This document shows, piece after piece, positions 1 through 43,299 of a DNA stretch of 43,299 nt. Under the pieces are notes generated by a model. The model saw only the letters and a list, made by a program, of their open reading frames with translations. It made no database searches and was not told the DNA's origin. The stretch comes from Thermoplasmata archaeon (GTDB lineage Archaea > Thermoplasmatota > Poseidoniia > Poseidoniales > Thalassarchaeaceae), in the NCBI GenBank assembly GCA_002727675.1, contig PBXQ01000056.1:1-43299 (forward strand). Direction: 5' to 3'. A program made the position numbers and the translations under genes. Each line of letters starts with the position of its first letter. Positions within the stretch are counted from its first letter, which is position 1.

Positions 1-116
1 CTTAATTGCTTTCAATACTAATTATTTTGAATCATCTTTTATACGTCCTCGGTTAAACCTTAAACGATGTACGCTAAGTCGTGTTAAGGAATAGGCTACG
101 GCCAGTGGTGATATAG

Positions 117-3100
117 ATGGCTTTAACACATAATCAATGGGCAGTCGTGGCGATTACCGTCACACTATGTTTGGCAGGAACTTACAGCATTGCTGGGAGC
201 ATAATGAGTACAGCAGTAGACTACGAAGATGCTGCAGATGATATATTAGAGGATGATGAAAATAACCTTAATGATGAAACTGTAGATTCTGATGAAGATG
301 GTTTGCGTGATCGTCTAGAAAGAAACACCTATGGTACTGACCCTTATGACGAAGATACTGATGGGGATGGAATGACTGATGGATATGAAGTTGAAGCCGG
401 ATTGAATCCATTAGATAGCGGGGACGCTGGAATTGAAGATATTATCACTGAAACTGAAACTGACAGCGGAGATGACAATTCAGGTACAGATGAAACTTGG
501 CCCGACCCTGACAACGGGCCTTTGGGCGACCCTGACAAAGATGGCCTAGTTAATATTGAAGAAATGGAGTTAGGAACCGACCCGCGACGTAACGATACTG
601 ATGGTGATGGATTAAATGACAAATGGGAATCTCTTTACACATTCAACATGGCAACACAATCTGGAGAATTGACTCTTTTTGACCCATTAGATGGTAATTG
701 GGACTGTGTGCTTCTAGACCCTGAATCAGTTGCTAATTTAGAAATTACAATGGGCTCTGAACTATGGGAACAACTTGCTAATTTCGCAGGCCAGCACTCA
801 TGTGACCAAGTTTTAGATTTTGATTCTGATACGCTTTCTAACTTTGCAGAAGAAAGTTATGGGACAAATCCTCTGTCAGAAGACAGTGATGGTGATTTGA
901 TTTCCGATGATGTAGAAGTAGCAATGGCACCAATAACATTGGAAATTGTTTGTGGTAAGCCCAAATTGAATGGGCCGACCAAAGATGGTCCATTTACTAC
1001 TTTACTAAATTCATTCCCAAGCACTTACGACCCACTCAATTGGTTCTTGGAGGACATGGATGGGGATGGCCGCAATAATGGACCCGGTGACTGGGATACA
1101 GATGGAGACCAAATGCCTGATGGGTTTGAGTACTGTTTTGATACATTACTAAACCCAGCTAACGCCTCAGATGCTTTTGGCGATTATGATGAAGATGGAT
1201 TGAATAATCGTGCAGAATATGATGTTGCTCGTGTTTGGGGCGCATCAAATTTCACTAGCCCATTGCTTGCCGACACTGATGAAGATGGAATGCCCGATGG
1301 ATGGGAATCAGACAATGGAATTAATCCAGTTGATGGAGGAAACGCCTATGAAGATCCAGACTTAGATGGCTGGGATGTTGATGGAAATGGCAAAGTTGTT
1401 TATGGAGACCTAGTTGGAATTGCCAAGGTATTCTCAATTGAAGTTGAATTGATGGATTTCGTTGAACAAAATCAGACCGTCGCATATGCAAGAATTTCAC
1501 AATCAGGAGGTAACGGATACAACAATGTACCACTTAAATCGCCTTGTGCTGGTTATGTTTATTCAATACCAGCTTTGACTCTAAAAGATGGACCAGATGC
1601 AGATAATGAGGTCACTAGCAGAAATTATGTTTGGATGGAAATTGTTGAAGAGGACGAAATGTTCACCAATTTAATGGAGTATCAAGCAAGAGATCGTGAC
1701 CTTGATGGGATTATTGATGGCAGATCTACTGATCCATTGAATCCTGATACTGATAGTGATGGACTCAAAGATGGAATCGAAGTGATGGGCTGGAATATAT
1801 TGGTTGTCAGCAAGGGTGTTCACGATATTCATGTTACATCCGACCCCGGAGATGTTGATACTGATGATGATGGATTAACTGACTGGAGAGAATTTGCTGA
1901 GACTTATACAAACGCATCTAACAAAGATACTGATAGTGATGGGTTAGAAGATTATGTAGAATCGGTCGATGGCTTCCAATGGCAAGGCGAACCATATTTC
2001 ACAAATGCAAGTATGTTTGATACAGATATTGATGGTTTAGAAGATGGGGAAGAAGTAATTTTAGGATTAGATAATTATGTCACTAATGCTAATGATTCGG
2101 ATTCAGATGACGATGGTTTGAAAGATGGGAATGAGGTTTTGTATATCCCAAGGCCATGGCAAGAAGCTACTAACCCATTAGTTAATGATACAGACCAAGA
2201 TGGAATGTTAGACGGTTGGGAGATGCAAGTTGAATCAACCATGGATAATACCAATTCTCATAGTTTATGGATTACTACTTCAAACTGGCAACCTCCAGGC
2301 TGTTCAGAACAATCCTGTGCAAGAGGACCGGGCGGTTGGTTGTGGAACAATTGGATTCAAGGATTTTCATCAGGATTAGACATGAATAACGATGGTGAAG
2401 GAGACCCCAAGTATTTCCTTTGGGAAATGAACCTTACCGGTTTTTCCATACCGTCATCTGGTGGGCGCTGGGCTCTTAATCCAGCATTAGGTTCGCTAGA
2501 AGATTCAGATTATGACATTGATAATGACACGCTTCTAAATGACTTGGAAGGGCCTGACCGGTGGAATACTAATCCCGTAAATAACGATACTGACGGCGAC
2601 CGTTTGCCCGATGGCTGGGAAGTGAAATATAGCGCACAAGCAATTTCAGAAGGACTTGTAGATAATCTAACCCTAGAAAATTTAGGTGCTAGGGGTCCAA
2701 TGGATCCTGCCCTAGAAGACAGTGATTTAGATGGCATTCCAGATGGGGAAGAAGATTTCGACAGGGATGGCTTGAACCGTACAGCTGAATTGAACCGGTT
2801 TTGTCCCGATTGGAATGATCCTACGGCATTTAACTGTCATATTGATCCTAATGACCCACAAGGCGCCAAATTTTACAATGATTTAGAAAATTATACCAAT
2901 TATGAAGAAATGTTAAACAGAACTAACCCCGTTTTGAATGACACTGATGGAGATAGTTTAGACGATGGGCCCGAGGTATACTATATGGATTCAGACGGAG
3001 ATAGTATGTTCGATGGTTGGGAATATTATTTCAGATTTGATCCATTTGATGGCGGTGATGCTAATTTGGATTCTGATAATGACACCTTTTCTAATAAATG

Positions 3101-3179
3101 TGAGCATAAATGGCATACCAACCCTAAGCAAGGTAACAGTTACCCTGGACAGGGTCAACTCTGTGATCAATTTGCATAA
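117..3179 (+). CDS. Secreted or membrane-tethered thrombospondin type 3 (TSP3) calcium-binding repeat protein
   Basis: 1020-aa ORF; N-terminal hydrophobic segment (WAVVAITVTLCLAGTYSIAG); about 25 DxDxDGxxDG/N motifs, e.g. DTDGDGMTDGYEVEAGLNP, DTDEDGMPDGWESDNGINP. Confidence 0.85.
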   Translation: MALTHNQWAVVAITVTLCLAGTYSIAGSIMSTAVDYEDAADDILEDDENNLNDETVDSDEDGLRDRLERNTYGTDPYDEDTDGDGMTDGYEVEAGLNPLDSGDAGIEDIITETETDSGDDNSGTDETWPDPDNGPLGDPDKDGLVNIEEMELGTDPRRNDTDGDGLNDKWESLYTFNMATQSGELTLFDPLDGNWDCVLLDPESVANLEITMGSELWEQLANFAGQHSCDQVLDFDSDTLSNFAEESYGTNPLSEDSDGDLISDDVEVAMAPITLEIVCGKPKLNGPTKDGPFTTLLNSFPSTYDPLNWFLEDMDGDGRNNGPGDWDTDGDQMPDGFEYCFDTLLNPANASDAFGDYDEDGLNNRAEYDVARVWGASNFTSPLLADTDEDGMPDGWESDNGINPVDGGNAYEDPDLDGWDVDGNGKVVYGDLVGIAKVFSIEVELMDFVEQNQTVAYARISQSGGNGYNNVPLKSPCAGYVYSIPALTLKDGPDADNEVTSRNYVWMEIVEEDEMFTNLMEYQARDRDLDGIIDGRSTDPLNPDTDSDGLKDGIEVMGWNILVVSKGVHDIHVTSDPGDVDTDDDGLTDWREFAETYTNASNKDTDSDGLEDYVESVDGFQWQGEPYFTNASMFDTDIDGLEDGEEVILGLDNYVTNANDSDSDDDGLKDGNEVLYIPRPWQEATNPLVNDTDQDGMLDGWEMQVESTMDNTNSHSLWITTSNWQPPGCSEQSCARGPGGWLWNNWIQGFSSGLDMNNDGEGDPKYFLWEMNLTGFSIPSSGGRWALNPALGSLEDSDYDIDNDTLLNDLEGPDRWNTNPVNNDTDGDRLPDGWEVKYSAQAISEGLVDNLTLENLGARGPMDPALEDSDLDGIPDGEEDFDRDGLNRTAELNRFCPDWNDPTAFNCHIDPNDPQGAKFYNDLENYTNYEEMLNRTNPVLNDTDGDSLDDGPEVYYMDSDGDSMFDGWEYYFRFDPFDGGDANLDSDNDTFSNKCEHKWHTNPKQGNSYPGQGQLCDQFA

Positions 3180-3271
3180 TGCATTTGGCTTTACCAATTA
3201 AGGCTGAATTTGATGGTATAAGTAGTCAATTAATGCTAGGCTTGAAAGATAAGAAGTGCTTGATACAATAT

Positions 3272-4915
3272 ATGCGAGGCAAATTCCTAGTGTTAACATT
3301 AGTAATTGCCACACTTATATCACCATTTAATTCACTCACCACCATATCCCCATTAGATAAAAAATCATACTCTGATACAACTAATACTGAAATGCAACTA
3401 AATATTGACATTTCACATGGAATTACTTTATACCAAAATTTTACTTTTAATGGAACTTTATCTGATGATAAATTCCCTAATCAACTATATTTTGAAATCC
3501 TTTTAGAAGGAGAATTAATGTATCAAGAATCATTAATTGAAAATACTATCATGAATAATCATGACCAAATAACTGGAATTAAATCGTGGGATTTTTATGC
3601 AAATATTAGCAATATTGGGATTACTTGCTCTTGCTTGTTAAGCATGATAGCTATTGATGATTACCAGCAATTAACTAAAGTAGATACTCTAATTTTCCTC
3701 CAAAATAATAATACTAATCAGCATATTCAAGATTTATCTAAGCAAACAAATATCATAATAAATAGCCCTGAATCAAATATTAATTGGCGTGGGAATCTAA
3801 ATGTCAGTGGATTCACAATTAGTCAAGATGGTACTCATACAATGGTAGAATGGGCAATAATAAAAACTAATCAAGCAAACCATTTCTGTTCTAGAGGATA
3901 TTTATCAAATCATTTTATCGTTGATGATTGGAATGACTATTCAATTTCAAGAAATTCCAACCATTTCACTGCTCAAATTGATACAATTAGTTTAGATGAT
4001 GGGTGGTGGTTAATTGCTGCTAGAAGTAATAGCGATAGTATGAATTATTCACCAATTAGTTGTACTACAGTAGCACTACATAATAAAAAACCAATTGCAC
4101 ATTTAAGTGGGACGTCTGAATTAAATGAATCGGAAATCGCCCGTTTTGATGCCTCTAATTCAGATGACCCGTTTTGGGGGAAAGACGGGCTAAGGTTTAC
4201 ATTCATAATTAAAAAAGAAGGTGATAGCTCACCTCCTCAAATAAATGATTTGGGAACAAATAGAAGTTGGAATTGGTATGCTAATTATTCTGGAATTTAC
4301 GACATAATGGTACTTGTTACTGATTCTTCTGGACTTTCTAATAGTACAAACATGACCCTTGTTGTCAACAACATAGCGCCTATCGCGATTGCAAGTATAG
4401 AAGGAATAATATTTACTGATGAAAATGTAATTAGGCTACCATACTCAGATTTTTGGGAAATAGATGCTAGTCAATCAATAGATACTGAAAATGACCGAAA
4501 TGGGCTATCTTTTATTTGGTTCATAGATGGTAATCCAGTATCCCTAGGCGAGAAACAAATATTGAGATTAGAATTACTTAAAGACACTGATAAACAACAT
4601 CTATTGACGTTAAGCGTCACAGATGATGATGGGCATTCCGATCATACTGAAGTATTCATTGGTATTGAAAATACTAAATCAGACCCCTTAATGGTTGAAA
4701 CAAAATCATTTACTGAAAAAATTATACATTCAGTAGGCGGAGAATTGAACATGATGTTGATATTTATGTTTATATTAGTTTCAATATCATTCATCACATT
4801 AACTATCACCAAATCTGATAAGTCTAGCGACATACCAAAATGGGTATCAAGAAAAAACAACTCAAATGATAAAGATGAAGATAAATCTCATTTTATTGAT
4901 GAAGAAATGGACTGA
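3272..4915 (+). CDS. PKD/Ig-like domain exoprotein with C-terminal TM anchor
   Basis: Likely start at 3272 (MRGKFLVLTLVIATLISP signal peptide) rather than 3179; PKD-like stretches (ARFDASNSDDPFWGKDGLRFTF; DASQSIDTENDRNGLSFIW); TM near C-terminus (MMLIFMFILVSISFITLTI) followed by a charged tail. Confidence 0.7.
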   Translation: MRGKFLVLTLVIATLISPFNSLTTISPLDKKSYSDTTNTEMQLNIDISHGITLYQNFTFNGTLSDDKFPNQLYFEILLEGELMYQESLIENTIMNNHDQITGIKSWDFYANISNIGITCSCLLSMIAIDDYQQLTKVDTLIFLQNNNTNQHIQDLSKQTNIIINSPESNINWRGNLNVSGFTISQDGTHTMVEWAIIKTNQANHFCSRGYLSNHFIVDDWNDYSISRNSNHFTAQIDTISLDDGWWLIAARSNSDSMNYSPISCTTVALHNKKPIAHLSGTSELNESEIARFDASNSDDPFWGKDGLRFTFIIKKEGDSSPPQINDLGTNRSWNWYANYSGIYDIMVLVTDSSGLSNSTNMTLVVNNIAPIAIASIEGIIFTDENVIRLPYSDFWEIDASQSIDTENDRNGLSFIWFIDGNPVSLGEKQILRLELLKDTDKQHLLTLSVTDDDGHSDHTEVFIGIENTKSDPLMVETKSFTEKIIHSVGGELNMMLIFMFILVSISFITLTITKSDKSSDIPKWVSRKNNSNDKDEDKSHFIDEEMD

Positions 4916-4948
4916 ATGATAAATAAGTAGCCTGTTTGACGCAGGTCT

Positions 4949-6295
4949 ATGTTTGAAGGGGGTGGCGACAAGCATAGGGATTCTTCTTCAATGATTACGA
5001 ATGAAGAGTACTGCCATCGTCAATCAGCTTTTTTGGCTGATATCCCCTTAGATAACGTTGTTTTAATCCCAACGAATCCCGTAATGGTTAGGTCAAGAGA
5101 TACTAATTTTCCTTTCAGAGCTAACTCATACATTCTATATTTGTGTGGATGGAATGAACCAGAGGGATTATGGATGGCTCACCATAATGGAACCAAGTGG
5201 ATTACATCATTATTTGTCCAACCTAGAGATGAAAAGAAAGAAATCTGGGAAGGGCGACGAATTGGTGTAGAACAAGCATCCACACAATTCCCAGTAGATG
5301 AAGCATATTCGATTGATGATTTAGATGAAGTAATTAAGTCCTTACTATCAGATAGTAAAGGTATAAATTATATTCAAGGACTTAATTCTAATTTAGATGA
5401 ATTAGTAAAACAATCTGGATCTAAATATTCCGATCCAAGACCTGTATTAGATTCTTTAAGAATACTTAAGTCCCCACAAGAAATTGAAGTAATGAAAAAA
5501 TCCGCAGAAATAGCATCTCAAGCACATATTAATTCTATGAAAGCAGGCCACCCAAATGTTGGAGAATGGGAATTACAATCAGTAATAGAATCACATTTTG
5601 TTAATTGCAAGAGCACCTGGGCCTATCCATCAATTGTAGGAGGAGGTGAGAATGCTACAATATTGCATTACAAGTCCAATAACGAAGTCATAAATGATGG
5701 AGAATTGGTCCTAATTGATGCAGGTTGTGAAGTTTTAGGTTATGCTTCAGACATTACAAGAACATGGCCAGTAAATGGCACTTTTTCTCAACCACAAAGG
5801 GAAATTTACGAACTTGTACTTAAAGCACAATTAGCAGCAATTGAAGCATGTAAAGTAAATAATCATTGGAAATCAATGCATGAAGCAGCATCAATAGTTA
5901 TTGCACAGGGATTGATAGATCTGGGCATTTTACAATGCTCATTGAAAGATGCATTGGGAGATAATTTTGATGGGCAATACCGAAAATTCTTCATGCATGG
6001 TACTGGACACTTACTTGGACTGGACGTTCATGATGTAGGAGGAGGAAGACAAGGAGATGATTCACCAGGACCCTTACTACAACCAGGTATGGTTGTTACA
6101 GTAGAACCGGGGCTATACTTTGCATCATGGCGAAGTGATATTGATGTCCCAGACAGATACGCTGGCATTGGAATTAGAATAGAAGATGACATATTAATTA
6201 CTGATGATGGGCCTGTTAATTTATCCGAAAATTGTCCTAAATCTATCGAGATGATCGAAGCATTAGTTGGGTCAGGAGGTGGAAATCATGTCTAA
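4949..6295 (+). CDS. Xaa-Pro aminopeptidase (M24B family)
   Basis: AMP_N-like N-terminus; M24 metal-ligand motifs (LIDAGCEVLGYASDITRTWPVNG; FFMHGTGHLLGLDVHDVG; GMVVTVEPGLYF; GIGIRIEDDILIT). Start could be 4949 or 4991. Confidence 0.9.
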   Translation: MFEGGGDKHRDSSSMITNEEYCHRQSAFLADIPLDNVVLIPTNPVMVRSRDTNFPFRANSYILYLCGWNEPEGLWMAHHNGTKWITSLFVQPRDEKKEIWEGRRIGVEQASTQFPVDEAYSIDDLDEVIKSLLSDSKGINYIQGLNSNLDELVKQSGSKYSDPRPVLDSLRILKSPQEIEVMKKSAEIASQAHINSMKAGHPNVGEWELQSVIESHFVNCKSTWAYPSIVGGGENATILHYKSNNEVINDGELVLIDAGCEVLGYASDITRTWPVNGTFSQPQREIYELVLKAQLAAIEACKVNNHWKSMHEAASIVIAQGLIDLGILQCSLKDALGDNFDGQYRKFFMHGTGHLLGLDVHDVGGGRQGDDSPGPLLQPGMVVTVEPGLYFASWRSDIDVPDRYAGIGIRIEDDILITDDGPVNLSENCPKSIEMIEALVGSGGGNHV

Positions 6296-7460
6296 TTGGA
6301 GAGATATACTTACTCGGCAGATGCAAGATGATCCTCCTAGACTAACAATTGATGAAGCAATTATCCTATACAATGAATCCGATCTCAATCACTTACGCCA
6401 AGCGGCATTTAATAGAAAAAAACAAATTCACTCACCTGAACAAGTAACTTATCTGATTGATCGTAATATTAACTATGGCAATGCATGTACAATTAACTGT
6501 CAGTTTTGTTCTTTTTATGTGCCCCCTAATTCTGAAAATGCATATTTACAGACAAAAGAACAAATTAGCGCTAGAATTCGTGAATTGGAAGATATTGGTG
6601 GCTCACGGATTTTAATGCAAGGAGGTGTAGATCCAAACCTAGAGATTGAATGGTATGAAAACTTATTATCATATTTGCAAATTAATCACCCTAGTATTCA
6701 TTTAGATTGTTTTTCACCAATTGAAATTGAGGGTATAGCTGAAGTGTGTGGCATGAATACATTAGATGTGCTATCCCGTTTGAAAAATTCGGGTTTACAC
6801 GGCTTACCTGGTGGCGGGGCTGAAATGCTCGTTGATGACGTACGCCTAGATATTTCACCTAAAAAAGGTGGAGCTGGAAATTGGCTTAAAATCATGAGTG
6901 AAGCACATTCAATTGGATTAATCACTAGTGCTACAAACGTAATTGGATTTGGTGAAACAAATAAACAAAGAATTTTACATATGAATCAAATAAGAGAGCT
7001 TCAAGATAGTTCAATTAAACAAGGTTTACAAGGATTCACTTCTTTTATTTCTTGGACAGCACAATTAGAAAATAATTCATTTGGGAAAAAACACAAGGGT
7101 AAAATTTTGCCTATTCAACCCCCAGAATACTTGAGGCACGTGGCTATTTCAAGACTTTTTTTAGATAATATTGATCATATTCAAGCATCTTGGTTAACTA
7201 TGGGAATAGATATTGCACAATTAGCACTATTCGGAGGTGCTGATGATATAGGTTCAACCATGATGGAGGAAAATGTAGTTTCTGCAGCAGGAACTACTAA
7301 GGTACTTTGTACTGAAGAAGAATTGCAATACGCCATTACTAAAGCTGGATTTAAACCCAAAAGAAGAGACTCTGAATACAACCTACTTGAAACTCCTAAA
7401 TTAGTCATAGAAGCGCATCAATATATTTCACCACCAATGATTCAATATAATGTTCTATAG
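6288..7460 (+). CDS. mqnC: Radical SAM enzyme of the MqnC (cyclic dehypoxanthinyl futalosine synthase) type
   Basis: CTINCQFC (CX3CX2C) cluster motif; MqnC-like LMQGGVDPNLEIEWYENLL, GLPGGGAEMLVDDVRLDISPKK, QASWLTMGIDIAQLALFGGADDIGSTMMEENVVSAAG. GGAGGT precedes the ATG at 6288, overlapping the upstream gene. Confidence 0.8.
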   Translation: MSNWRDILTRQMQDDPPRLTIDEAIILYNESDLNHLRQAAFNRKKQIHSPEQVTYLIDRNINYGNACTINCQFCSFYVPPNSENAYLQTKEQISARIRELEDIGGSRILMQGGVDPNLEIEWYENLLSYLQINHPSIHLDCFSPIEIEGIAEVCGMNTLDVLSRLKNSGLHGLPGGGAEMLVDDVRLDISPKKGGAGNWLKIMSEAHSIGLITSATNVIGFGETNKQRILHMNQIRELQDSSIKQGLQGFTSFISWTAQLENNSFGKKHKGKILPIQPPEYLRHVAISRLFLDNIDHIQASWLTMGIDIAQLALFGGADDIGSTMMEENVVSAAGTTKVLCTEEELQYAITKAGFKPKRRDSEYNLLETPKLVIEAHQYISPPMIQYNVL

Positions 7461-7470
7461 CAACTTATTA

Positions 7471-10400
7471 TCAATCATCTATTGAAGATAAGAAGTAATC
7501 ATCCCTCAACCAAGCCTCAATTTGAGGGGATAAAATAATCTCACCATTAGAATCATTTTGTAATGGTGAATAAGGCTCATGTGTAAACATCTGGATACTG
7601 ATGTTAATGTTACTAATATTTGTATAATATACAATGTAAGAAGTGACTCTAATGTCTTGATTAGTACCGCTACTTTGCTCGTTTTGAGGGATGTAGTTTA
7701 CACCATCGTAAAGTCCCTGATATTGCATCAAATTAGAGCCGCCTGACCAGTCAACCCAATTTGTTATATCCCAAACCCATGGTTTAGTATCTTGGCCAGC
7801 GCACCATCCTGCGCGACCATATGGCCAAGAACCCTTTTGGTTAGCTACAGTCCCCGCATGAGTTTCCTTTGCGCAACCCTCACGATCACTACTTACAGTA
7901 CTATTACCAGCCATAGGGTGATCTTCCTGTGTAACAAAACCATTCATAGAAAAACGATGCTCATGATTGCAGAACTCAGCACAATTAGCATCATCCTTAC
8001 CAAAACCATGACCTGTCACAACAGATGAAATAACAACCTTGTCGGTACCTGATGGAATTGACAAGTTATGGATTCTCTTATACTGTGACTGATTATTGTA
8101 TTCTCCGCGGAAAGTCCCTCCGCTAAATGCATATTCGGCAGAAGTTGGTCGTAACCCATCATCATCCCATGTGGAAAGATAAACAGAGATATTCAGCCAA
8201 CCACCATTTGCACCACCATAACGGAACTCCTGTAACCCACCACCCTGTACCATGAACAGATAGGTGCTTATGTCAGTAAGCCAACGACCCTCCCTGCCAT
8301 ATGTAGTAATATAACGAACAAACTCATCACCACAAGTTGAGTGGTTACCTACCTCTTGACAGATATTCAATCGCTGATCATAATCCCATTCATGACAACC
8401 ACCCCAAGTACCGTCACTTTTCTGATACCTATCTCTCCTCTCACTACATCCATGGTGCATGTAAACCTCCATAGTATTGAATGACAACATGGTTGTTGAA
8501 TTTGGAAAAGTTCCGTTTGCAAATGATTTATGTCCAGACCCCCAGCCACCTGAATGCCTCTGTGATTGCCATAAATCTACTACAGTAATAGCAGAATCAT
8601 GCTTACGCATTTCAACAGGATACTCGGCATTCCACATTTGTGGCTCCTTAGCTAAGTAATCAAAACGGTATTCCGGTTCAGAAGACCACGACCTAGCCCA
8701 ATTATACAACGAACCTATTTCCCTCCATTGTTGGAATCGGTCTATACCATAGTAAAATTGACTCCATGAGGAAATTACAGAACCTAATCCACCACCAATA
8801 GAACCTGCTTGCTGATAAACAAAATGAACATTATCGTCAACCCATAATTTGCCTTCTTCGTTTTGGGTATTACGGTATGAATTTACTCTATTGGCCATTG
8901 CATCAACATCTGACTGCCAATCACTATCATATGAACCAAAGAATATATGGCAATTTTCAGGTACTTCAGACAACAATGTTCCAACATTCTGATTCCATAT
9001 ACTGCTCATGTATGAACTAGAACTCTGCAAGAATATGAATAGATAGGTACTATTTCCATCCCATTGGATTGAAAAACGCCAATTCCCATCAAATTTAGTA
9101 TTGAATGAAAAATCTGAAGCCTTGCCAAAACGGGAATTAGAATATGATCCTGTGCTCCAACTTACTGGGTGCTGGATAACGGCACATCCATCAACATCTA
9201 CAGACCACCTATTAGGTGAATTAGGACATACATCGACATTAGCATAAACCCCATCACCATCTAAGTCAGCACAACCTTGCTCATTGACTAATAGCCCAGT
9301 GGGGGTGCCTTCACATTGGTCAACATCATCCATCACCCCATCATTATCTGAATCCCATTCATACTCAGCACATCCAAATTCATTAACAGAAAAACCTATG
9401 ATTGTTTCCGGGCAGGTGTCATTAGAATCTAATACTGAATCATTATCATCATCTAAATCTTCATCAGAATCCCTACAACCGTCTGAATCCCTGTCATTAA
9501 TTGAACTTGGAAACCAGCCAATTACCCCCTTAGGACACAAATCATTAACATCTTGAATGCCATCATTATCATCATCTAAATCAAAATCACTGTCCCTACA
9601 ACCATCCCGATCATAATCTGAAACAAATGATGATGTCCACCCATAAGGTGAATCAAGGCAGTCATCATCTAGATCAATTACACCATCACCATCATCATCA
9701 TCATCCTCAGAATCATCTCTACATCCATCGCCATCTTTATCATTAATAGGATTAGAAAACCAACCTAATTCTCCCTTTTCACAATTATCATCTATATCTT
9801 GAACACCATCATTATCATCGTCATTGTCCTCAGTAGCATCTTTGCATCCATCAGAATCATAATCCATGGTAGGCAGACGAATAGAATCACCATTAGGACA
9901 TGAATCAAAATCATCAGGTATTCCGTCATCATCAGCATCAGCGACTAACTCATCTAGTATATTCCCTGAGACATTTGTACTAACAACAGAAAGAGTATAG
10001 AGGCCACAATTTGCAATTACAAGTGCTGAGAAATTTTGTTCAGGTGTTAGAATAATGTGGAAAGAACCAGAATTTGAATCAAAAAATATCATATCTGATG
10101 AAAAATTAATTCTTGCCGTATTATTTCCAATAACATTGTCTCCCCAAATTATGCCACCATTTAATGAGCATGATTCGATGAAATTATGTTCTAATTGGCC
10201 CGTAATCTGGACTTCATCGCCACTTTCAAACCAAATCTGTTTACGCCAAATTGTTAATGTAGCATCATCTTCATCAGGCAGTAATATTGTAAATTCTTTA
10301 GTTAAAGACTCTGATTGTTTTTCAGCTTTATCTAATGCAGTCACAGTCACAGAATAATTACCTGGCTCAAGGTCTTCAATTATGAATTCCCAATATCCTT

Positions 10401-10665
10401 GACCATCTGGCTTTTCGTATACCTCAAGCGATACAATAGATACTGTGATAATTATTGTCACATCTTGCAACAACTCATCATTTACTTTGCCAGATAATAA
10501 AACTGAATTACCCCAAATAACGTCATTGACAGAATAAAATTCCAGTACAGGTGATTTATCTTCTATTACTTCAGTTTCAGATGATTCAGACGAAAAAGGA
10601 CCTATACAACCTGAAAAAAGTAATAGCAATGTTAAGCCCAAGGCGTGTGTGATGCTCTTATTCAC
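7471..10665 (-). CDS. TSP3-repeat lipoprotein with C-terminal PNGase F-like domain
   Basis: Lipoprotein signal (LTLLLLFSGCIG); TSP3 array (DADDDGIPDDFDSCPNG ... DLDDDNDSVLDSNDTCPE); C-terminal motifs GCHEWD, NCAEFCNHEHRFSMNG, GCAKETHAGTVANQKGSWPYGRAGWCAG align to PNGase F. Confidence 0.82.
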   Translation of the reverse strand: MNKSITHALGLTLLLLFSGCIGPFSSESSETEVIEDKSPVLEFYSVNDVIWGNSVLLSGKVNDELLQDVTIIITVSIVSLEVYEKPDGQGYWEFIIEDLEPGNYSVTVTALDKAEKQSESLTKEFTILLPDEDDATLTIWRKQIWFESGDEVQITGQLEHNFIESCSLNGGIIWGDNVIGNNTARINFSSDMIFFDSNSGSFHIILTPEQNFSALVIANCGLYTLSVVSTNVSGNILDELVADADDDGIPDDFDSCPNGDSIRLPTMDYDSDGCKDATEDNDDDNDGVQDIDDNCEKGELGWFSNPINDKDGDGCRDDSEDDDDDGDGVIDLDDDCLDSPYGWTSSFVSDYDRDGCRDSDFDLDDDNDGIQDVNDLCPKGVIGWFPSSINDRDSDGCRDSDEDLDDDNDSVLDSNDTCPETIIGFSVNEFGCAEYEWDSDNDGVMDDVDQCEGTPTGLLVNEQGCADLDGDGVYANVDVCPNSPNRWSVDVDGCAVIQHPVSWSTGSYSNSRFGKASDFSFNTKFDGNWRFSIQWDGNSTYLFIFLQSSSSYMSSIWNQNVGTLLSEVPENCHIFFGSYDSDWQSDVDAMANRVNSYRNTQNEEGKLWVDDNVHFVYQQAGSIGGGLGSVISSWSQFYYGIDRFQQWREIGSLYNWARSWSSEPEYRFDYLAKEPQMWNAEYPVEMRKHDSAITVVDLWQSQRHSGGWGSGHKSFANGTFPNSTTMLSFNTMEVYMHHGCSERRDRYQKSDGTWGGCHEWDYDQRLNICQEVGNHSTCGDEFVRYITTYGREGRWLTDISTYLFMVQGGGLQEFRYGGANGGWLNISVYLSTWDDDGLRPTSAEYAFSGGTFRGEYNNQSQYKRIHNLSIPSGTDKVVISSVVTGHGFGKDDANCAEFCNHEHRFSMNGFVTQEDHPMAGNSTVSSDREGCAKETHAGTVANQKGSWPYGRAGWCAGQDTKPWVWDITNWVDWSGGSNLMQYQGLYDGVNYIPQNEQSSGTNQDIRVTSYIVYYTNISNINISIQMFTHEPYSPLQNDSNGEIILSPQIEAWLRDDYFLSSIDD

Positions 10666-10705
10666 ATATCTCGCAAACTACAACCGAACAAAGTTATTTC
10701 TAACA

Positions 10706-11788
10706 TTATTCAATTTCAAGCCTACCAGTTTGAGCAGATAGAGTATTAATTGTAGACGTCTCAGATTGGACATTTAATTTTTCTATCCAAAATAATTTAC
10801 CATGAACTGATGAATGAATTTCTATGACAAGTTCCCAATTAATATTTACAAAAGGCCCATACTCACTACTTGGCCAAGATTGTTCAGGAGGCTTCAATTC
10901 ATTAATAGAGCCATTAATTATAGTAGTAGGTTGACTAGAATCTTGAATTCTCATTGGTTCTTGAAATAATCTCGAAGATCCTGAACCTACAACCATTGGT
11001 GTTGCTTCACCTATCCCAGAACCATCATCTGCTATGGGCATCCATCCCTTAGGGATTGAAGTTGATAAACCAACAGGGGGACGTGATTTATTTTTATGTT
11101 CTAATGCAAGCATCAAAGCATCTCTATGAGGTGGCAATAATCCAACCCTCACGTATCCTCTAATCTTATCTCGTGAGAATATTTGGGGAAGATTACAACT
11201 AAATTTTATTTTGTCATTTGTATTTGAGGAGGCAATATCAATTTTTGGTTTAGGAGGCATATTTTTGATAAATTTGTGCTGTCTCCTTATATCTATCACA
11301 TTCGCAACCAATCTAAATAATAATGACAACATGACAAATGGAGTTGCCATTACAAACAATATTGGATAATCCAATAAGCCCAAACTGATGCTACCAGCCC
11401 ATTCATTTGGCATAACCCCCCAATTAACCAATACTGGTTCTAATACGTGAAGAATTATAGCAAAAATTAGGATTACAACCCCATAAGGAATGGATTTACG
11501 GGCTAACGAATGAAGACTATTCGGAGATAATGCCCATCCGTTTCTAGATGCTAATAATCTATTGATATCATAATCTAATGGTGAACTAAATGGATCAATA
11601 TGTTCAGAATTTGGTTTAGAATCGCAGATATCCCTATGGATAAACCAACCATTTTCATCACCTAAAGATAATTTCGTATCTGATTCAATAGTTGGCCAAC
11701 AGACATCTACATAATCCATCTCTTTTGGGATATGAGATGGTGCATCAAATGGTGGGAATCGCATCCTCAAGTGCGTCCATTTTGGCAA
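10706..11788 (-). CDS. Hypothetical membrane protein with about two TM segments
   Basis: 360-aa ORF; hydrophobic segments YGVVILIFAIILHVLEPVLV and YPILFVMATPFVMLSLLFRLV; ends 1 nt before the next gene's start. Confidence 0.65.
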   Translation of the reverse strand: MPKWTHLRMRFPPFDAPSHIPKEMDYVDVCWPTIESDTKLSLGDENGWFIHRDICDSKPNSEHIDPFSSPLDYDINRLLASRNGWALSPNSLHSLARKSIPYGVVILIFAIILHVLEPVLVNWGVMPNEWAGSISLGLLDYPILFVMATPFVMLSLLFRLVANVIDIRRQHKFIKNMPPKPKIDIASSNTNDKIKFSCNLPQIFSRDKIRGYVRVGLLPPHRDALMLALEHKNKSRPPVGLSTSIPKGWMPIADDGSGIGEATPMVVGSGSSRLFQEPMRIQDSSQPTTIINGSINELKPPEQSWPSSEYGPFVNINWELVIEIHSSVHGKLFWIEKLNVQSETSTINTLSAQTGRLEIE

Positions 11789-13009
11789 TTAATCACCCCT
11801 TAATAACGCCCATGTTGCACTAACGGCCATCTTACGGAATTCAGGAACCTCCTTGAGCATCTTAATTCCTAATGTGACCGGCTTTTCTATGTCCCCTACT
11901 TCATTAATCATTTCAACAACATTTGGTTTTGCAAATGTTGCGAAAGTCTCCTCTAATTCATCATCATTACAATCTGACAAATATAAATTCCTTAGAATTC
12001 TAGCCCTATTCTGGTCCTTTTTCATATGTTTCAATGGTTTAGCTATGACTTGTAATTTAGATTTAGATAACTTGTTCTCTTTAATTGCAGAAATTAATCC
12101 TTCATGCATTAAATCGACCTGTTCAAAACCTGGGCCTATCCCACCCCCAGTAGTAGGCTTGCAAAGACCCACAGCATCCCCAAAAAGGGCTACGCGATCT
12201 TTCACTGGCCGGGATACAACTCCAGAAGTCAAAGGGCCACAATATCGAGAAACCTCTTTTGAATTAGCAAATCTTTCTTTCCAAAGTGGATGATTAATTA
12301 GTGAATAATACAATTCCTCACAACTACGGCCATTCAAATCTTTCACTGTGGACCAAACACCCACCCTCCAACTTTTACCACTAGGGATTACCCAAGCAAA
12401 AAAGCCAGGCGCCACATTTTCCCCTGTATACATATCTAGTAGACCATCGGCACCATCATAGTTAACAACCTCTGCCTGAAAGCCAATCATTATTTCTTTT
12501 GAATTACCCATTTTAAAATATCTTCTTACCCAAGAATGCGCACCATCAGCACCACATAAAAGAGAAGCTACTACACTAACTTCACGACCACCGCGATTTA
12601 CTTCAATCTTAATTCCATCATCAATATACTCTGCAGAAATTGGTTGAGAATCTAGCCATAACCTTGAACCTTTTTCAATTGCCTTAGCCACAATTCCTTG
12701 ATCAAACATTTTTCTACACACCACATGAGTTTTTATCTCTCCTTCATTACCCACAATGACTTGATTTCCTTTTGGACTATGGATTCTAGCACCCCAAACA
12801 GAAGATAGAATTGATGACTCTAATCCAACCTTTGTCATTGCAGAAGGTGTGACAAGTCCTGCGCATTGGAATGGGCGGCCTATTTCTAGGTGTTCTTCTA
12901 GTAACAAAACATCTAATCCAGCAGAACTTAGTTTCTGAGCGAGATACCCTCCTACTGGACCAGCCCCTACGATTACTACATCGGCGCGTTCTTCCATGAT
13001 GAGTGCCAT
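11789..13009 (-). CDS. Geranylgeranyl reductase family FAD-dependent oxidoreductase
   Basis: FAD-binding DVVIVGAGPVGGYLAQKLSSAGLDVLLLEEH, GRPFQCAGLVTPSAM, LFGDAVGLCKPTTGGGIGPGFEQVDL. Confidence 0.88.
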   Translation of the reverse strand: MALIMEERADVVIVGAGPVGGYLAQKLSSAGLDVLLLEEHLEIGRPFQCAGLVTPSAMTKVGLESSILSSVWGARIHSPKGNQVIVGNEGEIKTHVVCRKMFDQGIVAKAIEKGSRLWLDSQPISAEYIDDGIKIEVNRGGREVSVVASLLCGADGAHSWVRRYFKMGNSKEIMIGFQAEVVNYDGADGLLDMYTGENVAPGFFAWVIPSGKSWRVGVWSTVKDLNGRSCEELYYSLINHPLWKERFANSKEVSRYCGPLTSGVVSRPVKDRVALFGDAVGLCKPTTGGGIGPGFEQVDLMHEGLISAIKENKLSKSKLQVIAKPLKHMKKDQNRARILRNLYLSDCNDDELEETFATFAKPNVVEMINEVGDIEKPVTLGIKMLKEVPEFRKMAVSATWALLRGD

Positions 13010-13099
13010 GATGAGGTCTGATATCTTATTTTGCTATTGTTGAAAGAGCAAAAAGACATTCGTAACCCAATTTTAATCAATGATTAAGACATTCGTGTT

Positions 13100-15382
13100 T
13101 TATTTTCTATTTCCTTTACGACGACCGCGGCGCTTGCCACCAGTCTTTTCAATTAAAATACCAATTAGTTCACTAGCATTGCCATTCTTACCGCCACTCA
13201 ATTCATCAAAAGAATTAGACCCCACTAATTTACAAGCCTCTTCTTCTGAAATTTCTAATTGTTCTATCTTTTTAATCAATAATTTCAATTGCGGCTCACT
13301 AATTGGGCGGGGTTGTTCACTCATCTTTTCTTTTAATATTCCAATTAAAGTGCTAGCTTTATCCATTGTCAGTGAATCCAAGTCTTGAATTTCCACCAAT
13401 AATAAGGCAGAATCAATATCTATACCTTCAATCCCATCAATCAATGACATAACATAATTACACTGTTTTTCAGTTGCTGGAGGTGGACCGAGTTCCAGTA
13501 GTTGCTTAATTATATCACTAATTTCAGGCCCTGTAATTTGATTGATTTCACGGCCACCTAAATAATCTGATATTTCATCTTCAGACATTTTTTGGGTTAA
13601 TTGATTAAATTTCATGATTTGATTTGTAGTTGGAGTTTGTCTTTTCAATTCTAGTGCAGCAGCATGTAAACTCCTAAAGTGATCGGTAAATCCATTCCAA
13701 ACAGATGGAGCATCTCTTTCACCTACTTCTATAGCATCCAACCTTTCCTCCATTTCAGCAGTGAAATCAGCCGAAAATAGATATGCGACATTAGAGCCGT
13801 CTTCCTCTTGAGTATACATTGGAGCGACTTCTAGCCAACAAATACGACCTTTTTCCGTGGGAATTAAAGATCCTGATTCATCATTTACATATTTCCTAAT
13901 AATCAATTTATCAATTGTTGTCGCATAAGTTGACGGGCGACCAATCCCTCTATCTTTCATTTCTGAAACGAGAGTGTGTTGACGAAAACGCCTTGGCGGT
14001 TTAGTTTCATCTTGTATGAATCTAGGACTATCATCTGATTTTTCTATATCAATTTTTGAACCAACATTAACATCAAAACTTGGTTCACTCGTATTTGGTT
14101 TATTACGTTCTAGCTTTTCAAATGCTAATTCCCAACCTGCATGAGTCCTCCAGGAATATGTCCCCGATAATGTCTTACTAAACCCATCAACTTCTGCTGT
14201 TAAAGAATACCTTTGGTATTCTGATTTTGTCATCTGACTTCCTGCAAAACGTGACCAAATCAAACCATAAAGTTGCGATTCATCCTTACCTAGTCCTTCT
14301 GGGGACTGAACTTCAGGACGTGTGGGCCTAATTGCTTCGTGAGCATCCTGTGCATTGCTCACCTTTTTTCCAAGCACACCGGTACCGACAAATTCAGGAC
14401 CCCATTTTTCATTTATGAAATTCTTAATTATATCTCTTGAAGAGGAATTTGTTCTAGTTGAATCTGTACGAATATAGGTTATATGACCAGAATTGTATAA
14501 TTCACTTGCGACCCTCATCGTCTTTTTAGGTGTCCAATTACTCCATCTCCCGCCTGCTGCTTGCAATAGAGCATCAGTAGTAAATGGCGGACTTGGATTT
14601 CTAGAATAATTTGAATTCTTATTTGCGGTGATTGTAATTGAAGATTCATTGGTTAATGAATCAAAAGCTTCCTTGGCTAATTTTTCGTCATTCGTTCTAT
14701 TAGAATCAAATTTGTCATCTTGGTCCCTCCAAGCATCTACATCATCCTTTGCATGGAACTTAGCATTGAAATTAATTCCCTGAGCAATTGTATTAACAGA
14801 GAAAAATGGAGTGGGCACAAATGATTCCCTCTCTAATTCACGTTCAACTACAAAACCAAGTGTTGGTGTCTGAACTCTGCCCATCGAATTTAGTCGCCAA
14901 GAACGAGCGAATTTGGAAGACCTGAAACCAACTAAACGATCCATGAACCTCCTTACTTTAGCAGCATCAACCAATTGTATATCAACTTCTGAAGAATTAG
15001 ATATTGCATCTTCGATTGCTGTTTTGGTAATTTCATGAAAAACAATCCTCTTACAAGGTGCTATCTCACCGAGAATTTCACTCAATCTCCATGCGATGAA
15101 TTCCCCTTCTCTATCTGGATCAGTAGCAAGAAATATCTCATCAACATCTTTAGCTTCCTTTTTCAAACTCATTACAACCTTTTCAGATCTTTCGGTCCAA
15201 TCCCATGGAGGGTTTGGTAGAGATCCTTCATTAGATGCCCACATTGCTTTATTTGATTCCTTATGATTTCCAGAAGGTAAGTCCTGTACATGCCCCATGC
15301 AGGCCCTAACGAGATAATTTTTTCCAAGATATTTTTGAATGGTTTTTGATTTGGCTTTAGATTCGACAATTAACATTTTCAT
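13100..15382 (-). CDS. topA: DNA topoisomerase I (type IA)
   Basis: Toprim MLIVESKAKSKTIQKYLG ... LATDPDREGEFIAWRL; active-site region GHITYIRTDSTRTN; GIGRPSTYATTIDKLI; no zinc-finger Cys clusters at the C-terminus. Confidence 0.93.
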   Translation of the reverse strand: MKMLIVESKAKSKTIQKYLGKNYLVRACMGHVQDLPSGNHKESNKAMWASNEGSLPNPPWDWTERSEKVVMSLKKEAKDVDEIFLATDPDREGEFIAWRLSEILGEIAPCKRIVFHEITKTAIEDAISNSSEVDIQLVDAAKVRRFMDRLVGFRSSKFARSWRLNSMGRVQTPTLGFVVERELERESFVPTPFFSVNTIAQGINFNAKFHAKDDVDAWRDQDDKFDSNRTNDEKLAKEAFDSLTNESSITITANKNSNYSRNPSPPFTTDALLQAAGGRWSNWTPKKTMRVASELYNSGHITYIRTDSTRTNSSSRDIIKNFINEKWGPEFVGTGVLGKKVSNAQDAHEAIRPTRPEVQSPEGLGKDESQLYGLIWSRFAGSQMTKSEYQRYSLTAEVDGFSKTLSGTYSWRTHAGWELAFEKLERNKPNTSEPSFDVNVGSKIDIEKSDDSPRFIQDETKPPRRFRQHTLVSEMKDRGIGRPSTYATTIDKLIIRKYVNDESGSLIPTEKGRICWLEVAPMYTQEEDGSNVAYLFSADFTAEMEERLDAIEVGERDAPSVWNGFTDHFRSLHAAALELKRQTPTTNQIMKFNQLTQKMSEDEISDYLGGREINQITGPEISDIIKQLLELGPPPATEKQCNYVMSLIDGIEGIDIDSALLLVEIQDLDSLTMDKASTLIGILKEKMSEQPRPISEPQLKLLIKKIEQLEISEEEACKLVGSNSFDELSGGKNGNASELIGILIEKTGGKRRGRRKGNRK

Positions 15383-15424
15383 ATTATCCCCTCAAATTTT
15401 CAACCCAGAATTTGTAAGGAAAAT

Positions 15425-15457
15425 ACTCCGCTTCGCGTGCGCGCACACGCGAGGAGT
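15425..15457. promoter_or_regulatory. GC-rich hairpin upstream of topA
   Basis: ACTCC-(GCT)-TCGCGTG-CGCGCA-CACGCGA-GGAGT: 7-bp inner stem, 6-nt loop, 5-bp outer stem, in AT-rich intergenic DNA. Confidence 0.5.
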
Positions 15458-15571
15458 TGAGTTGATTGAAGTTTGGAACTCCGAAACAACAACACCTTCC
15501 GCATCCAGTTTTTCTCGGCTCAACCACCCTTCATAAATTATGTTGATGAGAATTATTGATGATGTCATAAT

Positions 15572-15588
15572 GGGGAACTACGTTCCCC
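15572..15588 (-). terminator. Hairpin 3' of ORF 15611-16033, possible terminator or processing element
   Basis: GGGGAAC-TAC-GTTCCCC perfect 7-bp stem just after the minus-strand stop codon. Confidence 0.4.
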
Positions 15589-15610
15589 CGTGGAGAATGA
15601 ATAATTACTA

Positions 15611-16033
15611 CTATGACAAGCCAGCAAGAAAAATTTCGCGGCGGGATTTCTCGTCCCATGGCTCAGTAGCAGCAGGCCCGGCGCAACCTATGCAACCAGG
15701 ATAACCTGCAACAAGTAAATCCGAAATTTGTTTAGAAAGTACCTCCCAACTAGTATCAAAGTCATTATCAAATACTGGAATCCAACAAGTAGACAAATCT
15801 GGCTCATCACCTCCTATCAAAAAGAGTAATTTTCCTTCATGAAATAATCTAAGTTGATTTTCAACCCCCTTAACCACTTGAGGCTCATTAATTAATTGAG
15901 GCAATTGATCGTTAATCTGTAAAGCGATGTTTGTTGCTTTAATGTAATAATTCTCGGGAACTTCTAGGATGCCGCCTTCTGACCTCAATAAACGCCTAGC
16001 AGCCTCTGCCAAAGATGGTGTGACCTCCCCCAT
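15611..16033 (-). CDS. Hypothetical protein with C-terminal CxxC motif
   Basis: 140-aa ORF; GYPGCIGCAGPAATEPWDEKSRREIF near the C-terminus. Confidence 0.65.
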   Translation of the reverse strand: MGEVTPSLAEAARRLLRSEGGILEVPENYYIKATNIALQINDQLPQLINEPQVVKGVENQLRLFHEGKLLFLIGGDEPDLSTCWIPVFDNDFDTSWEVLSKQISDLLVAGYPGCIGCAGPAATEPWDEKSRREIFLAGLS

Positions 16034-16093
16034 AGACCAAGCGGAAGAGTCGCAACGCTTGAAGGGTGTCGGCTAACCGGGGTATTGAGGGGA

Positions 16094-17044
16094 ATGGCTC
16101 AACTAACTGTTCATGCGCCGGGATTAGACCTACCTAATCCACTTATGCTCGCTAGTGGACTACAAGGTGGATCCGTTTCAGCACTCGAAAGAGTTGCTAA
16201 AAGCCGATGTGGTGGCTTAGTGTCAAAAAGCATCGGACCATCCCCTAGAGAAATATATCCTGGACCTGTTTGTGTCGAGGCTATGAATGGAGTCATATTG
16301 AATGCCATGGGGCTACCAAACCCCGGTGTTGATGCATTTTCTAAAATGCTAGCAAACAATGAATTTGCAAAACCAATGCTTGTTTCAATTTTTGGACCAG
16401 ATTCAGAATCATTCTCAAATATTGCAATTAAAATGGAAAAATCTGGTGCAACAGCCCTAGAACTTAACTTATCATGCCCTCATTCAAAACCAGGCAGTAC
16501 TGCATTAATAGTTGGCCAGCAACCTAATTTAATTCATGAATATGTCAGTGCGGTTAAAGATGTTGTAAATATTCCCGTTTATGCGAAATTAACGCCAAAT
16601 ACTGCTAGCATCGCTATCGAAGCTGGAGCCGCATTAAATGCGGGTGCTGATGGAATTTCTCTAATAAATACGGTCTCAGCACTGGAAATAGACCCTTTTG
16701 CGGGGCGCCCAATTATTGGGAATCTATTGTGTGGGATGTCAGGCCCAACAATTAGACCTATTGCCCAAAGAAAGATTGCTGAAGTAGCATTAGCTATGAG
16801 AAGAGGAGATATCCCTGTTGCGCCAATATTGGGCATGGGCGGAATTACCACAGGACTTGATGTCGCGAGATTCATAATGCTCGGAGCAACTGCTGTGCAA
16901 ATTGGTAGTGCACTAATTTATGATGACATTGATGTCTTTGAAACCATTGAAAAAGAACTCAATGACTTCATGGATGTCCAAGGATTTCGTGACCTTGAAA
17001 GCATGAGAGGAATCGCCCTAGATTCATTGGAGGGATTGAATTGA
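16094..17044 (+). CDS. pyrD: Dihydroorotate dehydrogenase catalytic subunit (class 1B type)
   Basis: LELNLSCPHSKPG, VYAKLTPNTASIAIEAGAALNAGADGISLINT, ILGMGGITTGLDVARFIMLGATAVQIGSAL; followed by pyrK. Confidence 0.9.
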   Translation: MAQLTVHAPGLDLPNPLMLASGLQGGSVSALERVAKSRCGGLVSKSIGPSPREIYPGPVCVEAMNGVILNAMGLPNPGVDAFSKMLANNEFAKPMLVSIFGPDSESFSNIAIKMEKSGATALELNLSCPHSKPGSTALIVGQQPNLIHEYVSAVKDVVNIPVYAKLTPNTASIAIEAGAALNAGADGISLINTVSALEIDPFAGRPIIGNLLCGMSGPTIRPIAQRKIAEVALAMRRGDIPVAPILGMGGITTGLDVARFIMLGATAVQIGSALIYDDIDVFETIEKELNDFMDVQGFRDLESMRGIALDSLEGLN

Positions 17045-18027
17045 AAAAACATACCCACACTAAAGAACGTGATAAACACTTCAATCTAAATGCATTAGTT
17101 GAGGCTTGTTGTGAAAGAATGGAAAAAGAATATCAACAACACAATAGACTACCCACCCCAATTCCTTCACCCATAATCGAAATTACAAAAGAATCCAATG
17201 GAGTCTCTACAATTTGGATTCAAGTCCCAACAATTTTAGCCACAGATTACAAACCAGGTCAATATTTCATGTGTTGGAACCCTTATGACTCCGAAGGCGG
17301 AATGAGTAAAAAAAATTACAATTCAGAAAAACCTTACAGTGTAGGAGATATACGAGTGGACCGTAGTGGAATCGATGAAGAAACTGCTCCCGACCAAGGT
17401 TTAGATGGCAGCACAATGATGGGATTTACAATTAAAAATCTAGGCCGTCAAAGTGGTGAATTAATTAAGATGGAAAAGGGTGATTGGTTCGCCATACGTG
17501 GCCCCTTTGGAACTAATTTTCAGACCCCTAATTTTGGTGAGACTTTAATTTTAGTTTCCGGCGGAATTGGTTCAACGCCTATGCATATGGCTGCAAAAGA
17601 AGCACGTAACAAATTAGGAGATAAACTGACCATTCATTCCATAATGGGATTCCAAACTAGTGATGACGTTCATTATCATGATAAAATGGGGGAAATTTGT
17701 GACAGTGTGACTGTAACTACCGATGACGGTAGTTTCGGATTACAAGGTTATCCAACTATTCCCCTGAGAGAAATAATTTCTAATTGCGAGCCATCAAATA
17801 CTAAATTATTCACTTGTGGCCCTGAACCAATGATGAAACCAGTACTTGAAATATGTGAAGAAAATGGAATTGAATCTTATGCTGCCATGGAGAGATATTT
17901 ACCCTGCAGTGTTGCTGCCTGTGGGTTGTGCATGGTAGGTGACCGTCTGACATGTAGGCAGGGACCTGTAATGGAAGGTTCTTGGTTATTAGAACAAGAT
18001 GATTTTGGATCCCCGCATTACCATTGA
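17041..18027 (+). CDS. pyrK: Dihydroorotate dehydrogenase electron transfer subunit (PyrK-like)
   Basis: Ferredoxin reductase-like fold motifs (PGQYFMCW, LILVSGGIGSTPM); C-terminal 2Fe-2S-type Cys set CSVAACGLCMVGDRLTC; TTG start overlaps pyrD stop. Confidence 0.88.
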   Translation: MKKHTHTKERDKHFNLNALVEACCERMEKEYQQHNRLPTPIPSPIIEITKESNGVSTIWIQVPTILATDYKPGQYFMCWNPYDSEGGMSKKNYNSEKPYSVGDIRVDRSGIDEETAPDQGLDGSTMMGFTIKNLGRQSGELIKMEKGDWFAIRGPFGTNFQTPNFGETLILVSGGIGSTPMHMAAKEARNKLGDKLTIHSIMGFQTSDDVHYHDKMGEICDSVTVTTDDGSFGLQGYPTIPLREIISNCEPSNTKLFTCGPEPMMKPVLEICEENGIESYAAMERYLPCSVAACGLCMVGDRLTCRQGPVMEGSWLLEQDDFGSPHYH

Positions 18028-18079
18028 TTACTAACGCTGTAAAGGGAGTGTTTTATCCCACACACTCTTTGCGATAATC

Positions 18080-18478
18080 ATGGCATTGAGTCGGCGAGCA
18101 CGGTTATTTGTCATCGGATTATTCATTACTGCAGCACTAACTTTAGTATTAGCGGGAAATGAGCCAGATGTTCAATACAGTGTTGATGAAATTATGGTAT
18201 CACCTAGCCAATTTGAAGGAGATGATGTGCATTTAAGAGGATCAGTTGTTGTAGATTCTTATGACTCATATAACTTTACTTTCTCTCTTCATGGCACATA
18301 TCAAAATTTGACAATCGATGCATCTGGCACACCATTGCCACCTTCTTTTGAAGAAGGAAGGGTAGTGGCGATTAAAGGAGAATTAATCAAAAATAATAAT
18401 GAATGGAAAGTAATAGCTGAAGAAATTATTACCGGTTGCCCTTCAAAATATGATGCTGCTGAAGAAAATCAGACATAA
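18080..18478 (+). CDS. ccmE: CcmE-like haem chaperone, CxxxY variant
   Basis: N-terminal TM; OB-fold pattern VHLRGSVVVDSY ... VVAIKGELI; C-terminal CPSKY in the place of the usual HxxxY. Confidence 0.68.
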   Translation: MALSRRARLFVIGLFITAALTLVLAGNEPDVQYSVDEIMVSPSQFEGDDVHLRGSVVVDSYDSYNFTFSLHGTYQNLTIDASGTPLPPSFEEGRVVAIKGELIKNNNEWKVIAEEIITGCPSKYDAAEENQT

Positions 18479-18509
18479 TAATTAATATCTCAAACCCATT
18501 CCTAGAAAT

Positions 18510-19748
18510 ATGTCAGAACAAACTTCCAGCGAGCCAAATTATTCCCCTGAAAGTGATGATTCCCCCAAAGATACAAGGCAGCAATACATCCCAGTTTCGC
18601 GTGCTAAAGTTAAGGAATCCTTGTTCCAACATGAAGATATTGACGATGAAATTCGTGATGGGCTATCAAAGGTATCACAGATGTTAGAAGCAATATGGCA
18701 TCATTCATCACATGCTGGTTTAGAAAATCTCAAATCATTGTACGAAAGCATGGACCCTGACCAAATTGGCACACCAGATAGCGTTGGTAAAGAAGAATTC
18801 TTGTCCACCTTGACTGAAGCACTAAAAGATGGAAATTGGGAGGAAATTACTGATGAGGAGATGCAGGAAGCATTAGAGGGAGAAGATGTATTTGCTATCA
18901 GCCTTGATGTACGATTCGATGAATATGTGACAATGAAATTGTTCAAACTTGGCGAGGTCTCCATTGAAGATGAACGTACTTCATGGTTTGGAAGAAAAAA
19001 ACAACAAGTTACAATAGAAGCTTACGACCGTATTATCCAAATATTAGAATTCCAAGATGAATCTTGGTTTTCAGAAAGGAAAAGAATGAAGCATTACCAG
19101 GGTGATGAAGGAAAAGGAATACATATCCGCCTCTTCAAAACAGTTCCTAAACTAGATCTTGAAACTATTTTCCCAAACACCTCACCCATGATGCGCGGTG
19201 TAGACAAAATTAAGATTGGGGCACCTCTAGTTGGTGGTTTGGTCTCTATTGGAATGAAATTTGGACCTGTTCTATTGGGCGCCTCATCTAGCGGAAATAC
19301 CTCACTATCACTACTTGGTGGAATACTTGCTGCAATGGGAACCTATGTGATGAAAACCTACATGTCATATCAAAAAACAAGGGAGAGATACCAAACACAA
19401 GTATCTAAAGATCTATATTTTAAAGGTCAAGCAAACAATGCAGCAGTACTCAATATGATTGTTGATATAGGGGAAGAACAAGAGGTAAAAGAGGCGCTAT
19501 TAGCATACACATTCCTGCTTTTAGAGCAAGATAAAAACTACGATGAAGAAGCTCTTGATGACCGTATAGAAGGATGGTTACTCAACACCTTTGGATATGA
19601 AGTTGACTTCGAGGTTGATGATGCTCTAGCAAAATTAGAAGATATGAGACTATTGTCTAAATCAGAAAAGGGGATTTTATCAGTTACTTCAATAAAAGAA
19701 TCCCTATCAATCCTCGACGATTACTGGGACAACATCTATGATTACTGA
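18510..19748 (+). CDS. DUF3754/TMEM143-like membrane protein
   Basis: HIRLFKTVPKLDLETIFPNTSPMMRGVDKIKIGAPLVGG followed by a TM hairpin and KTRERYQTQVSKDLYFKGQANNAAVLNMIVD. Confidence 0.7.
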   Translation: MSEQTSSEPNYSPESDDSPKDTRQQYIPVSRAKVKESLFQHEDIDDEIRDGLSKVSQMLEAIWHHSSHAGLENLKSLYESMDPDQIGTPDSVGKEEFLSTLTEALKDGNWEEITDEEMQEALEGEDVFAISLDVRFDEYVTMKLFKLGEVSIEDERTSWFGRKKQQVTIEAYDRIIQILEFQDESWFSERKRMKHYQGDEGKGIHIRLFKTVPKLDLETIFPNTSPMMRGVDKIKIGAPLVGGLVSIGMKFGPVLLGASSSGNTSLSLLGGILAAMGTYVMKTYMSYQKTRERYQTQVSKDLYFKGQANNAAVLNMIVDIGEEQEVKEALLAYTFLLLEQDKNYDEEALDDRIEGWLLNTFGYEVDFEVDDALAKLEDMRLLSKSEKGILSVTSIKESLSILDDYWDNIYDY

Positions 19749-19769
19749 ATTACTAAACCGTCGGGTTGA

Positions 19770-20072
19770 TATGCACCCGCTTCGGCACAGATGTTGGGCT
19801 AGGAGGGGAGTTGGCGTTCCCTGTATCACAAATCGCAACTGGTGATCTGAAGCCCGGGGGCGGCGCAGACGAACCGTGGACGTAGCAACCGTGGACGATG
19901 ATACCTCGCTCCCAAGTGACTCAGGTTGGTGGAACGGAATCCGGAGGGAATCTGCTAACACCGCAAGCCGGGGAATCAGGTGAGGCCAGGAATGGAGCAG
20001 CCCAACTCGGAACTTTGGGTGCCTTGGGGTACCGGGGTTGAGAAGACGGAGGCATTTTCGGAAGCGGTAACG
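19770..20072 (+). ncRNA. Archaeal signal recognition particle (7S) RNA
   Basis: Archaeal 5' domain GGGCTAGGAGGGGAGTTGGCGTTCCCTGTA...GAAGCCCG; helix 6 with GGAG loop (ATCC-GGAG-GGAAT); helix 8 GTGAGGCCA-GGAA-TGGAGCAGCC; end pairing ACC(C)GCTTC (19775) with GAAGCGGT (20061-20068). Ends approximate. Confidence 0.87.
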
Positions 20073-20099
20073 AGCGTCCACCTCGGGCATGTCCACTTT

Positions 20100-20615
20100 T
20101 CAAATATCAAAGATTACCTGGGCAACCCAACCGGGCCCCTCAAAAGTAGGGACATCTGGACTAATACCTAATATTTCATCACCTGCTCTGACCGGACTTA
20201 GATTCAAATTATGACGAGTTACTGCTTTGATTTCTACCTCTCTTTCTACTTGTTCTGCATCTACATATGATACTTGAGCATCCAAGGACTCTTCACCTAA
20301 TAATAATTGACAATCAACAAGCCAACGTCCTTCTACTTCCCCTTGATAAAGCACCTCTTCTAACCATGACACCAACGTGTTATCATTGGAATTAGCTAGT
20401 TTCACACTCCACTCTCCACTTTTCCGTACTAGATTCTGAGATACTAAGGCACCTTTCTCCGATAAAAGAATAGATTGCATCCCAAGAGTTGTTTCTCTAA
20501 TGACACCTGTAATACTTGATGAAAATGACCGAATACCAACATCTGCAGTTGTTGGTATAATCCACCAACTCATATAAAACACCAAAATTAACGGCCTGAA
20601 ATTTGGAAATGCCAT
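20100..20615 (-). CDS. Hypothetical protein
   Basis: 171-aa ORF overlapping the start-proximal end of the pattern of the sugar kinase gene's 3' end; N-terminal hydrophobic segment. Confidence 0.55.
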   Translation of the reverse strand: MAFPNFRPLILVFYMSWWIIPTTADVGIRSFSSSITGVIRETTLGMQSILLSEKGALVSQNLVRKSGEWSVKLANSNDNTLVSWLEEVLYQGEVEGRWLVDCQLLLGEESLDAQVSYVDAEQVEREVEIKAVTRHNLNLSPVRAGDEILGISPDVPTFEGPGWVAQVIFDI

Positions 20616-21688
20616 GACAATTCGTCTAAACGAGTTTTCAATTTCCTACGATTTAGAACTACTCTATCAGTTATGGCTGCTAGAATACATTCGCAAGCAG
20701 CATTAGCTAATCTTGCGCCTTCTGCTAAAGTACGACCATCCCCTAAAGCACAGGCTAAAGCAGTAACAGCAGCATCATGTAAGCCTATCAGTTGTTTAGG
20801 AACTTCTACAAGACAAGGGATATGTAGTGGTTTAGCATCTTTTTGATATAATGTAGATCCATGCTCACCACCCAATACCAACATCCCTTCCCAATCATGC
20901 TTATCAATGAAATATGCTGCTGTTTCCTCAGCACTTTGTAAATTATTTCTTCTCCTAAGAAGCTCTAACCCTCTAATCTCGAACAAAGCAACAGTAGCCC
21001 CTACAGTCCTATGTAAACCAGTCAATTTAGGATCACAAATTACTGGGACTTCAGACTCCCTTGCTTTAGCAATTAATTTAGCAGCCCCATCATCACTAAT
21101 GACTCCCTTCCCATAGTCACTCAAAACAACTGCACAAGAACCAGGTAAGGCACTAATAGCTGAATTTGTTAATTTGTTTACAACTGAATCAGGAAAAGAT
21201 TCTTGTGATTCTTCATCAAACTGTAATATTAATTGTTCACGATCGATTAAACTTTCTCTTGAACCATATATTCTAGTCTTAGCTACTGTTTGAAGATGAG
21301 TTGCGATACGAATATCAGATGTATCCACCATCTCCTCATGTAACTGTTGAGCAACAACCTGGCCATTTTCATCACCACCTAATATTGAAAAAAATCTTAC
21401 GTTTAATCCCAAGTTAACTAAACCTCTAGCAATATGAGCAGCAGCCCCTGCACTCTCGAATTTTTCAGTAACCTTTACAACAGGAACTGGAGCAAAAGAA
21501 TTGAGATGGTTAGCCCAGCCATGGAAATAACGATCAAGGATTACATCACCCATTAGAAGTACAGGTTTTTCAGGAGGATTATCCATCAATGTGTGTAGGG
21601 AACGTAGTAAATCAATCTCTTTTTGCACAATTTCATCAACCACGTCACCCCACCTCTCAAACCTCGGGAGAGGTAGGTAACAAATCAA
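20588..21688 (-). CDS. PfkB/ribokinase-family sugar kinase, HldE kinase-domain like
   Basis: LLMGDVILDRYFHGWANHLNSFAPVPVVKV; AGAAAHIARGLVNLGLNVRFFSILGGDENG; LSDYGKGVIS; ICDPK; GLHDAAVTALACALG. Confidence 0.82.
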   Translation of the reverse strand: MICYLPLPRFERWGDVVDEIVQKEIDLLRSLHTLMDNPPEKPVLLMGDVILDRYFHGWANHLNSFAPVPVVKVTEKFESAGAAAHIARGLVNLGLNVRFFSILGGDENGQVVAQQLHEEMVDTSDIRIATHLQTVAKTRIYGSRESLIDREQLILQFDEESQESFPDSVVNKLTNSAISALPGSCAVVLSDYGKGVISDDGAAKLIAKARESEVPVICDPKLTGLHRTVGATVALFEIRGLELLRRRNNLQSAEETAAYFIDKHDWEGMLVLGGEHGSTLYQKDAKPLHIPCLVEVPKQLIGLHDAAVTALACALGDGRTLAEGARLANAACECILAAITDRVVLNRRKLKTRLDELSWHFQISGR

Positions 21689-21697
21689 ACCACCTGC

Positions 21698-22477
21698 TTA
21701 TGAATTCTCATTAACCCATTCTGATTGAATATTCTTAGCATAATTTTTATCCAAGCCCAATGCATTTGCTAAAGTATCTAACATAGCTTGTTCATCATCT
21801 GAAATATAACCATCCTGCCAAGCAATTGATAATACTTCGATGAATGTGTTTTTCTGAATTTCATTAGATGTTTTACGAGCAGAAATTACTTCTTTTTCTA
21901 TTTCCTCAACTATGTCAGGCTCCAAACCCAAATGAATAGAAATATCGTCTAACATTATTCTTTCATCTTCAGTAATTATCCCATCATTCCATGCTCGGTG
22001 CAATACTTTGCGATATAACTCAGTCTCAGGTTTATCTTTCAAATTAGATTCTAAGGTATCAACCGGATTATAATTCCAATTAGAATCAACTTTTGATAAT
22101 ATATCTAAATATGCTAATTCATGACCAGCAAATTTACCGATTGAAATTTCTCCATCTTCAGTATTAATTATTTGATTTTTAATTCCAGATCTAATTGATT
22201 CGGCAGCACCAATTCCAGATTCTGTAAGAGAATAAATTCTACATCTCTGTTTAGAACCTGGTATATGACGAGTATCAATCTTAACTAAATCTTGAGATAT
22301 TAAAGATTTAAGTGACCTAGGAAGATGTTTTCTAGCAACTTTAACTGCTAAGCTAATACCTGCTTGAGTTTGCTCTCTTTTACCATCCCATTGAGAACGA
22401 TTCAATGGATGCTCAAAAAGATGAATCAACACTCTCTGTTCGACTGTGAAGTCGCTGATTCTACCCTTCCCAGACAT
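21698..22477 (-). CDS. Winged-helix protein with C-terminal TerB-like helical repeats
   Basis: N-terminal wHTH-like EQRVLIHLFEHPL...KHLPRSLKSLISQDLVKID; two repeats AWNDGIITEDERIMLDDISIHLGL and AWQDGYISDDEQAMLDTLANALGL. Confidence 0.7.
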   Translation of the reverse strand: MSGKGRISDFTVEQRVLIHLFEHPLNRSQWDGKREQTQAGISLAVKVARKHLPRSLKSLISQDLVKIDTRHIPGSKQRCRIYSLTESGIGAAESIRSGIKNQIINTEDGEISIGKFAGHELAYLDILSKVDSNWNYNPVDTLESNLKDKPETELYRKVLHRAWNDGIITEDERIMLDDISIHLGLEPDIVEEIEKEVISARKTSNEIQKNTFIEVLSIAWQDGYISDDEQAMLDTLANALGLDKNYAKNIQSEWVNENS

Positions 22478-22568
22478 CTTACTCTAACACCCTGATTAGT
22501 TGCTACCTATCAAATGTGACGGCTAAATTGGGCGATGGAATGAAGTCCAAGACACCACAGGCCCCGCC

Positions 22569-23612
22569 ATGGAGGATTCTTCAAGCGGCAAAAAAACGAT
22601 TGGACCGTGCAGATTTTCAGCAGATGGCTGGATACTTTCAGGCCCAGCAGCTCAACGTCTATTTGATAAATCAGCTATTGGAAGGCCAATCGCCAACAAT
22701 GAATTATTATTACACCCTTCAGAAGTCCTTTTTTGCTCAAGACATCGGCATCTATTAATCGAGGATGATTGGCTAAATTCAGAACTAATATCTAACCCCC
22801 AATTATTACATGAGACTGCAGCACTTGAGGCAATGAGAGTCCCCGGCGAAAAAATAGTTTTGGCACATAATGTCAAAGATTTGTTGCCTGAAACAATTGT
22901 CTCAAAAGGTTCATGGGCTTTAAGATGGAATAGATCAATGAAAGTCAACAATAACCCCCCGTCTTCAGAAGTAATGTGGGTCAGAGATTTTGAACCAATT
23001 AAGTGGGATGAATTATACAATTGGTCATCTGAAGTCAACGCACTAGGAAGACTTGCTGAAGTACTAATTGTAGATGAAGAAATGGGAGTGACGACATATC
23101 ATATTTCTCCCGAAAACCCATCTGGAGCAATGGAAAATATAGATTTCACAAAAATTAGCCAACACGATAAAAATCTGATTAAAGGAAATATTAAGGGAGC
23201 ATTTTTGCCCAATAAATTCGATTTACCTGAGCAAATTGGCACTCCACTACCTGAAGGTTCTTGGATTGATGTAGATGAATTAGGAATTATTTCTAATGAT
23301 TCAAACAAACAAGGAAGTATTAGTCTGCTAATTGATATACTATCTCGTAAACTTTTACCTCGTTCTGGTTTCAAGTATGGTACAAGGTGGAGATTATATG
23401 AGGTTTCAATTGGAGAAGAACATGCACCTTGGCTACTTCAGCCTGAATGGCTAGCCCCGAGTGATTGGGCTCAAGCTTGCCTAGCTGCAAGATTAGCTAA
23501 TGGCGTTCACAAAACTTGGTTATGTGCATTCTTAAAAAATAAAAATTGGTGTTATGTTTCACTTCAAAGACCTGCGGCTGAAGGAAGGTGGTCTGGTTTT
23601 AGACACAAATAG
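22569..23612 (+). CDS. endA: tRNA-splicing endonuclease
   Basis: C-terminal catalytic motifs GFKYGTRWRLYE (Tyr), EHAPWLLQPEW (His), ARLANGVHKTWLCAF (Lys); 347 aa suggests the duplicated-domain type. Confidence 0.82.
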   Translation: MEDSSSGKKTIGPCRFSADGWILSGPAAQRLFDKSAIGRPIANNELLLHPSEVLFCSRHRHLLIEDDWLNSELISNPQLLHETAALEAMRVPGEKIVLAHNVKDLLPETIVSKGSWALRWNRSMKVNNNPPSSEVMWVRDFEPIKWDELYNWSSEVNALGRLAEVLIVDEEMGVTTYHISPENPSGAMENIDFTKISQHDKNLIKGNIKGAFLPNKFDLPEQIGTPLPEGSWIDVDELGIISNDSNKQGSISLLIDILSRKLLPRSGFKYGTRWRLYEVSIGEEHAPWLLQPEWLAPSDWAQACLAARLANGVHKTWLCAFLKNKNWCYVSLQRPAAEGRWSGFRHK

Positions 23613-23662
23613 TATTGTAATAATATTATTCTAACTAGAAATTTCTATTTATGAATATTTTA

Positions 23663-24385
23663 CTAAGATGAATTGTCCCGTGAATTTCGTAAGTTTCCAG
23701 TCCAAAAACCCCATATTATAAATCCACTAATTAGTGATATCATATGAGCAGATGATGTGTAAAAGCTTATTCCATGAAAAAAATGATTCCAATATTCAAA
23801 GGTAATTGCAATTACAGGAATTAATAACATATTCTTGCATTGGTGAGATGAAGCACCAATCAGCCCGAAAAAACCAGCAGAACCCCCCATCCAATTACGT
23901 GAAAAACCTTCATCAAGAAGCGTACTTTCTGTCCATATTAATTCTGAGATATTCATTACTGATGACATTATCAGTGCAGTAATACAGGTGAAGATCATGA
24001 AAAGAATATATGTTCTTAAAGATCCTAAACGTGCTTCAAATGATTGAACAAATAATAAAAAACCGAATGATACGAAAATAATATGCTCGTTTGAATTATG
24101 AAAAATAGGCGCAATAAGTAAAGAAAAGAAAAATCGTAATGGTGCATCAATTAGATCTGCGGGCCAAATTCCACCGATGCATGATAATCCACCCCCATTA
24201 GCATAACAGAGATATTCTGGCCCACGACCAATCGTTATCCAAATAACCCAGATTATCATTAGGTAAGTGTAGGTAAATTTCCGTGACATAAATGCCTGAA
24301 ACGGTTTCAATTGTTCACCGTTAGAATTGCGCCAAGGCCAAGACCAAGGGAGTATGGTTTTTTGTTTACCCTTCAAAAAAATCAC
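23663..24385 (-). CDS. Rhomboid-family intramembrane protein
   Basis: Polytopic; FHNSNEHIIFVSFGFLLFVQSFEARLGSLRTYILFM; candidate Ser in GGSAGFFGLIGA and His in SAHMISLISGFIIWG. Confidence 0.78.
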   Translation of the reverse strand: MIFLKGKQKTILPWSWPWRNSNGEQLKPFQAFMSRKFTYTYLMIIWVIWITIGRGPEYLCYANGGGLSCIGGIWPADLIDAPLRFFFSLLIAPIFHNSNEHIIFVSFGFLLFVQSFEARLGSLRTYILFMIFTCITALIMSSVMNISELIWTESTLLDEGFSRNWMGGSAGFFGLIGASSHQCKNMLLIPVIAITFEYWNHFFHGISFYTSSAHMISLISGFIIWGFWTGNLRNSRDNSS

Positions 24386-26511
24386 CCCTTGGGGGGATTA
24401 ATTTCGTCATAATATTCTACTACTGAATTTTCGAATTCTAATGCGATTTCTTTTTTTGCCTGATACTGGCCTTTATTAATTATTGATTCCATTACTGATT
24501 GCCTTTTCTTAATACTCAATAAAACTGACAATGCTAGTAAGACTGAAATTGTAATGATAATATTACTAGGTTCAGATAAAAAGCGTGCTATTTCACCACC
24601 TTTTTCATGTTTCTCTGCCGTCAAAATTATTTCACTTTCTTGTTCCAATCCTTGTGAATCACGAATAATTAATTCACCCCTAGCAACCATTCCAGGGACC
24701 AACAAACCATTTGGCTCCACAGTAATATTCAATTCTGAGCCTTCACCTAAATTCTGAGTTTCTTTGGTAGATGTGATTCTTTCTAATGGCCCCTCTATTC
24801 GTACTTCCCATGTTTGAAAGCCATCACCATCAAATGATAATGGAATATGGAAGTATGATTGCTCGGAGTAATGTATATCCTTTTCAAATGTATCAATATT
24901 TAGCCTTAATCCAATATTATGAAATTCCATGCTAATATTTAATGGAGCAGAATTGCCACAATTGAAACTACCCTCCAATCTACCCTCTGAACCAGCAACA
25001 CCTTCTGAATCCCATCTTAATGTCCTAACTTCTTTATTGCCTGCAATTAATGCTTGATCTTCTACAATAGTTACTATTCTTCCGTCTGATGAAATAATAT
25101 TTGATTCAAGTTGGCAACTAACTGATGACTCCACATGCATTATTAAATCTTCATTGCCCAATAATTGAATTGGCTTGTGAGGAGGAATTACATCAAAAGT
25201 AGAGACTCCTTGACTTGAAATATTTATTTTAATAAAATTTGAATCCATTGAAACGACTTCGGCGGTCCAATTAACAATACGACCATAATGATCAATGATT
25301 TGTATTCCCTCTGCTCCAAATTTTTGACTAGGAGAAAACACATCACCTGCAGAACCTTTATCATTTCCAGAAAGCAACCCACTATCACCATCTGATTCTA
25401 GAACATATAACCAAGGATTATCTGGGTCAGTATTTACTAAATTTTGCTCAGAATCACCTACTGCACTATCTTGTAATGTTACTAACAATCCATGGCCTGG
25501 CAACTTTTTATCAAAACCAATGTCAGCCCTGTATGACATCCAAACTTTCTCTGATGGTGAAATTTGTATAAACAAACCATCGCCACCATCAGATAAAGGC
25601 GATAAAATATATTCTTGAATTTGGCCTGTACTAGATATTGATACTTCAGTTGCCCTATCTAGTCCGATTAAATCCATGGTGGCCAAAGATGGTAATGCTG
25701 GCGTACGCCCATTGGCTCCATTCCAATTACCACTAGCCATGATATCCCAATCACCCACGCCATTCCAATCATCCCCTGTACCCAACCCATGTACATCATA
25801 AATATCTAAAGCACCCATTTGATGAAGCATTTCATGCATAATTGTACCAAAACCAGAATCGAAACCTGCTATAGTATAATGGTCAAACTTGTAATCACCC
25901 ACCTCTACTGTATCTTCTAAATGACCAAAATGACTCCAAATATTAGATGTGCTCCCAGAATCTTCCTGTACATTACCAGTATGAAGAAGAAGAAGACGAT
26001 CTATCCAACCGTCTGAATTTAAATCAAATTGAGATAAATCATATCCGTTAAATGAATTCTTAATTACTGATTCTGCAAGTCCTGCCGGACCATTAGAACC
26101 ATCTTCGCCAGCATCACGAACATCTCCATCATCCTTACCCCAATAACCATCATTATTCTGAGAATGGTATACTTCTGGGAAAATTGATACTGAAAGGTTG
26201 GTCAGACCACCACTAGTTTGGGATAAATAATCATCAGCACCATTGGTCCCAGTAAGAAGAATACCTGCTTTTTCTATATTCCTAAAACCATTTACTGGAG
26301 CGTTTGGGAAATCAACAACCACTACTAGCCAACTTTCATCTTCTTGTAAGGGCACAATTGGAGCATCATTTATTGTATCATGAGTATAATCATTTAATAA
26401 GTCAAAATAAGGCTCTACCTTGGATGGATCTTGACTAATATACCACCCTGCAACAATTATCATTGCCGCTAAAGGGACAGCAATCATCGCCCTCATGTTT
26501 AATCGCTGCAC
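24382..26511 (-). CDS. M6-family (immune inhibitor A-like) secreted metalloprotease with C-terminal TM
   Basis: HEMLHQMGALDIYD zinc motif; N-terminal hydrophobic segment; C-terminal TM NIIITISVLLALSVLLSI followed by KKRQ; overlaps the rhomboid gene by 4 nt. Confidence 0.85.
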   Translation of the reverse strand: MQRLNMRAMIAVPLAAMIIVAGWYISQDPSKVEPYFDLLNDYTHDTINDAPIVPLQEDESWLVVVVDFPNAPVNGFRNIEKAGILLTGTNGADDYLSQTSGGLTNLSVSIFPEVYHSQNNDGYWGKDDGDVRDAGEDGSNGPAGLAESVIKNSFNGYDLSQFDLNSDGWIDRLLLLHTGNVQEDSGSTSNIWSHFGHLEDTVEVGDYKFDHYTIAGFDSGFGTIMHEMLHQMGALDIYDVHGLGTGDDWNGVGDWDIMASGNWNGANGRTPALPSLATMDLIGLDRATEVSISSTGQIQEYILSPLSDGGDGLFIQISPSEKVWMSYRADIGFDKKLPGHGLLVTLQDSAVGDSEQNLVNTDPDNPWLYVLESDGDSGLLSGNDKGSAGDVFSPSQKFGAEGIQIIDHYGRIVNWTAEVVSMDSNFIKINISSQGVSTFDVIPPHKPIQLLGNEDLIMHVESSVSCQLESNIISSDGRIVTIVEDQALIAGNKEVRTLRWDSEGVAGSEGRLEGSFNCGNSAPLNISMEFHNIGLRLNIDTFEKDIHYSEQSYFHIPLSFDGDGFQTWEVRIEGPLERITSTKETQNLGEGSELNITVEPNGLLVPGMVARGELIIRDSQGLEQESEIILTAEKHEKGGEIARFLSEPSNIIITISVLLALSVLLSIKKRQSVMESIINKGQYQAKKEIALEFENSVVEYYDEINPPKG

Positions 26512-26558
26512 CGCGTAAGTATTGAAACATGCGCTACAATGATAATTGAATGCATCAA

Positions 26559-27863
26559 TTATTCACGTAATGAAATATCCAAGTTAGAATCAATTAACCC
26601 ACCTGTTTCTATCCAAATCTCATTATCTGTAAACCTTGTACCCCATGGTTGAATACCACTAATAGAAGAAACAAATCTAACTTGATCCTTCTTGTCTTGA
26701 GCTATTCTATTTTGAATTCTAGATTGTGATTGCTTTGACCAAGGACAAGATGAAAGAGATAAATCTAGACGGTCTGCAAAATTTACTATTGATGTGGGTG
26801 CCAAATCTGAAGTCAAGACTTTGTTAAGTCTATTTAGCCCATAATAATTACAATTAGAGGATAATAAAGAACTTTTTAATTCCCCAGGAATAGGGCTAGC
26901 ATCACAACCTGAAATCACTACATCAGAAACTTTCTCTAGTAAAACTCGTTCGTAAAGCTGTTCTGCCTCATCTGAATTAAGACATAATGAATCTGCTAAT
27001 AATAAACCAACATTACTAGGCAAATTCTGTTCCGCAATCCTACCACAAGCACCCTCACAGATGCAATCAACAACTAGAACCCTCCTTTCACCACCTTCGC
27101 TATCAAATACAGTAGTAGGTGACCTCCCTCTTGGTTTATTTACGAATGGAGAAAGGTTGGCTATGAACTCGCTAATAAAAATAATTGTAACTGCTGTCGT
27201 AAAAAATAGGCCTTGGAAAGCAGGCGGTGTTACAATGTAAAGTAATACAATTGCAATAAAATGTAAACGTATTCTAAAAGGATGTAAAGGATCTTCGTCT
27301 ACCATTCCTAAAGCACGTGCAAAAGTTAGAGAAACTGATGATAAAAATATGATTACAACTAACCAACTTAAAGATAATGCCATTTGAAACAATGAAACGA
27401 CATCATAGTGTGAGCCAATGCCATCTATCATTGATGTAGCTTGAGATATGGCTACTAACTTTGGAAAACCCCATAACCACCCAACAATAATAATCAAAGA
27501 ACCAAACAAAATTCCAATAGTTGAAAGAGCAAATAGCCAAGTTCTTTCCCTAGGTAGTAACCCGGGTTTAGAAAACCACCAAATTTCTGTTGCAATCCAA
27601 GGCATTAATACCCAAATAGAAAGTAAACCAACTGCTGTCCAACGCGTGTCAAGCCATGAATATGGGCTGTAAATAGTTAAACTTCCTGAACCATCTGCTA
27701 ATGGTATTCTTGAAAGCCACCAAGAAAAAATATCATCTATTAAAAAGGCCCAAATAACTGCAACAATCACCAATGCAAACATTACTCTTTGAATCCTATT
27801 AGATGCTTCATTCAAATGTTCAATGATGTGCTTACTAGTATCTGCCGGGGAGATCCCGCCCAA
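26559..27863 (-). CDS. tatC: TatC translocase subunit with C-terminal Cys-rich extension
   Basis: N-terminal HIIEHLNEASNRI, multiple TMs, RERTWLFALSTIGILFGSLI, PFRIRLHFIAIVLLYIVTPPAFQ; about 180-aa extension VLVVDCICEGACGRIAEQ...VVISGCDASPIPGELKSSLLSSNC. Confidence 0.75.
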   Translation of the reverse strand: MGGISPADTSKHIIEHLNEASNRIQRVMFALVIVAVIWAFLIDDIFSWWLSRIPLADGSGSLTIYSPYSWLDTRWTAVGLLSIWVLMPWIATEIWWFSKPGLLPRERTWLFALSTIGILFGSLIIIVGWLWGFPKLVAISQATSMIDGIGSHYDVVSLFQMALSLSWLVVIIFLSSVSLTFARALGMVDEDPLHPFRIRLHFIAIVLLYIVTPPAFQGLFFTTAVTIIFISEFIANLSPFVNKPRGRSPTTVFDSEGGERRVLVVDCICEGACGRIAEQNLPSNVGLLLADSLCLNSDEAEQLYERVLLEKVSDVVISGCDASPIPGELKSSLLSSNCNYYGLNRLNKVLTSDLAPTSIVNFADRLDLSLSSCPWSKQSQSRIQNRIAQDKKDQVRFVSSISGIQPWGTRFTDNEIWIETGGLIDSNLDISLRE

Positions 27864-27872
27864 AATAACACC

Positions 27873-28901
27873 TCAGATGATATCCATTACTTTCTTCTCA
27901 GCTTTTGCCGCTAACATTGTCCTATAAACTCCATATGCAGCCCAAAAACCGATAAATATTGAAGGCGCATACATATATGCTGCAGCACCATCAGCAATCC
28001 AATTTAAACCTATAATAAAGAATAATGCTGAGATTAATCCTCGGCGTAATGCTTGTGGATAAGCCAATTCCTTAGCTAACCAATCAGGCCCATCCCCATT
28101 CTTTCTCTCGAGAATTTCCCTTTGTAATACAGCAGCAACAATTAGAACACAAAGAGATGCCCAATACAGAGTATTTCCTGTAGTAAAAACACTATCTGCA
28201 AGTTCAAGTTGTTTTTCATGTTCTATTGATTCAGGGTCAGGTTCACTAACAAACAAGCTCTGATAATCCCCTACACTAATCACTCTTTTATCCAAATTCT
28301 CCTGAGCTGAAGCATCTGATGGTGAATTAATTACAAATGACAACAAATTCCAAGAATCGCCATCATTAGCATTATCTTGGTCATCTACTGAATTTCCAGC
28401 CAAATAAAATGACACATCTCCAGAATCAGTCTCAGGAGGTGTCCAAGTTATTACCCATTCTGCGGGACTAGCTACAGCGCTATGAGAAATATTATCACTA
28501 GTAGAAATTGATGATTTCGGGTCCGAACTACCATCTGCTGGGCGCACTTCTAACCCCTCAGACCAAGAAAAGGTACCCACATTACCCGAAGAAAGCATAA
28601 ATCCACCTGCTGTATTAGATGCATGTTGAATGCTAATTGTGAAATCGTATGTTTCATTTACCAAATAAGAATGTGGTACACCCGAAATTGATAGAACTAC
28701 ATCAGTCGATGGAGGGGAAGGAGAGGATGGAGCCAAACTACCATGACAGTTACAACCTGAAAGAATTGTTGATTCGCCAGACATGTTTGATTCAGGAGGC
28801 CCACTAGATGATGCTAATGCTTGTGCAGATAGGATCAAAATGAGTAAAAATGCAATGACAGAATGGGTTGAGGTTAGCCGCACATGAACACCTACTAACA
28901 C
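27873..28901 (-). CDS. Exported reelin/choice-of-anchor V-like domain protein with C-terminal TM helices
   Basis: Signal peptide; GCNCHGS motif; YDFTISIQHASNTAGGFMLSSG...WVITWTPPETDSGDVSFYLAGNSVD; C-terminal hydrophobic helices. Confidence 0.65.
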   Translation of the reverse strand: MLVGVHVRLTSTHSVIAFLLILILSAQALASSSGPPESNMSGESTILSGCNCHGSLAPSSPSPPSTDVVLSISGVPHSYLVNETYDFTISIQHASNTAGGFMLSSGNVGTFSWSEGLEVRPADGSSDPKSSISTSDNISHSAVASPAEWVITWTPPETDSGDVSFYLAGNSVDDQDNANDGDSWNLLSFVINSPSDASAQENLDKRVISVGDYQSLFVSEPDPESIEHEKQLELADSVFTTGNTLYWASLCVLIVAAVLQREILERKNGDGPDWLAKELAYPQALRRGLISALFFIIGLNWIADGAAAYMYAPSIFIGFWAAYGVYRTMLAAKAEKKVMDII

Positions 28902-28937
28902 CCTCGAACTGTGGGCGATTCATAACCGTTGCTTGAT

Positions 28938-28958
28938 AGCCCCCCGTTAAGGGGGGCT
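28938..28958 (-). terminator. GC-rich hairpin downstream of pntB, possible terminator
   Basis: AGCCCCCC-GTTAA-GGGGGGCT perfect 8-bp stem in the gap after the pntB stop. Confidence 0.5.
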
Positions 28959-28980
28959 GATTATCAAAAATAATATGCAC

Positions 28981-30426
28981 TCAAAGGTCCTTAATTGCAC
29001 TATTCAATTCATTCATCATCTTCTTACCATCACCAAATAGCATCATGGTCTTATCTTCATAGAATAAGTCGTTATCAACACCTGCATAACCAACATTCAG
29101 ACTGCGCTTGATTATGATTACTACTCGTGCCTTATCAGCATCTATTATTGGCATGCCCCCTAATGGTCCTTCACCAGACCTTGCAACAGGGTTGACTGTG
29201 TCATTTGCACCAATAATCAGTGCCACATCAGTCTCTTGTAACTCACTATTTATCTCGTCCATCTCAATAAGTTGCTCATAGGGGACATTTGCCTCTGCAA
29301 GTAATACATTCATGTGACCAGGCATACGGCCAGCAACAGGATGAATACCATACTTTACTTCGACATCTTGAGCCTCCAATAAATCTGCAAATTCCTTTAC
29401 AGCGTGCTGCGCTTGACTAACCGCCATCCCGTAACCAGGTATGATAACACAAGATGTGATTCCGTCACAAACCATTGCAACTTCTTCGGGATCACTACCC
29501 ACCTTAGTCCTAGTTACTGTCTCTTTTCCACCGCCACCAAATGATTTGAATAGAACAGCAGATAGTGTACGATTCATTGCCTTGCACATTATGAAAGTAA
29601 GAATGAGACCTGCAGCACCAACCATCGAACCTGCGATGATTAGTACATTATTTCCTATCACAAAGCCAGTGAAAGCAGCAGCAATTCCAGAAAGAGAATT
29701 TAACAAACTTACTACCACTGGCATGTCTGCGCCACCAATTGGTAAAACAAACAATACACCTAGTAAACAAGAGGCTCCTACTAAACCATATATGTAATCA
29801 GTATTGTTGGGTTCTTGAATTGTAAGGACAATCAATACAATAGAAGCAAGCAACAATGCAACCTTCACAAAATTGAGCCAAGGTGGACCCCAAGTGGGGA
29901 AGTTTACCCACTTCCTACGTCCTCTGGAATCCTTCTTTGTTAGTGGAATGTAAAAACCACCCATCAACTTACCCATAGCCATTAAACTACCAGTTAGTGT
30001 TAGCCATCCAACTAATCCAGTAAGACCAATCGCGACCCATGTAGCATAGAGTTCAACTCCAGCACTAGGTACATCGCCACTCTTCAGACGTGCCAACACT
30101 TCGGAAAGACCAACTAGTGCAGAAGCCGCACCACCAAATCCATTGAAAAGAGCAACCAATTCTGGCATGCCAGTCATTTCAACACGTATTGCCATCCAAG
30201 CTCCTATCAAAGTGCCAAGGGCCAAACCCCCAACAATTAATTCAGGCTCGACATTTCCTTCAGAATACATTTTTCCTAAAGTAACTAGAACTGCAAGAAG
30301 CATACCAATAGCCCCTAAACGATTACCATTTGGAGCGGTTTTTGGACTAGACAACTTCTTGATTCCTAAGATGAATAAAGCTGCAGATAGGAGATATCCT
30401 ATGTCCCAAATAACTGCATCAACCAT
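28981..30426 (-). CDS. pntB: NAD(P) transhydrogenase subunit beta
   Basis: GDGKKMMNELNSAIKDL C-terminus, VIIPGYGMAVSQAQHAVKEFADLL, MPGHMNVLLAEANVPYEQL; start at 30426 (MVDAVIWDIGYLLSAALFILG). Confidence 0.95.
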   Translation of the reverse strand: MVDAVIWDIGYLLSAALFILGIKKLSSPKTAPNGNRLGAIGMLLAVLVTLGKMYSEGNVEPELIVGGLALGTLIGAWMAIRVEMTGMPELVALFNGFGGAASALVGLSEVLARLKSGDVPSAGVELYATWVAIGLTGLVGWLTLTGSLMAMGKLMGGFYIPLTKKDSRGRRKWVNFPTWGPPWLNFVKVALLLASIVLIVLTIQEPNNTDYIYGLVGASCLLGVLFVLPIGGADMPVVVSLLNSLSGIAAAFTGFVIGNNVLIIAGSMVGAAGLILTFIMCKAMNRTLSAVLFKSFGGGGKETVTRTKVGSDPEEVAMVCDGITSCVIIPGYGMAVSQAQHAVKEFADLLEAQDVEVKYGIHPVAGRMPGHMNVLLAEANVPYEQLIEMDEINSELQETDVALIIGANDTVNPVARSGEGPLGGMPIIDADKARVVIIIKRSLNVGYAGVDNDLFYEDKTMMLFGDGKKMMNELNSAIKDL

Positions 30427-30427
30427 T

Positions 30428-30751
30428 TCAAGCACCCCCTTTCTTCTTACGCTTGCCAGCAATCATTTCCAACATCCTATTGGTTACCATGAATCCTCCA
30501 ACCACATTGATTGTAGCCATAACTAAAGCAGCAAATGCAAGCCATGCTGCAGCCCCAGGATTGCCATTATTGAAAGCAGAATTGGATAGAATCAAGGCAC
30601 CAACAATAGTAATTCCCGAAATAGCATTGGCACCCGACATGAGTGGGGTATGAAGTGTAGGTGGGACTTTACTAATCAATTCAAAACCAAGGAAAATAGC
30701 GAGGACGAATACCGTGATACTAGCCACCAATGTGGCGAGTGTTAAACTCAT
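30428..30751 (-). CDS. pntAB: NAD(P) transhydrogenase alpha subunit, membrane part
   Basis: ELISKVPPTLHTPLMSGANAISGITIVGAL; VVGGFMVTNRMLEMI; between pntAA and pntB. Confidence 0.93.
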   Translation of the reverse strand: MSLTLATLVASITVFVLAIFLGFELISKVPPTLHTPLMSGANAISGITIVGALILSNSAFNNGNPGAAAWLAFAALVMATINVVGGFMVTNRMLEMIAGKRKKKGGA

Positions 30752-31920
30752 TCAACCACCTCGGATAAGCGGGTCTGTTTCTCATGGATATTACCACCAT
30801 TACAAATGAGTACACCACCCATGCCTGAGACATAAAAATCACTTCCCTCGGGAGCACCAACAAGAATATCATCACCTAAATCTAATGTTAATTCACCTTC
30901 TTTAACTAAAGAGGCAACAAATGTAGTTAGATTATTTGAGTATAACATACTAGCAGATGAGGCTAATTCACCAGGCAAGTTGGGAGTACCAATTATGGTA
31001 ACACCGTTTTCAGTAGTTAATATTTCACCAACTTTTGTTAATTCACAATTACCACCCACATCAGCATTCATATCAACAACAACTGCACCTGCCTTAAAAT
31101 TCTTAACAGCGCTAGCAGGTACAGTAATTGGCGCAGGACGGCCAAAGATTCTTGCTGTCGTGACTATCACGTCAGCATCACTGGCTACTTCACAAACCGT
31201 GTCATTAACCTTCTGAATAAATTCAGGTGTTAGAGGCTTAGCATATCCGGACTCATCTTCAAAATCATCCATCCCATCAACTTCGATAAATCTTCCACCT
31301 ACAGACTCAATCTGCTCAGCAGCAGACTTCCTAACATCTGAAGCATATACCACAGCACCCAACCTCTTAGCGGTAGCAATAGCTTGTAGACCAGCAACAC
31401 CTGAACCCATAATCACAAACTTCGCAGGCCTAACCGTACCTGCACTTGTAGTCATCATTGGGATTCCTTTAGGAACATGTGCTGCACCCATCAATACTGC
31501 CTTATAACCTGCCAAATTATCTTGGCTACTATTAACGTCCATTGCTTGAGCACGTGAAAGACGACGCGGAATCATGTCCATACTAAAAAGTGTGATTTTC
31601 GCCTCCATTGCCAATTTAACTTTTTCAGGGCTACGGAAGGGGTCAGCAACACAAGCTAACATTTGGCCTTCTTTCATAGCATCTATTTCAGGCATCCCAA
31701 TAGATACTACGATGTCTGCTGATAGAGCATCCGATCTATTGGTCACAGTAGCGCCGGCATCAATATAATCTGAATCAATATTGTGAGAAGAGAGACCTGC
31801 GCCTGACTCTATCAAAACGTCAAATCCTAACTTAACTAATTTCTTTACAGACCCCGGGACAATTGCAACTCTTGATTCGCCATCAGACTCCTTAACAACA
31901 CCTAACTTCATTATAATCAC
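30748..31920 (-). CDS. pntAA: NAD(P) transhydrogenase alpha subunit, soluble part
   Basis: ESRVAIVPGSVKKLVKLGFDVLIESGAG; RLSRAQAMDVNSSQDNLAGYKAVL; VMGSGVAGLQAIATAKRLGAVVYASDVR; overlaps pntAB by 4 nt. Confidence 0.94.
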   Translation of the reverse strand: MIIMKLGVVKESDGESRVAIVPGSVKKLVKLGFDVLIESGAGLSSHNIDSDYIDAGATVTNRSDALSADIVVSIGMPEIDAMKEGQMLACVADPFRSPEKVKLAMEAKITLFSMDMIPRRLSRAQAMDVNSSQDNLAGYKAVLMGAAHVPKGIPMMTTSAGTVRPAKFVIMGSGVAGLQAIATAKRLGAVVYASDVRKSAAEQIESVGGRFIEVDGMDDFEDESGYAKPLTPEFIQKVNDTVCEVASDADVIVTTARIFGRPAPITVPASAVKNFKAGAVVVDMNADVGGNCELTKVGEILTTENGVTIIGTPNLPGELASSASMLYSNNLTTFVASLVKEGELTLDLGDDILVGAPEGSDFYVSGMGGVLICNGGNIHEKQTRLSEVVE

Positions 31921-32111
31921 ACTCGCGACTCATCACTACCAAGGAGGTTCTAATCCTTCAACAACCTTTGCGAATTGAAACAGGTTATTGAACATGCTCA
32001 AACAGGATGTTAAATCAATAGTGCAAAAAATACACCCACAGAGAATATGTACACATGTTAAGCGGTTACTATTTGAGCCAGTTATGTCGGGGCACAACCA
32101 CAGGTGGCATT

Positions 32112-33050
32112 ATGGCAGATGGAAAGGTAAAGATTGCAGTAATCGGAGCAGGGAATGTAGGAGCTACTTGCGCCTTTGTTCTTGCACAAAAGAAATTAGG
32201 AGATATTGTACTTCTAGATATTTTCGAAGGATTCGCTAAAGGAAAAGCGTTGGATATGAGCCAAGGAGGTCAAATTCTAAATTATGATGGTAGTATTACT
32301 GGAACATCTGACTATGCAGACATTGCTGGCTCAGATGTAGTTGTAGTCACATCAGGTTTCCCTAGACAACCAGGAATGAGCCGGGAAGACCTAATTGGAA
32401 AAAATGCTGAAATTATCTCTCAAGTAGGGACTGGAATTAAACAGCACGCACCTGATTCAATCGTTGTAATGGTCACAAACCCATTAGATTTAATGACATA
32501 CCATATGCAAAAAGTAACAGGATTCCCACATCACCGAATTGTTGGACAAGCTGGAATTCTTGATTCGGCTCGTATGACTCATTTTGTAGCACAAGAGATT
32601 GGCTGCTCTAATGAAGATGTACAAGCAATGGTTTTAGGTGGCCACGGGGATACCATGGTACCACTTCCACGTTATACAACAGTCGGAGGAATTGCAATTA
32701 CTCAATTACTTGACAAAGATACTATCGACGCAATAAGTGAGAGAACTGCTGGTGGCGGGGGAGAGATTGTCAAACTACTTGAGCGAGGTAGTGCATTTTA
32801 TGCCCCTGGATCGGCTGCTGCAATTATGGCAGAATCAATAGTAAAAGACAGAAAAAGACTGCTCCCCTGTTCAGCCCACTTGAGTGGCCAATATGGATTG
32901 AGTGATATTTACATTGGAGTACCAGTAGTATTAGGTAAGAGAGGGGTAGAGAAAATTATTGAGTTAGATCTTGAAGATTCGGAACTAGAAAGCCTACAAG
33001 GATCTGCGAACTTTTACAAAGGTCAATTAAGTGATTTATTAGGATACTAG
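32112..33050 (+). CDS. mdh: Malate dehydrogenase (LDH-like)
   Basis: KIAVIGAGNVGATCAF; TSGFPRQPGMSREDL (Arg at the malate-specifying position); VTNPLD; VLGGHGDTMVPLPRYTTVGG; start at 32112. Confidence 0.92.
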   Translation: MADGKVKIAVIGAGNVGATCAFVLAQKKLGDIVLLDIFEGFAKGKALDMSQGGQILNYDGSITGTSDYADIAGSDVVVVTSGFPRQPGMSREDLIGKNAEIISQVGTGIKQHAPDSIVVMVTNPLDLMTYHMQKVTGFPHHRIVGQAGILDSARMTHFVAQEIGCSNEDVQAMVLGGHGDTMVPLPRYTTVGGIAITQLLDKDTIDAISERTAGGGGEIVKLLERGSAFYAPGSAAAIMAESIVKDRKRLLPCSAHLSGQYGLSDIYIGVPVVLGKRGVEKIIELDLEDSELESLQGSANFYKGQLSDLLGY

Positions 33051-33123
33051 AATAGTAATTGACCTTAACTTTGACTCAATATTTCAGCGGCGGATTGATG
33101 ACCAAAGAGCGGATGGCAAAATC

Positions 33124-33894
33124 ATGACTAAGCACCTTTACCTAGAGCACGATGGAAAAGTCTTGCTTGTAGACCATTCTGGCAAAGGCCCACAAAAACC
33201 TGTAAGAGGACGAATAGAATTTAACCAAATTGATAATGGTTGGCTATATCGTTTACCAACTGAAAAAGAAGCAAGTAAGTTAGGACTTACTTGGGAAGTC
33301 AAGAGAGTTAATCGTTTCAAATTTGGAGAGAAAACACACGAAGTAATACATGCTCTACCTGATATTGAATGGCCAAGTAATTGGGCATGGAAAGACAATT
33401 TGATTTCTGATTCAGCCGTCCACCCAGTAGCCAGAGAAAGCGTCTATAGAACAATGCATAGGATTGTATCAAAAGTGATTCTTCGAAATTCAAAAGGACA
33501 ATTATTATTACAAAAAGTGAACAGAGGTTTCTTCACAGGACAATGGACATTGCCTGGTGGTTTCCTTGATTATGCCGAGCACCCTCGTAAAGGTGCTGAA
33601 AGAGAACTTCTCGAAGAATTAGGAGTTAATTTGAAACTTCCTGACCCTAGAGGTGAAACTGGTGAAATTGTAAATGGGATTGATCGTTGTATTGTTCTAG
33701 AAAGAATATTCAACTCAGAAGGAATTGATTGGGTTTCATTCACATATCTAGTTGATGTTGAGGATGGAATCAAAATAATTTGTAAACCTGACGAGGTAGA
33801 TGAAGCACGTTGGTTCGATCTAAAGGATGCTATGGAAAGAGCAGCATCATTATTTGATATTGAAGCATTTAGATCACTAGTAGAGGATGATTGA
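33124..33894 (+). CDS. NUDIX hydrolase
   Basis: Nudix box GGFLDYAEHPRKGAERELLEELGV. Confidence 0.9.
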   Translation: MTKHLYLEHDGKVLLVDHSGKGPQKPVRGRIEFNQIDNGWLYRLPTEKEASKLGLTWEVKRVNRFKFGEKTHEVIHALPDIEWPSNWAWKDNLISDSAVHPVARESVYRTMHRIVSKVILRNSKGQLLLQKVNRGFFTGQWTLPGGFLDYAEHPRKGAERELLEELGVNLKLPDPRGETGEIVNGIDRCIVLERIFNSEGIDWVSFTYLVDVEDGIKIICKPDEVDEARWFDLKDAMERAASLFDIEAFRSLVEDD

Positions 33895-34627
33895 AATGAA
33901 TGCACAAAATGAGCGTGGGAAATTCATCTTGAAAGCATCTCTATATGTTTCCATAATTACAACAGTTGTTTCTCAATTAACAATGCAATTATTGGGTGGA
34001 AATAGGCATGATTCTTCATATTGGAGTCAGGAAATAGAAAACCTGGGTGAAGAATTGATTTTCGAAAATGGTTTGCCACCGTTTATTTCTTCCGCAGGTG
34101 TATTCCCTCCTGAAAGCTACATATTTGGCATTGGGCTAACTATAACAGGTATTCTATTCATACTACTTTCTTATGAAATGGCAAACTTACAAGAAATAAC
34201 TCTATCAAAAGATCCAAAATCAACTAAATTTAGTTATTGGAGCAACAAATTAGGACTGATTTTTGGAGTTTTTACAGGAGCATCGATAATTCTGATTTCA
34301 TGGACGCCAATGGACACACAATTAATGGCTCATATACAACTTGCTATACAAGTATTCTATGGTGCTTTGTTATGGGCTTCTTTTGCAACAATATCACGCA
34401 CCTCAATAGACAATGAAGTTAGAGTAAAAAATATCTCAATCAATACAATACGTTGGTCATTGATTGTTTTGGCTTTCACTTCACTACAACTAATTCCTGT
34501 AGCAATTATCCACAGCATGTTAAATTTAGCAGCATTATTTGAATGGATAATGTTCTTTTCATTATGCTTAGTTTTATTTTCTTTCAACCTTATTTTCACT
34601 TCAACACCAATTATTGAGGAGGAATGA
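33887..34627 (+). CDS. Hypothetical polytopic membrane protein
   Basis: 246 aa, about six hydrophobic segments; start 33887 or 33896-33897; overlaps both neighbours. Confidence 0.65.
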   Translation: MIEMNAQNERGKFILKASLYVSIITTVVSQLTMQLLGGNRHDSSYWSQEIENLGEELIFENGLPPFISSAGVFPPESYIFGIGLTITGILFILLSYEMANLQEITLSKDPKSTKFSYWSNKLGLIFGVFTGASIILISWTPMDTQLMAHIQLAIQVFYGALLWASFATISRTSIDNEVRVKNISINTIRWSLIVLAFTSLQLIPVAIIHSMLNLAALFEWIMFFSLCLVLFSFNLIFTSTPIIEEE

Positions 34628-35607
34628 ATTTGGGTATTGTTCTTCTAATTGTTTCCGCACCAGATATTGGCTCGACAATTCAAGGCGATGCATTACTATC
34701 TAGAGGAGGATGGGAAAAACAAGAAATCGTAGAGGGTGGAGACACTTGGATTAATGGAAATGGAAGAGTACATCTTTGGTGGTTCCCAAATAAAGTTCTC
34801 GATGAAGATAATCTAGATCAACGATATACGACATTAACAGGGGAAAAAGTGGATGAAGTAATCTTTCTTTCAAGACATTATGCGGCAAGTGGACAACCTA
34901 GCCTAACACTTCATGTGATTGGAGTGCCGGGTGAATCACCCCTCGGAGAAAGAGCAGAGTTTGGTGGAATAAAAGGCAGTGTTGTACCCCCTAATACACG
35001 CTTTGCTTCATGGTATAGAAGAATGTACGAAGCAGGAGTAAAACACAATTTAACTCCAGAATTTGATTTAACTATAGAAACAACACATCATGGGCCATGT
35101 CTTTCAGTCCCCACAATGTTTGTTGAAATTGGTTCATCAGAATCACATTGGGGGAGAAAAGATGCTGCCGAAGCATGGGCTGATGTCATCTATGATGGTC
35201 TCGGCCTAAATGGTGGCAGCGAACTAGGAAATTGGGAAACTCTTAGTGATGATGAAAAATTAAATTCGAAGATAATGTTGGGTATCGGCGGAGGCCATTA
35301 TGCCCCAAGACATACAGACGTAATTCGTAAAACTGATTGCTGGGCTGGCCACCAAATTGCATCATATTCATTAGATATGATAAAGCCAGATGTTGAAAAT
35401 TGGGATGGTACTAGTGACCCTTACCCTAAAGGCCAATGGTCACATGCCATCAAAGAATGCCTTAAAAGCACAAAAAAAGCATTCCCTAAAGGCAATATCA
35501 TTGCCCATTTAGATAGAAAATCATTCAAAGGTTGGCAACGACAATCTATCAAAAGGCTATGTCAAGAGCTCAACCTACCAATAGGAAGAACTGATGATTT
35601 CAAATGA
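34624..35607 (+). CDS. dtdA: Archaeal D-aminoacyl-tRNA deacylase
   Basis: EVIFLSRHYAASGQPSLTLHVIG; TIETTHHGPCLSVPTMFVEIGSSESHWGRKDAAEAWA; GIGGGHYAPRHTD. Confidence 0.9.
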   Translation: MNLGIVLLIVSAPDIGSTIQGDALLSRGGWEKQEIVEGGDTWINGNGRVHLWWFPNKVLDEDNLDQRYTTLTGEKVDEVIFLSRHYAASGQPSLTLHVIGVPGESPLGERAEFGGIKGSVVPPNTRFASWYRRMYEAGVKHNLTPEFDLTIETTHHGPCLSVPTMFVEIGSSESHWGRKDAAEAWADVIYDGLGLNGGSELGNWETLSDDEKLNSKIMLGIGGGHYAPRHTDVIRKTDCWAGHQIASYSLDMIKPDVENWDGTSDPYPKGQWSHAIKECLKSTKKAFPKGNIIAHLDRKSFKGWQRQSIKRLCQELNLPIGRTDDFK

Positions 35608-35665
35608 TATCTTATGGGTAATTGTCAAAGAGCGAGTAGGGGCTGCCAAGAACAGGGTGTGACCG

Positions 35666-36643
35666 ATGGGGCTATTTGGGAAGATTGTAATTGGCCTACT
35701 TCCCATTATGCCCAAATTCATCGTAGGGTGGGTTGCAAAGAGATATGTCGCAGGAAAAACACTTGATTATGCAATAAATACCATGATTACACTAGGTAAT
35801 AAAGAGGGTTGTTGTTTTACTATTGATGTGTTAGGTGAAGAAATTTCATCTCTAGACGAGGCTAATTTTTTCCTCAATGAATATGTTCGTGTAATTGATG
35901 CAATTGTTGAACATCAAATTGATGCTAACATTTCTATTAAACCTACAGCTTTTGGATTATTAATTGATGAAGAAAAGGGTAAGGAAAAAATCAATAAATT
36001 GCTATCTAAAGCATCTGAAAATAATATATTTGTCAGACTAGACATGGAAGATCATAGAGTCACTCAATCAACAATTGACATTATATTAGATATGCATAAA
36101 AAGGGATTCAACAATATTGGAATTGTACTACAAGCAAGGTTGCATAGGACAATGAATGATATACAAAACATATGTGATAATTTGGGCACTAAATCAGATT
36201 TTAGAATATGTAAGGGGATATATCTAGAGCCTGAAGATATAGCATTTACTGATTACCACGACATAAATAATGCATTTTCAGAATCATTACACTTAATGCT
36301 AAAAAATGGCGCATATTGTGGAATAGCAACACACGATAAACCAGTAATAAATGATTCATTAAAACAAATTGAAGAATTTGGGATGGGTCCTATAACACCA
36401 GACCCAAGAAATAACTCTGGACCTATTAGGGAAGGAAAAGGACCAGGATATGAATTTCAAATGCTACTTGGTGTACGCGGTGAATTAAGAAGACAATTGT
36501 TAAAACAAGGCCATAAAGTGAGAGTTTACGTCCCATACGGGGAGAAATGGTACGAATATAGTAGAAGAAGATTGAGAGAAAATCCCGACATTGCTTGGCA
36601 TATAACAAAAGCTCTACTAATGCCTTGGTCAAATAGAAGATGA
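35666..36643 (+). CDS. Proline dehydrogenase
   Basis: VRLDMEDHRVTQSTIDIILDMHKKGFNNIGIVLQARLHRT; DFRICKGIYLEPEDIAFTD; IATHDKP; QMLLGVRGELRRQLLKQGHKVRVYVPYGEKWYEYSRRRLRE. Confidence 0.88.
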   Translation: MGLFGKIVIGLLPIMPKFIVGWVAKRYVAGKTLDYAINTMITLGNKEGCCFTIDVLGEEISSLDEANFFLNEYVRVIDAIVEHQIDANISIKPTAFGLLIDEEKGKEKINKLLSKASENNIFVRLDMEDHRVTQSTIDIILDMHKKGFNNIGIVLQARLHRTMNDIQNICDNLGTKSDFRICKGIYLEPEDIAFTDYHDINNAFSESLHLMLKNGAYCGIATHDKPVINDSLKQIEEFGMGPITPDPRNNSGPIREGKGPGYEFQMLLGVRGELRRQLLKQGHKVRVYVPYGEKWYEYSRRRLRENPDIAWHITKALLMPWSNRR

Positions 36644-37417
36644 TTAATCATTGAAATGTTTCTTACTACGAATGTTTGATTCTCTTACTCTCTGTTGGTG
36701 CTCATCACGACCATGGAAATCTTGACCCTTCCAACGCCCCCTTTCCCTCTTCTTCCTTTCTTTAGCTTCATCGTAACTAGGTGGCATGTGAAGGAAAATT
36801 CTTCTGATATTAGCTGCTTTCATACCGCCATTCAAAGTCCTACCCTTACCACTATGTAATGCTCTAATTCGCCACCTTACGCCTTGATGTTCATAAATTG
36901 AACCACATTTGAATTCCCTTTCAGGGTCACAAAAGATTGAGTCTGAAAATGAATATTCACCTTCACTAAATGTCATCCTCACCATGACTACATCAGTTCT
37001 TGTAGCCCAAACCATCATGACTTTATTAGCTGAAACATCATTAGATGATGTCGCATTAGGCATTTCTAATCTAGTAATTTCCCATAATGCCTCATTATGC
37101 TCAAATTCATCCCCAAGAGAAAATATCTCATCGGAATCAATTTCCAAGGAAATCTGGAATGATTCAGAACCTTCTGAAAGTGTGAACCTAACATTTGTGG
37201 GCTTTGGTGGACGAATTTGTATGGTGTGAACATTACTACAATGTTGACACTGCACCAAATAATCAGTACCTTTTCCTTTATCTTTAGTTCGTAGAATGTT
37301 ATGTTCTGTTTCTAGTTCACAAGTGGAGCAAAAAACAAATTCGTCGCCGTTTTCAACTAAGTCCTCGCCCCCTGTCATAGGACAACCCCCGCGCCCACCC
37401 TTCTTCAAATCACCCAT
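36644..37417 (-). CDS. HVO_0476-like archaeal zinc finger protein
   Basis: CSTCELETEHNILRTKDKGKGTDYLVQCQHCSNVHTIQIRPPK; start at 37417 (MGDLKKGGRGG) preferred over 37567. Confidence 0.75.
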   Translation of the reverse strand: MGDLKKGGRGGCPMTGGEDLVENGDEFVFCSTCELETEHNILRTKDKGKGTDYLVQCQHCSNVHTIQIRPPKPTNVRFTLSEGSESFQISLEIDSDEIFSLGDEFEHNEALWEITRLEMPNATSSNDVSANKVMMVWATRTDVVMVRMTFSEGEYSFSDSIFCDPEREFKCGSIYEHQGVRWRIRALHSGKGRTLNGGMKAANIRRIFLHMPPSYDEAKERKKRERGRWKGQDFHGRDEHQQRVRESNIRSKKHFND

Positions 37418-37471
37418 AAGTGAAAATATTACATACACAACAATTGAACAATAAGACCCTTTGGCAAGAAC

Positions 37472-38188
37472 GTGAGTAGCCACCGTGATGATTTGAGCAA
37501 ACTCCTTGATCGCAACACAGATTCTAGCAGGGATGAACCTGAAGTTGCTGCTAATATAGGAGAGCAATTAAAACACATGGAGTTGAAATCATTACCAATA
37601 AGTTTGAGGCGAAGAATTAGAGACGTTGTTGCACAAATTAAACCACAAAATATTGTAGAAGTTGGTGCTGGAATCGGACATCTTTCGGCATGGTTGTTTG
37701 ATGAGTGGGATACAACCGAACATACTCCATCAAGATATATAATGGTAGAAGCCGGAGGCAAATTTGGAGTAATCCTAACCCGGTTAATTGAACGATATAA
37801 TGCTTCAAAATGGGCTCAAGTTGTTGTGGGTGAATGGAATGAAATTATTGCTGAACAAAGAAGTTGGGTCGCTGCCAATACTTCATCTTCAGAGAATTCT
37901 ATGATCTCAAAATCTCCATTACCAACAAATATTGATATTTGCATTATTGATGTTGGTTGGGAAAATCAAAATGCTTGCATCATGGGGGCAGTCCCCTTAC
38001 TTGGTGAAAACAGCATCATACTAACATCAGAACCCGATGTACCTGATGAAAATGAAACAGACGAAAATAAAATTGCTGCTTTTAACGAATGGATTGTATT
38101 AGTAAAAATGCTGAATGAAACTCATGAAATAGGTTTTGTCCCAATGTTTGGTGGTACATTGATAGGGATTAGAAAGGTTAAGCGTTAG
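37472..38188 (+). CDS. SAM-dependent methyltransferase-like protein
   Basis: GTG start; NIVEVGAGIGHLSAWLFDEWD, YIMVEAGGKFGVILTRLI Rossmann-type pattern. Confidence 0.6.
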   Translation: MSSHRDDLSKLLDRNTDSSRDEPEVAANIGEQLKHMELKSLPISLRRRIRDVVAQIKPQNIVEVGAGIGHLSAWLFDEWDTTEHTPSRYIMVEAGGKFGVILTRLIERYNASKWAQVVVGEWNEIIAEQRSWVAANTSSSENSMISKSPLPTNIDICIIDVGWENQNACIMGAVPLLGENSIILTSEPDVPDENETDENKIAAFNEWIVLVKMLNETHEIGFVPMFGGTLIGIRKVKR

Positions 38189-39341
38189 ATGCGGCAATCA
38201 ATGATTCTACATCTAATACCCCATACCCATAGTGGTCATCGTGACTATCTTGGCCCGAAGAAGAATCTGAAATCCATTGCTTGACATCTGAAATCGCCCC
38301 AGAGCCACCTGATGAGCCATCTTGTTGAATTTCTGGGTTCTCCTGCAATAGAAGTGCAATAGCACCTGATACCCAGGCTGTTGCGGCAGATGTTCCTGAT
38401 GCATAGCCCCATGGCAAAAATCCATCTTCAACTTGACTTAACGGAATCAAAATTGGGACATCTTCACCTGGCCCTGTTAGTTCGGGTTTTTTGTCGGGGT
38501 CACTCCTTGACAATCTTGGTGGAATCAAATTGAAATTATTGTCACCTTGACTAGAACCAGACCAAATAGATCCCATACGATCAACCCCCCCTACACAAAT
38601 TACATCTTCAACTGATCCCGGACTTGAAACATCCCCATCATCATTTTCACCATCATTACCAGCGGCTGCAATAACGAAAACTCCGGCTGAAATAGCATCA
38701 TCAACAGAATTTTCAAGAGAGTCTGTGCTGCTAATTATAAAATTAAATCCGGCAGCACCTCCTAAACTCAGTGAGATGACATCAACTCCCGATGCAACAC
38801 ACCAGTCTACTGCTGCAGCAATAGTATCGTCATCACCTTCACCGTCTGATGACATTGCTTTAGCCACAAATAAATCTGATTTAGGTGCAACTCCTTTCAT
38901 CCAACCTTCTGCCCAAATCAATCCAGACATTGCAGTTCCATGACCTTGATCATCATATGGTACGTCTCGGTCATTAATGAAATCCTTCCAACCTGACAGA
39001 TTCTTGTCGGCAAAGTCTGTGTGAGTCAAATCAATACCAGTATCCACAACACAGATAGATACACCACCCCCATTAGCTGAAACGTTATCTAAGCCAGTCA
39101 AGGACCTAAAATCATCCTGCCAATTCAATAAATCTTCTGGGGGGCCACTCTTTTCAGGATTTTGAAATACATACTGATAAAGTCCAATGCCTGCAATCGT
39201 AACTGATGAAATGATTAACAACGCAGAACCTATAGAAAGAATAATTGCCACATGTTTTTCCGAGATCACGGGTTTCTTTTTTTCTTGATTAGGGAATTCT
39301 GGCATATCAACAGTTTCCCAATCAACTTCTGATTTGCCCAC
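38178..39341 (-). CDS. Membrane-anchored subtilisin-like serine protease (S8)
   Basis: Catalytic motifs ICVVDTGIDLTHTDF, GHGTAMSGLIWAEG, YASGTSAATAWVSGAIAL; N-terminal TM VAIILSIGSALLIISSVTIAGIGLY. Confidence 0.92.
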   Translation of the reverse strand: MGKSEVDWETVDMPEFPNQEKKKPVISEKHVAIILSIGSALLIISSVTIAGIGLYQYVFQNPEKSGPPEDLLNWQDDFRSLTGLDNVSANGGGVSICVVDTGIDLTHTDFADKNLSGWKDFINDRDVPYDDQGHGTAMSGLIWAEGWMKGVAPKSDLFVAKAMSSDGEGDDDTIAAAVDWCVASGVDVISLSLGGAAGFNFIISSTDSLENSVDDAISAGVFVIAAAGNDGENDDGDVSSPGSVEDVICVGGVDRMGSIWSGSSQGDNNFNLIPPRLSRSDPDKKPELTGPGEDVPILIPLSQVEDGFLPWGYASGTSAATAWVSGAIALLLQENPEIQQDGSSGGSGAISDVKQWISDSSSGQDSHDDHYGYGVLDVESLIAASNA

Positions 39342-39413
39342 CGTTGACCGCCCCCATATTCAATGAAATATATCATGTTGATAATTTTGATGGCACCTTT
39401 ACAAATAATATAC

Positions 39414-40646
39414 TCATCTAAGGGCATTTACTGCTTCTTCAAATAGATCAACAAATTGCCTTGCTTCTTCTTCAGTATTGTATAAATAAACTGATGTCCT
39501 CAATGAACCACCAGCAATATCCTTTGAATTAAACCAACTATTAACACAATGGTAGCCTGACCTAACCATTATCGAACCCGCCTCATCTAGTATGATTGAA
39601 AGATCGTAGACATCAATATCATCAACTGTAATAGAAGTCATCCCCCCACGAAGTCTAGCAGAATCAGGGCCAATAATTGAAACCTCCTCAATGTCTTTTA
39701 CTCCATCAGTAATTATTTCATTCAAACGAACCTCATGTGATCGTAACCATTCAAAATCTACACTCTGTAAGTATTCTACTGCTGCCTTTGCACCAATAAT
39801 TCCGGCATAATTAGATGAACCACCCTCAAATTTTGCTGGTGGCTTAAGAAATTGAACATCATGATCACTAATATTTGAAACTGTCTTCCCACCTCCTGAG
39901 ATGGTATCTAAATTAGCAAGGCACTCTTCTTTACCATACAAAACACCAATCCCACTAGGGCCAAGCATCTTATGCAAGCTGAAGGTAAGATAATCGCAAT
40001 CTAATTGCCGGACATCAACCTTGTTATGTGGAACACCTTGGGCGGAATCAACTAATATTTCCGCATCATAATCATGAGCAATCTTCGTAATCTCCTTGAC
40101 TGGATTTGTAACTCCATCAAGGTTACTAACTTGTGGTACTGCAACCAATCTTAGATTCTTACCAATCGTGGAACACTTTTCTTCAAATGCCTCCAAATCA
40201 AATGTATTATCATCATTAGAATGTACAAATGAGTGTTTAATTAAGCCTTTATTTTCAAGTTGTAGCCAAGGAACCAAATTACTATTGTGTTCTTTATCAG
40301 TAGTCAAAACGACATCATCTTTTTCCCATTTAATTCCATGTGCTACTTGATTAATGGCAAAGGTTGAATTCAATGTAAATATTATTTCATCTGTAGTTGC
40401 TCCTATGAATTTGGATATTAAACCTCTTGATTGTACCAACTTGTGAGTAACTGAATTACCCCAACGATGTGGACTACGACCAGCACAACCTGGAGTCACA
40501 GTATAGTATGAATTGATTTCATCTACAACAGAATCAGGGCGCATCGTAGTACAAGCATTATCCAAATAAGCAACAGGATCTTCTTTTCTTAATGGAGCAA
40601 AGTCATCTCTGAAACGATTTGGGGGCACAATATCACCATGCTTCAT
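39414..40646 (-). CDS. SufS-like cysteine desulfurase
   Basis: YLDNACTTMRPDSVV; EHNSNLVPW; DSAQGVPH; TFSLHKMLGPSGIGVLYG (PLP Lys); RSGYHCVNSWF (candidate catalytic Cys); start at 40646. Confidence 0.88.
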   Translation of the reverse strand: MKHGDIVPPNRFRDDFAPLRKEDPVAYLDNACTTMRPDSVVDEINSYYTVTPGCAGRSPHRWGNSVTHKLVQSRGLISKFIGATTDEIIFTLNSTFAINQVAHGIKWEKDDVVLTTDKEHNSNLVPWLQLENKGLIKHSFVHSNDDNTFDLEAFEEKCSTIGKNLRLVAVPQVSNLDGVTNPVKEITKIAHDYDAEILVDSAQGVPHNKVDVRQLDCDYLTFSLHKMLGPSGIGVLYGKEECLANLDTISGGGKTVSNISDHDVQFLKPPAKFEGGSSNYAGIIGAKAAVEYLQSVDFEWLRSHEVRLNEIITDGVKDIEEVSIIGPDSARLRGGMTSITVDDIDVYDLSIILDEAGSIMVRSGYHCVNSWFNSKDIAGGSLRTSVYLYNTEEEARQFVDLFEEAVNALR

Positions 40647-41784
40647 CATCAGGGAAATGATCACTAATAGGCGCACTAGTTCCACAACCATCACAACTAA
40701 TGCGTTTTGGGAATTTAGTAGAACAACTTTCACAGTTCTCATCAGGTGCACCAACCCCATCACAATCATCAGTAAGGCAGACTACCTCAATCATACCTGT
40801 GACAAAATTTCGTTTTACAGGAGTAGCGCCACCACAAGTAGGGCATGTACCTCTCTGACCCTTTTCAACAGAATCTTCACCTCTTAATTTACGGCTTACT
40901 TCACGTGACCGGTGGCTTTCAATTTCTTGACCTGCTGAGCCAAGCATTAATTGCGGATACCACAAAACATGAATCAAAGCAAATACTGAAATTGTCCCAG
41001 AAATGACATAAAATACACGGTATAACCACATATTTGTTGAATCTCTAAATGCAACAGAATGAGCCCCAAACCATGAAAATATTATTACTGTTAAACACCA
41101 AAAAACTAGTACTGCACACCACGCAACTAAACTATGATCTCGCATAGCTGCCTCCATTTTCCTAGGATCTGGATGGCCATGTTGATTTTCAACGTGTACA
41201 TCACGTGTCTGAGCAACAGCCTGCCAAGTATTAAATGATAAAAATCCTAGAATGGATGCCCCCATTATCAAACCTACGAAATCGAAAAAGGAAGAACCAA
41301 GAGGGAATTTAGGATTATCTGCATGAGATACAATTATTCCTATTTGAACTGCGCCTAAACCAATAAATAAGTACAGAGTTTTTTCACGCATTAGTGGATA
41401 CTCTCCCAATATTCTGAATAGGAAGATTACCCAGAATACAACACTCATAATCATCATAGCAAATGCTTGCCAAGTAATAGCATTTAATCCATCAATTCCA
41501 ACTTTCCAAATATCTCCGCCACCTGAAAACTCCCCACTAGCAAGATCTGTTGAACCTGTAAATAATGCTGCAAAGCCCAAAGCAATAGTGATAATTTCAG
41601 TCCGACCCCAAGTTTCACGAATTTTACGGTAATGAAAGTTAAGTTCTACCTTCAAATCATGTAATGGAGTAAGCCAAGGTTGATCAATTGAAAGGCGTTG
41701 TTCTAATCGCATTTCAGAGAGGCGGGCGCCAATATGCATCTGTTCGCCTTCAGCAAACTCTTCGTCGGCCAAGTCCCCCTCCAT
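40633..41784 (-). CDS. Polytopic membrane protein with C-terminal zinc-ribbon motifs
   Basis: About six hydrophobic segments; tail CPTCGGATPVKR...CLTDDCDGVGAPDENCESC...CDGCG. Confidence 0.7.
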   Translation of the reverse strand: MEGDLADEEFAEGEQMHIGARLSEMRLEQRLSIDQPWLTPLHDLKVELNFHYRKIRETWGRTEIITIALGFAALFTGSTDLASGEFSGGGDIWKVGIDGLNAITWQAFAMMIMSVVFWVIFLFRILGEYPLMREKTLYLFIGLGAVQIGIIVSHADNPKFPLGSSFFDFVGLIMGASILGFLSFNTWQAVAQTRDVHVENQHGHPDPRKMEAAMRDHSLVAWCAVLVFWCLTVIIFSWFGAHSVAFRDSTNMWLYRVFYVISGTISVFALIHVLWYPQLMLGSAGQEIESHRSREVSRKLRGEDSVEKGQRGTCPTCGGATPVKRNFVTGMIEVVCLTDDCDGVGAPDENCESCSTKFPKRISCDGCGTSAPISDHFPDDEAW

Positions 41785-41876
41785 GTGGGGCCGAGTATTT
41801 ATTAGCCATTAAGAAACACCCCTCAACAATTACTAATCAGGTCATTATTCAATGCAAATTATTCTTACAGCAAAAG

Positions 41877-41948
41877 AGCCACTGGCGTGAATTGAACACG
41901 CGACCTACGCCTTACCAAGGCGTCGCTATACCTCTAAGCCACAGTGGC
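41877..41948 (-). tRNA. tRNA-Thr(GGT)
   Basis: Minus strand GCCACTG-TG-GCTTAGAGGTATAGC-G-ACGCC-TTGGTAA-GGCGT-AGGTC-GCGTGTTCAATTCACGC-CAGTGGC; full cloverleaf, anticodon GGT; CCA not encoded. Confidence 0.93.
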
Positions 41949-42063
41949 AGTATTGCGGGCGACTCAAAACCTAAACTTAACAATGTCCGTGCCTAAATAA
42001 CCCCAAAGCAATAACTTATGAATCGTCACCATGAAAGGTAAGTCATTAGTCGGAGTCATCGTA

Positions 42064-42149
42064 GCCGAGATCGCATAGCCTGGTATCGCGCGTGACTGGA
42101 AATCACGTGGGTTCGTCCCGCGGGAGTTCAAATCTCCCTCTCGGCGCCA
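42064..42149 (+). tRNA. tRNA-Ser(GGA)
   Basis: GCCGAGA acceptor pairs TCTCGGC; anticodon arm CGTGA-CTGGAAA-TCACG; long variable arm; T-arm GGGAGTTCAAATCTCCC; discriminator G then encoded CCA. Confidence 0.93.
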
Positions 42150-42299
42150 CACAAAAAACGCTTGACTGAAAAGCACTTGTAGTCCGAGTCAAAGGGGCGC
42201 TGATTGAGTAATAATACAAGGGGGGGTCAGCGCCACAGGGAGTTCAAAATCTTCAAAAATCGCAGTAAAACTAATAAAATACACAATTTAGTCCACATT

Positions 42300-42695
42300 A
42301 TGAGCACTAAATGGTTAGAGGATGAGGTGTCTGATGATGAGGACGACGAATCAGATGAGGATTGGGCGCCCAAAACCACCGATAAATTACCACGAAATCC
42401 AGATGATTGGCAACCAGTAGATGGTGTTGACACGGAAACTCAATACGAAATAGATGATAATTCTAAAGATGAAGGTTATGTTTACATTCGTTCTAATTCT
42501 ACTTCTGGTCTCGGGGCAGGAATAGAAGAGGTTCGTACTCGAGATGATGATGATGATGATGGTGGTGAATGGATTGCCACTGACAATTTAAACATAGATG
42601 AGGAAGCTGATTCTGACGACCCGACAAAGTACACAATAATCATGGAATTCGTTCATGACGAAGACCCAGATGAAGAAGACGATGATGAGGTGTGA
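42300..42695 (+). CDS. Highly acidic small protein
   Basis: Start at 42300 (MSTKWLEDEVSDDEDDESDEDW); Asp/Glu-rich throughout, ends DEDPDEEDDDEV. Confidence 0.6.
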   Translation: MSTKWLEDEVSDDEDDESDEDWAPKTTDKLPRNPDDWQPVDGVDTETQYEIDDNSKDEGYVYIRSNSTSGLGAGIEEVRTRDDDDDDGGEWIATDNLNIDEEADSDDPTKYTIIMEFVHDEDPDEEDDDEV

Positions 42696-42791
42696 ACGCA
42701 GAGAGTCCGGATTGTCCCAAATGTAATGGTGATGGAGTTGCATGATTACCCATTGTATGGGGAAATAGGAGTAATGGACATTCAATTGTAA

Positions 42792-42929
42792 TCAGACGTC
42801 ATCGCCAGTATGCCAATCCTGATAATTTGGATCATAAGCTCCTTTGCCCCTCATGCTTTGGCACTTCTCACACAATTTTGGCCATGTCCACTGATCGATT
42901 CGCCTCTTACACTGGCTACATTTGGGCAT
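42792..42929 (-). CDS. Zinc-ribbon microprotein, 45 aa, absent from the ORF track
   Basis: MPKCSQCKRRIDQWTWPKLCEKCQSMRGKGAYDPNYQDWHTGDDV*: two CxxC pairs. Confidence 0.55.
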   Translation of the reverse strand: MPKCSQCKRRIDQWTWPKLCEKCQSMRGKGAYDPNYQDWHTGDDV

Positions 42930-43093
42930 GTGGATAGGTTTATACTGATTTGTTTAACTGTTTGCCTGTTAATCTAGCATGAAATTAGTTCAAAGGCTAG
43001 CACCTGAATCAACCAATCCGATAATTACCGATGTAAGGTTTGGAATAATAATTTTATAATATTCTTTATTAACAGTGATTAATACGAATTAGT

Positions 43094-43288
43094 ATGGTTG
43101 CAGGAAATCATCCTTGTCACCGGTGCAATCGTACCCCTTTAGAAATGGGTTTTAGTGCAAGATTCCTTGAATGCTTTTGTGGCCCTTGTTGCCCGACACA
43201 TGGTTTTCGTTGTAAACACGATTTTGAGTGGGTATGTATAGATTGTCAAGGTGATTGTACTGGAAGACATCCAAAATGTCCAGATTGA
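43094..43288 (+). CDS. Cys-rich small zinc-binding protein
   Basis: 64 aa with 11 Cys: CHRC, CFCGPCC, CKH, CIDC, C, C; TATA-like TTTATAATA about 35-40 nt upstream. Confidence 0.65.
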   Translation: MVAGNHPCHRCNRTPLEMGFSARFLECFCGPCCPTHGFRCKHDFEWVCIDCQGDCTGRHPKCPD

Positions 43289-43299
43289 ATTATTTCAGA

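Follow-up and report, generated by a model that had tools for sequence, protein, structure and literature searches.

Does a long reverse-strand gene of a planktonic marine archaeon encode an enzyme that strips N-glycans from proteins, and, if so, whose glycans would it remove? The question arises in the window (the whole stretch of 43,299 nt that was analysed), where a PNGase F-like domain on a TSP3 lipoprotein had been proposed at 7471-9200. That interval covers the C-terminal half of the encoded protein; the gene start, at 10665, is well outside it. Release of N-glycans by this superfamily is already known from bacteria and eukaryotes. In the open-access literature searched we found no link of Poseidoniales, or Marine Group II, with PNGase and no archaeal enzyme of the PNGase F superfamily.

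Gene, domain layout and neighbours

The features of the locus are as follows (evidence in brackets).

7471..10665, minus strand: whole gene of a predicted surface lipoprotein with an Ngly2-type PNGase domain (ORF of 1,064 aa; homologues; purifying selection)
10606..10665, minus strand: predicted lipoprotein signal peptide with lipobox FSGC, Cys20 (sequence)
9946..10605, minus strand: N-terminal Ig-like region, residues 21-240 (weak Big_13 match, E 3e-4, under the Pfam cut-off)
9196..9939, minus strand: TSP3-type repeats, a predicted Ca-binding stalk, residues 243-490 (Pfam TSP_3, E 8e-6, only just exceeding the cut-off, in five stretches)
8671..9126, minus strand: thioredoxin-like domain without CxxC, about residues 514-665 (profile alignment to 9lwg, Foldseek, model)
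8599..8664, minus strand: linker helix as in Ngly2, residues 668-689 (helix H178-199 of the model)
8131..8592, minus strand: first jelly-roll with the catalytic GCHEWDY, about residues 692-845 (profile alignment to PNGase F and Ngly2; model strands)
7630..8100, minus strand: second jelly-roll, Pfam N-glycanase_C, residues 856-1012 (same place matched in a whole-genome search)
8383..8385, minus strand: Asp761, the predicted catalytic Asp (D60 in PNGase F, D421 in Ngly2; alignment)
8332..8361, minus strand: fourth cysteine pair, C769/C778 (common to Ngly2 and PNGaseDr, not in PNGase F)
8008..8010, minus strand: His886, the pocket His, in the TGHG loop (counterparts: H546 of Ngly2 and a Trp of PNGase F; alignment; family motif in PMC12381499)
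7975..7977, minus strand: Glu897, the predicted catalytic-site Glu (E206 in PNGase F, E555 in Ngly2; alignment)
6267..7460, plus strand: convergent neighbour, radical SAM protein of CofH/MqnC type, a syntenic marker (Pfam CofH_C; conserved neighbour)
10706-11788, minus strand: upstream membrane protein, a syntenic marker (conserved neighbour)
11789-13009, minus strand: upstream FAD-dependent reductase of geranylgeranyl-reductase type, a syntenic marker (conserved neighbour)

The ORF has a GTG start codon, and homologues across Poseidoniales are about 1,000-1,100 aa long. A whole-genome search of the window's own genome found a single N-glycanase_C gene. The signal peptide ends in LLLLFSGC, with SGC or AGC at the equivalent place in full-length homologues; by its lipobox Cys the protein is a predicted archaeal lipoprotein. 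The stalk has DxDxDG motifs at 10 positions and is followed by about 570 residues. The lipobox and the TSP_3 match agree with the TSP3 lipoprotein of the original prediction, and its planktonic marine archaeon is recognizable in the names of the relatives (Candidatus Poseidoniales, Thalassarchaeaceae, Poseidoniaceae).

Family assignment and active site

The window protein belongs to the PNGase F superfamily. Pfam N-glycanase_C matched it with 75.3 bits (E 5.2e-21, cut-off 25) and also matched 24 of 24 relatives. The companion model, N-glycanase_N, had no match in the window protein and one, at E 0.097, among the 24 relatives, so that only one of the two Pfam domains expected from the original prediction was found. 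The region nevertheless aligns by profile with the first jelly-roll in both PNGase F and Ngly2; the N-glycanase_N model is therefore too narrow and the first jelly-roll is not absent. A profile built from 24 archaeal sequences was searched against solved structures: it found Ngly2 at E 3e-67 and PNGase F (3pms, 1pnf, 1pgs) at E 3-4e-13 over both jelly-rolls. The PNGase F-like motifs quoted earlier are thus real.

The closest solved relative, however, is zebrafish Ngly2 and not Elizabethkingia PNGase F. The superfamily had been named correctly; the nearer relative and the thioredoxin-like domain had been missed. When the window protein itself was compared with solved structures by phmmer, the sole significant match was zebrafish 'Si:dkey-256h2.1' (9lwg; E 5e-32), with no PNGase F chain; this protein was published in 2025 as Ngly2, an acid PNGase of fish eggs (PMC12753239). 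Profile residues 24-141 align to residues 84-201 of Ngly2, its thioredoxin-like domain (i-E 0.0019), and the alignment then jumps from Ngly2 residue 201 to 346, past the PA domain (186-318). No PA domain was matched by Pfam in the window protein or the 24 relatives, and the sequence of the thioredoxin-like domain in the window protein has no CxxC.

An AlphaFold2 model (pLDDT 75, pTM 0.76) has the two side-by-side jelly-rolls that the earlier proposal implied, some loops being of low confidence. Its best Foldseek match in the PDB, over the full length, was 9lwg (E 2.7e-28, TM 0.70), followed by PNGase F. The thioredoxin-like domain, modelled with pLDDT of about 86-96 over most of its length, also matches thioredoxin folds. 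Several loops of the active site were modelled with low confidence (residues 252-256, 265-269 and 398-403, counted along the modelled stretch).

The pocket residues were located by alignment. GGCHEWDYD stands at residues 755-763, NCAEFCNHEHRFSMNG at 894-909 and EGC...GSWPYGRAGWCAG at 929-957. The GCHEWDY motif contributes Trp760-Asp761-Tyr762, TGHG contributes His886 and CAEFC contributes Glu897. The equivalents of D60 and E206 are kept, as had been claimed (Asp761 and Glu897), and both residues, like His886, are invariant in 24 relatives. The three cysteine pairs of PNGase F are likewise present at the sequence level: C740/C757, C895/C899 and C931/C955, counterparts of its three disulfides, are invariant across 24 sequences, and the additional pair C769/C778 is invariant in all 24 archaeal sequences. 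A loop signature described for the superfamily (aromatic-Asp-positive/aromatic, and His plus Glu on the opposite loop; PMC12381499) is found in the window protein. In Ngly2, Ala mutants D421A and E555A abolished activity (PMC12753239).

Ngly2 (lysosomal acid PNGase) and the archaeal protein share a thioredoxin-like domain without CxxC, the linker helix described in PMC12753239, the double jelly-roll PNGase domain, the catalytic Asp and Glu, the TGHG His and the fourth Cys pair; identity of the catalytic domains is 35%. They differ in that Ngly2 has a PA insert in its thioredoxin-like domain and lysosomal targeting, whereas the archaeal protein lacks PA and has a lipobox, an Ig-like region and a TSP3 stalk instead. 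They also differ at one pocket position: where Ngly2 has His422 and PNGase F has Arg61, the window protein has Tyr762 and the relatives displayed have Tyr or Phe. The acid activity of Ngly2 was attributed by its authors to its two active-site histidines (PMC12753239). With Tyr in the place of H422, the archaeal enzyme would be expected to depend less on acid, in keeping with seawater, and its pH range and substrate may differ from those of Ngly2. It would be a new deglycosylating enzyme that may work at seawater salt and pH.

Against the catalytic profile, Deinococcus radiodurans PNGaseDr (WP_010889584; tested as a recombinant protein in PMC12381499) scores 232 bits, with E 2e-72 when two sequences were searched, a match as strong as that of Ngly2. 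Its catalytic domain is 32% identical and it bears a lipobox; unlike the archaeal protein, it has a PA-like segment (by eye) and no TSP3 stalk. Elizabethkingia PNGase F (1pnf, 3pms; identity 28%) shares the double jelly-roll, D60/E206 and three disulfides, but it has no thioredoxin-like domain, Trp for the pocket His and no fourth Cys pair. PNGF-II and the gut Bacteroides PNGases (4r4z, 3ks7) have the same fold (Foldseek E about 1e-8) and are much more distant; PNGF-II has a different, bowl-like domain at its N-terminus.

In a small tree (four non-archaeal sequences only, very long branches) Ngly2, PNGaseDr and the archaeal proteins were separated from PNGase F and a Hymenobacter sequence with support 96/98. 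Read alongside the fourth Cys pair and the thioredoxin-like domain that the archaeal proteins have in common with Ngly2, this tree suggests an Ngly2-type branch of the superfamily with an archaeal form that lacks the PA insert. Ngly2, the animal acid PNGase, would thereby have relatives among prokaryotes that combine a thioredoxin-like and a PNGase domain in the same unusual way, and its origin would become testable by phylogeny.

Substrate and role

As an overall explanation we favour a surface Ngly2-type peptide:N-glycanase whose role is most likely nutritional, and we hold this to be probable. Within the PNGase F superfamily the protein would belong to the Ngly2-type branch and act as a peptide:N-glycanase (EC 3.5.1.52) that a lipid anchor and a Ca-binding stalk hold at the cell surface. 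With Glu897 and His886 in support, Asp761 would hydrolyse the innermost GlcNAc-Asn amide bond of N-glycoproteins or glycopeptides, yielding the free glycan and turning Asn into Asp. Catalysis as a glycoamidase is highly probable. The analysis establishes homology, fold, a conserved active site, an anchoring signal, conservation and vertical inheritance; catalysis itself, specificity for Asn-GlcNAc, exposure at the surface and the part played in nutrition are inferences. Removal of N-glycans from phytoplankton or detrital glycoproteins near the cell would then let surface peptidases digest the protein. Marine Group II has been associated with algal matter (PMC8821943), and a PNGase anchored on planktonic archaea that are widespread in the ocean would contribute a concrete step to the marine breakdown of glycoprotein-rich algal matter.

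The original proposal named two uses, attack on glycoproteins and S-layer remodelling. Foreign glycoproteins taken as food seem a likelier substrate than the archaeon's own coat, because lineages without PNGase retain the N-glycosylation enzyme. STT3/AglB was detected in 57 of 60 Poseidoniales genomes, and 23 of the 24 Thalassarchaeaceae that lack PNGase have it. PNGase is thus dispensable for glycosylating cells, not a required partner of self-glycosylation.

Could the same chemistry be self-directed, trimming or recycling AglB-attached N-glycans on surface proteins of the cell itself, whether to turn over or remodel the coat or to escape viruses? In favour of this, STT3/AglB is present in 57 of 60 genomes of the order; the enzyme, which carries many sequons itself, would be tethered to the archaeon's own surface; and with the catabolic partners GH20 and GH92 absent (neither family, needed to finish N-glycan digestion, was found in any of 60 genomes) the released glycans would be no obvious food. 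We consider this use, the main rival, unlikely, given that STT3/AglB persists in PNGase-negative Thalassarchaeaceae, where a clean empty site was seen in 15 of 15 examined, and that the pocket of PNGase F is suited to GlcNAc-GlcNAc cores. A more speculative form, which we rate as rather improbable, would have Poseidoniales maintain a matched N-glycan writer (giant AglB) and eraser (surface PNGase) at their own surface, and would derive animal Ngly2 from the same prokaryotic thioredoxin-PNGase lineage, with PA inserted into the thioredoxin-like domain later.

The STT3/AglB of Poseidoniales is itself a giant of about 3,200 aa (L144:5095-14841), with some 16 predicted membrane helices, the WWDYG motif and a sequon-rich tail of roughly 2,100 residues that holds CarboxypepD_reg-like repeats and one C-terminal membrane helix. 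Most genomes searched have ORFs in this size range, about 3,000-3,300 aa.

It is very doubtful that the protein is a glycan-binding or structural one built on a PNGase scaffold and devoid of amidase activity. Jelly-roll folds often turn into binding modules, the thioredoxin-like domain has no CxxC here or in Ngly2, and oyster PNGaseCg was little active on the substrates tried (PMC12381499). However, the catalytic Asp, the Glu, the pocket His and every cysteine pair of the pocket stay the same even in a distant third family, which would be unexpected for a dead enzyme.

The nutritional role of a surface PNGase is also favoured by the smaller genomes of the PNGase-negative Thalassarchaeaceae listed, and a further lead comes from GH38 alpha-mannosidase, present in six of seven PNGase-positive and none of 24 PNGase-negative Thalassarchaeaceae (Fisher 1e-5, confounded by shared ancestry). 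As GH38 is absent from PNGase-positive Poseidoniaceae, the two occur together in a few related genera only; being limited to Thalassarchaeaceae and to an enzyme without a signal peptide, this co-occurrence is a lead and not proof. The GH38 gene (L143:2170-5952) lies within a sugar-kinase cluster and its product has a long Pro/acidic N-terminal extension. No glycan-utilisation cluster was found around the PNGase gene; this and the lack of GH20 and GH92 in 60 genomes count against the nutritional reading.

Also in favour, the window holds genes for an M24 aminopeptidase-P family protein, an M6-type metallopeptidase (24382-26511) and a subtilisin-like protease (38178-39341; by eye). The latter two and a large DxDxDG-rich surface protein (117-3179), regarded as further surface or secreted enzymes, are not clustered with the PNGase gene.

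Distribution, gene order and descent

PNGase is not confined to one genome: it is an ancestral gene of Poseidoniales. N-glycanase_C was detected in 121 of 244 genomes of the order. In a set of 60 genomes, carriers made up 26 of 29 in the other family and 7 of 31 in the window's family, Thalassarchaeaceae. Among the Poseidoniales ('Marine Group II'), archaea that are common in the marine plankton, many carry this predicted cell-surface N-glycan-stripping enzyme. A third family of the same class has PNGase in four genomes; a sample of 390 genomes from across the phylum gave none beyond these families. Third-family proteins are shorter (about 890 aa) and have a long Cys-containing insert after GCNEWDF, beside the catalytic Asp (L055-L058). 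The nearer named relatives are mostly Thalassarchaeaceae and the farther ones mostly Poseidoniaceae, all of them Candidatus Poseidoniales.

Both families have the same gene order (TSP3 protein, PKD protein, M24 peptidase, CofH, PNGase, membrane protein, reductase, topoisomerase), and this synteny was conserved wherever flanks were read. PNGase-negative Thalassarchaeaceae have a clean empty site: the gap from CofH to the geranylgeranyl-reductase-type gene, computed from listed coordinates, is 1.09-1.23 kb in 15 of 15 such genomes examined vs 3.2-8.2 kb in carriers. The PNGase-negative Thalassarchaeaceae listed have smaller genomes, about 1.2-1.6 Mb. Presence of PNGase in the Poseidoniales ancestor with loss in several genera is the parsimonious reading. 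The gene is under strong purifying selection (dN/dS about 0.06 between two close relatives; relative to the window gene, synonymous sites are saturated or nearly so).

The window comes from a metagenome-assembled genome, 70% complete and in 82 contigs, yet contamination or a recently acquired bacterial gene is refuted by synteny and hardly credible, with the same gene order in both families in many independent assemblies, divergence that fits vertical descent, and archaeal neighbours around the one relative labelled Deltaproteobacteria, whose label is an error.

A functional operon was rejected: the neighbours (radical SAM CofH-type protein, M24 aminopeptidase, reductase, topoisomerase I) are conserved but have no functional link. 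A scan for promoters and terminators gave sites no more numerous than in shuffled sequence. Viral origin or carriage was rejected as well, there being no relatives in IMG/VR or phage records.

A few public records deserve mention. The contig labelled Deltaproteobacteria (JAOMAZ010000001; L083) has the Poseidoniales gene order around PNGase, which indicates a wrong taxon label or contamination in the record. A contig labelled Rhodobiaceae bacterium (CALDQY010000189; L104) carries a 47%-identical copy and is probably mis-binned too. One assembly (G218) has two copies (L037, L038), of which one resembles its own genus and the second the other family; this pair likely reflects binning of two organisms, or possibly two paralogues.
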